Translations under genes and position numbers: made by a program | Source: Teredinibacter turnerae T7901 | GTDB taxonomy: Bacteria; Pseudomonadota; Gammaproteobacteria; Pseudomonadales; Cellvibrionaceae | NCBI RefSeq assembly: GCF_000023025.1 | Contig: NC_012997.1 | Span: forward strand, 3,469,125 to 3,533,124 | Length of the DNA stretch: 64,000 nt | Reading direction: 5' to 3' | In this document: piece after piece, positions 1 through 64,000 of the stretch | Layout: each line of letters opens with the position of its first letter | Numbering within the stretch: the first letter of the stretch is position 1 | Notes under the pieces: generated by a model | Databases searched by the model: none | Told to the model about the DNA's origin: nothing | Seen by the model: only the letters and a program-made list of their open reading frames with translations

Positions 1-1235
1 CAGCAAAAATGGGTTTGCCAGTTTTCCAGGCTTGCAAAGTAGTCATCACGTAAAAAATTCAGGTAGACGCTTACGGCCATTCTTCCGGGTGTGGCGGAGT
101 CCAATACCAAAATGTTAATGCTGTCGTTTATGTGCAACTGCTCAGCAAAACCCTGTATTTTACGTTTGAGCGCCTGAGCCGGATAGAATGCGAAGTTTCT
201 GCCGTAATCCGGGATCTCGGAATCGGCCACGCTCACCTCCGGGCCATTGGGGCTCAGTTCATCACCCCACTCGGCTGGGTCAACAATTGGATTGGGTACA
301 GGTACGCCAGTGGTAGACCAGGCCAAAACAACCTGCTCGCCGTTGCGGCCTTTGGAGCCCTGCCGGTCAATCAGCCAACGCAACGCATTATGCGCTTTTT
401 GCGAGACTTCAAAACTCACGGTCGCTGCTTGCTGGGGATCGACGAATCGGCCACGATAGGTGAAGCCACTATTGTCGTTGGAGGAAATAAGTTTGGCTTT
501 ATCACTGCCGTAGCGAATTTTTGCGGGGTGGTTTTTTCCAGCCGGTTTATTCGCTCCCGTGATATAACAAAACTTAGATTCACCTGCATTGCTTAAATCG
601 AAGCGAATCCACGATTCTCGAATGGATTCGTCCTCCCATGTTTTGTTCTGTGGGTCTCCCGGCAATAGAACACTCCAACAAACGAGCGCATTGCCCTGAT
701 CGATAACGCCTTGTGTTTTGGTGAGCACCTTAAATATTGGCGGTACCGTATCTCTGCCAGTAGCGTCCTGATCCCAGGCCTCGAGGAATTTGTTATTTTC
801 GTCTACCCAGCAGACACCGTGTTTAATCAGGTCGGCAATTAAATTGTTGGCCGTGAGGTATCGATAGATTAGCTGAACCTTGGGGTGGGCATACTCCGAC
901 TCACACCAGGCGGCCAGCTGCTGACTATAAGCGGAAAAAAAGGGTTTTCTGCTCGTCGAATAGTGCTCGAAATCGGCAGCAACATATTGCAGTTTGTCTG
1001 CTAGCGCGTGCGGCGCTACTCCACTTGATCGGCTTGCCGAACTTTCTGTCGCGGGGAGAACAACGGAAAATTTTTCGAGAACCTCTGCGCTAATGAAATT
1101 GGCTTGATCGTCTATAGATACATGAATATGCACCTGTTGCGGCGTATGGCAGATAGGCATTACACGCTGCTCAATAGGCAAGTCCATGTCTACACAGTTT
1201 TCGTAGGTTTGGTAGAGTTGCGCCATCCAGCTCAT
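1..1235 (-). CDS. cas8c: Type I-C Cascade large subunit Cas8c (Csd1), 3' part cut by window edge
   Basis: Reading the minus strand from the ATG at 1235-1233 gives an uninterrupted frame of 411 codons that leaves the window at base 1. The start MSWMAQLYQTYENCV and the later stretches FCYITGANKP, HPAKIRYGSDKAKLISS and GFTYRGRF are the hallmarks of Csd1/Cas8c, the large subunit of the type I-C crRNA effector that recognises the PAM and helps load target DNA. Family members are usually about 550-650 residues, so roughly the last third lies outside. The ATG overlaps the cas5 stop codon (ATGA), so the two are translationally coupled. cas7, cas4, cas1, cas2 and the array would be expected further left. 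The identification is firm; whether the gene is intact cannot be seen. Confidence 0.93.
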   Translation of the reverse strand, partial: MSWMAQLYQTYENCVDMDLPIEQRVMPICHTPQQVHIHVSIDDQANFISAEVLEKFSVVLPATESSASRSSGVAPHALADKLQYVAADFEHYSTSRKPFFSAYSQQLAAWCESEYAHPKVQLIYRYLTANNLIADLIKHGVCWVDENNKFLEAWDQDATGRDTVPPIFKVLTKTQGVIDQGNALVCWSVLLPGDPQNKTWEDESIRESWIRFDLSNAGESKFCYITGANKPAGKNHPAKIRYGSDKAKLISSNDNSGFTYRGRFVDPQQAATVSFEVSQKAHNALRWLIDRQGSKGRNGEQVVLAWSTTGVPVPNPIVDPAEWGDELSPNGPEVSVADSEIPDYGRNFAFYPAQALKRKIQGFAEQLHINDSINILVLDSATPGRMAVSVYLNFLRDDYFASLENWQTHFC

Positions 1236-1942
1236 AGGAGAGCCTCCTCGGCAACAACGCCCTTCAAATTATTGCCCTCCGCAAATGCCTTCACTGACAT
1301 AGGCCGAACATATTCGCGGTGTTCACACACCTCCGGGCGAGGAAATTCGACTACGCCATGCCGCATTACCGGGCGCCAGAAACGCTTGTATAGCGCAGGC
1401 TCGCCGGATTCGTCCGGGTAATCGAAACCGTGGAACATCAGCCCAAAATCGAGCTGTTCCAGCTCATCAAAGCAACCTGGCCCAGCGCCGAACTCACAGG
1501 GTTCTACATAGGCCTGACAATCCCGTACTCCCAGAAAAATATCCTGCCGACCGCCCCGCTCCAGCATGCGTTTGGCTATCGAGAAGTGTTTGCCGTCTAT
1601 GCGGTCTTTTTCCAGCTCCGGTCGGTGAAGGTTCCATTCAAAGTGCGCCTCTACCTGATACTCGACATCCCGCAAATAGGTGTAAATACTGAGCGTATTG
1701 CCCCCGCCCCAATCGAGCGGCTTCATCGATTTGGCTTCCGTGCGGAACTGCTTCAGCACCCTCACCCTGTCAACATGCCAAATAAGCGTCGGCTTCCAGT
1801 AGATCGATTTAAGTACTCCTTTGATCGCTTCATAGGTTGGCAAGTGATAGCTCAGTTTTTCACCACCCAACTTGGTTACTGGATCTGTGAAAAGCGCATA
1901 ACGCCCCCACAGTCGAAACGAAATACTGTTATTTTTTTCCAT
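1232..1942 (-). CDS. cas5c: Type I-C CRISPR endoribonuclease Cas5c (Cas5d)
   Basis: A 236-residue protein with the RAMP fold typical of subtype I-C Cas5. In type I-C systems, which lack Cas6, this protein itself cuts the pre-crRNA at the base of the repeat hairpin and stays in the effector. The catalytic triad known from Bacillus halodurans Cas5d (Tyr46, Lys116, His117) has obvious counterparts here at Tyr48, Lys118 and His119 (in IYWKP and DGKHFSIAK), so the enzyme looks active. A strong ribosome-binding site, AGGAGG, precedes the ATG. It lies 40 bp after cas3 and overlaps cas8c by 4 bp, the standard I-C gene order. Confidence 0.95.
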   Translation of the reverse strand: MEKNNSISFRLWGRYALFTDPVTKLGGEKLSYHLPTYEAIKGVLKSIYWKPTLIWHVDRVRVLKQFRTEAKSMKPLDWGGGNTLSIYTYLRDVEYQVEAHFEWNLHRPELEKDRIDGKHFSIAKRMLERGGRQDIFLGVRDCQAYVEPCEFGAGPGCFDELEQLDFGLMFHGFDYPDESGEPALYKRFWRPVMRHGVVEFPRPEVCEHREYVRPMSVKAFAEGNNLKGVVAEEALL

Positions 1943-1982
1943 ATAATCCTCCTGAAAAAATAATTAGTCCGCTTTACCACCA

Positions 1983-4439
1983 CTAACAATCGAACAAGAA
2001 GGGAAGCGCCCCCCCTTCAACGCTCAGCCCGCTTTCGTTCAAATAGTACTCTTGTTTCAGATAGTAGATTTCCAAGCCATGCTGCGCCTCTAAGATGGCC
2101 TCCAGAGAACGCAATTCGTTGAATAGATTCTCATAGATATTAATCGAGAACTTTTGCGCTCGCGCCAGCAGTTCGCGCATTCGATCGCGCTCCGTATACC
2201 GATCTAAACCGCACAGCTCATTTATAATTTCCTGGCCTTCGCCATAGGGTGTGATAATTCCTACTGTCGGCGCGTCGATGGCTTTAAAGTGCTTTGCCGC
2301 ATCGGCGAACGACTGCTGTAGTTGAGGAAGGTGTTTAGCTGGAGGCTGCTTATAGGCCATATTTGCGTGATTGGTTGACAGCAAGCGCACAATATTTTCG
2401 GATTTATCCAGCGATTTTTCCTGGAGCTGATACGCCATATCGTCCTTACGATCACTGAAATAATAAAAAAAGTAACGCTCTATCGCCTCTGGCGATAATA
2501 GGTTTGAAAAGCCTTCGCCAAGCACTCGGCGAGTAGCCGCCTGACCGAGTTGAATATCGACCAGGGAACCCAGATTTTCGTCCTCCGGGCTAACAATATA
2601 AACGTGCCCCAAGGCCGCGTTTCCGGACTCGTCTTCCAGCTCACGGTTGCGATTACAGCGGCCCGCGGCCTGAGCAATGCTATCCAGACCTGCAAGAAAT
2701 CTGACAACACTGGCAAACGAAATATCGACACCGGCTTCAATTAGCTGGGTGGATATGCATAAGGTGGGGCGCTTTGCCTCCAACCGCATTCTGACTTCCT
2801 TAAAAATATCCTCACGGTGAGCCGCACAGAGGTTGGTACTTAAGTGATAAATATTATCCGCAGGCAGAAACTCACCGCAGCGCTCAAACAGCCGCTTAGC
2901 CCAGGCCTTGGTATTTACGATCACAAGGCAAGTTTTATTTTTTTTGTAAGTATCCAACACCAATTCAACAATTTCACTTTCCGTCCAACCCGGCTGTTTA
3001 CATAGGTCTTCTACCGACACCCTGTTTAGCGATGCAAACAGCGCGGTGGGGTCTTCAACCAGTTCTGCACCCGAGGAAAATTCAAGCTGCCCCAGCTCCG
3101 GCTTAGATAGCCGATCCAAGAGTGGTTGCGTAGCTGTACACATGACCGCAGTGGTGTTAGCTGATTGGGTCAGGAAGTTAATCGCATTGCAAAACAAATG
3201 CATACATCGCACCGGCAACGTCTGAATTTCATCAAAAATGAGCACGCTCCTCGCCAACTGGTGAATCCTGCGGGCTCCTCGCGTGCCGCCCCCAAATAGC
3301 GCCTCTAAAAACTGAACCATGGTTGTAAAGACAACCGGCGCATCCCAATTTTGAGAAAGCAGCTTCGACTCCCAGGTTTGTAGCTCCGGCTCCAGGTTTG
3401 AATGATGCTCAAGCACCCAACTGAACTCATCGCCAGCGTGCTCCAAGACCTCCCTGGCGACATGCGCATTTTGTTCAATGATCGAGGTGTATGGGATGAT
3501 ATAAATTACGCGATCCAGCTTATTTAACTTGGCATGTTGAAGCGCGAAGCGCAGGCTTGCCAGAGTTTTACCGCCGCCGGTAGGCACACTAAGTTTGAAC
3601 AAACCCGTGGGGCTAGCGGCTTTATTCAGGCAGTCTAGTGATATTTGTGCGCGCAAGCGGTTTATACTCTTGTTCGTATCCAGCGTGGATAGATAAGCTT
3701 CCAGACGTTCTATGGCGGTATCCCAGGAAAATTGTTTTTTTCGCTTAAGTCGCAGCGCCTTTGCCTTGGGGTTATCGAATTCGATACTGTTTATGCGGTC
3801 AGCATCCACCAGGCAGCTAAACAAAAAGCGTGTGCAGAACCCTAAGTAAAAAAACGCGATAGTTTGTTTAGCATCGGCCGGGTACATAGATTTGAGGACA
3901 ACAATAAATGACCTTAAAAATTCGTTGTTCACTTGGGACTGAATGCCTTCTCGAAATACTTCACCACAATTCTCAAGGCATTCTGTGTAGTGGGTGAGGT
4001 CATCAGCTTTCGCGAGCCGGATGTTAAAGCGGTTATCACCAGACTGGTCTAAAAAATTGATTAACCCGCCGTGATGAGACGCGATACATATTGCGAGAAT
4101 TTGCGCTACACAATGTACATTACCAACGGCAGGGTAGCGCTCTAGCAGTAGCTTCCATATAAATTGTGTACCTGCGGTGGAGTGGTCTATCTTGCCCTTC
4201 ATCGCTACCGGATCGACAAAATCCGCGTCATCGCGATCCAAATCAGCGTTTGCCGACTTGATATAGGCCTGAAAGCTATTGCTGTATTTGCCAAAATCGT
4301 GCAACAACCCCAGGAGCCTGCCGGCCTCCGCCAACCCCACTTTTTCCGCGAAGCTTGCGGCAAGTTCCCCCACTTCACTCAGGTGCGTTTGCAATAGTTG
4401 GCGTTCGCCAGTTGCCCTTATGTGTGCAATGTAATCCAT
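1983..4439 (-). CDS. cas3: CRISPR-associated nuclease-helicase Cas3 (HD + DEAD-type)
   Basis: An 818-residue single-chain Cas3, the enzyme that a target-bound Cascade recruits to nick, unwind and degrade DNA. The N-terminal HD nuclease shows His19, the His47-Asp48 pair in LLHDFGK, His86 in DHSTAG and the His122-His123 pair. The superfamily 2 helicase follows, with Walker A PTGGGKT (286-292), the DEAD-box variant DEIQ (403-406), motif III CTATQ, and the motif V/VI blocks TQLIEAGVDIS and QAAGRCNRN. All catalytic motifs look intact. The ATG follows AAGGAGG at good spacing. It is the first gene of the type I-C operon, 190 bp downstream of the WYL regulator gene, and its own promoter probably lies in that gap, although I could not pick a convincing one. 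Confidence 0.96.
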   Translation of the reverse strand: MDYIAHIRATGERQLLQTHLSEVGELAASFAEKVGLAEAGRLLGLLHDFGKYSNSFQAYIKSANADLDRDDADFVDPVAMKGKIDHSTAGTQFIWKLLLERYPAVGNVHCVAQILAICIASHHGGLINFLDQSGDNRFNIRLAKADDLTHYTECLENCGEVFREGIQSQVNNEFLRSFIVVLKSMYPADAKQTIAFFYLGFCTRFLFSCLVDADRINSIEFDNPKAKALRLKRKKQFSWDTAIERLEAYLSTLDTNKSINRLRAQISLDCLNKAASPTGLFKLSVPTGGGKTLASLRFALQHAKLNKLDRVIYIIPYTSIIEQNAHVAREVLEHAGDEFSWVLEHHSNLEPELQTWESKLLSQNWDAPVVFTTMVQFLEALFGGGTRGARRIHQLARSVLIFDEIQTLPVRCMHLFCNAINFLTQSANTTAVMCTATQPLLDRLSKPELGQLEFSSGAELVEDPTALFASLNRVSVEDLCKQPGWTESEIVELVLDTYKKNKTCLVIVNTKAWAKRLFERCGEFLPADNIYHLSTNLCAAHREDIFKEVRMRLEAKRPTLCISTQLIEAGVDISFASVVRFLAGLDSIAQAAGRCNRNRELEDESGNAALGHVYIVSPEDENLGSLVDIQLGQAATRRVLGEGFSNLLSPEAIERYFFYYFSDRKDDMAYQLQEKSLDKSENIVRLLSTNHANMAYKQPPAKHLPQLQQSFADAAKHFKAIDAPTVGIITPYGEGQEIINELCGLDRYTERDRMRELLARAQKFSINIYENLFNELRSLEAILEAQHGLEIYYLKQEYYLNESGLSVEGGALPFLFDC

Positions 4440-4629
4440 GGTAATCCCTCCTTTTATGGTTCGGTGACCCTGCCGGGTTGCCGGAACGTAATTTAGCCTG
4501 ATTCAACCACCCCCTGCCTGAGGCCTGCTATCTATCCTACCCACCCACCTATTCAAAACATGCACTGGACAAATACCCAGCGTGAATTTTGACCCTGCCT
4601 TACACAAAACCCCCCGCCAGTCACCTGCC

Positions 4630-5583
4630 CTAATAAAGCTGCAAGGCAGCGCGCAATTTTTCTTTTACCCGGGCGCGCAGGGTGGCTGGGGCGAGCACTT
4701 CTACGTTATTGCCGTATTTGAGTATTTCCATAATCAGCTCGGCGTCCTGGTTGTAAGGAATAGTGAGCAGGTAATTCTGGCCTTCCCATTCGCCCACTTG
4801 CTGCGGGTGCCATTGCTGGCTGGCGAGGTCGCGGGCGACTTCCGGGTAGAAGCGGAGTTTGGCCTGGTATTTGGCGGGGCCGGAGAAAATGCCGAAGCTG
4901 TCGGCAAAATGCGAGGCAAGTTCGCTGGCGGGCACCTCTTTCGCGGCAGCGGTTGCCGCGTCCGCGCGCTGAATGCGCGATAGCGCGAATGTGCGCAGGC
5001 CATTGCGCAGGTGGCACCAGGCGTCCAGATGCCAGTTTTCCCGGTAGTACACCAGGGTTTGCGGGCTTACTGTGCGGGTGGTTTTTTGGTTGCGGTAGTC
5101 TTGGTAGAGCAGTGTGAGCTGGCGCTTTTTGAGCAGGCTCTCTGCCACCGTGGCAAATATTTGGTAGTGGGTTTGGCGCTTGCTGATGGCAAAATATTTA
5201 ATGTGACGGGCAACAGCGGCGGGGTCGATGCCGCGGGCTTGAATCAGCTTGTGAATGCTGCGCTCCACCACCTGCAGCTCATCGCCGAGCATGCCCTCCC
5301 CAATATTCTCGATGAGGTGCAGCAGCGCAGTGAGCGACTGCAATTCAGCTGCGGTAAGCCACAGCCCCGGCAGTTCAAACGTGGTGTCGGGGTGGTAATA
5401 CCAGCCGCGCCTTTCGCTGTCGTATTCCAGCGGCGCCTGCCAGTAATCGCGCAGCTGGTGAATCAGCCGCTTGGCGCTGCCTTCGGTACATTCCAGCTTT
5501 TCGGCTAGAACTTTAAGAGGCACGGGGCGTTTACGGGTGGTGAAGACTCGGTGCAACAATTGAAAGCGGTCGAACTTATCCAT
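4630..5583 (-). CDS. WYL-domain transcriptional regulator (YafY/DeoR-type HTH)
   Basis: About 317 residues: an N-terminal winged helix (residues 3-60, FDRFQLLHRVF to the RLIHQLRD recognition helix), then a WYL domain around residues 145-225, including the VYYRENWHLDAWC stretch, and the C-terminal WCX extension ending VKEKLRAALQLY. WYL proteins are one-component regulators whose WYL domain is thought to bind nucleic acid or nucleotide ligands, and several control CRISPR-cas or other defence operons. This gene reads in the same direction as cas3 and lies directly upstream of it, so control of the cas operon is a reasonable inference, not a demonstrated fact. I chose the ATG at 5583; a GTG two codons upstream (5589) is equally possible. 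Confidence 0.85.
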   Translation of the reverse strand: MDKFDRFQLLHRVFTTRKRPVPLKVLAEKLECTEGSAKRLIHQLRDYWQAPLEYDSERRGWYYHPDTTFELPGLWLTAAELQSLTALLHLIENIGEGMLGDELQVVERSIHKLIQARGIDPAAVARHIKYFAISKRQTHYQIFATVAESLLKKRQLTLLYQDYRNQKTTRTVSPQTLVYYRENWHLDAWCHLRNGLRTFALSRIQRADAATAAAKEVPASELASHFADSFGIFSGPAKYQAKLRFYPEVARDLASQQWHPQQVGEWEGQNYLLTIPYNQDAELIMEILKYGNNVEVLAPATLRARVKEKLRAALQLY

Positions 5584-5657
5584 AAGCACGGTTCTTTTTT
5601 TGCAGCATTAGATCACACAAGCGCCATTCACGCACCTGTGGCTGGTGTGACCACGCC

Positions 5658-5686
5658 TTGGGATGGGGGGGCAATTCTGCTAGAAT
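5658..5686 (+). promoter_or_regulatory. Sigma-70-like promoter for the SulP gene
   Basis: TTGGGA (5658-5663), a 17-bp spacer and TAGAAT (5681-5686) make a good housekeeping promoter about 100 bp upstream of the SulP start codon. Transcription from here would run through a perfect 16-bp palindrome at 5737-5752. Confidence 0.55.
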
Positions 5687-5736
5687 GCCGCCCCTCTCGC
5701 GCCAGCTCCGGTGCAATCCCAGCCTTTTATTTGAGT

Positions 5737-5752
5737 GCACAGCGCGCTGTGC
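5737..5752. repeat. Perfect 16-bp palindrome in the SulP leader
   Basis: GCACAGCGCGCTGTGC equals its own reverse complement. It lies about 50 bp downstream of the predicted -10 and 33 bp before the start codon, so it could be an operator acting on elongating polymerase or a small hairpin in the mRNA leader. No known operator was recognised. Confidence 0.6.
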
Positions 5753-5785
5753 CCCAGTGTCAGCGTGACTGACGGTGTTGTTGTT

Positions 5786-7351
5786 ATGTTTAATTTGCTT
5801 ACGCGGTCTTCCACCAGCGTGCGTGCCGATCTCCTTTCCGGCACTACGGTCGCCCTTGCTTTGGTGCCAGAGGCGGTTGCCTTCGCCTTTGTGGCCGGCG
5901 TTGAACCCATGGTGGGGTTGTACGCGGCATTTATGATGGGTTTGATTACCTCGCTGATTGGCGGCCGCCCGGGGATGATTTCCGGCGCGACCGGTGCCAC
6001 GGCGGTGGTGATGGTTTCTCTGGTGGCCGAACACGGTGTGCAGTATTTATTTGCCGCGGTGGTGCTGTGTGGTTTCCTACAAATTACCGCGGGGTTGTTA
6101 CGTTTAGGTAAATACATTCGCATGGTGCCGCACCCGGTGATGCTGGGTTTTGTTAACGGCCTGGCGATTGTGATTTTTCTGGCGCAGTTAAACCAGTTTA
6201 AAGTGGCGGACGCCGCTGGCGATTTTCACTGGATGCAAGGTGAAATGCTGTATGTGATGGCAGGGCTGATTCTGCTGACCATGTTGATTATCCATTTTCT
6301 ACCCAAGCTGACCACGGCGGTGCCCTCTTCGCTGGTGGCCATTGTGGTGGTAACCCTGCTGGTGATTGGCCTCGATTTACCGGCGCGCTCGGTGATCGAT
6401 TTTGTAAAAGATATGCTCCCGGCAGACCAGGCCGCGAACGCAACGCTCGAAGGCGTGTTGCCGAGCTTTGCTATTCCTTCCGTGCCTTTTACCTGGGAAA
6501 CCTTAAAAATTATTTTCCCTTACTCGCTGATTCTTGCCGGCGTAGGTTTAATTGAATCGCTGCTAACGCTCACACTTATCGATGAAATTACCAATACCCG
6601 GGGCAAAGGCAACCGCGAGTGTGTCGGCCAGGGTGTGGCCAATAGCATTAACGGCGTATTCGGCGGCATGGGCGGCTGCGCGATGATCGGCCAGAGTATG
6701 ATCAATATTAATTCTGGCGGTCGCGGTCGTTTGTCGGGTATTACGGCTGCGGTGGTGTTGTTGCTGCTGATTTTGTTCGGTGCATCGCTGATTGAATTAA
6801 TTCCGCTGCCCGCGCTGGTGGGTGTGATGTTTATGGTGGTGCTCGGCACGTTTGAGTGGTCCAGCTTCCGTATTATTCGCAAAATTCCCGCGACGGATGC
6901 GTTTATTATTGTGCTGGTGTCCGGCGTTACCGTCGCGTTCGACCTGGCGATTGCGGTAATCGTGGGCGTGATTGTGTCCGCCCTGGTATTCGCCTGGAAA
7001 CACGCGCAATTAATTTATGTGGAAACCTATATAAACGAAGAAGGCAGCAAAGTGTACGAATTGCGCGGCCCTATTTTCTTCGGTTCGGTTGCCAACTTTA
7101 AAGAGTTGTTCGACCCGGAAAATGACCCCAGCGATGTAATTATTGAATTCCAGCGCTCTCGCGTTAGCGACCATTCCGGTATTGAAGCGCTGGATGCGCT
7201 GGCTGAACGCTATCAAAAACAAGGCAAGACCTTGCACCTGCGCCACCTCAGCCCCGAGTGCCGGGAACTGCTGAATAATGCGCGGGATTTATGCGAAGTA
7301 AGTATTCTCGACCCGCAATACCATGTCGCCACCGACAAGTTGGCGAACTGA
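5786..7351 (+). CDS. SulP-family inorganic anion transporter with C-terminal STAS domain
   Basis: About 521 residues from the ATG at 5786. SulP/SLC26 carriers move sulfate, bicarbonate or other anions across the inner membrane, often with H+ or Na+. The N-terminal [17 protein letters not shown] is the family signature in the first helix, followed by about 12-14 hydrophobic segments (e.g. [33 protein letters not shown]). The last ~120 residues form a STAS domain ([35 protein letters not shown]). An upstream in-frame GTG (5735) would add 17 residues that do not resemble the family, so I rejected it. It has its own promoter and appears monocistronic. The substrate cannot be read from sequence; bicarbonate or sulfate are the likeliest. 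Confidence 0.92.
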
Positions 7352-7389
7352 TCGGGGAATACACTCACAAAAAAACAACAGCCTTATGT

Positions 7390-7440
7390 GGGCGGCCTGC
7401 AGCCGGTGAAGTACCGGCAGGTTCGCCCGCCCTTTATATT
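7390..7440 (+). terminator. Probable intrinsic terminator between SulP and the AAA ATPase
   Basis: A compound GC-rich hairpin: outer GGGCGG/CCGCCC-type arms (from 7390 and to 7432), inner CCTGC/GCAGG and CCGG/CCGG arms, then TTTATATT. It lies between convergent genes, 39 bp after the SulP stop. Confidence 0.55.
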
Positions 7441-7504
7441 CGGCTAGATTTATTCTTTTCCTCTCAATTAGCACCAGAGCCTGCTTTCAAACACGGCAGC
7501 GCCA

Positions 7505-8986
7505 CTAATTCGCTCTTACCGCTCGCTCCTCCGCCCAGGCTCGCAACGCCTGTATTTTTTCTGCCATAACCACGGAAAGCGGCTGCGTTTGGCGAATGGC
7601 ATCGCGCAGCAAGGTATCGTTTACCGGCGACTGGCGTGCAGCAGCGGTATAGGTTGCCGACACAATTGCCTGCTCTATTTCCGCACCCGTGTAACCTTCT
7701 GTCATGACTGCCAACATTGGCAGATTGAAGTCGGCAATATTGAGGCTGCGTTTGTGCAGATGAATATTAAATATGGATTCCCTTACAGACTCGTCTGGCA
7801 AATCCACAAAAAAGATTTCGTCGAAGCGGCCTTTACGCATTAATTCAGGCGGTAACTGGCTGATGTCGTTGCTGGTGGCCACCATAAACACCCGGCTTTT
7901 GCGTTCGGCCATCCAGGTTAACAGCGTGCCGAGCAGGCGTTTTGGGGTGCCGCTGTCGTCATTGCCTTGCGCCATGCCTTTTTCTATTTCGTCCAGCCAG
8001 AGCACGCAAGGGCTCATTAAATCTGCCAGTTTTAGGGCTTCGCGCAGGTTGCGCTCGGTTTCGCCAATAAACTTGTTAAATAACGCGGCCATATCCAGGC
8101 GCAACAAGGGCAGGCCCCACACCCCGGCAATGGCTTTGGCGGCGAGGCTTTTGCCACCGCCCTGCACCCCGAACAACAACACACCTTTAGGCGGGTCCAA
8201 CGGGTTGGTACTTGCGCTGCTGTGCATGGCGTGCGCGCGGTCGTCCAGCCAGGATTTAAGGCGGTTGAGCCCGGCGACCTCCTTCAGGTGAGCCGTGCTG
8301 TATTCAAAATGGAGTACGCCTTCCATATCCATCAGGTTGAATTTCGCGCGGGTAATCTCTGGCAGGTCGCTTTCAGTAATCGCGCCGTCATCGGCAATTG
8401 CCCCGTAGGCCAGGCGTTTTACATCCCGGTGGGTGAGGCCGCGCAGGTTGCTCACAAGTTTTTGCAAGGTTTGATTGTCGGTTTTAATGCGCGACTGGCC
8501 GTTTTCTTCGGCCCAGGTACGGGCCTGCTCGCGCACCAGTGCCAGAATTTCTTCGTCGTTGGGCAGGGAAATTTCGGTGGAAACCGCATAGCGGGCCAGC
8601 TCCGGCGGCAGCTTAAGTGCATGACTGACCAACACCACCCGTTGTGGGCACTGGGAATAATTGAGCGCAACGTCCTTCAGCATGCGCACCACCTTGGCTT
8701 CGTCGAGAAAGGGGTGAATGTCGCACAGGACAAAGGCGCCGCGTGCGCGATACTCTTTTATGTAGCGCAGCGCCACTAATGGGTCGCTGTATTGCTCCGG
8801 GTGTGCCAGCTCCAAGCCAAATCCCAGCGGGCCCAGCCCTTCACTCACACTCCAGCGCCATGCAGGGAGGCCCAGATCGGCAAATTCTGCCTTGAGCAGA
8901 TCGATAGTGCGCGCTTCGTCGTATGTTTCTATAACAACCAAAGCCGCATTGGTGTTGAGAATTAACCGTAAATCGTTATTATCCAT
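7505..8986 (-). CDS. Ycf46-like AAA+ ATPase
   Basis: A 493-residue protein. The N-terminal ~220 residues resemble the non-catalytic N-domain of Ycf46-type ATPases (HPFLDEAKVVRML, VLVSHALKLPPEL). The AAA+ module follows, with Walker A GVQGGGKS (273-280), Walker B VLWLDEIEKG (Asp332-Glu333), sensor 1 ATSND and an arginine-finger region PPELMRKGRFDEIFFVDLP. Ycf46 proteins are widespread in cyanobacteria, plastids and many bacteria; their exact substrate is unknown, though roles in stress and CO2/pH responses have been suggested. It is divergent from coq7 with only 63 bp between, and convergent with SulP. The catalytic motifs are intact, so it should hydrolyse ATP; nothing here reveals its client. 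Confidence 0.85.
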   Translation of the reverse strand: MDNNDLRLILNTNAALVVIETYDEARTIDLLKAEFADLGLPAWRWSVSEGLGPLGFGLELAHPEQYSDPLVALRYIKEYRARGAFVLCDIHPFLDEAKVVRMLKDVALNYSQCPQRVVLVSHALKLPPELARYAVSTEISLPNDEEILALVREQARTWAEENGQSRIKTDNQTLQKLVSNLRGLTHRDVKRLAYGAIADDGAITESDLPEITRAKFNLMDMEGVLHFEYSTAHLKEVAGLNRLKSWLDDRAHAMHSSASTNPLDPPKGVLLFGVQGGGKSLAAKAIAGVWGLPLLRLDMAALFNKFIGETERNLREALKLADLMSPCVLWLDEIEKGMAQGNDDSGTPKRLLGTLLTWMAERKSRVFMVATSNDISQLPPELMRKGRFDEIFFVDLPDESVRESIFNIHLHKRSLNIADFNLPMLAVMTEGYTGAEIEQAIVSATYTAAARQSPVNDTLLRDAIRQTQPLSVVMAEKIQALRAWAEERAVRAN

Positions 8987-9049
8987 AAGCCCCTCACAGT
9001 GTGCGGGCTCATTATATAAGGTGATTTCTTTCTGTCACGCAGGTGCCCT

Positions 9050-9691
9050 ATGAGCAGACAATACTCCCTGATCGATAACCTCATCGCCGGTGCAGACCGG
9101 GCGTTGCGAACCCTCACCCCCGGCACTCAGCCGGTGAACCGGGAGGCGCCGGAGCCTGCGGTGGCGGAGGACTCTCTCTCCGACAAGGAGCGCAAACACG
9201 CAGCGGGCCTGATGCGGGTAAACCATTCTGGCGAAGTGTGTGCACAGGCGCTTTACCAGGGCCAGGCACTAACGGCAAAACTGCCAGCAGTGCGGGCAGA
9301 AATGGAGGTGGCCGCCGATGAGGAGATTGACCACCTGTCCTGGTGCGAAACCCGGATTCGCGACCTGGGCAGTCGCCCCAGCCTGCTGAACCCACTGTGG
9401 TACGGGTTGTCGTTTGGGATTGGCGCAGCGGCTGGCAAAATCAGCGACAAAATCAGCCTAGGCTTTGTCGCCGCCACGGAACAACAGGTGTGCAAGCACC
9501 TGGAATCACACTTGAAGAAGTTACCCGAAGGAGATACACCCAGCCGGGCGATTGTCGCCCAAATGCTGGAAGATGAAGCCAAACACGCCCATACGGCACT
9601 GGATGCGGGTGGCTCGCGCTTTCCGGGGCCAATCAAGGCGGTGATGACTGGCGTCTCCAAGCTGATGACAGAAACCAGTTATCGCATCTAA
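9050..9691 (+). CDS. coq7: Demethoxyubiquinone hydroxylase (3-demethoxyubiquinol 3-hydroxylase)
   Basis: A 213-residue di-iron oxygenase that adds the last ring hydroxyl in ubiquinone biosynthesis. The iron ligands are all visible: Glu62 (SGEVCAQ), Glu92-x-x-His95 (EIDH), Glu144 (ATEQQV) and Glu176-x-x-His179 (EAKH). Length and motifs match the Coq7/CatA family used by many gammaproteobacteria instead of UbiF. It shares a short divergent promoter region with the AAA ATPase. In P. aeruginosa it is also near the OsmC-like gene and vfr, with speD between; speD is absent here. Confidence 0.96.
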
Positions 9692-9891
9692 TTGCGTCTT
9701 CCATCCTGAAATCTGCATCAACCCACTGGGTCTACCGCCGACTGGGCGCATTTTGGCTGCTGCCCGTTGGCGATTTGGCGCTTCACTTTGTCTATATCGC
9801 GATTTAGGGAAGGTCCGTGGCGGCAAAATTCAGAATCAGCGCACGACCATTCGTCGGCCGACAAGCTGTAAACTGTGGCAGTTAAAACCTG

Positions 9892-10311
9892 TCAGGCACT
9901 CACAATTTCGAATTCGTGAGAGATTTCCACGCCAGCGGCTTCCATCATAATCGACGCAGAACAATATTTTTCTGCTGACAGTGATACCGCGCGTTTAACC
10001 TGCGCTTCTTTCAGGTCGATACCAGTAACAATAAATTTCAGGTGAATTTTGGTGAACACGGCGGGCGTGGCGTCTGCGCGCTCCGCAGTCAGCTCGGTGC
10101 GGCAATCCACCACCTTCTGACGCGCCTTCTGCAGGATGCTCATCACGTCGAACGAGGCACAGCCCCCTAGCCCCATCAGTAACATTTCCATTGGCCGCAC
10201 GCCCATGTTTCGGCCGCCGTGGTCGGGAGGACCATCCATAACAACACTGTGACCACTGCCAGATTCGGCTAAAAATTGGGCGCCATCGACCCATTTAACG
10301 GTTGCCTGCAT
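9892..10311 (-). CDS. OsmC/Ohr-family redox protein (YhfA type)
   Basis: A 139-residue OsmC-fold protein with the two reactive cysteines of the family, Cys51 (LGGCASFDV) and Cys117 (KYCSASIMM), which reduce organic peroxides in characterised members. The GVRPMEMLLMGLGGC stretch is typical of the YhfA subgroup, whose gene is next to crp in Escherichia coli as well. Here it is divergent from vfr, with a 283-bp shared regulatory region. It is convergent with coq7 across 200 bp in which I see no gene or clear terminator. Confidence 0.9.
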   Translation of the reverse strand: MQATVKWVDGAQFLAESGSGHSVVMDGPPDHGGRNMGVRPMEMLLMGLGGCASFDVMSILQKARQKVVDCRTELTAERADATPAVFTKIHLKFIVTGIDLKEAQVKRAVSLSAEKYCSASIMMEAAGVEISHEFEIVSA

Positions 10312-10460
10312 AAATTTAACCTTTTAGGTGTATGAGGGGATTTTGCAATTCAAAAAGGGCGCAAAGACTAACATAAATTCGCTAGTTCAGCCTTTGTGCA
10401 AGAAACGGGCTATATTTAGTAATGAAACCGTGAACACTTTGCAGAATCGGGCGAAACTAT

Positions 10461-10489
10461 TCAGTTTCTGGCTGTGATCGGGTTATACT
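10461..10489 (+). promoter_or_regulatory. Candidate vfr promoter
   Basis: TATACT (10484-10489) is a good -10, but the hexamer 17 bp upstream (TCAGTT) is a poor -35. A TGTGAT motif (10473-10478) in the spacer looks like half a cAMP-receptor site, so autoregulation is possible. Only a half-site is visible, so this is weak. Confidence 0.35.
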
Positions 10490-10594
10490 CGGCGCGTCAT
10501 AACCCACAAAAAAACTAGAAGTGTGGCGGATTTCGGCTAGGTTTTTTGCGCGGAGCGCCCACTCACGAACGAATGAAGACTTGAGGGTATTACC

Positions 10595-11230
10595 TTGGTT
10601 GCTGTGTCTCTTACTCCCCACATCAAAAATGTGGAAGAATTTCTTGCTCATTGTCACCGTCGCCGCTACCCGGCGAAAAGCACGCTCATTTACGCGGGCG
10701 ATAAAAGTGACTCCCTTTATTACATCATTAAAGGTTCTGTAACTGTCCTGATCGAAGACGAAGAAGGTCGCGAGATGATCGTTGCCTATCTGAACGACGG
10801 CGATTTCTTTGGTGAAATGGGCCTGTTTGATGAACAGGATAACCGTAGCGCCTGGGTTAGGGCGAAATCCGAATGTGAGATCGCGGAGATTTCCTACACT
10901 AAATTCCAGGAATTGTCGGAAACCCACCCCGAATTTTTGTTTGCGCTGGGTACTCAAATGGCCCGCCGCTTGCGCAACACCACCCGTAAAGTGGGCGACC
11001 TTGCGTTTCTCGATGTTACCGGCCGCGTAGCCCGCACTTTGCTCGATCTGTGCAAAGAGCCGGATGCAATGACCCACCCGGACGGCATGCAAATTAAGAT
11101 CACCCGTCAGGAAATTGGCCGCATTGTTGGCTGTTCGCGGGAAATGGTCGGCCGCGTACTGAAAACTCTGGAAGAGCAAGGCCTGGTTTCCGTCAAGGGC
11201 AAGACCATGGTGGTTTTCGGTACCCGCTAA
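10595..11230 (+). CDS. vfr: cAMP-receptor-type global regulator Vfr/CRP
   Basis: A 211-residue CRP-family activator: cyclic-nucleotide-binding beta-roll (residues ~20-115, with [10 protein letters not shown] and [10 protein letters not shown] in the cAMP pocket), a long dimer helix, and a C-terminal helix-turn-helix ([19 protein letters not shown]). It matches my recollection of P. aeruginosa Vfr closely, especially the C-terminal half. The start is a TTG: GAGGGT lies 6 nt upstream and the protein then begins MVAV, as Vfr begins MVAI; no ATG fits. It probably controls virulence- or attachment-type traits such as type IV pili, whose minor-pilin operon is in this window, but no site was identified there. 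Confidence 0.95.
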
Positions 11231-11235
11231 TACAA

Positions 11236-11268
11236 AAAAAGCGCGACAAATCTATTGCCGCGCTTTTT
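11236..11268 (+). terminator. Intrinsic terminator after vfr
   Basis: Arms AAAAAGCGCG and CGCGCTTTTT, with an inner CAA/TTG pairing, loop about 5 nt, starting 6 bp after the vfr stop. The A-run/T-run symmetry would also stop transcription from the trp side. Confidence 0.85.
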
Positions 11269-11359
11269 ATTTGTCCGTTTCAACAGCCCGTTCTCTGCGT
11301 TAAGAGTCAGGTGTTAACTGCCAGGTTTTAACTAACGCTAGGCTTTGACCGTCGCGTTA

Positions 11360-11391
11360 TTGCAACCAAGTTAAGTTGCAACCAAGTTAAG
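11360..11391. repeat. Exact 16-bp tandem duplication
   Basis: TTGCAACCAAGTTAAG occurs twice in direct succession (11360-11375 and 11376-11391) in the gap between vfr and trpC. Confidence 0.95.
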
Positions 11392-11448
11392 TTTTATCCA
11401 CGACGAGTCAACTGCTCCGCCTGGTTACCTGAGACCTGCTTTATCTGG

Positions 11449-11482
11449 CCACAAGCTAAGAGTAAGCACAAATTAAGAGTAA
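11449..11482. repeat. 17-bp imperfect tandem duplication covering the trpC stop
   Basis: CCACAAGCTAAGAGTAA (11449-11465) and GCACAAATTAAGAGTAA (11466-11482) differ at three positions. The second copy contains the trpC stop codon and the last codons; the first copy lies just after the gene. Confidence 0.85.
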
Positions 11483-12285
11483 AACAGTGCTTGAAGTTTT
11501 TCGCCCGGGTTTTCCGCGCGCATAAACGACTCACCGACCAGGAAGCTGTTTACACCCTGCTCTCGCATTGCAACCACATCGGCCATTTCCAAAATACCGC
11601 TTTCTGTTACGACAATCCTGTCTTCCGGGATTTTTTGCAGCAGATCGAATGTGGTTTGCAGGGTGACTTCGAAGGTGTGCAGGTTGCGGTTGTTAATACC
11701 GATTAACTTGTTAGGCAATTCAAGTGCTAGCTCCAGCTCCTGCGCGTCATGCACTTCCACTAGCACGTCCATACCCAGGTCGTGAGCCTGCTGATTCAAA
11801 TCGTGCAACTGGGTGCGATCTAGCGCCGCTACAATCAGCAACACGCAGTCGGCACCAATAGCCCGTGCTTCGGTCACCTGGTAGGAGTCCACTAAAAAAT
11901 CTTTGCGAATAACCGGCAGAGGCACCGCCGCCCTTACATCCACCAGATATTGATCTGCGCCCTGAAAAAAATCGACGTCAGTTAATACCGACAAGCAGGC
12001 CGCGCCCCCTTTCAAATAACTCTGCGCGATTTCAGCGGGCTGAAAATCTTCTCGGATCACACCTTTACTTGGAGACGCTTTTTTAATTTCTGCGATGACG
12101 GCCGAGGCGCCCGCTTGCAACTTGGACTCCATGGCCGCAACAAACCCGCGCGCCGGGGAATGCGCTCGCGCCTGCCGCAAGAGTTCGTCTTCGGAGCGCA
12201 CTGCACGGCGCTCCGCAATTTCTTCGTATTTTCTGCTAATTATTTTTTTCAGTACGGTGGGCGTTTCTGACACAGGAGTTTCCAT
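11473..12285 (-). CDS. trpC: Indole-3-glycerol phosphate synthase
   Basis: A 270-residue TIM barrel that closes the indole ring from carboxyphenylaminodeoxyribulose phosphate in tryptophan synthesis. Signature stretches are [16 protein letters not shown]-type loop [30 protein letters not shown] and VTESGI. It is a monofunctional TrpC (no TrpF fusion). It follows trpD by 15 bp on the same strand, so trpG-trpD-trpC form one operon. Its 3' end carries a tandem duplication over the stop codon. In P. aeruginosa trpC is also followed by vfr in the opposite orientation. Confidence 0.97.
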
Positions 12286-12289
12286 TAAC

Positions 12290-12315
12290 TTGGTAAAACG
12301 TTAAACGTTGGTAAA
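12290..12315. repeat. 8-bp direct repeat at the trpD stop, period 18
   Basis: TTGGTAAA occurs at 12290-12297 and 12308-12315. The second copy codes the last residues of TrpD; the first lies between the trpD stop and the trpC start. It has the same form as the other duplications at gene ends in this window, but is short. Confidence 0.6.
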
Positions 12316-13326
12316 TTCAATCAATTCTTTTAGTTTTTCTGCGGCCAGCCCAGAGGACAATGCGTCTTCCGCCATGGCAACGCCATCTTTCATCGATCCA
12401 GCCAAACCGGCAACATAAATTGCCGCACCCGCGTTTATGGCAATAATGGCAGCCGCTTTCTGGCTCAGCTCGGTGGTATCGCCTTTAAACGCGCCGCGAA
12501 TGAGCCCCAAAGATTCCTCAGCACTGGTAACAGAGAGACCATCGAGATCGCTATAGCCAAAGCCATAGTCGGCAGGGTCAACTTTAAATTCGGTGACCAC
12601 GCCATTTTTTAATTCGGCCACATGGCTGGGGGCAGCGATGGAAAGCTCATCGAGACCATCGTCGGAACAAACAATCATTACGTGCTCGGAGCCCAGGCGG
12701 CCCAGCACCTCCGCCATTGGTCGGCACAATGCTGGCGTAAATACGCCAATAACCTGCCGCTTGACGCCCGCCGGGTTGGTCATCGGGCCAAGCATATTAA
12801 AGATTGTGCGCAGCGCCAGTTCTTTGCGCGGGCCAATCGCATGTTTCATAGCACTGTGATGGGCCGGCGCAAACATAAAGCCAACGCCGACATTTTCAAT
12901 AGCACGGGCAACCACATCTGGCGCCGCGCTGAGATTTACCCCAGCCGCTTCCAGAACATCAGCACTTCCGGTGGAACTGGAAACACTGCGATTACCGTGT
13001 TTCGCCACATGACCACCTGCTGCGGCAACCACAAAAGCCGCTGCGGTGGAAACGTTAAAGAGGTTAGCCCCGTCACCCCCGGTGCCGCAGGTGTCGACTA
13101 AATTGTTCGCGGAAACCTCGACTTTTGTCGCCAGCTCACGCATGACCATTGCGGCCCCGGTGATTTCGTCCAGCGATTCACTTTTCATGCGCAGGGCGAC
13201 CAGGAAACCGCCGATTTGCGCAGGCGTAGCCTGGCCACTCATCACTGCGGTCATCACCTCAACCATTTCGTCCTGAGAGAGATCATTGCCCGCAACTACG
13301 CGAGCGAGGGCTTGTTGAATATTCAT
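12301..13326 (-). CDS. trpD: Anthranilate phosphoribosyltransferase
   Basis: A 341-residue enzyme that joins anthranilate to PRPP in the second step of tryptophan synthesis. The glycine-rich PRPP site [35 protein letters not shown] and the GPMTNPAG loop are all present, and the length is normal. It is a monofunctional TrpD, separate from TrpG, as in pseudomonads. It lies between trpG (86-bp gap holding an 18-bp tandem repeat) and trpC (15-bp gap). Confidence 0.97.
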
Positions 13327-13331
13327 AGCGA

Positions 13332-13367
13332 GTTCTTATTTATGGTTACGTTCTTATTTATGGCTAA
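13332..13367. repeat. 18-bp tandem duplication upstream of trpD
   Basis: GTTCTTATTTATGGTTAC (13332-13349) is followed at once by a copy differing in its last bases (13350-13367). It lies in the trpG-trpD gap, 6-41 bp before the trpD start, close enough to affect ribosome access to trpD. Confidence 0.9.
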
Positions 13368-13412
13368 CAATAATTTGACTGCTCGCAGGCATTTCCGGTG
13401 CTTACACTCGCG

Positions 13413-13997
13413 TCACACTTCAACACGCAAAAAGTTTTCTAGCAGTTGGTGGCCATGCTCAGAGAGAATGGACTCGGGGTGGAATTGAACACCTTCCACG
13501 GCGAAGTCTTTATGGCGCACGCCCATAATTTCATCCAGCTGGCCATCTTCGGTTTCGGTCCAGGCGGTCACTTCAAGACAGTCCGGCAGCGTGTTTTTGT
13601 CGATAACGAGCGAGTGATAACGGGTCGCCAGGTAAGGCGTTGTCAGGTCTTTAAATACGCCCACCCCTTTGTGGTGAATGGGTGAGGTCTTGCCATGCAT
13701 GACTTCGCGAGCACGCACAATGTTGCCACCAAACGCCTGACCAATGCTCTGGTGACCGAGACAAATACCAAATACCGGTATTTTGCCCGCAAAATGCTGA
13801 ACAACCTCTACCGACACGCCCGCCTCGGTGGGAGTACAGGGGCCGGGAGAAACAACAATTCGCTCCGGTTTGCGCGCGATGATTTCGTCCAGTGACAGTT
13901 CGTCGTTGCGCACCACGTGAACGTCGGCTTTTAGCTCACCCAAATACTGCACAACGTTGTAAGTAAAGGAGTCGTAATTGTCGATCATCAAAAGCAT
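13413..13997 (-). CDS. trpG: Anthranilate synthase glutaminase component
   Basis: A 194-residue class I glutamine amidotransferase that supplies ammonia to TrpE. The catalytic cysteine is Cys79 in [16 protein letters not shown], the His-Glu pair is in [11 protein letters not shown], and the start [19 protein letters not shown] is the family's canonical N-terminus. The open frame extends 44 codons further upstream, but that part does not resemble TrpG, so I set the start at 13997. The enzyme may also serve folate (PabA role), since no separate pabA is visible here. It is first in the trpGDC operon; its partner trpE is 7.4 kb away, beyond an inserted block. Confidence 0.96.
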
Positions 13998-14521
13998 GGC
14001 GAAGTACCGGATTGTGTGCGGGCCGCTTGGCGCGCTGACTAAGAAATATCGCAGGCCGGTATTATAGGGGCTATCTGTAAAAGATGGGTAGGCGCCCCGC
14101 CAATGAGTCGTTGGAAGCGGCAAAAACATGCCAAAGATTGTGTCGGGCTTTTTTACAAATAGTTAAAACCTGCTATTACTACACCAATGCCGTTAGTTTC
14201 TCGACGAAATATGAAGAGCGCAGCAAACAAGGAATTGGTTCACAACATTGAAAAATGGCATCGAATACCCCCGACAAAAATCAGCATATGTAGTGATCTG
14301 CCAGACAAAAAATCCATACTTACTACCTACAAGATATTGGCGTAAAAATTAAATATGCATTGTTTATGTCATAAGGTATGCGTTAACGCCGCATGATTAG
14401 CGCCTAAATCAACACAAATTTGGCAAATGCATACTTCACATAATCGGGAACGAAACGTGCATAAGGTCACGTTATAACGATAAGCTCACCGACAAAAGAC
14501 ACGATTTGAGAGTTTTAAAAC
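13998..14521. other. 524-bp non-coding divergent region between trpG and DUF1631
   Basis: No gene is supported. The region is AT-rich and must hold the promoters of trpGDC (leftward) and the DUF1631 gene (rightward). The inverted repeat AACGTG-N8-CACGTT (14454-14473) lies 48 bp upstream of the DUF1631 start and is a possible operator. No Trp-rich leader peptide or terminator was seen on the trpG side. Confidence 0.6.
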
Positions 14522-16810
14522 ATGGCGCCGAGGAAAGATCGACCAGACCATATTGAACTGGTGAACAAGTCTTCCCAAAAACCGGTTCACCCGCCGAAGC
14601 TTTTAGGCCATATTCAAAATCAGGCCCAAGAGAGTGCGGTGCGTTTGCTCGATCACATGTTCTCGGCGACAGACGACCTCTTCTACGACCTTTCCAAACG
14701 CGCAACCAGTAACAACGAGCAAAACCTCTATTTCGATGCCATGCGCGAAATTCGCATAAAGAAAAAGGGTGTGGCTACCGAGTTCCTGCGCCAGATAAGT
14801 ACCCTGTTTACTGAGTTGCTCAACAGCGACAGTAACAAACGCGAAACCGCGCAGGCGGAAGACGAACTCGGGCTTTCCATCGTCGAAGGCGACGACCTGG
14901 AGATCGAACTCGCGCTAAATAACATGACAGGCCGCACCCGCGACACCTACAAGCTGGAACTCTACGAACTGGCGATGCGGCTCGATCATCTGCTGTTACG
15001 CATTCCCGTGAGCGAAGACAACAACCCGCTGGACCCGAAGCAGATATCCAACGCATTTGTGGATGCGTGTAACACACAGCTTAGGGTCACCATTAAAGCG
15101 CGGCTCATCCTGTTCAAATTGTTCGAAAAACATGTGTTAAAGCAGTTAGGTCATATTTATTCGGATGCGAACCAGATTTTGCTGGATGCAGGCATACTGC
15201 CAAAAGTGCCGCGTCAATTGCACCGCTCTCGCTCCGCAGAGGCTCCTGGTCAGCACGCGCCTGATCCCGGCAGCAGTGCTGCCGCTCAGCACGATGTTTT
15301 TGAGCCCAGAGCGGCAACCGCCGCCCAACCGGCAGTTAACTTTCAGTTGGATGTCAACACGCTCAGCGCTTTGATGTCTTCGGCCCGCTCGGGCGCACCG
15401 CAGGCACTTCCCAGCGGCACGCTGATTAACTCCACTGGGCCCTACACCTACTACCTGTACTCCAGCAATCCCGGGCCGATCATGGCATCGCCGCAGCTTT
15501 CGTCGCTGTTGACGAAATCACAGCCGTTGGTCGACCGCCAACTGGCAGCGATCGAACCGCGTAACATTATTTCCGACGTTGTGAATCAACTGCTGGCCAA
15601 GCGCGACCCCGAAGTTCCCCAAGCGCTGGAGCAGCCCGATGAAGACATCATCAACCTGATCGCGATGTTCTTTGACAATGTGCTGTCCGACGAAAGCCTG
15701 CCGCTCGCTGTTCAATCGCTGATCTGCCGGTTGCAGATTCCAGTGCTCAAAATTGCCCTGCACGATCGCAGCTTCCTGACAGATGCGGAGCACCCGGCAC
15801 GCAAACTCATTAACACCATTACCAATGCCGGTTTCAGCTTTGATGAGTCCAAACCGTTGGAGCGCGACCCGCTGTACCGCAAAATCGCCGACGGTATTCA
15901 AACTATCAACCGTCTCTACAAGACTGACGAAAAAGTTATTGCCGAATTTTTGGCCGAGCTTGAAGAGCACATTGTCAAAGAAAGCCACAAATCGGATCTG
16001 GTCGAAAAACGCACAACGCAAACAGAAGAAGGTAAATCCCGTATCCGCCAGGCGCGCGCCTCGGCTCAAAATGCGCTTTACCAAAAACTGAAAACCGCGC
16101 ACCTGCCGGAAGCCATGAACGAGTTTCTCACCAACACTTGGCTGCAGGTACTGGTGATTACCCACCTCAAGCACGGCCATGACAGCGCCGAGTGGGTGGA
16201 GTCTGAATCTCTGGTGAGCGATATTATGTGGCTGTGCCAGCCTCATAACGACGAGCGCTCGCTAATGCGCAAAAAGCGCTTGCAACCTGAAGTGTTGCAA
16301 CGGGTGGAAAACGGGTTGGAAATTGCTATCGATAACCCGGAAGCGCGGTTACAGAAAATAGCGGCTATCGAGGAGCTGCTGGCTTCACTGAGTGACCCGG
16401 AAGCACCACAGTCCGATTTCGCCCCGCTGAACCGCCACCAGATCGAAACCCTGGGCAAGGCCGATCTCGACCAAAAGCCCTGGGAAGACATGACTGCGCT
16501 GGAACGCCAGCAGTCCCGCTATGAACAGCTTTCCAACAAGTATTTTCTCGAGGCCAAAGATATTCCTGAAGGCGTCTGGTTATCGTACGACGACGAGCAA
16601 ACCTCTAAAACTGTGCGCTGCAAGTTGAGTAGTAAAATCGATTCCGAGAGCTACATCTTTGTAAATCGCTTTGGCTTTAAGATGATGGAAAAAACCCGTC
16701 GCCAACTCGCTTACGATATGCAGTTCAACCGCGCCCGCATTCTCGATTCCCGCCCCCTGTTCGAACGTTTGATGGACAAAGTCGTTACCCAACTGCGCCA
16801 AGCTGCATAG
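14522..16810 (+). CDS. DUF1631 family protein
   Basis: A 762-residue cytosolic protein of the DUF1631 family: the N-terminal block (HIQNQAQESAVRLLDHMFSA, YFDAMREIRIKKKGVATEFL), a low-complexity Ala/Gln/Pro-rich linker at about residues 235-270, a helical middle (PLYRKIADGIQTINRLY), and a conserved C-terminal all-beta block (GVWLSYDDEQTSKTVRCKL, YIFVNRFGFKMMEKTRRQLA) that resembles PilZ-like c-di-GMP-binding folds in layout, though I do not see the RxxxR motif clearly. No transmembrane segment or signal peptide. The family has no established biochemical role that I can cite. It is followed by prsK on the same strand after 188 bp containing a separate promoter. Confidence 0.8.
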   Translation: MAPRKDRPDHIELVNKSSQKPVHPPKLLGHIQNQAQESAVRLLDHMFSATDDLFYDLSKRATSNNEQNLYFDAMREIRIKKKGVATEFLRQISTLFTELLNSDSNKRETAQAEDELGLSIVEGDDLEIELALNNMTGRTRDTYKLELYELAMRLDHLLLRIPVSEDNNPLDPKQISNAFVDACNTQLRVTIKARLILFKLFEKHVLKQLGHIYSDANQILLDAGILPKVPRQLHRSRSAEAPGQHAPDPGSSAAAQHDVFEPRAATAAQPAVNFQLDVNTLSALMSSARSGAPQALPSGTLINSTGPYTYYLYSSNPGPIMASPQLSSLLTKSQPLVDRQLAAIEPRNIISDVVNQLLAKRDPEVPQALEQPDEDIINLIAMFFDNVLSDESLPLAVQSLICRLQIPVLKIALHDRSFLTDAEHPARKLINTITNAGFSFDESKPLERDPLYRKIADGIQTINRLYKTDEKVIAEFLAELEEHIVKESHKSDLVEKRTTQTEEGKSRIRQARASAQNALYQKLKTAHLPEAMNEFLTNTWLQVLVITHLKHGHDSAEWVESESLVSDIMWLCQPHNDERSLMRKKRLQPEVLQRVENGLEIAIDNPEARLQKIAAIEELLASLSDPEAPQSDFAPLNRHQIETLGKADLDQKPWEDMTALERQQSRYEQLSNKYFLEAKDIPEGVWLSYDDEQTSKTVRCKLSSKIDSESYIFVNRFGFKMMEKTRRQLAYDMQFNRARILDSRPLFERLMDKVVTQLRQAA

Positions 16811-16813
16811 CTG

Positions 16814-16842
16814 TGCGCAAACTGCGCGAATAACTGTATAAT
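16814..16842 (+). promoter_or_regulatory. Candidate prsK promoter
   Basis: A perfect TATAAT (16837-16842) preceded 17 bp upstream by TGCGCA, a weak -35. The start site would fall inside the GC-rich hairpin that immediately follows. Confidence 0.5.
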
Positions 16843-16843
16843 G

Positions 16844-16876
16844 CCGCCTCGCTTCCGGAGGCGGAATCCGTTTTTA
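16844..16876 (+). terminator. Hairpin, probable DUF1631 terminator overlapping the prsK start region
   Basis: CCGCCTC (16844-16850) and GAGGCGG (16858-16864) form a 7-bp GC stem with a 7-nt loop, followed by AATCC and a run of five T. It begins only 1 bp after the TATAAT box, so terminator and promoter are merged. Confidence 0.5.
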
Positions 16877-16998
16877 TGCTTTCCCCTTTAAAAACGTGCC
16901 GCTGTGTGTGCATTGCAATATACGCAGGCATCACTCGCCGGACAAAATGCGCTGCGATGCTGGCAGTCCGCACACGTTTTAGTGACTAAGAGCAAAAA

Positions 16999-19035
16999 AT
17001 GGAATTCAGCACAGTTACCCAAATTGCCTTCGCAAGCGCAGCCTTGCTGTTTTTCATTTTCTCTCTCACTCTGATTTTTTACAGCAAGCGCATACAGCTA
17101 CACTGGTCTTTCTACCTGGCCGCATTGATACACGCTGGCTGGCTAGCGTCCATTCCCGTCACCAGCTTGCTGGCCCCGTCGACGCCGGGAAGCTTGTTCT
17201 GCATAGAAACCCTGCATTACGCCGCCTGGATATATGCGCTGGTGCGCAACACGGAGCATCTGTGTTCCAGCAAACTGCCAAAGTTGTACAAATACGGGCT
17301 GTACGCGGTCGCCATCGCTGCCCTGCTGCTCGCCCTCGCTGTAGACGGTATGGGTTACACCGGCAAACACATCGACCAACTGGTTATCTGGCAGGGCATT
17401 CTGTTTTCGATTATTTCGCTGCTGGGTGTTGAACAGCTCTACCGCAACGTACTTAACTACCGCCTGGTAAAACTGCTCTGTTTAAACCTCGCGTTTATTT
17501 TTATTTTCGACGCCTATCTATTCTCACAAAGCCTGTTCCTCTATAGCCTGAGTGCAGACCTGTGGCAGGCGCGCGCGGCCGTTGCCATGGCAGCCAGTTT
17601 ATTTATGACCGTTGGGGTCGTGACCCTTAACCAGCCGGCAATGCAATCGGCAAAACTGACGCTGTCTCGCCCCATCGCGTTTTACACCACTTCGCTGACG
17701 CTGGCAGGGGCCTTACTCACCCTGCTCGCCATCGCCGGCTACTATGTCGAGTTGCATGGCGGCAGCTGGGGAACGGTGATCTACACCCTGCTGCTGGCAA
17801 CCGGGCTGATTTCCATCACCGTCGTATTTTCTTCGAATACTACCCGCGAGCGCCTCAAAGTACTGATCAATAAACATCTGTTCAGCCACAAATACGACTA
17901 TCGCGCAGAGTGGCTGCGATTGATCAACCAGCTATCGCAGCCCACCACTCCCGACGAAATTCATACACGCGCAATAAACGTTGTGGCCGATCTGTTTAAG
18001 AGTCGCGGCGGTGCGCTCTGGTTGCGACGAGGCAAGGTATTAGTGCCCGTGCAGCAGGTCAATGTGGTGATGGATATCTCCGAAATGATTGAACCGGAGT
18101 CCACGGAGTTTTGCCTGGAGCTGGAGCAGGAGTGGGTGTTTTCGCCTCACTCACCGAGCATGGCACTGGCGCAACACAATGAACTGTTACCGGAGTGGGT
18201 GGAACACCTTGCGGAAGTGTGGCTGATTCTGCCTTTGCTCAACGAGAACAGCCTGGTCGGTTTTATGGCTCTCACGGAGCCGCAGGATAAAGCCATGCTG
18301 AATTGGGAAGACCTCGACTTGATTAAAACCGTGGGCCGCCAGGTCGCCAGCTACCTCGAACGCCACGAGCAATCGGAACTGTTGGCCGAGTCGCGCCAGT
18401 TCGATGCGTTCAACAAGTTGGCTGCCTACGTTATGCACGATTTAAAAAATCTTATCGCTCAACAATCACTGGTGGTGAAAAACGCGGAAAAGCACAAAGA
18501 CAACCCGGCGTTTGTCGAGGATGCTATGAACACCATCAATAATTCTGTTGTGCGCATGAAAAACCTGCTGCGCAAGTTACAGCACAACGAACCGGAAGAG
18601 ATTACCGTATTTCCAGTTAAGCAGGTGCTTATTGAGGCGATAAGGCGCTGCCAAAAATCGAAACCAACACCGACCCTGCGCACCTTGTCTGATGACTGGA
18701 AAGCCAAAGCGGATTTCGATAGCCTCGTGATGGTGTTCACCCACATTATCCAAAATGCGCAGGACGCGACACACGAAGATGGCTATATCGATATCGAAGG
18801 CGATATAGAAGGCAAAATTCTCGCAATCAGTATCGAGGATAACGGCTCGGGAATGACGCTTGATTTCATTCAAAGTCGCCTGTTCAAACCCTTCGAAACA
18901 ACAAAAACCGGCAAGGGCATGGGAATTGGCATGTACCAAGCGCGTGAGTATACGCAGAGCCTCGGTGGCAATATTGCGGTGGAAAGCTCCCCCGGCGAGG
19001 GCACTACCTTTATAATCACCGTACCCGTCGTTTGA
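16999..19035 (+). CDS. prsK: Exosortase-type system sensor histidine kinase PrsK
   Basis: A 678-residue membrane kinase. Residues 1-280 hold about eight hydrophobic helices, residues ~300-455 a GAF-like domain (GGALWLRRGKVLVPV, LLNENSLVGFMAL), then the phospho-accepting His480 in YVMHDLKNLIAQQ, the N-box HIIQNAQDA, the G1 box EDNGSGM and the G2 box GKGMGIGMYQARE. This layout and the unusual H-box are those of PrsK, the sensor paired with PrsR in bacteria with PEP-CTERM/exosortase exopolysaccharide loci. The signal it senses is unknown. prsR starts 41 bp downstream, so the pair is co-transcribed. No exosortase or PEP-CTERM protein is in this window. Confidence 0.88.
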   Translation: MEFSTVTQIAFASAALLFFIFSLTLIFYSKRIQLHWSFYLAALIHAGWLASIPVTSLLAPSTPGSLFCIETLHYAAWIYALVRNTEHLCSSKLPKLYKYGLYAVAIAALLLALAVDGMGYTGKHIDQLVIWQGILFSIISLLGVEQLYRNVLNYRLVKLLCLNLAFIFIFDAYLFSQSLFLYSLSADLWQARAAVAMAASLFMTVGVVTLNQPAMQSAKLTLSRPIAFYTTSLTLAGALLTLLAIAGYYVELHGGSWGTVIYTLLLATGLISITVVFSSNTTRERLKVLINKHLFSHKYDYRAEWLRLINQLSQPTTPDEIHTRAINVVADLFKSRGGALWLRRGKVLVPVQQVNVVMDISEMIEPESTEFCLELEQEWVFSPHSPSMALAQHNELLPEWVEHLAEVWLILPLLNENSLVGFMALTEPQDKAMLNWEDLDLIKTVGRQVASYLERHEQSELLAESRQFDAFNKLAAYVMHDLKNLIAQQSLVVKNAEKHKDNPAFVEDAMNTINNSVVRMKNLLRKLQHNEPEEITVFPVKQVLIEAIRRCQKSKPTPTLRTLSDDWKAKADFDSLVMVFTHIIQNAQDATHEDGYIDIEGDIEGKILAISIEDNGSGMTLDFIQSRLFKPFETTKTGKGMGIGMYQAREYTQSLGGNIAVESSPGEGTTFIITVPVV

Positions 19036-19076
19036 TTAACACGCGAATTCGGCCCGAAATAACTACTGGAAAAATT

Positions 19077-20447
19077 ATGAGTAAAGCTGACGCCAAACAG
19101 AAACTGCTAATTGTTGAAGACGATCTGGGGCTGCAAAGTCAGCTGCGATGGCATTTTGATCAGTATGAAGTTATTTGTGCAAGCGACCGTGAAGAAGCTA
19201 TTGCTGCAATTCGGCTGCATGAACCTCCCATTGTGTTACAGGATCTGGGTTTACCACCCGATGACGAAGGAGTCGACGAGGGATTCCGCTGTATTCGCGA
19301 GATTTCAAACCTGTCGCCCAGCGCAAAAATCATCGTAATGACAGGTAATGCCGACTACGAAAATGCGGTGCGTGCAGTCGCCATGGGCGCGTACGATTTT
19401 TATCAAAAGCCGGTGAATCCGGAAACCCTCGACCTTATTTTGCAGCGCGCTTACCACATTCACAGCCTCGAAGAGCAAAACCGCATTCTGCAGGAACAGA
19501 CACAAACCCCGCTCGAGGGTGTTATCGCCTGCGACCCATCAATGTTGAAAATCTGTCGCACAATTGAAAAGCTGGCGCCGTCGGATGTGACCTGTACGCT
19601 CACCGGCGAAAGCGGTACCGGTAAAGAAGTTCTGGCAAAAGCACTTCACGAGTTAAGTCCTCGTGCAAAACATCGAATGGTTGCGATCAACTGCGCGGCG
19701 GTACCAGAAAACCTGATGGAGTCGGAACTGTTCGGCTACGAAAAAGGTGCGTTCACCGGTGCCAACAAACGCACCCTGGGCAAAGTGGAAACCGCTAACG
19801 GCGGCACCCTGTTTTTGGACGAAATTGGCGATATGCCACTACCGCTGCAGGCGAAGCTGCTCCGCTTCTTACAGGAACGGGTGATCGAGCGGGTTGGCGG
19901 GCGCGAAGAAATACCGGTTGATGTGCGGGTTGTTTGCGCGACTAATAAAAATCTGCAGCAAATGGTTGCCGATAGCACCTTCCGCGAAGATCTCTACTAC
20001 CGCATTTGCGAAATGGAAATTCAAATTCCCCCACTGCGCGACCGCCAAGGGGACAAAATGCTGCTCGCGCGACACTTTTTACGCATGTACGTTAAACAAA
20101 TGAACGCGCCTATCACCGGTTTCGCCCAGGAAGCCGCAGAGGCGATAGAAGCCTACCAGTGGCCAGGTAACATCCGCGAAATGGAAAACCGCGTGAAACG
20201 CTCGGTAGTGATGTGTGAGGACAAGCTGATCAGCTCGGAAGATCTCGGCTTGGTGTCGGACGAAAGCCTCAACCTGAACTTGCGTCAGGTGCGATACAAC
20301 GCAGAACGGGCGGCCATTCTGCGCGCGCTAACCATGAGCGACAACAATATTTCTGCCACTGCAAAACTGCTTGGCGTCACTCGGCCAACGCTTTACGACC
20401 TGATGAAGAAATACAACGTCAACGTCGCTGCGGTACAGCAGGAATGA
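19077..20447 (+). CDS. prsR: PrsR, sigma-54-dependent response regulator of the exosortase type
   Basis: A 456-residue NtrC-family activator: receiver domain with phospho-acceptor Asp56 (PIVLQDLGLPP) and the KP loop Lys111-Pro112, an AAA+ sigma-54 contact domain with Walker A GESGTGKE (177-184) and the intact GAFTGA loop (224-229), and a Fis-type DNA-binding domain (NISATAKLLGVTRPTLYDLM). With GAFTGA present it should activate RpoN promoters. I chose the ATG at 19077, preceded by CTGGA, over an upstream frame extension of 15 codons that overlaps prsK. PrsR regulators switch on exopolysaccharide/PEP-CTERM genes; no convincing -24/-12 site was found in this window. Confidence 0.9.
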   Translation: MSKADAKQKLLIVEDDLGLQSQLRWHFDQYEVICASDREEAIAAIRLHEPPIVLQDLGLPPDDEGVDEGFRCIREISNLSPSAKIIVMTGNADYENAVRAVAMGAYDFYQKPVNPETLDLILQRAYHIHSLEEQNRILQEQTQTPLEGVIACDPSMLKICRTIEKLAPSDVTCTLTGESGTGKEVLAKALHELSPRAKHRMVAINCAAVPENLMESELFGYEKGAFTGANKRTLGKVETANGGTLFLDEIGDMPLPLQAKLLRFLQERVIERVGGREEIPVDVRVVCATNKNLQQMVADSTFREDLYYRICEMEIQIPPLRDRQGDKMLLARHFLRMYVKQMNAPITGFAQEAAEAIEAYQWPGNIREMENRVKRSVVMCEDKLISSEDLGLVSDESLNLNLRQVRYNAERAAILRALTMSDNNISATAKLLGVTRPTLYDLMKKYNVNVAAVQQE

Positions 20448-20486
20448 CGGAAAAGGTATAGCGAAAAGACGAATACGAGAGCATCA

Positions 20487-20520
20487 AACCCGCTGTGTGC
20501 CGTACACAGCACAGCGGGTT
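20487..20520 (+). terminator. Bidirectional hairpin between prsR and the CpsD-like gene
   Basis: AACCCGCTGTG (20487-20497) and CACAGCGGGTT (20510-20520) are perfect 11-bp arms; an alternative inner hairpin GCTGTGT/ACACAGC is also possible. It lies between convergent genes. The T-runs are short on both sides. Confidence 0.65.
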
Positions 20521-20530
20521 AAAGCAGCGC

Positions 20531-21307
20531 TTAGGCAGGCTGCTGACTGTAGTTGAACACCACGGCAGCGATACGTTTATCGCCAATAGTATCAATACAC
20601 GCGTTCACTTCATCCATACTCGCCATGCCGTAAGGCACGACCAAAATCACGAAATCACATAACGAGGCGAGCATCCGCGTTTCCGCGCCGTATTCCTGCG
20701 CAGGTGGTGTATCCATAATAATGTAGCGGTCGTCGTAACGCGCTTTCAGTTCATCGGCGAACTCATGCATACGCCCGGATGACAGTCTCTCGGTCGCTCC
20801 TTCGGTGTTACCGCCAACCGGCACCACACGTACCCGCGGAATACCGGTCGCATAGATGATATTTTCGAGGCCCAGCTCGCCATTATCCAGGTAGTCGGTT
20901 AAACCCGAATCGGTACCGGTAACCGCCAGCTTGTCTAATGAGGGCGCGTAGAAGTTTGCATCGACAATAAGCGAGGTGCGGGTTTTATCGAGCGCAATCG
21001 CTGCAGCGAGATTTTTGGCCACATGAGAGCTGCCACCTTCGGCGGTAACCGAGGTCACCATGCACAGGAAATTCTTGCCTTCGGCTTTCGCATATACCCG
21101 GGTACGCAGGTCGCGGAACACCTTGAGCATTTTGTCGTGGGGCGTACCCTGATACAAGATCTTCTGGTGATCCAGCTCGGTTCTGCTGAACCGGTGGATT
21201 TCCGACATTCTATCGATCTGTGCGCCCTTGGGTGCACTGGTTTCCAGTGGTACTCGTGTGACACTGGCGACTGTAGGTTCCAAATCTGACTCCTCTGAAT
21301 TATCCAA
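20531..21307 (-). CDS. CpsD/BY-kinase-like P-loop protein with degenerate Walker A
   Basis: A 258-residue member of the MinD/ParA-like fold used by bacterial tyrosine kinases that govern polysaccharide chain length. TSVTAEGGSSHVAKNLA (residues 85-101) occupies the Walker A place, but the invariant lysine of GxGKS/T is missing (GGSSH). The Walker A' aspartate (Asp116 in LIVDANFYAP) and Walker B (YIIMDTPP) remain. The C-terminus lacks a tyrosine cluster, having a single Tyr in VFNYSQQPA. It therefore looks like a non-kinase relative, perhaps a structural or regulatory partner in exopolysaccharide export. A TTG start at 21307 is assumed; an ATG at residue 34 is an alternative. It is convergent with prsR and downstream of trpE. 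Confidence 0.75.
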   Translation of the reverse strand: MDNSEESDLEPTVASVTRVPLETSAPKGAQIDRMSEIHRFSRTELDHQKILYQGTPHDKMLKVFRDLRTRVYAKAEGKNFLCMVTSVTAEGGSSHVAKNLAAAIALDKTRTSLIVDANFYAPSLDKLAVTGTDSGLTDYLDNGELGLENIIYATGIPRVRVVPVGGNTEGATERLSSGRMHEFADELKARYDDRYIIMDTPPAQEYGAETRMLASLCDFVILVVPYGMASMDEVNACIDTIGDKRIAAVVFNYSQQPA

Positions 21308-21364
21308 ACGCTCAAAATCCTTTTCTGTTGTCGCTCATCCATACACCTGATGCAGTATTAACCA

Positions 21365-21386
21365 CTCGGGATCATAGTAACCCGAG
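21365..21386. repeat. Inverted repeat downstream of trpE
   Basis: CTCGGG and CCCGAG arms (21365-21370, 21381-21386) around a 10-nt loop. It could be a weak terminator for trpE or an operator for the CpsD-like gene; no T-run follows. Confidence 0.45.
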
Positions 21387-21418
21387 ATGCGCGCCGAACA
21401 GGAGCCCGGCGCTACCGG

Positions 21419-22897
21419 CTATACCACCCAATCGACCGCTGAGAAGAGAGCGCGGGCTTTGTTCATGGTTTCCTTCCACTCCAGCTCTGGTTGTGAGTCA
21501 GCAACAACCCCGGCGCCCGCCTGGACAAAAATCTTACCGTCCTTGATAACCGCTGTACGAATTGCAATTGCTGTGTCCATATTACCATTCCACGCCAGGT
21601 AGCCGATGGCGCCGCCATAGATGCCCCGCTTCACCGGCTCCAGTTCGTCAATGATTTCCATTGCACGAATTTTCGGAGCGCCAGAAAGGGTACCTGCCGG
21701 CAAAGCCGCGCGCAGCACGTCCATGGCGTCCTTATCGGCCTTGAGTCGGCCTGTAACATTGGACGTAATATGCATGACATGCGAGAACCGCTCTACTACC
21801 ATTTTCTCCGTCAGCTTGACGGAACCGATCTCTGCGACACGGCCCACATCATTGCGACCCAAATCTATAAGCATTAAGTGTTCCGCAATTTCTTTTGGGT
21901 CGGCAACTAATTCCGCTTCCAGCGCTTTGTCTTCCGCTTCGGAGTAGCCGCGGCGGCGTGTTCCGGCAATTGGCCGCACGGTCATTTCACCGTTTTCGAG
22001 GCGGGCCAGAATTTCCGGACTGGAGCCGACCACATGGTGATCCCCCAGATTCATGAAATACATGTAAGGCGAAGGGTTCAGGCAACGCAGGGCGCGATAG
22101 AGGTTAACCGGCGGTGCCGTGAACGGGTAGGACATACGCTGCGAAAGTACTATCTGCATGGTGTCGCCAGCGAGAATGTAGTCCTTCAGCCGGCCCACGT
22201 CAGCCTGGAATTTCTCGCACCCGTAGCTGGATTCGAAGTCGCCTTCGCACGCAGTAATGCCTTTGGACGTATTCATCGCAGGCATTGCCGGAATATTACC
22301 GGGGCCACTGGCAAGTTTCGCCTCCAGAGCATCCAGACGATCATTCGCAAGCTGCAAGGCGTTTGCCCGCGCTGGGTCTGCCAGCACAATCAAGTGGATT
22401 TTGCCTTTGAGGTTATCGAACACTAGAATTTCGTCGGATACCATTAACAAAATTTCCGGAGTGCCGATTTCGTCGTCGGGTGCGTTGCCCTGCAGGCGAG
22501 GCTCTACGTAGCGAACACAGTCGTACGCAAAATACCCCACTAATCCGCCATTAAAGCTGGGCAGTCCATCTACCTCCGCTACGTTGAAACTTTTCTGCCA
22601 GTTTTTGACGAACTCCAATGGATCGTCGCAATCGCTGGATTCCACCAGCCCCGACTCGTTAAAAAACTGCACGGTATTTTCACGGACTTCAAGGCGCTCG
22701 CGGGCTGGCAGGCCAATAATGGAGTAGCGCCCCCACTTCTCTCCGCCTTGAACAGATTCGAACAGATAGGAATATGGGCCATTCGCCAGTTTAAAATAGC
22801 TGGATAGCGGCGTTTCTGTGTCGGCCAGAACTTCACGACGAACAGGAATACGATTGTGGCCAGCGGCGGCCAATTGGGAAAACAATTCGGGTGTCAT
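21419..22897 (-). CDS. trpE: Anthranilate synthase component I
   Basis: A 492-residue chorismate-utilising enzyme that makes anthranilate with ammonia from TrpG, the first committed step to tryptophan. The feedback-site region [20 protein letters not shown], the catalytic blocks [38 protein letters not shown] and [11 protein letters not shown], and the [16 protein letters not shown] loop are all present. Tryptophan feedback control is therefore expected. It is separated from trpGDC. The phosphoglycolate phosphatase gene gph, which pseudomonads keep between rpe and trpE, is missing: only 123 bp separate them. Confidence 0.97.
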
Positions 22898-23020
22898 AAC
22901 AGATAACCTGAAAATTCGGTGTTACGGGAAATTGGGAAGAATGCGTGCGTATTACTGGCGTCGCCAGCGCTCGCGAAATAGGAACCCGTATACGAAATGA
23001 CGCTTCAACATGGAAGGGAA

Positions 23021-23725
23021 CTACCAGTTTTTATTGTAGGGCTGAATCTTATCACGCATCTGTGAAATTACCGCTCGATAATCGTCAGCGCCAAATATGG
23101 CGGAGCCGGCAACGAAGGTATCGGCACCCGCCGCAGCCAGCTCGGCGATATTGTCGACCTTAACTCCACCGTCGACTTCCAGGCGCGCAGCAGAGCCATG
23201 CTGATCCAGTAATGCCCGTGCTTTAGCCACTTTCTGCAACACATAGGGTATAAAACTTTGCCCGCCAAAACCGGGATTGACAGACATTAAGAGCAGCATG
23301 TCAATTTTTTCGACAAGCCATTCGATGGTCGACAGAGGGGTTGCAGGGTTCAGTACCAGCCCGCCTTTACAACCATGCGATTGAATCAGCTCGAGCGAGC
23401 GGTCTACATGACGGGTAGCTTCCGGATGAAATGTAATGGAAGACGCCCCCGCTTCGGCAAAACGGGTAATCAGGTCGTCCACAGGTTCAACCATCAGGTG
23501 GACATCAATATGGGCCGTGATGCCATAGTTGCGAATCGCTTTGCACACCACCGGACCAAAAGTCATATTGGGTACATAGTGGTTGTCCATGACGTCGAAG
23601 TGAATCATGTCCGCGCCAGCCTCAAGCACGGCGGTACATTCTTCACCAAGGCGCGCCAAATCGGCCGACAAAATGGAAGGTGCTATGCTGTAAGAGTTGC
23701 GCGTGGCGGATAATTCTCCGCTCAT
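23021..23725 (-). CDS. rpe: Ribulose-phosphate 3-epimerase
   Basis: A 234-residue TIM barrel that interconverts ribulose 5-phosphate and xylulose 5-phosphate in the pentose phosphate pathway. Characteristic stretches are [50 protein letters not shown] and LEVDGGVK. The ATG at 23725 has AGGGG 8 nt upstream and was preferred to one six codons earlier. It leads into trpE and is probably its operon partner. Confidence 0.96.
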
Positions 23726-23745
23726 TGGAATACCCCTGACCATTT

Positions 23746-24813
23746 ATGCGATTGTTGAGGCGCATTGTACTGAATATGGCGACACCTCTAAACCGGTTTT
23801 TCTGCTTTGCCAGCAAAGCCCCCCTTCTGCTGTGTTTGACCTGGTATTCCGTTGTCGCAATTGCACAACCTGCAACCACCCCGGAAACGACTGCGCCTGC
23901 TGAACAGCCCACGCCTACCCCAATACCCAGTGCGCGGCCAGTGCCTGATCTGGAGGCACGTACCCAGCAATTGATTGCGCAAGAATTGAGTAAGGAAGAG
24001 GTGGTCTGGCTGGAAGGCGGCGCAGATAAATTTCCCGCCGTCTGGAAAGCCGACACCAGCGGGGACCCGTTCGGCGCTATCTTACTTATTCACGGCGCAG
24101 GCCAAACACTCGACTGGCCGTCCAGCCTACACGAGCTGCGAAACTCGCTTACCGACTTCGGTTGGTCGACGTTGAGTATCAGTTTGCCGCAACCGGATTT
24201 GCCGCCAGCGCCACCTCGCCCCAGCGCGCTACCAGCGGAAAATCCGACGCCCACAGACGGTATTGCAACTAACGATGACGACGCCACTACACCGGAGCTG
24301 AGCCCGGAGATTACTGCGCGCCTGCAGGCCGCCGTGGCCTATTTAAACAGCCGCGGTCAATACAACCTGGCGATTGCAGGAGAAGACGTCGGTGCGCTCT
24401 GGGCGACACAATATGTCGCCCGCCTCGCGCGCGATTTCGCCGGAAGCAAAAAAAACCGGCCGCGCGGCAAAGTGAATGCAAAAATGAGCCGCCCGGTGCG
24501 CGCGCTGATTTTGATTAATGCGCGCAACAGCGTGCCTTATCAAACCGGCGTACCAGAAAAAAACCTGTCGGATTGGTTTAACGACCCGGGGTTACCCATT
24601 CTTGATGTGTATTTTGGCAGCCACTTTCTGGATGAGAAGGAGCCAGCAATACGCGCGAAAAATGCACGTCGCAAGCGGCTGACTGACTATGTTCAGCTAC
24701 AGCTGATCGACTCTCCCATCCAGTCTTCCGGCGGCGAAACTCAGTTAAGCCGGCGCGTACGTGGCTTTTTAAACAAACACGCTAAAGGCGTGGAACTGGA
24801 GGCGTCGCGGTAA
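23746..24813 (+). CDS. DUF3530 family alpha/beta-hydrolase-like exported protein
   Basis: About 355 residues with an N-terminal hydrophobic segment (APLLLCLTWYSVVAIAQ) that looks like a signal peptide, then a Pro/Thr/Ala-rich stretch, then an alpha/beta-hydrolase core (GAILLIHGAGQTLDWP). At the nucleophile elbow the expected GxSxG reads GEDVG (in LAIAGEDVGALWA), so the usual serine is absent and hydrolase activity is doubtful. This matches DUF3530, a family of unknown function seen in this position in related genomes. The start may instead be the ATG 10 codons downstream (23776). Its last 32 bp overlap the 3' end of the convergent murU. Confidence 0.75.
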   Translation: MRLLRRIVLNMATPLNRFFCFASKAPLLLCLTWYSVVAIAQPATTPETTAPAEQPTPTPIPSARPVPDLEARTQQLIAQELSKEEVVWLEGGADKFPAVWKADTSGDPFGAILLIHGAGQTLDWPSSLHELRNSLTDFGWSTLSISLPQPDLPPAPPRPSALPAENPTPTDGIATNDDDATTPELSPEITARLQAAVAYLNSRGQYNLAIAGEDVGALWATQYVARLARDFAGSKKNRPRGKVNAKMSRPVRALILINARNSVPYQTGVPEKNLSDWFNDPGLPILDVYFGSHFLDEKEPAIRAKNARRKRLTDYVQLQLIDSPIQSSGGETQLSRRVRGFLNKHAKGVELEASR

Positions 24814-25483
24814 GATGGTGCGCCAGATGACGCAACCGCTCCGGGGTTCCCACGTCCAGCCAGTAGCCGTCGAAAGACTCGCCAGCCAGCAAATTGCGTG
24901 CAATTAGCCAGTCGAAATATTCTTTCAGGGGAAAGTGCTCGCGCCGCTGCGGGTAAGCGGCAAACGTCAGTGGATCGATTAAGCTAATACCACTAAACGT
25001 ATAGGTTTTGCCTGGACGTTTGGCTAAAACACGTTCGCCCTGTAACGCGAAATCGCCAGCGGGATTATGGGGTGGGTTCTCCACCAGAATTAACATGGCC
25101 GCCCAAGGGTCCAATGGGTGCGCGAGCAAAGGTTCGAAACGCACGTCAGACCACACATCCCCATTTACCAGGAGAAAAGGCTCCTCTCCCAACAGTGGCA
25201 TCGCCGCGTTCAAAGCACCACCGGTTTCCAGTGGGTGGGGTTCACGCGAATACTCAATTCTGAGACCGTAGCGTTCACCATTACCCAAGTGATTCTCAAT
25301 TTGCTCTGCGAGATAGGCAATATTGATTACAACCTCCTGAATTCCAGCCTTCGCCAGTTTCACCAGGTGCCACTCAATCAAACTTTTACCAGCAACCTCC
25401 AACAGCGGCTTGGGTGTTGTCAGCGTCAGTGGCAGCATGCGCCGACCTTCCCCTGCAGCCAAAATCATTGCGCGTCTAATCAT
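24782..25483 (-). CDS. murU: N-acetylmuramate alpha-1-phosphate uridylyltransferase
   Basis: A 233-residue nucleotidyltransferase with the sugar-nucleotide signature MILAAGEGRRMLPLTLTTPKPLLEV at residues 6-30, LVNGDVWSD as the metal/nucleotide site, and the WLDVGTPERL motif. In the MurU/AmgK salvage route of pseudomonads it converts MurNAc-1-phosphate to UDP-MurNAc, by-passing de novo synthesis and giving intrinsic fosfomycin tolerance. The start at 25483 overlaps the end of amgK by 8 bp, which supports coupled translation and the assignment. Its 3' end overlaps the DUF3530 gene. Confidence 0.92.
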   Translation of the reverse strand: MIRRAMILAAGEGRRMLPLTLTTPKPLLEVAGKSLIEWHLVKLAKAGIQEVVINIAYLAEQIENHLGNGERYGLRIEYSREPHPLETGGALNAAMPLLGEEPFLLVNGDVWSDVRFEPLLAHPLDPWAAMLILVENPPHNPAGDFALQGERVLAKRPGKTYTFSGISLIDPLTFAAYPQRREHFPLKEYFDWLIARNLLAGESFDGYWLDVGTPERLRHLAHHLTATPPVPRL

Positions 25484-26576
25484 GTCGCCCCCAGGTTTGC
25501 TGAGCAATAACCGGCTGTAATTGCGTCGTTAACCAGCGGTAAAAAGCATCGAATTCTGGATAAGCGCTGGCAGTGTCAGCAATGTAGGCAAGCACTCGGG
25601 GTAGATCATTGAGATAGCCTGATTTGCCGTCGCGCAAATGCAATCGCGCAAAAATTCCAGCCACTTTGATATGGCGTTGCAGTCCCATCCAATCGAACCA
25701 ACGGATAAAGCTTCCCACATCAATATCCCGGCTTAACAGGCCTTTTTGCCAGGCGAACTCACAATACAACTGTACCCACTCCACCACTTTCGGTCGGGGC
25801 CAGGCGATGTAACAATCTTTAAGTACAGAGACCAGGTCATAGGTTATTGGCCCTGCGACGGCGTCCTGGAAATCAATCACTCCCGGCGGTTGATCACCGC
25901 GATAAATTAAGTTTCGCGCATGGAAATCCCGGTGCGTCACCACCACTGGCTGCGCTAGAGCACTCTCGGCCAACATGGCAAACAGATCGTCCAGCATTCG
26001 CACTGCGTCGCTGTCGAATTCGACGTTAAGCAAGCCGTCCAGGAACCACTCACGAAACAACTGCATTTCCCGCAACAAAAAAGCGCCGTCATATTTAGGT
26101 AACGGGTTTTCTGTCGTGGAGATGGCCTGAATTTTCAGTAGCTGGTCGAAAACCAGGGGGTAAAGCGTATTAGCGGTATCCTCGTTGAGCCTCTCCAACA
26201 GCGGCTGGGCACCTAAGTCTTCGATAATGAAGAAGCCGAAGTTCATTTCGAAGGCAATAATCTCCGGTACCGCCACACCCTGCTCGCGCATAATGTTCGC
26301 GATCTGCAAAAATTCGGTGTTTTTCTCTGTGGATGGCGGCGCCCAAACTGCAAGCATAGTAACCGGTACTGCACCCGTCAGCGTAAAGCGGAAGTAGTGG
26401 CGACTACCGGCATCCCCCCCAAGAGCGTGCCAGTCATCGATCCCGTCTGCCGAGACGCAATAGCCGAGTGCTTGCAATTGCGCGCACACCCAATGCCGCA
26501 AGTTCGCTGCGGCATCATTTAGCTCACCGATTTCTATACCACTTACCACATCACCTCCAGGGGTTCTCATCCGCAA
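25476..26576 (-). CDS. amgK: Anomeric MurNAc/GlcNAc kinase
   Basis: About 366 residues of the aminoglycoside-phosphotransferase fold: the nucleotide part with ALGGDAGSRHYFRF, the catalytic loop VVTHRDFHARNLIYR (HxDxxxxN) and the metal-binding DFQDAV. AmgK phosphorylates MurNAc at the anomeric carbon for peptidoglycan recycling, and its pairing with murU makes the assignment strong. The start is uncertain: a TTG (26576) and an ATG (26570) lie upstream, while GGAGG stands only 4 nt before an in-frame GTG around 26546. The gene is divergent from lptD, with a 65-bp gap. Confidence 0.9.
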   Translation of the reverse strand: MRMRTPGGDVVSGIEIGELNDAAANLRHWVCAQLQALGYCVSADGIDDWHALGGDAGSRHYFRFTLTGAVPVTMLAVWAPPSTEKNTEFLQIANIMREQGVAVPEIIAFEMNFGFFIIEDLGAQPLLERLNEDTANTLYPLVFDQLLKIQAISTTENPLPKYDGAFLLREMQLFREWFLDGLLNVEFDSDAVRMLDDLFAMLAESALAQPVVVTHRDFHARNLIYRGDQPPGVIDFQDAVAGPITYDLVSVLKDCYIAWPRPKVVEWVQLYCEFAWQKGLLSRDIDVGSFIRWFDWMGLQRHIKVAGIFARLHLRDGKSGYLNDLPRVLAYIADTASAYPEFDAFYRWLTTQLQPVIAQQTWGRHD

Positions 26577-26641
26577 ATTCGTTACTCATGTACTAATGGG
26601 CGCGACATCAGTAGAATCTGCGGCCTAAAATTTTTTGCAAA

Positions 26642-29164
26642 ATGCTATTCGGAAAAATCAGTATGCCCAAGCCTCCAGCCCGCCACAAGCGCCCCTCTCA
26701 AAACCTGTGGGTGGAGACGCAGAGGCGGGACCGACTGCGCTGGCTGGCAACCGGTGCGCTCGCCCTGCAATCGGCAAACGCGGTATGCGCGGAGCCTGCC
26801 GATACTGAGATGCCCTACGACTGGCACCCAAAAGAAACGCTGACGGCTGAACAACTCACCCGCGTCGGCCCCGGCTGCGATGGCCTTTACATCGACCCTA
26901 CCCGCGCCCGTACCACCGGAGAATCAGCGCCTATTGAGGAACAACCACTTTATATAGACGCAGACAGTTCAGAAGTTACCGAGGGTGAAACCGCACTCCT
27001 CGAGGGCAGTGTTGAAGTTAGCCAGGGTGACCGTGAAATCAAAGCCGACCGCATGATTTACAACATGGTGGAGGATACAGCTGCGCTTGAGGGCAATGTG
27101 AGTATTCGTCAGCCCGGCCTACTCTTGCGCGGTAGCGGTGCCGAAGCCAAGGGTACTGATCACTCCGCCGAATTTCGTGATGCACAGTTTGTATTGCACG
27201 AGCAGCACCTGCGCGGAAATGCAAAATCCATCGAACAAACCCCGGAAAAAGTGATTCGCTTGCGCGAAGGCCAGTTCACCAGTTGTGAGCCCGGCAATCG
27301 TTCCTGGCTGCTGGAAGGGGAAGAAATTACCATTGATACCGAATCGAACTGGGGAACGGGACGTAACATCAAGCTGAAAATTATGAATGTACCGCTTATC
27401 TACTTGCCGTACATCAGCTTCCCGGTCAGTGACGAACGCAAAAGCGGCTTTCTTTTTCCTTCGCTGAGCGTCAGCGAAAAAAATGGTTTAGACATATCCA
27501 CGCCCTACTACCTGAACCTGGCGCCCAATTACGACGCTACGATCACCCCTCGTTACATTGGCAAACGCGGGGGCATGCTGGAAATGGAAGGGCGCCATTT
27601 AAACAGCCACTTTGCGAGCCTCGCCAACGTCGCTTTTCTTGCAAATGATCGCGGCGGTCGCACCGCTGAGCTGGACGCGCGCATAGCGGCGGGCGAACTG
27701 ACCGAAGCGCAAGCCGTCCCTTACAAAGGCGAAAATCGCTGGCTTGGCCACTTCGAGCAAAACGGCGGCACTGGCAGCACCTGGTTCAGCGAAATCAATT
27801 ACACCCGCGTTAGCGACAACGACTATTTCCGCGATCTGGGCACTAACTCCATCAGTTTGCAGAACACCACCCATTTGAACCAGTCAGCGTCTGTCGGAGC
27901 GCAGTTCGACCACTGGCAACTGCGTGCACTGGCGCAGGACTACCAGGTGCTACTCTACGACGTCGATGACCCTTATCGCCGCATGCCACAGATTGATCTG
28001 GACGGCCAATATCAGATCGGTCCGATCTCCACATCCCTTGAAAACCAGATCACACGCTTTGACCACCCAGACGACAACTGGCGCAACGGCAACAGCATCA
28101 TAAAAGGCAGCCGTTTCAACAGCGACTATCGCATGTCGACGAATCAACGTTACACCTGGGGCTTTGTAAAGCCCCAACTCGGGGTACAAACCCTGCACTA
28201 TGAACTGGATCAGGATGCCCTCGCGACGGACGCCGACGCAAATCCAACACTGGTAAGTACCCTCGCAAGCTTCGACTCCGGCCTCATATTTGAGCACCCG
28301 GGCGGAGTGCTGCTGCAAACCCTCGAGCCCAGAGTGTTCTACCTGTATCGAAGTTATGCCGATCACTCAGAGCTATACAACGTGACTGACGACGGCCAGA
28401 ACGTAAATTTTGATACCAGCCAACGCACTTTTTCGTATTCGCAGCTCTACCGCGACTCGAGGTTTATCGGCGGCGACCGCCTGGACGACGCCAATCGCGT
28501 CACTATCGGCGTTACCAGCAACTGGTTCGGCCAAAACACCGGCACTGAATACTTCAGCATCAGTCTCGGCCAGATATTCCATTTCGACAGTCAGCGCGTC
28601 GCCCTCACCGAGGACGTTTCGACTGAAGATAAATCCGAGTTTGCGGGAGACATGCGGCTGCGCCTCGGCGAACGCGGCCGCCTTTACGCCAGCGCGGTTT
28701 ACGATGGTGAAAACAGCGTATTTAAACGCGGCGATGCCGGTATCCAGTTCAGTAGCGAAAACAGCCGCACTCTGGTGAATCTCGGCTACAGCTATATTCG
28801 CCGCGACACGGCGAGCACCACCGGCATCGACCAGGTGGACAGCTCTTTCGTCACGCCCGTGAACGCACAGTGGACAGCCATGGGGCGTTACAACTACGAC
28901 TTTGGTTCCAAGACGGAACTGGAATCTTTTTTAGGTCTCGAATACAACGACTGCTGCTACCGGGTCCGCGTCTTGGCGCGCCGCTGGTTGGACAGTAACA
29001 TAGCGCCCCTCGCGGATTCTGCGGATGCACTGTATGATCGGGGGCTGTTTGTCGAATTTCACCTGAAAGGCCTGGGCAGTTCCGGGGCCCGCGTGAACTC
29101 GATTCTCGAAGACAGCATCTACGGCTATCGCGAGCGCGAAAATTATCTCAACCAGAAAAAATAA
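26642..29164 (+). CDS. lptD: LPS-assembly outer-membrane protein LptD
   Basis: Up to 840 residues: signal peptide (hydrophobic WLATGALALQSANAVCA), periplasmic OstA beta-jellyroll (ADSSEVTEGETALLEGSVEV onward) and a C-terminal 26-strand barrel. With LptE it inserts lipopolysaccharide into the outer leaflet. Apart from Cys49 at the signal-peptide end, four cysteines match the disulfide set of the E. coli protein: Cys79 (GPGCDG), Cys215 (TSCEPG) and the adjacent Cys771-Cys772 (NDCCYR). The ATG at 26663 has a better ribosome-binding site (GGAAAA) than 26642, so the true N-terminus may be seven residues shorter. It heads the lptD-surA-pdxA-rsmA-apaG-apaH string, as in E. coli and pseudomonads. Confidence 0.96.
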   Translation: MLFGKISMPKPPARHKRPSQNLWVETQRRDRLRWLATGALALQSANAVCAEPADTEMPYDWHPKETLTAEQLTRVGPGCDGLYIDPTRARTTGESAPIEEQPLYIDADSSEVTEGETALLEGSVEVSQGDREIKADRMIYNMVEDTAALEGNVSIRQPGLLLRGSGAEAKGTDHSAEFRDAQFVLHEQHLRGNAKSIEQTPEKVIRLREGQFTSCEPGNRSWLLEGEEITIDTESNWGTGRNIKLKIMNVPLIYLPYISFPVSDERKSGFLFPSLSVSEKNGLDISTPYYLNLAPNYDATITPRYIGKRGGMLEMEGRHLNSHFASLANVAFLANDRGGRTAELDARIAAGELTEAQAVPYKGENRWLGHFEQNGGTGSTWFSEINYTRVSDNDYFRDLGTNSISLQNTTHLNQSASVGAQFDHWQLRALAQDYQVLLYDVDDPYRRMPQIDLDGQYQIGPISTSLENQITRFDHPDDNWRNGNSIIKGSRFNSDYRMSTNQRYTWGFVKPQLGVQTLHYELDQDALATDADANPTLVSTLASFDSGLIFEHPGGVLLQTLEPRVFYLYRSYADHSELYNVTDDGQNVNFDTSQRTFSYSQLYRDSRFIGGDRLDDANRVTIGVTSNWFGQNTGTEYFSISLGQIFHFDSQRVALTEDVSTEDKSEFAGDMRLRLGERGRLYASAVYDGENSVFKRGDAGIQFSSENSRTLVNLGYSYIRRDTASTTGIDQVDSSFVTPVNAQWTAMGRYNYDFGSKTELESFLGLEYNDCCYRVRVLARRWLDSNIAPLADSADALYDRGLFVEFHLKGLGSSGARVNSILEDSIYGYRERENYLNQKK

Positions 29165-29165
29165 T

Positions 29166-30461
29166 ATGCACCGAATGACTTCAATTTTTGTTTCTGTGCT
29201 GGCGGTTTTTGCGCTGGCATTGTCTCTCCCAAGCTACAGCCAACCGCAAATGCTCGACCGTGTCGTAGTCATTGTTGATAAATCAGTGATTACGCAATCC
29301 GAGCTGGATTCGCGTATCGCAAATATTACCCAGCGCGCGGCCCAGGCTGGTATGCGATTGCCTGGCCGCGATGTCCTGCAAAAACAGGTGCTGGATCAAC
29401 TGATTTCCGAAACCTTGCAGCTCAACATGGCCAAGCGCTATGGCATTGAAATTTCGGATGCAGACCTGAACGGTGCAATCCAGAACATTAAGGCTTCGCG
29501 CGGCTGGGACGACGAAACCTTTGCCCGTGAAATTCACGCAGAAGCGGCAAATATGCACGAGTTCCGCGAAAATCTGCGCCGCGAAATTACCCTCCAGCAG
29601 GTATCGCAAGGCGTGGTTCGCGGCCGCATCCGAATCTCCGAACAGGAGATCAGCAACTTTTTGAAATCAGCCGATGCGCAATTCTGGATCTCCCCTGATT
29701 ATCGACTTGGCCACATATTAATTCCGCTGCCACCCGCCCCATCAAAGGAGCAGACTGAAGCCGCCGAGAAGCGTGCCGAGGCCATCTACCAGCAACTGGT
29801 GAACGGCGCGAACTTCGGCGAAATGGCGATCGCAGAGTCGTCCGGGCCCTCAGCGCTTAAAGGTGGCGATCTGGGTTTCCGTAAATCCGCCGACTTGCCC
29901 ACCCTGTTTGCTGAAATCGCACCCACGCTGGAAGTGGGAGACGTGTCAAAGCCTGCACGCAGCCAGGCCGGTTTCCACATTCTGAAGTTGATGGACAAAC
30001 GCGGCGAGACCAAACAAGTGGTTTCGCAGGCGAAGGTACGCCATATTCTGTTAAAACCTTCCGCGATTTTGCCAAGCGACAAAGCGCGCGCGAAGCTCGA
30101 GCAGATGCGAGAGCAAATCATCAAAGGTGAAGCGGATTTCGCAGAACTGGCAAAAGACAACTCTGAAGATATCGGCTCTAAAATGTCTGGCGGCGATCTC
30201 GGTTGGGCTGAGCCAGACACCTTCGTCGGAGAGTTTGCACAAACGATTCGCGATACCAAGATCGGTGAGATCAGTGAGCCCTTTCAGACCCAGTTCGGCT
30301 GGCACATTCTGGAAGTCCTGGATCGACGCCAGGAAGATCTCACTGAGGAAGCGATCCGCGCCAAGGCCAGGCAGGTTCTAACCAGCCGTCGATTTGAGGA
30401 TGAAACCCAGGTCTGGTTGCAGGAAATGCGCGACGACGCCTTCATTGAAGTTAAAATTTAG
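29166..30461 (+). CDS. surA: Periplasmic chaperone/peptidyl-prolyl isomerase SurA
   Basis: A 431-residue protein with a cleavable signal peptide (FVSVLAVFALALSLPSYSQ), an N-terminal chaperone domain (VVIVDKSVITQSELDSRI) and two parvulin domains at about 175-275 and 285-385 (YRLGHILIPLP; VRHILLKPSAILPS). SurA escorts outer-membrane proteins, LptD among them, to the BAM complex. It starts one base after the lptD stop, the classical coupling of client and chaperone. Confidence 0.96.
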   Translation: MHRMTSIFVSVLAVFALALSLPSYSQPQMLDRVVVIVDKSVITQSELDSRIANITQRAAQAGMRLPGRDVLQKQVLDQLISETLQLNMAKRYGIEISDADLNGAIQNIKASRGWDDETFAREIHAEAANMHEFRENLRREITLQQVSQGVVRGRIRISEQEISNFLKSADAQFWISPDYRLGHILIPLPPAPSKEQTEAAEKRAEAIYQQLVNGANFGEMAIAESSGPSALKGGDLGFRKSADLPTLFAEIAPTLEVGDVSKPARSQAGFHILKLMDKRGETKQVVSQAKVRHILLKPSAILPSDKARAKLEQMREQIIKGEADFAELAKDNSEDIGSKMSGGDLGWAEPDTFVGEFAQTIRDTKIGEISEPFQTQFGWHILEVLDRRQEDLTEEAIRAKARQVLTSRRFEDETQVWLQEMRDDAFIEVKI

Positions 30462-30470
30462 GAGCGCTGA

Positions 30471-31454
30471 GTGCGAATTGCTTTGACTCCCGGCGAACCC
30501 GCCGGTATCGGCCCCGACCTCGCCGTTGGGATCGCACAACAGGCGCGCGGCTTCGAGCTGGTGTGCATCGCCAGCGGCGAGATGCTCGCACAACGGGCGG
30601 AGCAGCTTGGCGTTCCACTCACACTAATCCCGTTCGAAGAGGGCCGCCCCGCTACTGCCGCCCCTGGCGAACTGTGTTACCTTGATGTACCACTCGGCGC
30701 GGAAGTTCTCCCGGGAAAGCTCGACAAAGCTAATGCACACTACGTGCTGGACACACTAGCGCTGGCCGCACTTGGCTGCCTGGATGGTCGCTTTCAAGCG
30801 GTGGTAACAGGCCCGGTACAGAAAAGCATTATTAATGACGCGGGTGTCGCATTTTCAGGTCACACTGAGTTCTTTGCCGAGCGAAGTAATACGGCGCGCG
30901 TAGTCATGATGCTTGCGACTGAGGGCCTGAGAGTCGCCCTCGCCACAACGCACTTGCCTCTCAAAGATGTGTCTGCCGCTATCACCGACAGTGATTTATC
31001 CGACACCATTGCCATATTGCTGGCCGATCTAAAACGCAAATTCGGTATTGAGCAGCCGCGAGTTCTGGTGTGCGGGCTGAACCCTCACGCCGGCGAAGGC
31101 GGACATTTGGGCAGTGAGGAACTCGACGTTATCGTACCTGTGCTTAATAATTTTCGCGCAAAGGGTGAAAATCTTATCGGCCCGCTACCCGCGGACACGC
31201 TGTTCACCCCCAAATACCTCGACAACGCCGATGCCGTGCTCGCCATGTATCACGACCAGGGCCTTCCTGTGCTCAAATACAAGGGGTTTGGCAACGCGGT
31301 CAACATTACTCTGGGGCTGCCGTTTATTCGCACATCTGTCGACCACGGCACTGCCTTGGATCTCGCTGGCAGCGGCGCGGCTGACCCAGGCAGCCTGCAG
31401 GTTGCTCTGCGCGAAGCCGTGCGCCTGGCCGCTAACCTGGAGACGCAAAATTGA
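30471..31454 (+). CDS. pdxA: 4-hydroxythreonine-4-phosphate dehydrogenase
   Basis: A 327-residue NAD-dependent enzyme of pyridoxal 5'-phosphate biosynthesis (DXP-dependent route). The start [22 protein letters not shown], the metal-binding histidines in [21 protein letters not shown] and [11 protein letters not shown], and [11 protein letters not shown] are diagnostic. The start is a GTG with AGGAG about 6 nt upstream. Its stop overlaps the rsmA start. Confidence 0.96.
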
Positions 31455-32254
31455 AGCGTGGACCGAACCTGCAGCATCAGGCTAAAAAACGCTTTGGGCA
31501 AAACTTCCTGCAGGACCAAGGTGTGATAAACGCCATTGTGCGCGCAGTTCACCCGCAGGAGGGGGACAACCTGGTTGAGATCGGACCAGGCCAAGGGGCG
31601 ATTACCGGACTGCTGCTCGAGCACTGCCCAAATTTGCAGGTGATCGAGCTGGATAAGGACCTGATACCTGGACTCCTCGCGCAATTCGCCAAGTTTCGCG
31701 GCTTTAAAATCCATCAAACCGACGCCCTGAATTTCGACTTCAGCAGCTTAAGTTCCGTCGAGCACCCGCTGCGTATCGTCGGCAACTTGCCGTACAACAT
31801 TTCGACACCGCTGATTTTTCACCTGCTAAGCTTTCGCGAACAGGTACGCGACATGCATTTCATGTTGCAAAAGGAAGTGGTTGAGCGGCTTGCCGCGAGC
31901 CCGGGCGAAAAAAATTATGGCCGGTTGAGTATTATGGCGCAGTATTTCTGCCAGGTGGAAAACCTGTTTGAAGTGCCGCCTGAGTGCTTTATCCCCGCAC
32001 CGAAAGTAGACTCAGCGATAGTGCGCTTGGTGCCGCACAAAGAATTGCCCGTCAAAGCCCATAACATGGCGCGTTTTGAGACGCTGGTAAAAACAGCATT
32101 CGCCCAGAGACGTAAAACGCTACGTAATTCTCTCAAGTCGTTTGAAATAGATTTTGCATCTATTGACGTTAAAATCGACTTGGCTCAACGCGCCGAAAAC
32201 CTTAGTCTTGAACAATACGTTAACCTCAGTAACGCCCTCTGGCCTGAAGAGTAG
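31451..32254 (+). CDS. rsmA: 16S rRNA (adenine1518-N6/adenine1519-N6)-dimethyltransferase
   Basis: A 267-residue SAM-dependent enzyme (KsgA) that dimethylates two adjacent adenines in helix 45 of 16S rRNA late in 30S assembly. The opening [15 protein letters not shown], the SAM loop [12 protein letters not shown], and the catalytic NLPYNIST (NLPY) are present. The start is a TTG overlapping the pdxA stop as TTGA; no ATG lies early enough to keep the conserved N-terminus. Its own weak start makes it depend on pdxA translation. Confidence 0.96.
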
Positions 32255-32262
32255 ACCCGTAT

Positions 32263-32658
32263 ATGAGCAATGATTTCAATGTCGGCGTATCGAACACAGT
32301 ACAAATTTCTGTGGCAACGCGCTATATCGAAGAACAGTCACTACCAGAACAACACAAATACGTGTACAGCTATACCGTTAGCATCTTTAATCAAGGTATA
32401 GAAGACGTTCAACTACTGAGCCGCTATTGGCATATTACCGACGCAAACGACAAGGTACAGGAGGTCCAAGGTGTAGGCGTGGTAGGCGAGCAACCTACAA
32501 TTGCCCCAGGCGAGGATTACACCTATACCAGCGGCACAGTAATGGCCACCCCGACCGGGCTGATGAAAGGCTATTACACAATGAAATCTGCCAGCGGCCT
32601 GCAGTTTGACGCGGAGATTCCCGTATTCGCATTGGTTCAACCGCACGCACTCCACTAG
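32263..32658 (+). CDS. apaG: Co2+/Mg2+ efflux-associated protein ApaG
   Basis: A 131-residue immunoglobulin/fibronectin-III-like protein of the ApaG family (YVYSYTVSIFNQGIEDVQLL, RYWHITDANDKVQEVQGVGVVGEQP, and GYYTMKSASG). Its molecular role is still unclear; it accompanies apaH and rsmA in most gammaproteobacteria. It begins 8 bp after rsmA and is followed by apaH after 12 bp. Confidence 0.95.
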   Translation: MSNDFNVGVSNTVQISVATRYIEEQSLPEQHKYVYSYTVSIFNQGIEDVQLLSRYWHITDANDKVQEVQGVGVVGEQPTIAPGEDYTYTSGTVMATPTGLMKGYYTMKSASGLQFDAEIPVFALVQPHALH

Positions 32659-33486
<828 letters not shown>

Positions 33487-33579
33487 CGTGCACTGCGGGC
33501 GAAGCGTTCAGATCCGCCTCTCACAGCATCACTCACGCCCACATGAGCCCATTAATTAAGCTCAACCAGTCCCATTGAC

Positions 33580-34599
33580 TCAGTCTTCATAGCCCTGGGG
33601 GTTACTGGACTGCCAACGCCAGGTATCCGCGACCATTTGCTCGAGCCCATATTCAGCTTTCCAGCCCAACTCGTTCGTAGCCAGCGCCGGGTCAGCGTAA
33701 CACTCCGCAATGTCGCCAGGTCGCCGCTCCGCGATCTCGTAGGGAATTTCCTTGCCGCATGCCTTCGCAAATGCGTCTACAATCTGCAGCACGCTGTACC
33801 CCTGGCCGGTGCCCAGGTTGTAAGTTAGGCAGGCTGGCTGGCAGTTCAGAAGCTTTTCCAGCGCCCTCACATGCCCGCGGGCGAGATCGACCACGTGAAT
33901 GTAATCACGCACCCCTGTGCCATCAACTGTGGGGTAATCGTCTCCGAAAACGCGCAATTTGGCGAGTTTTCCAACCGCAACCTGGGCTACATAGGGCAAT
34001 AGATTATTCGGGATGCCTTGCGGGTCCTCTCCTAAGCGTCCAGAGGGGTGCGCCCCTATCGGGTTAAAGTAGCGCAGCAACCCGACGCGCCAGTCATTGC
34101 CGGGTACCCGGCAGGCATCCCGGAGGATCTCTTCCACCATCAGCTTACTGCGACCATAGGGGTTGGTTGCTGACGTGGGGAAGGTTTCCAGAATCGGCGC
34201 AGAAGCCGGATCACCGTACACGGTAGCCGACGAGCTGAATAACAGGCGGGAAACCCCGAACGCCTCCATTACTTCGCACAAGGCTACTGTGCCACCCAGG
34301 TTCGTATGGTAGTAGCGCAAAGGTATTTGCGTGCTCTCTCCAACCGCTTTTAAGCCTGCGAAATGGATGACCGCGTCAATGGAGTATTCGCTGAAAATAT
34401 CACGTAATACCGCCTTATCGGTGACATCTCCCTGGATAAAAGTCACTTTTTTGCCGCTGACTTCTTCCACCCTGTTGAGCGCCTCACGCTTGCTGTTGCA
34501 AAGATTATCGACCACTACAACTTCGTAGCCCGCGCTCAACAGCTCTATACAGGTATGAGTGCCAATGTAGCCTGCGCCCCCAGTAACCAGAATACTCAT
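33580..34599 (-). CDS. galE: UDP-glucose 4-epimerase
   Basis: A 339-residue short-chain dehydrogenase-fold enzyme that interconverts UDP-glucose and UDP-galactose for surface polysaccharides and galactose use. The NAD-binding GGAGYIGTH (7-15), [13 protein letters not shown], the Ser-Tyr-Lys set (SSSATVYG and YGRSKLMVE) and [12 protein letters not shown] are all present. It stands alone between apaH and prkA, on the opposite strand to both, in the place where pseudomonads carry glpE. Confidence 0.95.
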
Positions 34600-35494
34600 A
34601 GTACAAAAATCCCATTTGTTTTGAATTACGTATTACCCAATAAGATACCAAAATTCTGGCGCAATACTTGAATAGTTTTTTTACTAAGCCAAATGATAGG
34701 TCTGTGTGATCTAACAGCATTCACAGGTAGTACCAGTGAACCTGACTGTGTGTTTTACCACGACCTCGATTAAAACGGTTAGCACATTTTATTTTTGCTA
34801 ACGAGAACAGTTAAATTGGGTTTCAACTTCACATGAAGGCGTGTAGTGTAGGCTTCAAAACACCACTATTCAGTTGCTGTGAGATTCGCTAAAAATTAAC
34901 TGATTTTTCAGGCAAAGCGTTCTCCTAAGAATTTGACCACGCTGCGCGGCAACGTGTATTGCCGCTAGTTGAAGCAGCCAACCTCACAACACTATAGCGA
35001 GCCACTTGATTTGACCAGTTAGACAAAGCGATTAAGACGAACAAAATGATACCGCGGTTTTCCTCACACTTATCCAGAGATCAGATGCTCTGCGAAGCCC
35101 GCGTAAGAACCTGAGAAAAAGTTAAGTTCTTTTATTTTTTGTCTCGCAAGTCGCTGAATGTTTGGGTGTTAATCAAGAACCTAAAAATATTGGGACTATG
35201 GGAATCTAATTCTTTTTAGAAGTGTCAAAGCAGAATCTATAGACACACTTGAGAGCTAGAAAATAGTCTGCGCCCTCGCCTCTTCAGAGCTATTATCAAT
35301 TAATAGCAGGGCGCTTAAAGCATTTCATCGATAAACCCACGCGAGGTGGGAATTGCTAATTGCCGTTAGATTATCGGCCATTGGTCACCCCTCAAATGGT
35401 CGCTGGCAAACTGATGCCGCAACAATACGCCACCAGTCATGTCAGCGAGACGTCTATTGTCCGAGCGATACCGCTAGGCAGCAGGAGAAAATGC
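34600..35494. other. 895-bp AT-rich non-coding region between galE and prkA, with structured elements
   Basis: No gene is supported although the stretch is long for this dense genome. It must hold the galE and prkA promoters. A nested hairpin stands at 35270-35314: outer arms GCGCCCT (35270-35276) and AGGGCGC (35308-35314), inner arms GCTATTA (35289-35295) and TAATAGC (35301-35307), with a 12-nt bulge on one side. A second small hairpin CCCAC/GTGGG follows at about 35336-35349. A small RNA or long regulatory leader is possible. An open frame reaches from 35360 into prkA, but its extra 45 residues do not resemble the family. Confidence 0.6.
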
Positions 35495-37417
35495 ATGACA
35501 ATTTTTAATCACTATCAGGCAAGATACACTGCAACTCAGCAAGAGGAACTCACTATTCAGGAGTACCTTGAGCTCTGCAAGAAAGACCCCACAGTTTATG
35601 CCAGTGCAGCGGAAAGAATGCTCGCAGCAATTGGGGAGCCTGAGCTGGTAGACACCTCTAAAGACTCACGATTAAGCCGCATATTTTCGAACAAAATTAT
35701 CAAACGCTATGAAGCGTTTGAAGAATTCTATGGCATGGAGGAAGCGATAGCCCAAATCGTGTCGTTTTTCCGCCATGCAGCGCAAGGGCTGGAAGAAAAG
35801 AAACAAATCCTCTACCTGCTCGGCCCTGTTGGAGGCGGTAAATCGTCACTCGCTGAGAAACTCAAAACGCTTATTGAAAAGCAACCGATCTATTGCCTGA
35901 AAGACTCACCGGTCTACGAATCGCCTCTCGGCCTGTTCGACCCCGAAGAAGATGCGCATATTCTCGAGGAGGATTACGGCATCCCGCGTCGCTACGTGAA
36001 GTCCATAATGTCACCGTGGGCCGTAAAACGCTTGCATGAATACGGTGGCGACATCAGCCGTTTTAAGGTCATTAAGGTTTACCCTTCAATTCTCGACCAG
36101 GTCGCCGTATCCAAGACGGAACCAGGAGACGAAAATAATCAGGATATATCGTCGTTAGTGGGTAAAGTCGACATCCGGAAACTTGAGGATTTCCCCCAGA
36201 ATGACCCAGACGCCTACAGTTTCTCCGGTGGATTGTGCCGCGCCAACCAGGGAATCATGGAGTTTGTCGAGATGTTTAAGGCGCCAATCAAGGTGCTACA
36301 CCCGCTGCTTACTGCGACCCAAGAGGGCAACTACAATAGCACGGAGGGGCTTGGCGCAATCCCGTTCGACGGTATCGTGCTCGCGCATTCCAATGAAGCC
36401 GAATGGCAGAGTTTCAAAAACAACAAAAACAATGAGGCATTTATCGACCGTGTATACATTGTCAAAGTCCCTTATTGCTTGCGCCTGTCTGAAGAGGTTC
36501 ACATCTACGAAAAGCTGTTGCAAAACAGCTCACTGAATACAGCGCCCTGCGCACCCGATACACTCAAAATGCTAGCCCAATTTACCGTGCTCTCCCGCAT
36601 TAAGCTGCCAGAGAATTCGAGCTTGTTCTCTAAAATGCGCGTGTACGACGGTCAAAACCTGAAAGATACCGACCCGAAAGCCAAGTCGTTACAGGAATAC
36701 AAAGACGCAGCCGGTGTAGACGAAGGCATGAACGGCTTGTCTACCCGTTTCGCATTTAAAATTCTGTCTAAGGTATTCAACTTCGACCCCACGGAAATTG
36801 CTGCCAACCCGGTACATCTACTGTATGTGCTTGAGCAACAAATCGAGCAGGAGCAGTTCCCGGAGGAAATTCGCGATCGCTACCTCTCGTTCCTAAAAGA
36901 ATTCCTGGCGCCACGCTACGTGGAGTTTATTGGCAAGGAAATACAAACCGCTTATCTCGAATCCTATGCAGAGTATGGCCAGAATATTTTCGACCGCTAC
37001 GTAACCTATGCCGACTTCTGGATTCAGGATCAGGAATACCGCGATCCGGAAACGGGTGAGATTCTCAACCGCGCGGCATTGAACGAAGAGTTGGAAAAAA
37101 TTGAAAAGCCCGCGGGCATTAGCAACCCGAAAGACTTCCGCAACGAAATCGTAAATTTTGTTCTACGTGCCCGCGCGAATAACAACGGTAAGAATCCGGT
37201 GTGGAGCAGTTACGAAAAGCTCCGGACAGTAATTGAGAAAAAAATGTTTTCCAATACTGAAGAATTGCTGCCGGTTATTTCTTTCAACACTAAATCCTCT
37301 GCGGACGACCGCAAGAAACACGAGGATTTCGTCGCCAGGATGGTAGACCGGGGCTACACGGAGAAACAGGTGCGCCTGCTCTCAGAGTGGTATCTCAGGG
37401 TTCGCAAGTCTCAATAA
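35495..37417 (+). CDS. prkA: PrkA family serine protein kinase
   Basis: About 640 residues, matching E. coli YeaG from the first residues ([11 protein letters not shown]). An AAA+-like N-terminal part holds the P-loop GPVGGGKSS, and the PrkA C-terminal kinase domain follows. YeaG acts with YeaH in stationary phase and nitrogen starvation. I set the start at 35495, where AGGAG lies 7 nt upstream; the longer frame upstream has no family similarity. It heads the prkA-yeaH-spoVR operon, conserved across proteobacteria. Confidence 0.94.
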
Positions 37418-37436
37418 GCCAACGCAAGGGTTTCGT

Positions 37437-38696
37437 GTGAGTTATATTATTGATCGCCGACTGAACTCCAAAAAGAAGAGCATGGTAAATCGCCAGCGGT
37501 TTTTGCGGCGCTACCAGCAACACATTAAAAAAGCCGTTTCCGATGCTGTGGATCGGCGATCCATAACCGATATCGAAAGTGGTGAAAGCATTAGCATTCC
37601 CACTCGCGATATCAGCGAGCCTATTTTTCATCACGGTAGTGGAGGCAAAAACAACCGCGTCCTCCCCGGCAACGACCGTTTTAACGGTGGCGATCACATC
37701 GAACGCCCGGAACAGGGTCAAGGTGGTGGTGGTAACGGATCTGGTGCAAGCGACAGTGGCGAGGGCGAAGACGATTTTGTTTTTCAAATATCGCAGGAAG
37801 AATTTCTTAACTTTTTGTTTGAAGATCTCGCTCTGCCAAACCTAGTCAAGCGCCAGCTGGCCGGAAACGAGGAATTTGAGTTTCGCCGTGCAGGAATAAG
37901 TAACGAAGGCTCGCCCGGAAAAATCAATATTATTCGCTCACTGCGCTCCGCCAATTCACGCCGTATCGCGTTAACTGGCAAGAAGCGACGACGTTTGAAG
38001 GAAGTCGAAGCAGAACTCGAAATTCTTGAGCCGGAATCTGCGGAAGCCCAAGCCCTGCTAGCTGAAGCGGAAGAGCTCCACGCCAAAATTAAGCGAATAC
38101 CCTGGCTGGACGATTTCGACCTCAAATACAATCTCCACGTAAAACACCCGCTTCCAACGTCCAAAGCCGTGATGTTTTGCCTGATGGATGTGTCCGGTTC
38201 TATGGATCAAGCAACAAAAGATATCGCCAAGCGTTTCTTTTTGTTGCTCTACCTGTTTTTACAGCGCAACTATGAACGCACCGAAGTGGTGTTTATTCGC
38301 CACCATACCAGCGCAAAGGAAGTGGATGAACAGGAATTTTTCTATAGTCGTGAAACCGGTGGCACAATTGTTTCAAGCGCTCTGAAAATGATGGACGACA
38401 TTCTGCAAACCCGGTATCCGGCGAGCGAGTGGAATATCTACGGCGCCCAGGCGTCCGATGGCGACAACTGGAATGACGACTCCGTTATATGCTATCGCCT
38501 GCTTACAGAAAAGTTATTGCCCAAAGTACAGTATTACTCCTACATTGAAATTACCACCCGCGAGCGACAAGCGCTCTGGCATGCTTACGAGCAAGTATTG
38601 TCCGACTTCCCCAATACCTTCGCCATGCGCCAGCTGCAAAGTGCAGCGGATATCTACCCGGTATTCCGCCAGCTATTCCAAAAACAAACTACTTGA
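37437..38696 (+). CDS. yeaH: YeaH/DUF444 family protein with vWA-type domain
   Basis: A 419-residue DUF444 protein: a basic N-terminus ([20 protein letters not shown]), a low-complexity Gly-rich stretch around residues 85-110 ([17 protein letters not shown]), and a C-terminal von Willebrand A-like domain with the metal-site motif MDVSGSMDQ. It is the partner of the PrkA kinase; the pair is co-induced on starvation in E. coli. The start is a GTG 19 bp after the prkA stop. Its stop codon is within a few bases of the spoVR start. Confidence 0.93.
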
Positions 38697-38704
38697 AGTC
38701 GCTG

Positions 38705-40220
38705 ATGAACGAAGAAACAAGTCAACCAATTTCCAACACCTCCGAATGGAATTTCGAACTGATCCAAACCTACGATGCCGCAATAGGGAAAATCGCCGCG
38801 GAGTATGGCCTCGATACCTACCCCAACCAAATAGAGATTATCAGTTCAGAGCAAATGATGGATGCCTACGCATCTGTAGGTATGCCGCTGGGGTATAGCC
38901 ATTGGTCGTACGGCAAACAATTCCTCAGTGTGGAGCAGTCATACAAGCGCGGGCAAATGGGGCTCGCCTACGAAATTGTCATTAACTCCAACCCCTGCAT
39001 TGCATACCTCATGGAAGAAAACACCATGATGATGCAGGCACTGGTCATTGCCCATGCGTGCTACGGGCACAACTCTTTTTTTAAAGGCAATTACCTCTTT
39101 CGTGCCTGGACTGATGCAAGTTCCATTATCGACTACCTGGTATTCGCCAAAAACTATATTGCGAAATGCGAAGAAAAGCACGGTGTTGATGCTGTCGAGG
39201 CAATTCTCGACTCCTGCCACGCGATCATGAATTATGGCGTCGACCGGTATAAGCGCCCTTACCCCTTGTCTACTCACGAAGAAAGCGAACTCCAGGAAAG
39301 AGCGTGAAGAGTATCTGCAACGTCAAGTGAATGATCTTTGGCGAACAATTCCAACGTCCGACAAGGCAGACGAGCAAAAAGAGAAAAAGCGGTTCCCAGA
39401 GGAACCTCAAGAAAATCTGCTGTACTTTTTCGAAAAAAATGCGCCACTGCTGGAATCTTGGCAACGCGAAATTATTCGCATCGTGCGCAAAATAGCCCAG
39501 TACTTTTACCCGCAGCGACAAACCCAGGTTATGAATGAGGGGTGGGCAACCTTTTGGCATTACACCTTGTTGAATACCATGTACGACCGGCGGTTAGTTA
39601 ACGAAGGCTTTATGCTCGAGTTTATGCAAAGCCACTCCAGTGTAATCTACCAACCAGCATACAACAGCCCCTACTTCTCCGGCATCAACCCTTATACGCT
39701 GGGTTTTAATATGATGTCAGATATTAAGCGCATCTGCCAAAACCCAACGGCTGAGGATCGCGAGTGGTTTCCGGAAATTGCCGGTACTTCCTGGACCGAG
39801 GCGCTGGACTTCGCCATGCGCAACTTCAAAGATGAGTCGTTCATTCTTCAGTATTTATCGCCAAAGGTTATGCGCGACTTACGTCTGTTCAGCATTCTCG
39901 ACGATGAGGACAACCCCGATATCGAAGTAACCGCTATTCACGACGACTTCGGCTACCAGGAATTACGCGAGGCACTATCCGCACAATACAACCTGGGCGA
40001 CCGCGAGCCCAATATTCAGGTTTACAATGTGGATATACGTGGGGATCGTTCACTCACTCTGCACCATTACCGCTTTGACCGGAAACCGCTGGAAGAAAAA
40101 ACAGCCAATGAAGTGTTAAAACACATTCATCGGCTGTGGGGCTTCCCGGTGAATCTCTATTCTATGGAGGATAACCGTATCAAGCAGGAATTCCACTGCC
40201 CGATCGTCCCCGAAAGCTGA
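38705..40220 (+). pseudogene. spoVR: SpoVR/YcgB family gene interrupted by a +1 frameshift
   Basis: Two adjacent frames together make one complete SpoVR protein of about 505 residues. The first (38705-39307, 200 residues) runs from NEETSQPISNTSEW through QMMDAYASVGMPLGYSHWS and CHAIMNYGVDRYKRPYPL to a TGA. The second, in the +1 frame, resumes at KEREEYLQRQVNDLWRT (from 39297) and runs to 40220 through VMNEGWATFWHYT, SPKVMRDLRLF and HRLWGFPVNLY. Aligned from memory to E. coli YcgB, no residue is missing at the join: a single surplus base, one of the two G at 39295-39296 (CAGG before AAAGAG), explains it. It is either a recent inactivating insertion, a sequencing error or, less likely, programmed frameshifting. 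SpoVR works with PrkA and YeaH in stress survival; its molecular role is not settled. A TTG start at 38693 overlapping the yeaH stop is an alternative. Confidence 0.88.
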
Positions 40221-40249
40221 AAAGCGGGCAGAGCGACCAACCTGTCCAA

Positions 40250-41233
40250 TTACTCGGCCACCGGTCCCGGTACAGTCTCATCGGCGACCCGAACACGCTT
40301 CGAAACTTCTGTACCAGATACTGTACCCGGTACCCTACCGGCCAATCGCCTTCGCGTAATCGCGTTGAACAGCAACCCGAAAATGTTCTGATACAGCATT
40401 AACGCCAGTAAAACTGAACTTGCACCCGCCAAGGTTAGTAGCGATACCTGCTCTCTTGCGACTACGGCTCCAATGGATAACGCCAGCACTGGGGTAATCA
40501 GTGGAATCAGTGATACCGACGCGATAGAGCAATGGCGCAATACATAAAAAAACAATGTGTAACCCATTACTGATCCAGCAACAGCCAAATAAGCCACACC
40601 TAGCATCGACTTCATGTCGATCTGCTGCGGAACCTGGCCGTCCAGAAAAAACCAAGTCAACAAAAAAGCCGGGGATGCGAGCAGTAACATCCCGGTCGAT
40701 TGTCTCAGCGGATTTACCGCTCCACCCAGGGCCTTCAACCATACAGTGCTAAGCGCGAACAGTAGTGACGAACTTGCCATACCCAATACACCATAGGTCG
40801 CATCGCTACCAAGCGCGATTTGATCAAGATTAATTATCGCCAAACCCAATAGAGCGATGAATAATGCGATAATCCGCATCGGATTAAACACATTTTCTTT
40901 TAAAAGCAGGAGCGAAAAAAAGCCCACCGCAAACGGGTAGAGGCCAAGCAGTACCGCCATTAATCCGGAAGAGAGGTACTGCGCAGACCAATAAACAATA
41001 AGCATATTGGGGTACAAGCCAATTGCGCCAGCGACAAAAGCCAACCAATCGCGCTTCGATTCAACCAGAGGGAAACGCAAGGCCCGCATGGAAACAACAC
41101 AAAGCGCAAGTGCCAACAAAAGGCGTAAGGTAACTGCCGCAATGAAATCAAGACTGCTGTTACTCCATTGAATGGCCAACGGCGTCGTCGCCCATATAAA
41201 TACCACAAAAATATACGCAAATATAACTGGCAT
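40250..41233 (-). CDS. DMT-superfamily (EamA) metabolite transporter
   Basis: About 327 residues with ten predicted membrane helices in two EamA repeats (FAYIFVVFIWATTPLAIQW ... GAIGLYPNMLIVYWSAQYL; GVLGMASSSLLFALSTVWL ... LIPLITPVLALSIGAVVA), ending in a hydrophilic Thr/Val/Arg tail. EamA carriers export amino acids or other metabolites; the substrate is unknown. The ATG at 41233 with GAGGGG 7 nt upstream was preferred to a start 17 codons earlier. An intrinsic terminator and a possible leader peptide lie upstream on the same strand, suggesting transcription attenuation. It is convergent with spoVR and interrupts the pseudomonad order between spoVR and cca. Confidence 0.9.
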   Translation of the reverse strand: MPVIFAYIFVVFIWATTPLAIQWSNSSLDFIAAVTLRLLLALALCVVSMRALRFPLVESKRDWLAFVAGAIGLYPNMLIVYWSAQYLSSGLMAVLLGLYPFAVGFFSLLLLKENVFNPMRIIALFIALLGLAIINLDQIALGSDATYGVLGMASSSLLFALSTVWLKALGGAVNPLRQSTGMLLLASPAFLLTWFFLDGQVPQQIDMKSMLGVAYLAVAGSVMGYTLFFYVLRHCSIASVSLIPLITPVLALSIGAVVAREQVSLLTLAGASSVLLALMLYQNIFGLLFNAITRRRLAGRVPGTVSGTEVSKRVRVADETVPGPVAE

Positions 41234-41311
41234 AGCTAACCCCTCACTTCCGTGACGACCGCGATCCCATCTCGCCAACAACAAGGTTGGAAAAATGAAG
41301 TCCCTAAAACG

Positions 41312-41344
41312 AAAAAGGCCGCAGTTTTTTAAGCTGCGGCCTTT
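41312..41344 (-). terminator. Strong intrinsic terminator upstream of the EamA transporter (candidate attenuator)
   Basis: Read on the minus strand: arms AAAGGCCGCAG and CTGCGGCCTTT (41344-41334 and 41324-41314), a 9-nt loop, then TTTTTCGTTTT. It lies 79 bp before the transporter start and downstream of any transcript starting near 41500, so it does not terminate a gene but sits within the transporter's leader. In the plus direction the U-run is interrupted and no gene ends nearby. Confidence 0.8.
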
Positions 41345-41367
41345 GGAATTTTTTCTTTAGTTAAATA

Positions 41368-41469
41368 CTAAAAATGAACATCTCCCCAGCACGCAAAATA
41401 GACACGACGCAGCACAAGGACACGCCATGCGCAGGTAATCGCGATCATTTTGTTGGCTGAATAAATCAT
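41368..41469 (-). CDS. Candidate leader peptide of the EamA transporter (33 codons)
   Basis: A frame from ATG 41469 to TAG 41368, translating to a peptide with the C-terminal part CAWRVLVLRRVYFACWGDVHF, rich in Arg, Val, Leu, Cys and Trp. It ends 24 bp before the terminator stem. A hexamer in codons 19-21 (GCTGCG, complement of 41408-41413) can pair with CGCAGC in the 5' arm of the terminator, the geometry of an anti-terminator. No good ribosome-binding site is visible, and a second overlapping frame (23 codons, five Cys, from the ATG inside codons 14-15) ends still nearer the stem, so which, if either, is translated is open. Confidence 0.35.
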   Translation of the reverse strand: MIYSANKMIAITCAWRVLVLRRVYFACWGDVHF

Positions 41470-41500
41470 GAAATTAAAAATTCGCTTTTATAAAATGGAG

Positions 41501-41529
41501 ATAATTAAAACTGGTGTTCAGTTCTGCAA
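41501..41529 (-). promoter_or_regulatory. Candidate promoter for the transporter leader
   Basis: On the minus strand TTGCAG (41529-41524), a 17-bp spacer and AATTAT (41506-41501). The -10 matches only 4 of 6. Transcription from here would include the candidate leader peptide and the terminator. Confidence 0.3.
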
Positions 41530-41619
41530 AAGTAGCATAGCTGTTGCAGATGGCTTAGAGTGTGCGTGATCGACGAAACTTCGTCAACCGTTAAAACGTA
41601 ATTTTTAAATGAAATTTAA

Positions 41620-42855
41620 ATGAAAATATACTTAGTGGGCGGTGCGGTAAGAGACCAGCTGCTCGGCTATCCACATCACGAGCAAGATTGGGTTGTTGTG
41701 GGCGCCACACCCCAGCAGATGCTTGACGCAGGTTTTAAACCCGTCGGCAAAGACTTTCCGGTTTTCTTACACCCGGAAACTCAAGAAGAGTACGCGTTGG
41801 CACGCCAGGAGCGCAAGACCGCGCCCGGGTATACAGGCTTTGCCTTTCACGCTGACGAAACCGTAACGCTCGAACAAGACTTGCTGCGGCGCGATCTGAC
41901 CATCAATGCTATTGCGATGGATGAAGAAGGTACAATTATCGACCCCTACAATGGCAAGCGCGACATAGAAACCCGCACTTTGCGGCATGTTTCACAAGCC
42001 TTCTGTGAAGACCCTGTGCGCATCCTTCGCATCGCGCGATTTGCTGCACGCTACCATCACCTGGGCTTTCGTATTGCACCGGAAACCCTCGCACTTATGC
42101 GCGACATGGTACAAGCCGGTGAGGTCGATCACTTGGTAGCAGAGCGGGTATGGAAGGAACTATCACGCGCACTCGAGGAACAGCATCCAGCCATTTTCAT
42201 CCAGACATTGCGCGAATGCGGCGCTCTACACCGCTTAATGCCTGAGCTTAACGCGCTCTTCGGCATCCCCCAGCCCGAGGCTCATCACCCCGAGGTCGAC
42301 ACGGGCGTACATGCACTGCTCGCACTTGAGCGCGCCTGCGAGCTCAGCTCCACACCGGAGGTCCGGTTTGCCGCTTTAATTCACGATCTCGGCAAAGGTG
42401 TAACACCGAAACATCTGTGGCCCAGCCACCACGGGCACGAACAGGACGGCGTCGCATTGGTCGAACAACTCTGCAACCGCTTGAGCACACCCAACCAGTT
42501 CAGGGAACTGGCGGTCGCGGTATGCGCGTACCACACCCACTGTCATCGCGCTTTCGAACTCAATGCAAAGACGCTTCTCAAAACCCTGCTGGCGTTAGAT
42601 GGTTTACGCCGCCCCGAGCGCTTTCAACAATTTTGCCTGTGCTGTCAGGCTGATGCGCAGGGCCGTACCGGTCTCGAGAACCGACCCTACCCACAAGCTG
42701 CCTACTTCCTGCAGGCGTTAGAAGAAATTCAAAAAGTGGATGCAAAAATGTTTGTCGCACAGGGCAAAAAGGGCGCAGAAATTGGAGAAGCCATGTACAG
42801 CGCCAGGCTACAGAAAATAAAACTCCTAAAAACGGCACAGACGCCCCATGAATAG
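41620..42855 (+). CDS. cca: Multifunctional CCA-adding tRNA nucleotidyltransferase
   Basis: A 411-residue class II nucleotidyltransferase that builds or repairs the CCA end of tRNAs. The N-terminal VGGAVRDQLLGYP with the catalytic acidic pair Glu21/Asp23, the RRDLTINAIAM motif, the neck region and, from about residue 250, an HD phosphohydrolase domain (ALIHDLGKG, SHHGHE) make it the E. coli-type enzyme with added phosphatase/phosphodiesterase activities. Its last 8 bp overlap the next gene. Confidence 0.96.
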   Translation: MKIYLVGGAVRDQLLGYPHHEQDWVVVGATPQQMLDAGFKPVGKDFPVFLHPETQEEYALARQERKTAPGYTGFAFHADETVTLEQDLLRRDLTINAIAMDEEGTIIDPYNGKRDIETRTLRHVSQAFCEDPVRILRIARFAARYHHLGFRIAPETLALMRDMVQAGEVDHLVAERVWKELSRALEEQHPAIFIQTLRECGALHRLMPELNALFGIPQPEAHHPEVDTGVHALLALERACELSSTPEVRFAALIHDLGKGVTPKHLWPSHHGHEQDGVALVEQLCNRLSTPNQFRELAVAVCAYHTHCHRAFELNAKTLLKTLLALDGLRRPERFQQFCLCCQADAQGRTGLENRPYPQAAYFLQALEEIQKVDAKMFVAQGKKGAEIGEAMYSARLQKIKLLKTAQTPHE

Positions 42856-43585
42856 ACATCCCCGCCCTATCGCGATTGTAACAGGCGGAGCCCGCCGTAT
42901 CGGAGCCGCCATTTCACGTGCGCTGCACCAGGATGGCTATGACGTTGTTATTCATTTTGGCAGCTCGCAGCACGAATCGAATCAGATTGCTGCAGATCTC
43001 AACGCACTTCGCCCCAACTCCGCGTGGACCTTTCAAGCCGATTTAACGGACAACAACTCACTCAGCAGGCTGTCCGGTTTTATCCAGCAGCGATTCAACC
43101 GATGTGATTTGTTAATCAACAACGCATCCAGTTTTTTTCCAACACCTTTAGGTGAATGTACAGAGAGCGACTGGGATACGTTGTTCAGCAGCAACGCCAA
43201 AGCGCCTTTATTTCTCATCCAGCAGCTGCGCCCGCTATTTCAACAAAGCAGCAGTATTGTGAACCTTGCCGATATTCACGCGGAAAGGCCACTTAAAAAC
43301 CATACAATCTACTGCATGGCAAAAGCCGCGAATGTCATGCTGACCAAGTCATTAGCTCTGGAGCTGGCACCGGACGTTCGCGTAAATGGCATTGCGCCCG
43401 GGGCAATCTTACCGCCCTCCACAGGAGGCGAAGCCGGAGGCACCAAAAAATTCGAGGAACGCGTTCCATTGCGAAAAATGGGTGGCGAAAATGCGATAGT
43501 GGAAACGGTTAGATACCTTGTGCACGCAGAATACGTGACAGGAGAAATCATTGCAGTTGATGGTGGCCGCTCTCTATTGCAATAG
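42848..43585 (+). CDS. folM: Pteridine reductase-like short-chain dehydrogenase (FolM type)
   Basis: A 245-residue SDR with the cofactor motif TGGARRIG (residues 13-20), whose arginine favours NADPH, the NNASSFFPTPLG block typical of pteridine reductases, and the catalytic Tyr-x3-Lys in YCMAKAA. FolM reduces dihydromonapterin or dihydrofolate. Its overlap with cca and convergence with folK and folB fit a pterin role. The stop codon lies inside a long perfect inverted repeat. The precise pterin substrate is inferred. Confidence 0.85.
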   Translation: MNRHPRPIAIVTGGARRIGAAISRALHQDGYDVVIHFGSSQHESNQIAADLNALRPNSAWTFQADLTDNNSLSRLSGFIQQRFNRCDLLINNASSFFPTPLGECTESDWDTLFSSNAKAPLFLIQQLRPLFQQSSSIVNLADIHAERPLKNHTIYCMAKAANVMLTKSLALELAPDVRVNGIAPGAILPPSTGGEAGGTKKFEERVPLRKMGGENAIVETVRYLVHAEYVTGEIIAVDGGRSLLQ

Positions 43586-43605
43586 AAAGCATTGCAATAG
43601 AGAGC
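43569..43605. repeat. Perfect 15-bp inverted repeat over the folM stop; also a 15-bp tandem duplication
   Basis: GCTCTCTATTGCAAT (43569-43583) and ATTGCAATAGAGAGC (43591-43605) are perfect complements with a 7-nt loop. Read as direct repeats, ATTGCAATAGAAAGC (43576-43590) is followed by a copy with one mismatch (43591-43605), so a tandem duplication of a self-complementary core created the hairpin. It may terminate transcription between convergent folM and folK, although no T-run follows. Confidence 0.9.
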
Positions 43606-43659
43606 GCAGAAAAATTGCTAGACTATTCAAAGGTACCTATATCCACACTGGTAAAAATA

Positions 43660-44148
43660 TTAAACAGAGAGCGGAATTTCCCAGAGTTTTTGGCTTTCAT
43701 CACCAAACTCGCGCCACAGCTGCGCATAGGTTTTATTGACCTGCGGATGTCGCTCCTCGGGAACAAGGTCTGCCATGGGAAGGAGTACAAAGGCATTTTT
43801 TAAAATTTCCCTGCGCGGCAATTCCACACCATCGACAACACCAACGCTGTTGTCATAGGTAAGAATATCGATATCTAGGGTTCTGGAACTAAACTTGGGT
43901 TCGCCGCGATTTCGCCCGTGTGTATTTTCAATTTCGCGCAAGCCAGCCGATAATTCAGCGACCGACTGTGCTGTATTTAGAGCAACAACAAGATTTAAAA
44001 AATTAGCGCCATCAAATCCCACCGCTTCACTTTCGTACACAGGGGAGCACTTTAATTCCCCAAAAGCCATCCGTAACGCATGAATACCCGAGCGAATATT
44101 CGATTCACGGTCGATATTGCTACCCACACTCAGAAGTACAAAAGCCAC
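43660..44148 (-). CDS. folK: 6-hydroxymethyl-7,8-dihydropterin pyrophosphokinase
   Basis: A 162-residue HPPK that pyrophosphorylates hydroxymethyldihydropterin in folate synthesis. LSVGSNI at the start, VYESEAVGF, NLVVAL and the signature SSRTLDIDIL with its metal-binding Asp-x-Asp are present. The start is a GTG sharing one base with the folB stop (TAGTG), so translation is coupled. Confidence 0.93.
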   Translation of the reverse strand: MAFVLLSVGSNIDRESNIRSGIHALRMAFGELKCSPVYESEAVGFDGANFLNLVVALNTAQSVAELSAGLREIENTHGRNRGEPKFSSRTLDIDILTYDNSVGVVDGVELPRREILKNAFVLLPMADLVPEERHPQVNKTYAQLWREFGDESQKLWEIPLSV

Positions 44149-44501
44149 TAACGTACACCACGCTCAATTCGAATTCCGACATCGCGAGAACCCCGCAACG
44201 CCCCAGGCTTACTCACCGTCAGCCGCAACCAGGGCACGTTGAATTCTTCCATAACGACTCTGGCGACCTCTTCCGCCATCCGCTCTACGAGCAGAAATTG
44301 CGCATCCCCAACAAAACTGATCAAGCGCTTGGCCACCGCCTTATAGTTTAATGCGTACTGAATATCATCTGTTGCCGCGGCCTGACTGATGTCGTGAGCC
44401 ATTTCGAGATCGAGGCTGACGGTTTGACGAACTTCGCGCTCCCAGTCGTAGATACCGATGATGGTTTCGATGCGTAAATCATTAATAAAAACGATGTCCA
44501 T
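44148..44501 (-). CDS. folB: Dihydroneopterin aldolase
   Basis: A 117-residue enzyme that cuts dihydroneopterin to hydroxymethyldihydropterin, the substrate of FolK. It has the family pattern IETIIGIYDWEREVRQTVSLDLEM at residues 11-34 and the late SKPGALRGSRDVGIRIER. It starts 5 bp after tsaD. The plsY gene usual between folB and tsaD in gammaproteobacteria is missing. Confidence 0.94.
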   Translation of the reverse strand: MDIVFINDLRIETIIGIYDWEREVRQTVSLDLEMAHDISQAAATDDIQYALNYKAVAKRLISFVGDAQFLLVERMAEEVARVVMEEFNVPWLRLTVSKPGALRGSRDVGIRIERGVR

Positions 44502-44506
44502 AGAAC

Positions 44507-45577
44507 CTATAGATTATCCAAAGTAGTGCGAGGATTTGATGCGTGAGACGTTTGAATCGCATCGAGCGATTCCAATGGCCAGCGCGGAAAAACATCGACA
44601 GACAAATCAGCTGTTTGCCCGGCGATTAAACGTTGGCAACCGGCAAAAGCAATCATGGCGCCATTGTCGGTACAAAACTCGTGACGTGCGTAATATACCC
44701 TCGCGCCTATTTTTGCGAGCGCCTGCTCCAACTTCTCACGCAAGCGATTATTGGCAGACACGCCGCCAGCAATAATGAGTGTTTTACGGCCGGTTTGCTG
44801 CAGCGCTCGACGGCATTTTATGACTAATGTATCGACCACAGCCTCCTGAAAAGCGTGGCAGATATCTGCACAAGTTTGATCATCCGGTAAACCGTTCGCC
44901 TGCGCGTGTTCGTTCACCGTGTTCAGGGTAAAAGTTTTGAGGCCGCTAAAACTGAAGTCGAGCCCAGGTCGATCTGTCATGGGGCGTGGAAATTTAAATC
45001 GCCCAGGCTGCCCTTTCTCTGCAAATCTGGCGACCTGTGGCCCACCAGGGTAATCCAGGTCCATCATTTTTGCGGCTTTATCGAAGGCTTCACCGGCTGC
45101 GTCGTCAAGCGATTCCCCGAGTAGCATGTAGTCGCCAATCGCCTTTACATCGACCAGCTGTGTGTGACCACCGCTAACCAGCAAAGCAACGAAGGGAAAC
45201 TCTGGTGGCTCAGCTTCAAGCAATGGGGCGAGCAGGTGTCCCTCCATATGGTGAACACCAATGGCAGGCACGCCCCAAGCATAGGCCATAGCTCGACCAA
45301 CACAACTGCCAACCAGCAACGCGCCGATCAACCCGGGGCCTGCGGTATAGGCCACTGCATCAATGGCACCCACTGAATGAGTGGACGAAAGAATGTCGTC
45401 CACTAGAGGGATAAGCTTGCGGATATGGTCTCGCGAAGCCAGTTCGGGCACTACGCCGCCGTATTCAGCGTGCACCGCCACTTGACTGTAGAGTTCGTGC
45501 CCCAGCAGCCCCAACTGGCTGTCAAACACGGCTACGCCCGTTTCATCGCACGAAGATTCGATACCAAGAACTCGCAT
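44507..45577 (-). CDS. tsaD: tRNA N6-threonylcarbamoyladenosine transferase TsaD
   Basis: A 356-residue ASKHA-fold protein (Gcp/YgjD) that places the threonylcarbamoyl group on A37 of ANN-decoding tRNAs with TsaB and TsaE. The start [17 protein letters not shown], the metal ligands in HHMEGH (His110 and His114), [11 protein letters not shown] and [13 protein letters not shown] are diagnostic. It follows the lactate permease gene by 3 bp, so it is probably transcribed with it. rpsU, normally its divergent neighbour, is 3 kb away. Confidence 0.96.
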
Positions 45578-45580
45578 AAC

Positions 45581-47194
45581 TTAAATAAGCACTCCTAAAA
45601 TTCCGGCAACAACCCCGTAAGCCAACATCGCTAACACAGCCCTTTTAATGATATAGCCTTCTTTGTTACCAAGCGCTAGCACCGAGGCCACCGCTACAAT
45701 GTTGTTAATACACACCATATTGCCCATTGCACCGCCAACTGACTGCAACGCCAGTATCGTTGTACGGTCCAACCCAAGGCCAAGCGCGATCGAGTCCTGA
45801 ATGCCACCAAAGGTAAGGTTGGAAATGGTGTTAGAGCCCGAGAAAAACGAGCCCAGCGCACCGAGAAACGGGGCGAAGAACTGCCAGTAGGCGCCGGTTA
45901 GCTCAGCCAGGCTTTGGCCGATCAACGCGACCGCAGACTGTTCGCCCCCCATCATCATCAGGTTAACAAATACCAGTGCGCCCAATAATGCCAGCACCGG
46001 GTTTTGCATTTGCACCAGGGTTTCGGTCACCACCCGACGGCCCTGCCCGCTGCGGTACAGGTACAGGGTGATCAGGCTAATGACTCCAAACGGTATAAAC
46101 GAGGGCACATAAAGAAGGCTGTGGCTCCAGGTTTCCGGCGTATTGAAGATAGACTGCAAAGACACCACGAGTGACGCACTCACAGACAACACCCCCAAAC
46201 TCCCGAGCTCGAGGATCCAGGCGGGCTCTTTTAACAGCAGCAACTCTTTAATCCCCAACTGGGGAATACGAGTAACAATCAGCAGCAACACCGTACCCCA
46301 TAGTGGAAAACTCGCTTTCAGCAGCGCTCCCAACGTTACCTGGGGCCGCGTTGCTTCTCCGTCTCTTTCCTGGCTGTCTCGTTCCTGAAAGTCACGCACA
46401 TTGATGGGGGCTTGCGACAACCCCCAACCCAGGCGGGCGAAAGCGATCGTTAGAACAAGGCCAATGCCACCACCAAGTAACGCAGGAAATTCGTAGCTCA
46501 CAAAAGCGATAGCTACGTAGGGCAGCACGCATGCGAGAATACTTAACACAATAAACACGGCGTTTTGGACTAGCGCCTTGCGATCCACCAGAAACGACAG
46601 CGCAATAAACACCACAACAAACGCCGCTATGCCGTTAATGACTGAGGATTTAATGCCTATCTCAGTTATTTCAGCCGCCGACAAATCAATCGCGGAAAAT
46701 CCAAACCAGGTGGGTGTACCAACCGCACCGAACGACACAGGAACGGTATCCAGAATTAAACATAAAATTGCAACCCGAACTGCGGGGAATCCCAAGCCGA
46801 CTAACACGGGAGCGGCGAGCGCAGCAGGCGTACCGAAACCGCTCGCCCCTTCAATTAGAAACTGAAACGCCCAGCCAACAATCATAAGTTGCGCAATTTT
46901 ATTCTCGGATACCGTGTTTAACCAGGCACGGATAGTCGCTTGCGCACCGGTCACCTCCATAGTACGGAATAAAAATATCGCACCGGCAATGATGACAATA
47001 GGTGTCCAGGCGATCAGCAACCCATCTAACACCGCAGCGTGCACCAGCACCGGATCGCGCGCAAAGACCACCAACATAATGAAATACAGCAGTAACGCGC
47101 ATAGCGGCAGCGCTTTGTACGATGGCATGCTATTTCTGCGGGTCATTAAATAGATGAGAAATACAATCGGGAAATAGGAGAAAAACAACGGCAT
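45581..47194 (-). CDS. lctP: L-lactate permease family transporter
   Basis: A 537-residue inner-membrane carrier of the LctP/LldP family with about 13 hydrophobic segments. GASGFGTPAALAAPVLVGLG, DTVPVSFGAVGTPTWFGF, GALGSFFSGSNTISNLTFG and QSVGGAMGNMVCINNIVA are the family's conserved loops. It imports lactate or glycolate with protons. It is divergent from a D-lactate dehydrogenase gene across 150 bp, which supports a lactate-related role. Together they have been inserted between tsaD and rpsU, which pseudomonads keep adjacent. Confidence 0.93.
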   Translation of the reverse strand: MPLFFSYFPIVFLIYLMTRRNSMPSYKALPLCALLLYFIMLVVFARDPVLVHAAVLDGLLIAWTPIVIIAGAIFLFRTMEVTGAQATIRAWLNTVSENKIAQLMIVGWAFQFLIEGASGFGTPAALAAPVLVGLGFPAVRVAILCLILDTVPVSFGAVGTPTWFGFSAIDLSAAEITEIGIKSSVINGIAAFVVVFIALSFLVDRKALVQNAVFIVLSILACVLPYVAIAFVSYEFPALLGGGIGLVLTIAFARLGWGLSQAPINVRDFQERDSQERDGEATRPQVTLGALLKASFPLWGTVLLLIVTRIPQLGIKELLLLKEPAWILELGSLGVLSVSASLVVSLQSIFNTPETWSHSLLYVPSFIPFGVISLITLYLYRSGQGRRVVTETLVQMQNPVLALLGALVFVNLMMMGGEQSAVALIGQSLAELTGAYWQFFAPFLGALGSFFSGSNTISNLTFGGIQDSIALGLGLDRTTILALQSVGGAMGNMVCINNIVAVASVLALGNKEGYIIKRAVLAMLAYGVVAGILGVLI

Positions 47195-47344
47195 GAAGTC
47201 AACTCAGAGATGTATTTACTGATTTATGGCGTGCATAGCCTAAACTATACGTCCGTCGAACTCACCACCTAAATTGCGGACACACGGGTTAACCCAGCAA
47301 AATAATCGGATATACTAACCCGCAAAGCTAATTGAGGTTCCAGG

Positions 47345-48340
47345 ATGAAAGTTGCTGTTTTCAGTTCCAAATCGTACGACATTGAACACTTAAACCAAGC
47401 CAATGAAGGGCGCGGGTTGGAATTTACCTTCTTCGAGCCTCACCTGACGGAACAGACTGCTGTACTCACTAAGGGCTACGATGCGGTTTGCTGTTTCGTG
47501 AACGACGTGATCAATCAGCAGGTCGCAGCAGAGCTCGCCAGTTACGATATCAAGCTTATCGCCATGCGCTGCGCAGGCTTTAACAATGTCGACCTCGAGG
47601 CTTGCGAAAAACACAATTTGCTCGTCGCGCGCGTTCCCGAATACTCACCCAACGCGGTGGCAGAACATGCTGTCGCGCTGATTCTGGACCTGAACCGCAA
47701 CATACACCGCGCTTTCTCACGTATTCGCGAAAACGATTACTCCTTAAGTGGATTAATGGGCTTCGATCTCAACGGTAAAACGGTGTCGATAGTCGGTGGA
47801 GGAAAAATTGGCCAGACGATGATCCGAATCATGCAGGGCTTTGGTTGCCGCGTTTTGTGCTACGACCCCTACCCTTCTGATGCCCTAAAAGAACTCGGCG
47901 CAGAGATAGTTCCCCTGGAAACCGTGTGGGCGGAATCGGATATTATTTCCCTCCACTGCCCGCTGGTTCGCTCCACCTACCATATTGTGAATAGTAACTC
48001 CCTGTCACAAATGAAAAAGGGCGTGATGGTCATCAATACCAGTCGCGGCGGACTCATCGACACTCCGGCAATCATTACCGCCCTGAAGAGCGGCAAAGTA
48101 GGTTACCTCGGCCTGGACGTGTATGAAGAAGAAGCGGAGCTGTTTTTCGAAGACTACTCAGACCAAGTGCTACAGGACGATGTGTTCGCCCGGCTAACCA
48201 CCTTTAAGAATGTTGTCATCACAGGTCATCAGGCATTTTTCACCCATGAAGCCCTGCAGGCAATTGCTGAAGTCACTCTCTCTAACATCGAAAGCTTCGA
48301 GAATAACGAGCTCGATAAGATGTGCCTGGTGAAGGCTTAG
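47345..48340 (+). CDS. ldhA: Fermentative D-lactate dehydrogenase (2-hydroxyacid dehydrogenase)
   Basis: A 331-residue D-isomer-specific 2-hydroxyacid dehydrogenase. The Rossmann motif VGGGKIGQTM, the arginine-bearing NTSRGGLIDTPA, the glutamate in LDVYEEEAE and the catalytic histidine in ITGHQAFFT match LdhA-type D-lactate dehydrogenases, which reduce pyruvate to D-lactate with NADH. GAGG lies 8 nt before the ATG. With the divergent lactate permease it suggests lactate turnover, though the permease family takes L-lactate as well as D-lactate. Confidence 0.92.
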   Translation: MKVAVFSSKSYDIEHLNQANEGRGLEFTFFEPHLTEQTAVLTKGYDAVCCFVNDVINQQVAAELASYDIKLIAMRCAGFNNVDLEACEKHNLLVARVPEYSPNAVAEHAVALILDLNRNIHRAFSRIRENDYSLSGLMGFDLNGKTVSIVGGGKIGQTMIRIMQGFGCRVLCYDPYPSDALKELGAEIVPLETVWAESDIISLHCPLVRSTYHIVNSNSLSQMKKGVMVINTSRGGLIDTPAIITALKSGKVGYLGLDVYEEEAELFFEDYSDQVLQDDVFARLTTFKNVVITGHQAFFTHEALQAIAEVTLSNIESFENNELDKMCLVKA

Positions 48341-48505
48341 ACCTCCAGCTCAAAGAACAATTAAACCTCGATCAGAGAGCAACTAGCAGCGTAAAGTCCG
48401 CTAATGCAAGGCGATAGCCGGAACGTTGTCGCCGACTTTCCATATACTCAATATTGTTGATCCAGACGCCAAATATACGGAACTCAATTTTTATACAACT
48501 TTCCC

Positions 48506-48534
48506 TTGCAGTTAAAAATGTATGTGTATAGAAT
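48506..48534 (+). promoter_or_regulatory. Sigma-70-like promoter for rpsU
   Basis: TTGCAG (48506-48511), a 17-bp spacer and TAGAAT (48529-48534), 75 bp before the rpsU start. A good match at correct spacing. Confidence 0.6.
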
Positions 48535-48608
48535 TCGGCACCCCGAATATACGAGCGTTCGGCGTTTTTATACGTCGGATATAAATGGAAACAATTACAG
48601 GTTAATCT

Positions 48609-48824
48609 ATGCCTTCTGTAAAACTGAAAGAAAACGAACCTTTTGATTTTGCCCTGCGTCGCTTCAAGCGCTCTTGTGAAAAAGCCGGTGTTCTGGCCGA
48701 AGTTCGCCGTCGCGAGTTCTACGAGAAGCCCACTTCCGTACGCAAGCGCAAAGCAGCTGCCGCTGTAAAGCGTCACGCTAAAAAGGTTCAGCGCGAAAAC
48801 CGCAAGTTTCAGCGCCTGTACTAA
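48609..48824 (+). CDS. rpsU: 30S ribosomal protein S21
   Basis: A 71-residue, strongly basic protein ([20 protein letters not shown] onward, ending KFQRLY) that sits near the anti-Shine-Dalgarno platform of the 30S subunit and is needed for initiation. It is the head of the classical macromolecular-synthesis operon rpsU-(yqeY)-dnaG-rpoD; here yqeY follows, but dnaG does not. A hairpin follows the gene. Confidence 0.97.
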
Positions 48825-48841
48825 CCTGAGAGTTAGTGCCA

Positions 48842-48896
48842 GTTCTAACATTAGTGAAGTCGCCAACATTGGCGCTTTGTTTTATAACGTTAGAAC
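48842..48896 (+). terminator. Nested hairpin between rpsU and yqeY
   Basis: Outer arms GTTCTAAC (48842-48849) and GTTAGAAC (48889-48896) enclose CGCCA-ACAT-TGGCG (48861-48874), the latter followed by CTTTGTTTT. It probably attenuates transcription from rpsU into yqeY. Confidence 0.65.
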
Positions 48897-48962
48897 ATAG
48901 TTTTACCGGGTAGCCGGTCTTTAGAAACTCAACCAACACGCAGGGGATGCAGGCTCTTTACT

Positions 48963-49412
48963 ATGGCCAGTGAAATCAAAGCAAGTGTTTCACAAGCAGT
49001 AAAAGACGCAATGCGCGCCAAGGACAAAGAACGACTTGGTGTTCTTCGTGTGGTAATGGCAGAGTTCAAAAAGATCGAAGTAGACGAGCGTATCGAACTA
49101 GACGATGCGCGCGTTCTCGCAGTACTCGATAAACAAATCAAACAGCGCAAAGACTCAGCCCAACAATTCCAGGACGCAGGGCGACCTGAGTTGGCGGCTG
49201 TAGAGACGTTCGAGATTGACGTAATATCGTCATTTCTCCCTTCCCCTCTCAGTGACGACGATATTCTGTCGATTCTCAAGCAAGCAATTGCCGCAACGGG
49301 CGCAGAATCCATGCGTGACATGGGCAAAGTCATGGCTCTAGTAAAACCGCAGATTCAAGGTCGCGCAGACGTTGGCAAAGTTAGCGCCCAGGTTAAGTCC
49401 CTTCTCGGTTAA
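48963..49412 (+). CDS. yqeY: YqeY/GatB-like tRNA amidotransferase-related protein
   Basis: A 149-residue all-helical protein (VSQAVKDAMRAKDKERLGVLR, KQRKDSAQQFQDAGRPELA, FLPSPLSDDDI, MRDMGKVMALVKPQIQGRAD) of the YqeY family, related to the C-terminal domain of GatB. It may bind tRNA, but no activity is proven. It normally stands between rpsU and dnaG. Confidence 0.92.
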   Translation: MASEIKASVSQAVKDAMRAKDKERLGVLRVVMAEFKKIEVDERIELDDARVLAVLDKQIKQRKDSAQQFQDAGRPELAAVETFEIDVISSFLPSPLSDDDILSILKQAIAATGAESMRDMGKVMALVKPQIQGRADVGKVSAQVKSLLG

Positions 49413-49566
49413 CCACCGCTAAACTCCCCTTTCGATTCTCCCAGAATTCGCCCCCCCAATCGCTACCTCTATTGGTGCGTTTATTGCTCTATACCTTAAA
49501 AGGCATCACCAATCAGGCAATCAAGCCTATAAAAAGCACCATTTTAAGGCAATATAAGGCATTTTT

Positions 49567-50508
49567 GTGGTGCAAAGCCTGGGGACACTATCTTTTATGG
49601 TGCATGATCATATAAATGTGGCTATTCAAAGGAATCGGCTACCAGACAACTTTTTCAGCATTGTCGATAATTGGTACCGCCCTCTCGCCGAGGCTGTGGC
49701 GGGCAAGCATCAAGCGCTGGGCAGTACCTTTGTACTGGGCGTTCAGGGCACCCAAGGCAGTGGCAAAAGCACCCTGGCGGACTTTCTCACTGTCATTCTC
49801 TCGACCGATCACCAGCTCAACACGGTCGCACTATCTATCGACGATTTTTATCTCACCCTTGAAGAAAGACTCTCGCTTGCACGCACCGTCCACCCGCTGC
49901 TCAAAACACGTGGTGTGCCGGGTACTCACGACGTTCAGCTTGCGCTAAATACCATTGACCAGCTAAAAGCGCTGAGTTCAGGTCAGAGCCTGTCACTTCC
50001 GCGGTTTAATAAGGCGATAGATGACCGGGAACCGGAGTCCGCCTGGACGCGCGTATCACAACCTGTCGACATTATTATTTTTGAAGGCTGGTGCGTAGGG
50101 ATGCAGTCTCAATCGGAAGATGAACTCACCACATCAGTGAACCGATTGGAAGCGGATGAAGACCCTGACGGTCGTTGGCGACACTATGTCAACCAGGCCC
50201 TGGCCAAAGACTACCACGACCTCTTCAGCCGCTTGAATGCGCTTGCCGTACTCAAAGCCCCCTCCTTCGCCTGTGTCTACGAATGGCGCTTGCTGCAAGA
50301 ACAAAAGCTCGCCGCGTCACTGGCAAACGCCAGTGCAGAAATGAAAAGTAAAATTCTCTCCCCAGAGCAGGTCGAGCGGTTTATCAGCCACTATCAGCGC
50401 TTGACAGAACATGGGCTGCAAACTCTGCCGCAACAGGCGGACTGGACGCTTCATCTCGATCAAAACCACGTCATCACGCAAATGACTCAACGGGACGACT
50501 ATGCTTAA
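49567..50508 (+). CDS. glyK: D-glycerate 3-kinase (plant-type GLYK)
   Basis: About 313 residues of the P-loop kinase fold related to phosphoribulokinase and pantothenate kinase. Walker A is GVQGTQGSGKST (58-69), followed by SIDDFYLT, TRGVPGTHD, LPRFNKAIDDR and IIFEGWCVG, the pattern of GLYK/YggC-type glycerate kinases. It phosphorylates D-glycerate to 3-phosphoglycerate. Its 3' end overlaps the next gene by 8 bp, and the cluster explains its role: glycerate is released by the phosphorylase encoded two genes further on. A GTG start (49567, AAGG 7 nt upstream) is given; the ATG at 49597 is an alternative. Confidence 0.85.
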   Translation: MVQSLGTLSFMVHDHINVAIQRNRLPDNFFSIVDNWYRPLAEAVAGKHQALGSTFVLGVQGTQGSGKSTLADFLTVILSTDHQLNTVALSIDDFYLTLEERLSLARTVHPLLKTRGVPGTHDVQLALNTIDQLKALSSGQSLSLPRFNKAIDDREPESAWTRVSQPVDIIIFEGWCVGMQSQSEDELTTSVNRLEADEDPDGRWRHYVNQALAKDYHDLFSRLNALAVLKAPSFACVYEWRLLQEQKLAASLANASAEMKSKILSPEQVERFISHYQRLTEHGLQTLPQQADWTLHLDQNHVITQMTQRDDYA

Positions 50509-51337
50509 CCCAACGCCTATTGGCACTGAGCCAGTGATCGTTGCTACCGATCTTGACGGCACCCTCCTGGACCACCATGACTATAGCTGGCAGGCCGCAG
50601 CCCCAGCCTTGCAGGCACTTAAGGAAGCAGAGGTTCCAATCATCATCAACACCAGTAAAACCTTCGAGGAGGTGCTTGAGCTGCAAAAGGCTTTGGGAAT
50701 CGTCGAACCGTTTATCGTGGAAAATGGCTCCGGGCTTTTCTTACCCGTGAACACCTATCCCCAACCTGATACCCGGCCTGAACAAGTTGCAGGCTTCTGG
50801 CAGTGCACACTGGGCTCGGATCGCGAGGCCATTGTTGCGCGTTTGCACGAATTGCGCGAAGCCAACGGCTGGCAGTTCAGCGGCTTCGCAGACATGACGC
50901 TGACAGACCTTATCCAGCACACAGGTCTGCCCGAGGAGAACGCACGTAAAGCCATGAAGCGTCGCTTTTCCGAACCCCTGGTCTGGAAAGATACAGACGC
51001 GGCATTTGCAGAATTTAAGGCTCAGCTTGAAGCGGAGGGCTACCGTATTTTAAAAGGTGGCCGATTTGTACATGTGTTAGGCGATACCGACAAAGGCTAT
51101 GCCGTCACCCGATTCGCAGACATTTTTGCCACGAACGGCGAGACCTTTCCAAAAATAATCGCGTTGGGCGACAGCCCCAACGATATCGAGATGCTTCAGG
51201 TTGCCGATTATGCTGTGCTGGTGCGATCACCGGTACAAAACTTCCCCGAATTTAACAGTAAAGGCGTTCAGATACGTACGAGCGCCTTCGGACCAGAAGG
51301 CTGGAACGAAGCAATTCAGTCTTTATTACAACATTAG
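50501..51337 (+). CDS. gpgP: Glucosyl/mannosyl-3-phosphoglycerate phosphatase (HAD, MPGP family)
   Basis: A 278-residue HAD phosphatase: nucleophile Asp17 and acid Asp19 in VATDLDGTLLD, the INTSKTFEEV motif II, a C2-type cap domain in the middle, and the metal-binding ALGDSPNDIEML near residue 228. The family (MPGP, YedP-like) removes phosphate from mannosyl- or glucosyl-3-phosphoglycerate. The synthase next door is of the glucosyl type, so the substrate is probably glucosyl-3-phosphoglycerate and the product glucosylglycerate, a compatible solute. Confidence 0.88.
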   Translation: MLNPTPIGTEPVIVATDLDGTLLDHHDYSWQAAAPALQALKEAEVPIIINTSKTFEEVLELQKALGIVEPFIVENGSGLFLPVNTYPQPDTRPEQVAGFWQCTLGSDREAIVARLHELREANGWQFSGFADMTLTDLIQHTGLPEENARKAMKRRFSEPLVWKDTDAAFAEFKAQLEAEGYRILKGGRFVHVLGDTDKGYAVTRFADIFATNGETFPKIIALGDSPNDIEMLQVADYAVLVRSPVQNFPEFNSKGVQIRTSAFGPEGWNEAIQSLLQH

Positions 51338-51363
51338 AAATAAGGTAGAAACAGGATATTCCT

Positions 51364-52587
51364 ATGGCCGATTTTTATCAGAACGGGATAATCACCACAC
51401 TTCACAACCTCAAGCAGAGACCACTCGAGGCCATGGAAGATGAACTTCGTGAATTTTCCAAAACCCGCCCCATGGGACTGGTATTGCCTTCGCTATTCTC
51501 CGAGCTCGAGGGTGACGCGCTCCCCAATATTGTCAACGAACTCAGTAAAGTCGACTACCTTTCCGAAATCATCATTGGTTTGGACCGTGCCGACGAAAAC
51601 CAATACCGGCATGCACTGCAATTTTTCAAACCGCTGAATCAGAACTTTAAAATTCTCTGGAACGACGGCCCGAGACTGCAGGCCGTCGATAAAAAACTGC
51701 GCGAAGAGGGGCTTGCCCCGCTAGAACCTGGCAAAGGGCGCAACGTTTGGTTTTGCCTCGGTTACTCACTTTCGAGCGGTAAAACCGAATCTATTGCTCT
51801 ACACGACTGCGACATCGTAACCTACGATCGCAGCATGCTGGCGCGCCTGCTCTACCCTGTAGCCAACCCCGCGTTCAACTACGAATTCTGTAAAGGATAT
51901 TACGCGCGCGTCGCCAGCGGGAAAATACACGGCAGAGTAAGTCGGCTCTTGGTAACGCCACTTATCCGCGCGCTGAAGAAAACACTCGGCCACAATGACT
52001 ACCTGGACTATATCGACAGTTTTCGCTACCCACTCGCAGGCGAGTTCAGTTTTCGGCACGATGTAATCAGCGATATCCGCATTCCCAGCGACTGGGGCCT
52101 GGAGATCGGTGTTCTGTCAGAGGTGCACCGCAACTTCGCCAACAACCGGCTGTGTCAGGCAGATATTGCTGACAACTATGACCACAAGCACCAGGAGCTT
52201 TCACCTGAAGATGCCGCCCGTGGACTTTCTAAGATGTCGATTGACATCTCCAAAGCCCTGTTCCGTAAATTAGCGACCAATGGAGTGGTATTTAACACGG
52301 AAACTTTTCGCTCTATTAAAGCGACCTATTTTCGAATCGCATTGGATTTTATTGAAACTTACGACAACGACGCGCGCATGAACGGTCTTAAACTGGACGT
52401 TCATTCCGAAGAGCAGGCGGTAGAGATGTTCGCAAAAAATATTCTGGCGGCGGGCCACAACTTTCTGGACAACCCCATGGAAAAACCGTTTATGCCCTGC
52501 TGGAATCGGGTAATCAGCGCTATCCCCAATATCTTGCACGACATCAATCAGGCTGTAACTGACGACATGGAAGAGTTCGGCAAATAA
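51364..52587 (+). CDS. gpgS: Glucosyl-3-phosphoglycerate synthase (GT81)
   Basis: A 407-residue retaining glycosyltransferase with a GT-A fold. VLPSLFSELE, IIIGLDRAD, GKGRNVWFCLGY, and the metal-binding Asp148-Cys-Asp150 in ALHDCDIVTYD, then GEFSFRHDV and DWGLEIGVLSEV, fit GpgS of family GT81. It transfers glucose from an NDP-glucose to 3-phosphoglycerate. It sits 26 bp after the phosphatase. Together they make glucosylglycerate, usually accumulated under salt stress or nitrogen limitation. Confidence 0.9.
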   Translation: MADFYQNGIITTLHNLKQRPLEAMEDELREFSKTRPMGLVLPSLFSELEGDALPNIVNELSKVDYLSEIIIGLDRADENQYRHALQFFKPLNQNFKILWNDGPRLQAVDKKLREEGLAPLEPGKGRNVWFCLGYSLSSGKTESIALHDCDIVTYDRSMLARLLYPVANPAFNYEFCKGYYARVASGKIHGRVSRLLVTPLIRALKKTLGHNDYLDYIDSFRYPLAGEFSFRHDVISDIRIPSDWGLEIGVLSEVHRNFANNRLCQADIADNYDHKHQELSPEDAARGLSKMSIDISKALFRKLATNGVVFNTETFRSIKATYFRIALDFIETYDNDARMNGLKLDVHSEEQAVEMFAKNILAAGHNFLDNPMEKPFMPCWNRVISAIPNILHDINQAVTDDMEEFGK

Positions 52588-52608
52588 ATAAGAGGTGAAA
52601 ATTCACAT

Positions 52609-54354
52609 ATGACCGACGCCATACAAAAAGAACTCAAGTTCCTGGTTGAAAGCCACCTGTCATTCATTTATCCAAATGCTGACAACGGTGAACTCGCAGA
52701 CCGCCTGATGGCGATTATGGAGCTGGATGGATCCTGCATGAAGCCAGGCGTGCATGCGAATAGCTGGAGTCAGAAAGATATTTTCACCATCACCTATGGT
52801 GACAGTATTCGCCGTGATGGTGAGGAACCATTGGAAACCCTGCACACGTTTTTTAATGAGCGGCTGAAAGACGTGGTAAGTGGTATCCACATATTGCCGT
52901 TTTTCCCTTACAGCTCAGACGATGGCTTTTCGGTTATTGACTATACGCGGGTTAACGATGCTATCGGCGAATGGGAACATATTGTCGAAATTGGCAAAGA
53001 ATACAACCTCATGGCGGATTTGGTTATCAACCACTGTTCGAGCCGTAGCGGCTGGTTCGACAATTTTAAACAGCGCAAGTCCCCAGGCGCCGACTATTTT
53101 ATCGAAACCGACCCTAATACCGATCTCTCTGAGGTTGTTCGGCCACGAACCACACCACTGTTACGCGAAGTAGAAACTCTGAACGGCAAACGCCATGTGT
53201 GGTGTACTTTCAGTCCAGACCAGGTTGATCTCAACTTCGCTAATCCCGAAGTTGTGTGTGAAATGGTCGGCATCATTAAATTGTACCTGGACCGTGGCGT
53301 ACGCACTTTCCGCCTGGACGCTGTTGCATTTCTATGGAAGGAAATTGGCACGAGCTGCATCAATCACCCCAAGACCCATGAATTCGTCCGCCTGTTCCGT
53401 ACTTTGATTGAGCACCACTCACCCGATGCCATCATAATTACCGAAACGAACGTTCCCAATCACGAGAACCTCTCCTATTTCGGCAACGCCAACGAAGCCC
53501 ACGCGGTCTACAATTTTTCCCTCCCTCCGTTGTTAGTTAACGCGTTGGTAACGGGGAATAGCAACCACTTAAAGATGTGGCAGATGAGTATGCCACCAGC
53601 GCAGATGGGTACCTTCTTCCTTAATTTCATCGCCTCTCACGACGGAATTGGCCTGCGTCCGGCCGAGGGTTTGCTCAACGAAGAGGAAATCGATGCGCTC
53701 GCAAACACCATGCAGAATTTCGGTGCGCGCATCTCCTGGCGAACTGCGGAAGGGGGTAGGCCTAAGCCCTACGAAATTAACGTGACCTTGTTCGACGCTT
53801 TGCAAGGTACCGTGCGGGGGCCAGACAAGTGGCAAATAGAGCGATTTATTTGTGCGCACGGCATTATGTTTTCGCTCGAAGGCGTGCCAGCCATTTACAT
53901 CCACAGCTTTCTGGCCACCAACAATTACAGTGAGGGTGTCGATCTCACCAATCACAACCGCACAATCAACCGCTATAAATGGGATTACGACGAACTTTGC
54001 GAGAAACTGGACGACGGCTACAGCCATCATTGCAAAGTGTTGCAGCGCATGCGTGAGCTACTGGCCATTCGGATTAAACAGCCGGCATTTCATCCAAATG
54101 CTACTCAGTTTACCTTGCATCTGGGCGAACAGGTATTTGGCTTTTGGCGACAGAGTCTGAAGCGTGATCAGAGCATTTTCTGTATTCACAATATTAGCGA
54201 TACCGAAGTTGCCATACCCCTCTCGTCGATCAACTTGATCAGCCTAAACACTTGGGAAGACTTGGTGAGCGGTGAAAAGTACACCGATTTGCATAAAGAT
54301 CTGGTGCTTGGGCCCTATGACTTCGTTTGGCTTACCAACAAACCCGGGGTGTAA
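52609..54354 (+). CDS. GH13_18 glycoside phosphorylase, probably glucosylglycerate phosphorylase
   Basis: A 581-residue sucrose-phosphorylase-family enzyme. The catalytic nucleophile is Asp237 (FRLDAVAFLWK), the acid/base Glu279 (IITETNVPNHEN), and the transition-state stabiliser Asp345 (ASHDGIGLRP). The family includes sucrose, sucrose-6'-phosphate and glucosylglycerate phosphorylases. Immediate linkage to gpgS, gpgP and a glycerate kinase points to glucosylglycerate plus phosphate giving glucose 1-phosphate and D-glycerate, as for E. coli YcjM-type enzymes. No sucrose genes are nearby. It is the last gene of the four-gene string and is 22 bp after gpgS. Confidence 0.85.
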   Translation: MTDAIQKELKFLVESHLSFIYPNADNGELADRLMAIMELDGSCMKPGVHANSWSQKDIFTITYGDSIRRDGEEPLETLHTFFNERLKDVVSGIHILPFFPYSSDDGFSVIDYTRVNDAIGEWEHIVEIGKEYNLMADLVINHCSSRSGWFDNFKQRKSPGADYFIETDPNTDLSEVVRPRTTPLLREVETLNGKRHVWCTFSPDQVDLNFANPEVVCEMVGIIKLYLDRGVRTFRLDAVAFLWKEIGTSCINHPKTHEFVRLFRTLIEHHSPDAIIITETNVPNHENLSYFGNANEAHAVYNFSLPPLLVNALVTGNSNHLKMWQMSMPPAQMGTFFLNFIASHDGIGLRPAEGLLNEEEIDALANTMQNFGARISWRTAEGGRPKPYEINVTLFDALQGTVRGPDKWQIERFICAHGIMFSLEGVPAIYIHSFLATNNYSEGVDLTNHNRTINRYKWDYDELCEKLDDGYSHHCKVLQRMRELLAIRIKQPAFHPNATQFTLHLGEQVFGFWRQSLKRDQSIFCIHNISDTEVAIPLSSINLISLNTWEDLVSGEKYTDLHKDLVLGPYDFVWLTNKPGV

Positions 54355-54397
54355 TAAACCAGCAAAAAAGGGCTGGGGAAATAAAACCGAACCCTGG

Positions 54398-54439
54398 GCA
54401 GTACGGGTAATACCGCTAACTCGACATCACCCGTACTGC
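54398..54439. repeat. 11-bp inverted repeat between convergent genes
   Basis: GCAGTACGGGT (54398-54408) and ACCCGTACTGC (54429-54439) are perfect complements around a 20-nt loop, 44 bp after the phosphorylase stop. It may stabilise or terminate the transcript, though no T-run follows. Confidence 0.7.
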
Positions 54440-54477
54440 AATAAACGCTAACTGCTTATCAGGTTAAGCACTTAAGA

Positions 54478-55350
54478 TTAAGCGCCGAACCGGTATTCTT
54501 CTATTCCTGGAGTTTCCACGCGCACCTTAAACAGTGACCCAGAATCTGGGTAGTCCTTAAGCTCCTCGTCCGGGCGGTTGCCGACGGTCGTGATATAAAG
54601 GGTTCGCATATCTTCATCACCAAAGGCCACCATAGTTGGGCAGCGAGCAGGAACCGCAATCTCCTGCAGGATTTCGCCTTGGGGGCTTAAGCGCACCACT
54701 CGCCCACCCTCGTAGAGCGCTGTCCAGTAACAGCCTTCTACGTCTATCGCTGCGCCATCGGGTCGACCATTACCGAATTCAAACTGATGAAACACCTCGC
54801 GGTTACTAATTTGTCCCGTCTCAATATCGTAGTCACAGCGGTAGATCACATGTTTTGGTGTGTCTGAATAATAAAACACCGCACTGTCGGGACTGAACGC
54901 AGCACCGTTTGACGTTAACAAGCCATCGGCGAGTTTTGAGACGGTCAAGTTTGTATCCAAACTCCATAGATTTGCGCCATCGCGATCTTTCGGCGGATAT
55001 ACCGTACCTGCAACGAATCGACCCCGAGCATCACAACGTCCATCATTGAACCGGTTGTGAGTGAGTTCGGCTTCCGGGTCGGCGATGGGAATCAATGCAG
55101 CTCCCCAGGTTTCCATAAAATTGAAGCCTGACCGCATGCCCATTACGAACCCTTTGCCAGGCGCGCGCAGCGCAAAGCAGCCGATCTCTTCCTCAAATTG
55201 AACAAAATCATCTTCCCCGGTGACCGGGTTAAAACGATGCAGTTGCTTTTGATTAATATCCACCCAATACAGGCGCTGGTCGTGCTCGTCCCAACGAGGG
55301 CATTCTCCCAGGTTTGCATTGGTTTTTAGCGCTACTTGAACGTCGCTCAT
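54478..55350 (-). CDS. SMP-30/gluconolactonase family protein
   Basis: A 290-residue six-bladed beta-propeller lactonase. The metal ligands of the family are present: Glu16 (NLGECPRWD), Asn102-Asp103 (RFNDGRCD), Asn148 (LLTSNGAAFSPD) and Asp198 (GRPDGAAID). Such enzymes hydrolyse sugar lactones (glucono-, galactono- or arabinono-lactone) in the cytosol. It is convergent with the glucosylglycerate genes, and no pathway link is certain. The TTAAGC at its 3' end is repeated 14 bp away, another small duplication near a stop codon. Confidence 0.9.
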   Translation of the reverse strand: MSDVQVALKTNANLGECPRWDEHDQRLYWVDINQKQLHRFNPVTGEDDFVQFEEEIGCFALRAPGKGFVMGMRSGFNFMETWGAALIPIADPEAELTHNRFNDGRCDARGRFVAGTVYPPKDRDGANLWSLDTNLTVSKLADGLLTSNGAAFSPDSAVFYYSDTPKHVIYRCDYDIETGQISNREVFHQFEFGNGRPDGAAIDVEGCYWTALYEGGRVVRLSPQGEILQEIAVPARCPTMVAFGDEDMRTLYITTVGNRPDEELKDYPDSGSLFKVRVETPGIEEYRFGA

Positions 55351-55500
55351 TTATTGTCCACTCCGATTCGGCTCATGGCTTAGTTGAGGCATGCTACACC
55401 AATTCGCATGCGAGTTTAACCAAACCACCACCGAGTTGACGGCGCAACTGCAGCTGCCTATGCTGCGACGAGACTGCCGCAGACGTGAGGAGCCGACTTG

Positions 55501-55971
55501 ATGAGCGAAGAGATAGAACGCAAATTTTTACTAAACGAGTTACCCGCCGACATTGCCACCTGGCCGCAACCCGCCGCCATCCTGCAAGGTTATTTGCAGA
55601 AGGATCAACATAAAGATCTGCGCATTCGAAAAAAAGGTAATAAGTACACACTTACCGCCAAGCACGGAACCGGACTGGTAAGAGAGGAGAATGAACAGGA
55701 AATTGACAAAACACTATTTGATATCCTGTGGCCATTTACCGCAGAAGCGCGCATCGAAAAACTGCGTTATACGCGGGTGATTGACGAGGGAGAAATGGTA
55801 ATCGACAAGTATCTCGGAGATCTCTCGGGGCTACTACTGATGGAAGTGGAATTTAATGATGAACAATTAGCGCGAACCTATTCTCCGCCTCTTAACTTCG
55901 CCAAGGAAGTAACCGACGATCCGCGCTATCGCAACGCTGCGCTAGCTGCGCATGGCACCCCAGCTATCTAG
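55501..55971 (+). CDS. CYTH-domain (triphosphate tunnel metalloenzyme) protein
   Basis: A 156-residue CYTH protein with the N-terminal ExExK signature (Glu4-Ile-Glu6-Arg-Lys8), RIRKKGNKYTLTAKHG, RYTRVIDEG, VIDKYLGDLSGLLLMEVEF and a C-terminal EVTDDPRYRN. Stand-alone bacterial CYTH proteins of this size are mostly inorganic triphosphatases. It is divergent from the SMP-30 gene, and its stop codon lies in a 15-bp tandem duplication whose second copy holds the pilE stop. Confidence 0.9.
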   Translation: MSEEIERKFLLNELPADIATWPQPAAILQGYLQKDQHKDLRIRKKGNKYTLTAKHGTGLVREENEQEIDKTLFDILWPFTAEARIEKLRYTRVIDEGEMVIDKYLGDLSGLLLMEVEFNDEQLARTYSPPLNFAKEVTDDPRYRNAALAAHGTPAI

Positions 55972-55994
55972 CGCCAAGATATCTAGCGCCAACA
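55965..55994. repeat. 15-bp tandem duplication joining the CYTH and pilE 3' ends
   Basis: TATCTAGCGCCAAGA (55965-55979) is followed by TATCTAGCGCCAACA (55980-55994). The CTAG in copy 1 gives the CYTH stop on the plus strand, and that in copy 2 gives the pilE stop on the minus strand. Confidence 0.92.
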
Positions 55995-56408
55995 ACGGCC
56001 GCCTGCAGGGGTAGACGTTTTGTTACCCAGGTTATCGATGCTTAATGTTAAGCATTCAGAATCGTTCGCTTGCACGCCCTGAGCAGTGGCAGTTGCACGA
56101 AAACACGCACTGGTGCCACAGTCGCCGCGCGCCACAGAGATCACATAATTTCCGCTGGGTGTTGTTTCGGTGGCAGCCACAGGTGCAAACGGCTGTGCGT
56201 TTGTGGAATAAGCGTTGGTTTGCGAATACAGCATTTCCTGGCGTTGGGCCGCACTCAGCAACGCTTCGATCCCTTCAGCACGATTTCCTTTGCGCACGCT
56301 GGTTTGATAAGACGGGTAAGCAATACCCGCTAAAATCGCGATAATAACGACAACGATCATAATTTCGACAAGGGTAAAACCCTGCTGCCGCTTAACGGAA
56401 TGTTTCAT
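55983..56408 (-). CDS. pilE: Type IV (minor) pilin PilE
   Basis: About 141 residues from the ATG at 56408: a class III signal peptide MKHSVKRQQG cleaved before FTLVEIMIVVVIIAILAGIA, with the mature Glu5 needed for assembly, and a soluble head with four cysteines including the C-terminal D-loop. As the last gene after pilY2 it matches P. aeruginosa PilE, a minor pilin that primes the pilus tip. An upstream 10-codon extension of the frame was rejected. Confidence 0.92.
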   Translation of the reverse strand: MKHSVKRQQGFTLVEIMIVVVIIAILAGIAYPSYQTSVRKGNRAEGIEALLSAAQRQEMLYSQTNAYSTNAQPFAPVAATETTPSGNYVISVARGDCGTSACFRATATAQGVQANDSECLTLSIDNLGNKTSTPAGGRCWR

Positions 56409-56427
56409 AAACCTACTCTGCTTCGTT

Positions 56428-56730
56428 TTAGTGAACAATATACTTTTCTGCTTCGGCTTCAGTCAGCAAAAAGCGCATCTCTGAGACGAACTTTTCACCC
56501 GTTGAGCGAACCTCTATCTTATAGTCTATTTTTTGGTTCGCCCGGGCGGCATCCATTGGTGCCAAGGTGTCGTTCACATAAATTTTAATTTGCGGATCGA
56601 ATTTATAACTCACGCCATCAATTACCAGAGTCGACCCCGGAAAAGCGAACGCCTCAAGCGTCCCAGAAAAAGTCTGAGAAAACGCCTGCAGTGGCAGTAG
56701 CAAAGCAATTACGACTAAAATCTTTTTCAT
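56428..56730 (-). CDS. pilY2: PilY2-like small exported protein
   Basis: About 100 residues with a signal peptide (MKKILVVIALLLPLQAFSQ) and a small beta-rich mature part (VIDGVSYKFDPQIKIYVND, IDYKIEVRS). Position between pilY1 and pilE and size equal P. aeruginosa PilY2, which is required for pilus function but poorly understood. The ATG at 56730 lies at a better distance from GGAG than the one at 56739. Confidence 0.82.
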   Translation of the reverse strand: MKKILVVIALLLPLQAFSQTFSGTLEAFAFPGSTLVIDGVSYKFDPQIKIYVNDTLAPMDAARANQKIDYKIEVRSTGEKFVSEMRFLLTEAEAEKYIVH

Positions 56731-56743
56731 CGGCGTCATTCTC

Positions 56744-59700
56744 CTATTCCAGCTCGCGCCAGGATTGTCGGCCTATATTCTGAGCACCGGTGCTCTCAGC
56801 GAAATCACTGATAGCGCCAGTCGAACCACTCAAGTATTTAACTTCACGATTGTTGTCACGCAATACACCAGGGGAGCTGATAATGCCTTCCTGAGGGCGC
56901 AAGCCACCGGGGGGGACATCCTCAACACCAGGCGTGTTGTAGTCGTAATCCGCATCGTCGAACACATGGTTACGGTCCAGATCGAACGGCGCTTCGTCCA
57001 GGTGACCTCCCGTATACGCATCCAACTCCATCAACCAGCTGCTTCCGCCTGGCGAACAGGGCGCGGAACTCGGTACGTGAGTAGAGAAAATAATTCGTCC
57101 GTTTCGCAACAAAGACTCAGTAACCTGGCGTTCACCCAAGTTGTCCACCGGACTGGCATTGCGGTTTACCAGATCGATATACCAACCCAAGTGGCTGCTC
57201 CAATCAATTGGGTTGTCCGAGGTTAAGCGCAAATCGTAGTTGTAGCCACCAATGGTCGTGGTGATTTCGTTGGTAATTTCCTGACCTAGCAACTGCGCTC
57301 GACGCACTGCTGCAACACTCACTCCGGTATCTAGGTTTTTGTCCCAGATCGCATAAAAACTCTGATCCGGCTGCAAATCTGCCGTATTGTCGTGGGTCTC
57401 AATATATTTTCCTGTACCAAAATACACGAGCTGACCGGCGGAGGTAGGATGTAAGCCAACAGCTGGACGTGTCGTTATTGGGTGGCCAATACCAGCATTA
57501 AACAGCGGGTATTTGTTGCCACCACTGGTCCAGGCCACGTCCCAGTTGTTCGGAGAGGTGTCAGTAACATCAAACTTCCACATGTTGCCACGCAAATCGC
57601 CGGCATATATGTAATCAACAACATAATCACCATTAACATCCACCAGCGCTGGCGACGCCAACCCGTTAGGCGTTGTGGTATCGCCAACTGTGGTATCGAT
57701 TTTCTTCACAAGCGCACCGGTTGCGATATCGACAATATAGAGCACGGCATGACCACTGGCGCTGATCGCTAAATCATTTTCGGTATTGTTGTAGCCATTA
57801 CCAAATACGGCTACCCACTGTCCGTTCGCCATCTTCGCGATAGAAGGCTCGCTGTAACTGAAACCCATGTCTGAATCGTTGCTATCGGTAAACTCCCAGA
57901 GTGCTATATTGCTCGCACTCGCTTCCGAAAAGCTGGCTGGGTTAGTCACATCCAGAGCGAAAATACCCTGGCCACCGTGACCGAGTGCTCCCACCAGTAC
58001 AGAGTGCCATGCCCCATTCCAAAATGCGTCGACCACAGTTGGAGCAGCGTCTACAAAATATTTATGATCGTAGGGACTCTCAGCCAGCTTGTGCAGGTTT
58101 TTGAACACCGGGCGGGGAACATAGGCAAGTTTTTCCTGACCGTTAGCCGCTGCAAAGCCGTGCAGCATTCCATCGTTTGCGCCCACGTATACCATCGGCG
58201 CGCGGTTAGCACGTGCGGTGCGGAAAGCATCGTAGCTTGCAGACTCCAGGTCATCCGGGTAACCGAACGCTGGAGGACCAACATATTTTGGGTCCGACGC
58301 AACAATGTCACCAAGCACGGTGGTGCGCGGGCGCAAATCACCGGAGTTACCGCCTTCATTGGAACGATCACCGCGCAGGTAGTTAATCAGGTCAGTCCCA
58401 TATTGCTGGTTCGCGGCAATTTGTCCGGCATCGTTAGTTAATAGTGAATAGGGGGCGGAGTCCCACATCAAGAAGTACAGATCCCAATCTGACATTTCGT
58501 TAGCACCGCGCGAGCGGTAGTTGCCGGGAAAGCGAAATGGAATACCACGGGTGCCGTTGTGCGAAATGATAGTGCGGCCGGTGTTGAAGTTTTGCGTATC
58601 AAGCACCTGGCTCGCTTCCCAGTTTGGGGTAGCCACATTCACACTGTCGTCAGCATTCAGTGAGTAAGAGTAGAGCTGCCCCGACCAGTCACCGCTATTA
58701 AATTGGGCCTGGAACACAGCGGTGTCTGAAGAAATTTGGCCGGTGCTGGTCGCAACGGATGCCGAAGACGCGTTACGCCCGGAAATTTCACTCAGCGCAC
58801 TCACCAGGCTGTTAACAACGTCTTCGGGTGTTTTAGCGGAAACATATTCACCTTTACTGTTGAACGCGGCATGCCAAAGGTCATCGATTTTTGAGAGGTC
58901 CGAGCCAAATGGATCACCGCCCCACTCATCATTTTCATCGAGCTCGGGGTTTGGCCAACCATCGCCGTCTGTATCTTCCAGATTTCCTGTCAAACCGAAG
59001 GCAACCGGAAAGGTCACCATATGCTGGTGAGTCGCCGGGTCTGAAGCGTTAGGTACCACATCATTGCTCAACGGGCTTAGGTCGCGGTCGTAGTAGTATT
59101 TCGCCACGTCCGCTACGGTATTGTTGCGGCCATTGCCATCGGCATCACCAACACCTGGGTCGCCACCATTCCAGTAACCATCAGTAAACAACACCGTGAA
59201 GTTTTGTTGGCAACTTTGCACAATCGGGCTTGGGTGATTGTTTATTTCGCCTTTGTAGTAACGGCCGGCCATTTTTAGCCCGTTCCGCAGTGGCGTACCG
59301 TATGATTCCCAGCGAAAGCTGTACAGATCATTCAATAATTGGGTATTCACACCCGTGTAGCGATAAATATCCGCCGAAGGCATATCGTGAAACAACGCAT
59401 CGGATTTGTTTAACACGCTGAGACCAAAGCGAAACGCGGGCGAACTGGCAACCACCGTACCAATCGCAGATTTAGCAACATAAGAGCGCTTCCTGGAATA
59501 GCTATACCAGTTAGCGATATTCGTGCGAATTTCGTTTGCACTACGAGCGGGCTGACCCTGCGGTGGATTGGGCTCCACGCTATTGCCACTGAAAGTGACG
59601 GTCTCGGTCACGCTTGGAGTAAGGCGACCTTTGCTATTACCCCAGGAGGTAACGCTCCATTCTATTTTTTCACGCCTAATATCATTGCCATACACCGTAT

Positions 59701-60481
59701 ATCGATAGTAGTTATCCCAAAGGTCAATTTCACCGTTGGATCCATCTGTACGGTTAATGTTCGAGCCACGACGTGGTCGATCACCGGAATAACCGTGTGA
59801 ATCGACCCACACGTAATACACAAAGCCGCTCAAATTGCGCGTGTTACTGTAGCCTGATTGCGCCCAGCGGCGAGATTGCGCTGGAATGTAATACTCGGTC
59901 TCGGTTTGCTGGCGTTCAGCAATTGCAGCAATTTCCGGCTGCGGGTTACTGCGAGCACTAGAAAAGTTAGCGTCGGCCAAGCCTGTGCCAGGCCATGGGC
60001 GGTAGTCAACAAACGGGCTGTAATACATCACGTTGAAGTCGGCAGAACCACCACGCCAATCATTATCTAACACCGTTTGAAAACCGCCGCAGCCTTCCAC
60101 ATTTGTCGCGTTACCATTGCAACCGTTGTAAAGGTTGTCTGCGTTGTCAAACATAAAGCGGTAAGTGCGATAATTGTTGTCGCCATAGGATGACCACAAA
60201 CCATCAGCCATCTTACTGGTCACACAATCTCCGCTGCCGCCTGCTCCAGGAGCATCGCGGTCGTACTGACAAAAATGGAAATAAGGTGCGGTCAGTACAC
60301 TCCAATCCATAGAACCCGAATCATCCAGCTCAAAAAATACGTTCGGGTCTGTGCTGATACCTAAGAACAGCGGTTTGTCGGCCAGATCCAGGGGTTCACT
60401 TTGCGCACTGAATGGCAACAACGCCAGCGCAACCGTGGCGAGTCTTAAGACAAATCTGCGTGGAGTAAATAAGTTTTTCAT
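56744..60481 (-). CDS. pilY1: Type IV pilus tip adhesin/biogenesis factor PilY1
   Basis: About 1245 residues from the ATG at 60481. After a signal peptide (ATVALALLPFSAQS) comes a von Willebrand-like region with the metal motif DDSGSMDW (from residue 53). A calcium-type Asp repeat DTDGDGWPNPELDEND stands mid-protein. The C-terminal PilY1 beta-propeller includes APTVVDAFWNGAWHSVLVG and the Ca-binding loop DVNGDYVVDYIYAGD. An RGD (around 58370, in YLRGDRSN) precedes the propeller, as in P. aeruginosa PilY1. It sits at the pilus tip, counters retraction and senses surfaces. It is 38 bp downstream of pilX and 13 bp upstream of pilY2. Confidence 0.95.
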   Translation of the reverse strand: MKNLFTPRRFVLRLATVALALLPFSAQSEPLDLADKPLFLGISTDPNVFFELDDSGSMDWSVLTAPYFHFCQYDRDAPGAGGSGDCVTSKMADGLWSSYGDNNYRTYRFMFDNADNLYNGCNGNATNVEGCGGFQTVLDNDWRGGSADFNVMYYSPFVDYRPWPGTGLADANFSSARSNPQPEIAAIAERQQTETEYYIPAQSRRWAQSGYSNTRNLSGFVYYVWVDSHGYSGDRPRRGSNINRTDGSNGEIDLWDNYYRYTVYGNDIRREKIEWSVTSWGNSKGRLTPSVTETVTFSGNSVEPNPPQGQPARSANEIRTNIANWYSYSRKRSYVAKSAIGTVVASSPAFRFGLSVLNKSDALFHDMPSADIYRYTGVNTQLLNDLYSFRWESYGTPLRNGLKMAGRYYKGEINNHPSPIVQSCQQNFTVLFTDGYWNGGDPGVGDADGNGRNNTVADVAKYYYDRDLSPLSNDVVPNASDPATHQHMVTFPVAFGLTGNLEDTDGDGWPNPELDENDEWGGDPFGSDLSKIDDLWHAAFNSKGEYVSAKTPEDVVNSLVSALSEISGRNASSASVATSTGQISSDTAVFQAQFNSGDWSGQLYSYSLNADDSVNVATPNWEASQVLDTQNFNTGRTIISHNGTRGIPFRFPGNYRSRGANEMSDWDLYFLMWDSAPYSLLTNDAGQIAANQQYGTDLINYLRGDRSNEGGNSGDLRPRTTVLGDIVASDPKYVGPPAFGYPDDLESASYDAFRTARANRAPMVYVGANDGMLHGFAAANGQEKLAYVPRPVFKNLHKLAESPYDHKYFVDAAPTVVDAFWNGAWHSVLVGALGHGGQGIFALDVTNPASFSEASASNIALWEFTDSNDSDMGFSYSEPSIAKMANGQWVAVFGNGYNNTENDLAISASGHAVLYIVDIATGALVKKIDTTVGDTTTPNGLASPALVDVNGDYVVDYIYAGDLRGNMWKFDVTDTSPNNWDVAWTSGGNKYPLFNAGIGHPITTRPAVGLHPTSAGQLVYFGTGKYIETHDNTADLQPDQSFYAIWDKNLDTGVSVAAVRRAQLLGQEITNEITTTIGGYNYDLRLTSDNPIDWSSHLGWYIDLVNRNASPVDNLGERQVTESLLRNGRIIFSTHVPSSAPCSPGGSSWLMELDAYTGGHLDEAPFDLDRNHVFDDADYDYNTPGVEDVPPGGLRPQEGIISSPGVLRDNNREVKYLSGSTGAISDFAESTGAQNIGRQSWRELE

Positions 60482-60519
60482 AACAATGTCCGTCGATCGC
60501 TCTGGCCGATGCACTGGCG

Positions 60520-61053
60520 TTAGTCGTAGCGTTTAACAAAGGTGGTTCGCAGGTGTACTTGCGTATTCGCACTCCCCCCGTTCCCACGACTGGTGACCTG
60601 GTAATAATATTTGCCCTGGCGAACAGCGCCGGTGCCGATAGTGAGATTTTCGCCGCGCTGGGTGAAAGCGCGCTCTTCAATAATGTACCGGGGCGCCGCT
60701 TGCTGAAGGGTATTCGTCGGGGCATTGATCGCGTTATTTGTCCACCAGGAGAGGCTATTGGTGTGCCACCATTCGGAATTCCCAGGACTGCCAAAATTCC
60801 ATACCCTGTTTGTACCTGCCGCCGTTGGCGTTGGGTAATTCTCGCGCTCATCGAGCCATCCTTCCGCTACAGTTAACGCGGATTCAGCCGCTTCAAACGC
60901 AATATGTTTGTCGCGCAAATTCCCCGACATTTTTTCTTCGACCAGGGAGGACTGCACCGCAGAGATACCCAGGACAGAAACGATCAGGAGGAGGACCAAG
61001 GTTACGGCCAGAGTTGCGCCCTGCTGATTTTGTGTGGTGCGGACTTTGTACAT
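60520..61053 (-). CDS. pilX: Minor pilin PilX
   Basis: A 177-residue prepilin with leader MYKVRTTQNQQG cleaved before ATLAVTLVLLLIVSVLGISA. The mature protein lacks Glu5, which is the PilX feature, and the following AAESALTVAEGWL is the conserved PilX_N helix. It helps set the tip complex that carries PilY1. It starts 3 bp after the pilW stop. Confidence 0.92.
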   Translation of the reverse strand: MYKVRTTQNQQGATLAVTLVLLLIVSVLGISAVQSSLVEEKMSGNLRDKHIAFEAAESALTVAEGWLDERENYPTPTAAGTNRVWNFGSPGNSEWWHTNSLSWWTNNAINAPTNTLQQAAPRYIIEERAFTQRGENLTIGTGAVRQGKYYYQVTSRGNGGSANTQVHLRTTFVKRYD

Positions 61054-61056
61054 TCA

Positions 61057-62178
61057 TCAACTCCCGAGCGTTCGATTACGCAGCGTAATCGTGCGCGTAA
61101 ATACGCGGCGCAAGCGATTATCCGCTACAGCTGGGTTATTACCCGCACCATCGTATGTGACGCCGTTGAACGTGTATGGCACTGGCCCTTCAGAAAGATT
61201 GTTATCGATACTCTGCAACAGCAACGAAACACGAACACTGATAACGTTGTTCCAATCCTGAACATTGTTCGCAGTCACATACACATCAGCACTACGAAAA
61301 TTATCATCATCAAGATTTTCACCGTAGAGCAATTGCATGCTTTCCACGCCTTGAACCAACTCCTGCGGATTGCCGATTACTCCATTCGAAGCCATTTCCG
61401 CACGAAATAATGATGGGGGGTTGCGAGAGTTGTTGCTTAACTTGCCAACAATATAAGTGGCGCCTACCAAGCGAGTTAACGATGGGTTGTCGCCAAGTTC
61501 GGGGATGGGTGTGTCGTTGCCGGGAGAGCAACTATCGCTGAACGTTAAGCGCGAGTTAGCGCCGCTAGTGCCGACGGCACAGGCCTGTAAAATAATCGCC
61601 TGCTGGCAATCGCTTAAAATATAAAAATCCCCAGCGTCAACTTGGTAGCTATCGCTGACATCGGCAATAGGCGCCGCGCCGTAGGCAATATTTTCAACCA
61701 CCATTTCCTGATCGCCAGCGCTCCAGACACGCAAAATATCGGACGTAGGAATCGCGTTTAGGGTATCGATGACGTTGCCAGCGGTGGTCAGCCAACCGCC
61801 TGAATTAGTCGCGACCACAGCGGTATTCGTACCGACATTGGCTATGGTTTCACCGTTAGCCGTGTTTGGAGCCTCCCAACCTTGCACACCGAACTGCGGT
61901 TGAAATGTTGCAGGGCCGCCACCGGCGATATTATTTTCAATTTCTTCCGCGGTACTAAAACAACCTTTAAAACCTGCCATTCTGATATCGCGTTCGATAA
62001 TATCCAGCGCCACCCGACCCGACTCTTGCAAGGTGGAGTATGCTGATAAGCGCTTGGAGCTTTGCACCTGATCACTGTAGACCACAACGCCACCCGCCAG
62101 AATAATGCCGCCGACCGCCATAGCTACCAGCATTTCTATCAGCGTTAAACCACGACTATTAAAGATGCTCATTTTCAT
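61057..62178 (-). CDS. pilW: Minor pilin PilW
   Basis: About 373 residues: leader MKMSIFNSRG, cleavage before LTLIEMLVAMAVGGIILAGG with mature Glu5, and the long PilW C-terminal domain (DIIERDIRMAGFKGCF, GVESMQLLYGEN). AGGTG precedes the ATG at 62178; a further ATG two codons in is possible. It is the largest of the minor pilins in the tip-priming complex. Confidence 0.92.
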   Translation of the reverse strand: MKMSIFNSRGLTLIEMLVAMAVGGIILAGGVVVYSDQVQSSKRLSAYSTLQESGRVALDIIERDIRMAGFKGCFSTAEEIENNIAGGGPATFQPQFGVQGWEAPNTANGETIANVGTNTAVVATNSGGWLTTAGNVIDTLNAIPTSDILRVWSAGDQEMVVENIAYGAAPIADVSDSYQVDAGDFYILSDCQQAIILQACAVGTSGANSRLTFSDSCSPGNDTPIPELGDNPSLTRLVGATYIVGKLSNNSRNPPSLFRAEMASNGVIGNPQELVQGVESMQLLYGENLDDDNFRSADVYVTANNVQDWNNVISVRVSLLLQSIDNNLSEGPVPYTFNGVTYDGAGNNPAVADNRLRRVFTRTITLRNRTLGS

Positions 62179-62193
62179 CAATAACACCTGCTG

Positions 62194-62706
62194 TTAAATG
62201 TCGACGCCAATGGCATAACGCTGGTCGACGGTTCCATCTCTAGGGATCGCGTCCCACCAGATTTTTATCGCCAACTCCGTACCCACACCATCGCAAGCCG
62301 CATTTGCCGCATCACTACCATCGTCCGGCGTTGAATCCAAACACACGACGCCCTCACCTTGAGGCAACATGTTTTGTATATCTCGCGACCACTCAAAGTA
62401 ATCGTTGCCAGCCATCTGCGCCGCAGTACAGCCGGCGGCCAGGCATGCAGCGGTTTCCTGCGCTGCGGGCGCATTGTAATTACCAGCCTCCATGCCCGCG
62501 GTATTTGCCCGTACCCTGCTGGCCATATCATTCGCGAGCGAAACAGCTTGTGTGCGTAAATAAGCATTGTGATTACTCTCAACACCGCGCTTTTGCATGG
62601 ATGCCACGCCAAGCAGCCCAACAGCGAGCACAACAAAAGAAATAATCACCTCGATAAGAGTGAAGCCACCTTGCGCGCGACCTCCAGGTGCATTTAACCG
62701 CCGCAT
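62194..62706 (-). CDS. pilV: Minor pilin PilV
   Basis: A 170-residue prepilin: leader ending GGRAQGG, cleaved before FTLIEVIISFVVLAVGLLG with mature Glu5, then the PilV motif ASMQKRGVESNHNAYLRTQA. Its ribosome-binding site GGAGG lies within the end of fimU, with which it overlaps by 13 bp. Confidence 0.92.
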   Translation of the reverse strand: MRRLNAPGGRAQGGFTLIEVIISFVVLAVGLLGVASMQKRGVESNHNAYLRTQAVSLANDMASRVRANTAGMEAGNYNAPAAQETAACLAAGCTAAQMAGNDYFEWSRDIQNMLPQGEGVVCLDSTPDDGSDAANAACDGVGTELAIKIWWDAIPRDGTVDQRYAIGVDI

Positions 62707-63272
62707 GAGAGGTTACCTCCGCCTTCGCCACCGTTGTGGATGCCATCACCATCGCTATCGCGCGAAGCGCGCACCAGCCCACCCAGATTGACGAGCACTG
62801 AGCGCGCGTACATCGCTTCTGTGCTCCCTGCTCGGCAAAAAACAAATTCAGACACCGCGGAATTCATTCCCCTCCCGTTAAACAACACGGGGTTATCCAG
62901 CGATATACTCACGCGTGCTCCCAGTGCAGAACCTATACGCACCAACTCCTCTCCTGCATCTAAAGCGCCGTTGGAATTTGGATCGAGAAACACAAGCCAA
63001 CCCTCATTCCAATCGCCGGTGCCACAGTTACGCCCTGCGCTGGTATCGCTCGCACAGATCGCAACGGGGCGTGAGCGGGTAATTGCCGTACTGCGCGCAA
63101 ACGCCAGATCGGATTGCAAGTTGTTCACACCGGCGCGAACAGCGCTCTTTGCGGAGCTGTCTTCGAAACTTGGCACCGCTAGCACCATAAGTACTGCTGC
63201 AATAGCGACCACCACCATCAACTCGATAATGGTGAACCCGCTTTGATTCGCATTTACTGGGATCGATTTCAT
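62694..63272 (-). CDS. fimU: GspH/FimT-type minor pilin FimU
   Basis: About 192 residues from the ATG at 63272: leader MKSIPVNANQSG cleaved before FTIIELMVVVAIAAVLMVLA, then the GspH/FimT fold (SDLAFARSTAITRSRPVAICAS, WNEGWLVFLDPN). It is the first gene of fimU-pilV-pilW-pilX-pilY1-pilY2-pilE. A 27-codon upstream extension of the frame has no prepilin character and was rejected. FimT is an alternative name; the operon context favours FimU. Confidence 0.9.
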   Translation of the reverse strand: MKSIPVNANQSGFTIIELMVVVAIAAVLMVLAVPSFEDSSAKSAVRAGVNNLQSDLAFARSTAITRSRPVAICASDTSAGRNCGTGDWNEGWLVFLDPNSNGALDAGEELVRIGSALGARVSISLDNPVLFNGRGMNSAVSEFVFCRAGSTEAMYARSVLVNLGGLVRASRDSDGDGIHNGGEGGGNLSCGG

Positions 63273-63908
63273 AACACTGTTTAACGCGCGGCCAAGCGCT
63301 CGTTTACTGGTTTGCTTTAACCGTAACTTAGCAACCGCTTGACGATTGACCAACGTAGAGAAGATTAACGGTTGTATCTCGGCACCAAAGGAGGGCTTGA
63401 CAGGCTTTATATTCCATACATAGCAAATATTTACGACTTTATATTCCTTTTAACGATATAAATATAAAAATTCCACCTAAAATTGCAACAAAAAATGCTT
63501 TTTTGACCACATTACGGTAGTGACACGGTAGACATTTTGTGCTTGCTCGCGTCACATTTAAAGGCGTCTTGACCGACATGAGGGCGCCATTGAACAAAAA
63601 TTTAAGATGTTTTATATGTCATTATATTATATTTATGCGCCAATTAAGTGTTCATCGCTATGAAGAAATTCACTCACTTCTCGGCCTAGTGAAACTTTGC
63701 GCGCCATAAGTATGGCCACTGTTGACCTTCCAATGTTGGCCGTCGAAACCGTAACACTCTGCCGCCAATTGCGGCATGTACTGCCAGGAAGCTCTGACAT
63801 TACGTTCACCGTTCACACAGTCTGTGCTAACCGACTCTCGCTATCGACATATCTTGCTTATTTCTTATACCCCGAGTAGCAACAGCCTTAACCTATAAAG
63901 ATACCGCC
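63273..63908. other. 636-bp non-coding region at the fimU side of the right end
   Basis: Apart from the direct repeats, it has a very AT-rich stretch (63440-63500) and ACGGTAG repeated with an 11-bp period (63514-63520 and 63525-63531). A 60-codon frame at 63697-63879 shows no family features and was not called. The pilin-operon promoter(s) must lie here. Confidence 0.55.
63405..63447. repeat. 11-bp direct repeats upstream of fimU
   Basis: CTTTATATTCC occurs at 63405-63415 and 63437-63447, 32 bp apart (about three helical turns), 133-175 bp upstream of the fimU start. On the minus strand each reads GGAATATAAAG and contains a TATAAA box, so they may be activator sites or tandem -10 elements. 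Confidence 0.65.
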
Positions 63909-64000
63909 ATGGCTGAGCAACCCCCTAAGCACGAAAACGCACTTCAATTGCGCACGATGGGATGCAAACCGAACCAAATAGACCCTCTACTAATCACATC
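63909..64000 (+). CDS. Possible 5' end of an unrecognised gene, cut by the window edge
   Basis: From ATG 63909 a frame stays open to the end of the window (about 30 codons: MAEQPPKHENALQLRTMGCK onward). It is not recognised, and thirty codons cannot separate a real gene from chance. A purine-rich AAAGATA precedes the ATG at about 9 nt. Confidence 0.35.
   Translation, partial: MAEQPPKHENALQLRTMGCKPNQIDPLLIT

Follow-up and report, generated by a model that had tools for sequence, protein, structure and literature searches.

A predicted glucosylglycerate synthesis-and-salvage cassette in Teredinibacter turnerae T7901

Four adjacent genes and their predicted products

The window analyzed here is a 64,000-nucleotide stretch of the Teredinibacter turnerae T7901 genome. 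It contains four consecutive genes which encode, in DNA order, a kinase, a phosphatase, a synthase and a phosphorylase (Table 1). The original prediction recognized them as consecutive and listed them in pathway order instead. The kinase and phosphatase open reading frames overlap by 8 bp and are followed by a gap of 26 bp, both as first described; the last gap, previously given as 22 bp, is 21 bp from the open reading frame coordinates. Because the synthesis and breakdown genes share one direction with gaps of at most 26 bp, the four genes are probably co-transcribed. Promoter-like matches in 49380–54500 showed no excess (4 versus a shuffle mean of 4.6), so no promoter is claimed, and nothing within the window reached Rfam gathering scores. 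Pfam and NCBIfam profiles together with PDB sequence searches agree with the gene families assigned earlier, the synthase being GT81-like. The catalytic residues, described as intact in all four proteins, are indeed so and are conserved across relatives in the alignments.

Table 1. Predicted genes of the cassette, with positions in the window.
Gene	Predicted product	Position	Strand
Kinase	D-glycerate 3-kinase, PRK/uridine-kinase superfamily (GLYK-like)	49567–50508	+
Phosphatase	Glucosyl-3-phosphoglycerate phosphatase (HAD-IIB, MPGP family)	50501–51337	+
Synthase	Glucosyl-3-phosphoglycerate synthase (GpgS, GT81-like)	51364–52587	+
Phosphorylase	GH13_18 glucosylglycerate phosphorylase (GGaP)	52609–54354	+

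The kinase frame has two start candidates, GTG at 49567 and ATG at 49597; the latter is more likely, because similarity to relatives begins about there. The top PDB sequence matches are 6ckg (E = 1.2e-20) and 7xpc (E = 1e-19), both named D-glycerate 3-kinase, and uridine-cytidine kinases rank behind these GLYK structures (E = 1.5e-6). The protein shares a P-loop PRK-like character and a Walker A motif with 6ckg, 7xpc and also 1odf, D-glycerate 3-kinases of the plant/fungal type. It differs from 6ckg and 7xpc in that the match is moderate and the gene is bacterial, lying inside a putative glucosylglycerate (GG) operon. The score against PF00485 is 23.1, barely above the cut-off of 22; Walker A (GxQGxGKxT) and SxDDxY are conserved in 79–80 of the 81 aligned rows. 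By family, and by the name of its nearest solved relatives, the protein is thus a predicted D-glycerate 3-kinase, as originally proposed. Within the T. turnerae genome, the gene ending at 50508 is the sole match of its own protein, and a profile search detected no PF02595 or PF13660 glycerate kinase elsewhere. This leaves it as the one predicted glycerate kinase detected in T. turnerae.

The phosphatase scores 243.6 bits against TIGR01486 (cut-off 164.75) and matches the MPGP equivalog models of NCBIfam with scores under their cut-offs; its PDB sequence matches are 1xvi, 3ztw and 1wzc. D17/D19, SKT at 52–54 and K198 are kept in 117/117 rows and GDxxND at 223–228 in 115 of 117. TIGR01486 and these HAD motifs place it in the MPGP/GpgP family as a predicted glucosyl-3-phosphoglycerate phosphatase. 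The synthase falls short of the 700-bit equivalog cut-off of the GpgS model NF040724, which it matches at 371 bits with E = 4.8e-111; it also matches the GpgS structures 7p5l/7pdo (E = 1.9e-5). No Pfam match was obtained, and the name is based on NCBIfam and PDB. Its DxD motif, D148-C149-D150, is kept in 116–117 of 119 rows. The same synthase and phosphatase families make up the two-step GpgS/GpgP system for GG synthesis (NF040724; GpgS structure 7p5l), and here they are likewise adjacent; the locus differs from that system in the added phosphorylase and kinase and in the sub-cut-off score of its synthase.

A D-2-hydroxyacid dehydrogenase gene (47345–48340) neighbors the cassette and was considered as a source of D-glycerate. 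This candidate was dropped: its top NCBIfam models are D-lactate dehydrogenases (scores under cut-offs), it adjoins a lactate-permease gene, and it was found near the cassette only in the seven loci of the same genus, the 33 loci from other relatives, some of which are short, showing none.

The phosphorylase and its sucrose-active relatives

GGaP is 2-O-glucosylglycerate phosphorylase (EC 2.4.1.352), described from Meiothermus silvanus, Spirochaeta thermophila and E. coli (YcjM) in a 2020 review (PMC7178133). The signatures published there are (T/S)ETN at strand β5 and a Glu replacing Gln in loop A. The window phosphorylase shares the GH13_18 subfamily and both signatures with these enzymes, having TETN at residues 278–281, Glu389 in loop A (PYEIN) and the triad D237/E279/D345. 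Its identity to YcjM is 44% over the tblastn segment and 39% in the multiple alignment. Among the GGaP-like rows, the window protein included, (T/S)ETN and the loop-A Glu are each present in 123/123; the three sucrose phosphorylases compared, one of which comes from the T. turnerae genome itself, all lack the motif and all carry Gln.

GH13_18 membership is also shared with glucosylglycerol phosphorylase (GGoP, 7xdq) and sucrose phosphorylase, and the catalytic triad is common to the window protein and the three sucrose phosphorylases. The nearest NCBIfam model is in fact the sucrose phosphorylase model TIGR03852 (about 201.4–201.8 bits, E = 2e-59), and the subfamily includes XpGP, reported as a sucrose-active GG phosphorylase (PMC11009771). 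A sucrose phosphorylase, or a mixed enzyme like XpGP, could therefore be imagined beside GG genes by chance, but we consider this highly improbable. The TIGR03852 cut-off of 334.4 is missed, and loop A does not read VGAIYQ or N(L/V)D(I/L/V)YQ, the forms given for GGoP and sucrose phosphorylase (PMC7178133). A separate T. turnerae gene scores 450 bits, above that cut-off, and has the sucrose phosphorylase-type loop SNVDLYQ. In addition, a GGaP-like gene accompanies GpgS in 39/39 genomes (see below).

Grouping of the phosphorylase with sucrose phosphorylases, the outcome that the original prediction held against itself, did not occur: a 100/100 branch parts 38 GGaP-like rows, with YcjM on the side of the window protein, from the three sucrose phosphorylases. 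YcjM is the only characterized GGaP in this tree, which covers neither the M. silvanus and S. thermophila enzymes nor GGoP, SPP and XpGP (the last is also outside the alignment). Sub-cut-off score, PYEIN in place of DxYQ and the tree split together speak against assignment as a sucrose phosphorylase, but the enzyme may have a side activity like that of XpGP.

Gene sets in related genomes

Co-occurrence, a check proposed with the original prediction, was determined in 58 related genomes. The synthase and a strong GGaP-like gene are both present in 39 and both absent from 19; because the genomes are related to each other, the Fisher p-value for this pairing overstates independence. The four-gene set is widespread among the sampled Gammaproteobacteria, and its retention across many genera indicates more than chance. 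In viral contigs no phosphorylase relative was confirmed, the one pattern match being unsupported by tblastn.

The arrangement varies. Of the 38 other positive genomes, 29 have the kinase next to the phosphatase and synthase; in nine it is absent beside the cassette, and the loop is thus not closed locally in every genome. Four of these nine have an orthologue elsewhere, two a PF02595 kinase and two a PF13660 kinase; none of the three was found in the remaining genome. The phosphorylase lies on the opposite strand in 8 of 116 distinct loci, so a single operon for all four genes is not universal either. The kinase stays with the synthase and phosphatase in six of these eight loci and is absent in two. 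In 6 of the 80 kinase-bearing loci, a single open frame spans both kinase and phosphatase. An annotated 580-aa protein of Pseudoalteromonas donghaensis contains both domains. A narrow search of open-licence literature for mannosyl-3-phosphoglycerate phosphatase with glycerate kinase returned none, and the fusion may be published.

The shared frames and the opposite-strand loci both associate the kinase with synthesis. They would fit a glycerate-driven route in which the kinase mainly feeds GpgS with D-glycerate from outside and GGaP is a side valve. This is unlikely, since GGaP would itself make D-glycerate, leaving the kinase in need of no other source, and since central metabolism already supplies 3-phosphoglycerate. 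A further, rather doubtful possibility is that the kinase is bound to synthesis, not to salvage, and the four enzymes form a permanently turning GG loop, the kinase–phosphatase unit recycling the acceptor at once. If so, the size of the GG pool would depend on how synthesis and phosphorolysis balance, and the pool would act as a fast, salt-responsive store.

A proposed cycle of synthesis and phosphorolytic recovery

From sequence, the four genes very probably form a one-operon GG synthesis-and-salvage cassette, and the biochemical reading offered originally appears well supported. GpgS would join NDP-glucose and 3-phosphoglycerate, and the HAD phosphatase would then yield GG, a compatible solute. 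GGaP, if it runs in this direction in the cell, would use phosphate to cleave GG, releasing glucose 1-phosphate and D-glycerate, and the kinase would convert D-glycerate into 3-phosphoglycerate, which may return to GpgS or enter glycolysis. GG may serve as an osmolyte tuned to salinity; the buffered osmolyte or carbon store suggested originally is a possible role of this kind. As synthesis and breakdown genes share direction and probably one transcript, flux direction is presumably set at the enzymes (by salt and phosphate). The idea that glucosyl bond energy is kept applies only to phosphorolysis. Going once round the whole loop consumes nucleotide triphosphates: with UDP-glucose as donor, the cost is one UTP plus one ATP.

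The phosphatase family is named after mannosyl-3-phosphoglycerate, and Rhodopirellula baltica is reported to have mannosylglucosylglycerate among its main solutes (PMC3694870). The sugar could accordingly be mannose, or GG could be an intermediate on the way to a larger solute, such as mannosylglucosylglycerate or a diglucosyl compound. There is little to recommend either alternative: no further glycosyltransferase lies among the four genes, the GpgS models NF040724 and 7p5l/7pdo match the synthase, and the phosphorylase bears GG-specific signatures.

Glycerate kinase, GpgS or GpgP genes frequently accompany GGaP genes, and GGaP was recognized from that context, according to the 2020 review, which describes its metabolic function as then without experimental confirmation (PMC7178133). 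The pairing of GG synthesis with GGaP genes is thus already in the literature and widespread in marine bacteria, and the present finding is real but ordinary. E. coli ycjM sits among ABC-transporter and other sugar genes, unlike the window, where all four GG genes lie together; no GpgS was found in the 24 kb around it, so GGaP alone is no proof of GG synthesis. The T. turnerae locus is a clean, complete case of predicted genes for GG synthesis and phosphorolytic recovery in one run. Its four adjacent genes, the single glycerate kinase found and the separate sucrose phosphorylase make this organism suited to testing GGaP function.

Layout and family assignment of the cassette

The cassette of Teredinibacter turnerae, a shipworm symbiont, runs along the DNA in the order kinase, phosphatase, synthase and phosphorylase. 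The first two genes overlap by 8 bp and a 26-bp gap follows, as originally predicted; the last gap, previously put at 22 bp, is 21 bp from the ORF coordinates. The kinase start is likelier to be the ATG at 49597, because similarity to relatives sets in near residue 11. Nearby, a lactate permease family gene and a D-2-hydroxyacid (D-lactate-like) dehydrogenase gene are divergently oriented; the dehydrogenase gene was found close to the cassette in loci of the same genus only.

Coordinates of the cassette genes and other features (window positions unless a locus is named)
Feature	Position	Strand	Remark
Kinase	49567-50508	+	ORF
Phosphatase	50501-51337	+	ORF
Synthase	51364-52587	+	ORF
Phosphorylase	52609-54354	+	ORF
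Lactate permease family gene	45581-47194	-	
D-2-hydroxyacid dehydrogenase gene	47345-48340	+	
Sucrose phosphorylase gene	L002:1282-2793		own genome, ~170 kb downstream of cassette; 450 bits, above sucrose phosphorylase (TIGR03852) cut-off
Kinase-phosphatase protein	L170:4018-5760		Pseudoalteromonas donghaensis plasmid record

The kinase narrowly exceeds the Pfam PRK cut-off (23.1 against 22 bits); its top solved relatives, 6ckg (1.2e-20) and 7xpc (1e-19), are both named D-glycerate 3-kinase, and uridine-cytidine kinases rank behind them (1.5e-6). The phosphatase scores above threshold for the mannosyl-3-phosphoglycerate phosphatase subfamily and is similar to its solved members. The synthase had no match in a Pfam search, reached 4.8e-111 with the NCBIfam GpgS model, below the equivalog cut-off, and was matched weakly by GpgS structures (1.9e-5). 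The closest model to the phosphorylase is that of sucrose phosphorylase, yet the score is 201.4 bits against a cut-off of 334.4. Catalytic motifs are kept throughout the relatives, in line with the seemingly intact residues originally noted for all four proteins.

Specificity of the phosphorylase

According to PMC7178133, two marks identify glucosylglycerate phosphorylase (GGaP): the motif (T/S)ETN and, in loop A, a Glu where most other clades have Gln. A 2023 paper (PMC10608839) uses the same marks, as PYELN and TETN. An alignment of 126 rows was built from the window protein, 119 relatives' loci (3 of them duplicates of others), YcjM (the characterised E. coli GGaP), three sucrose phosphorylases and two homologues from plasmids. 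Apart from the three sucrose phosphorylases, which show neither mark, every row (123 of 123) contains the loop-A Glu together with TETN (118) or SETN (5); the D237/E279/D345 triad is present in all 126. In a tree of 41 of these rows, a 100/100 branch parts 38 GGaP-like rows, including the window and YcjM, from the three sucrose phosphorylases. The tree was used for this split only, because the Enterococcus row sits on a long branch, the composition of two rows is unusual and good support is confined to 18 of 38 inner branches. Both the marks and the branch separate the phosphorylase from the three sucrose phosphorylases; clustering with such enzymes was part of what the original prediction had named as counter-evidence.

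The separate sucrose phosphorylase gene of the same genome, its second GH13_18-like gene, has the loop SNVDLYQ and lies next to MFS transporter-like and ROK-kinase-like ORFs (named by eye from translations). In the plasmid collection 566 records matched, all below 60% identity, and many of the 40 matches listed fall in genes for sucrose phosphorylase or trehalose synthase. An Enterobacter conjugative plasmid (L171) and a Vibrio plasmid (L172) carry GGaP-like genes, which lie close in the tree to YcjM and to locus L084, respectively.

Gene company across genomes and loci

A strong phosphorylase relative (best match at least 505 bits) was found in 39 of 58 related genomes, own included, and the synthase in the identical 39; since the genomes are kin, these are not 39 independent events. 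Weaker matches (at most 178 bits, other GH13 proteins) were excluded; counting them, 43/58 genomes match. The synthase adjoins the phosphatase in all 38 other positive genomes, the pair lying on a different contig from the phosphorylase in G047, and the kinase is beside both in 29/38. Among the nine genomes without an adjacent kinase, four have an orthologue elsewhere and two a PF02595 glycerate kinase; a PF13660 search, run on the own genome and on the three genomes still unaccounted for, found such a kinase in two of those three. In the last, G032, orthologue, PF02595 and PF13660 searches found no glycerate kinase.

Named loci are the best 80 of 568 confirmed, a sample therefore skewed to near relatives, with hosts including Marinobacter, Alteromonas, Colwellia, Marinomonas, Pseudoalteromonas and Vibrio. 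All four genes are present in 51 and the kinase was not seen in 27, including L133, where the contig start is too near to show a full kinase; two loci, at contig ends, show synthase and phosphorylase alone. Among 116 distinct phosphorylase-bearing loci (pooled, 3 duplicates removed, window excluded), 71 have the window's order (with the phosphorylase ~5 kb off in L079), 33 show no kinase, in 8 the phosphorylase runs on the opposite strand, and 4 fall outside these classes. The opposite-strand form (L072, L073, L075, L077, L080, L081, L082, L083) is another regulatory layout of the same gene set: in six loci the phosphorylase meets the synthase end tail-to-tail (~11 kb away in one), in two the arrangement is head-to-head, and the kinase accompanies phosphatase and synthase in six and is absent from two.

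One open frame holds kinase and phosphatase in 6 of 80 kinase-bearing loci (2 of the 80 duplicates), namely L052, L080, L085, L155, L157 and L160, one from the window's own genus; sequencing error is possible. In a seventh case, from P. donghaensis, the frame is annotated as one 580-aa protein, kinase-like at residues 45-271 and phosphatase at 299-564. These frames, of about 574-658 aa, are apparent two-domain fusions. Given the fusions and the kinase staying with the synthesis genes, the kinase is tied to the pathway; its gene context hints at a role in acceptor recycling.

Energetics and relation to known gene associations

Synthesis from UDP-glucose, phosphorolysis and glycerate re-phosphorylation sum, per turn, to UTP + ATP + H2O -> UDP + PPi + ADP. 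Phosphorolysis releases the sugar already phosphorylated, as glucose 1-phosphate, and spares one ATP relative to hydrolysis. On this textbook biochemistry the energy saving originally proposed holds for breakdown but not for the whole loop, which burns energy when run continuously. Control at the enzyme level is expected.

The 2020 review PMC7178133 states that genes for glycerate kinase, GpgS or GpgP are often found alongside those for GGaP, that GGaP specificity was inferred from this company, and that the metabolic function awaited experimental confirmation at that time. Because this company was already stated there, the cassette is a good further example of an already described gene association.
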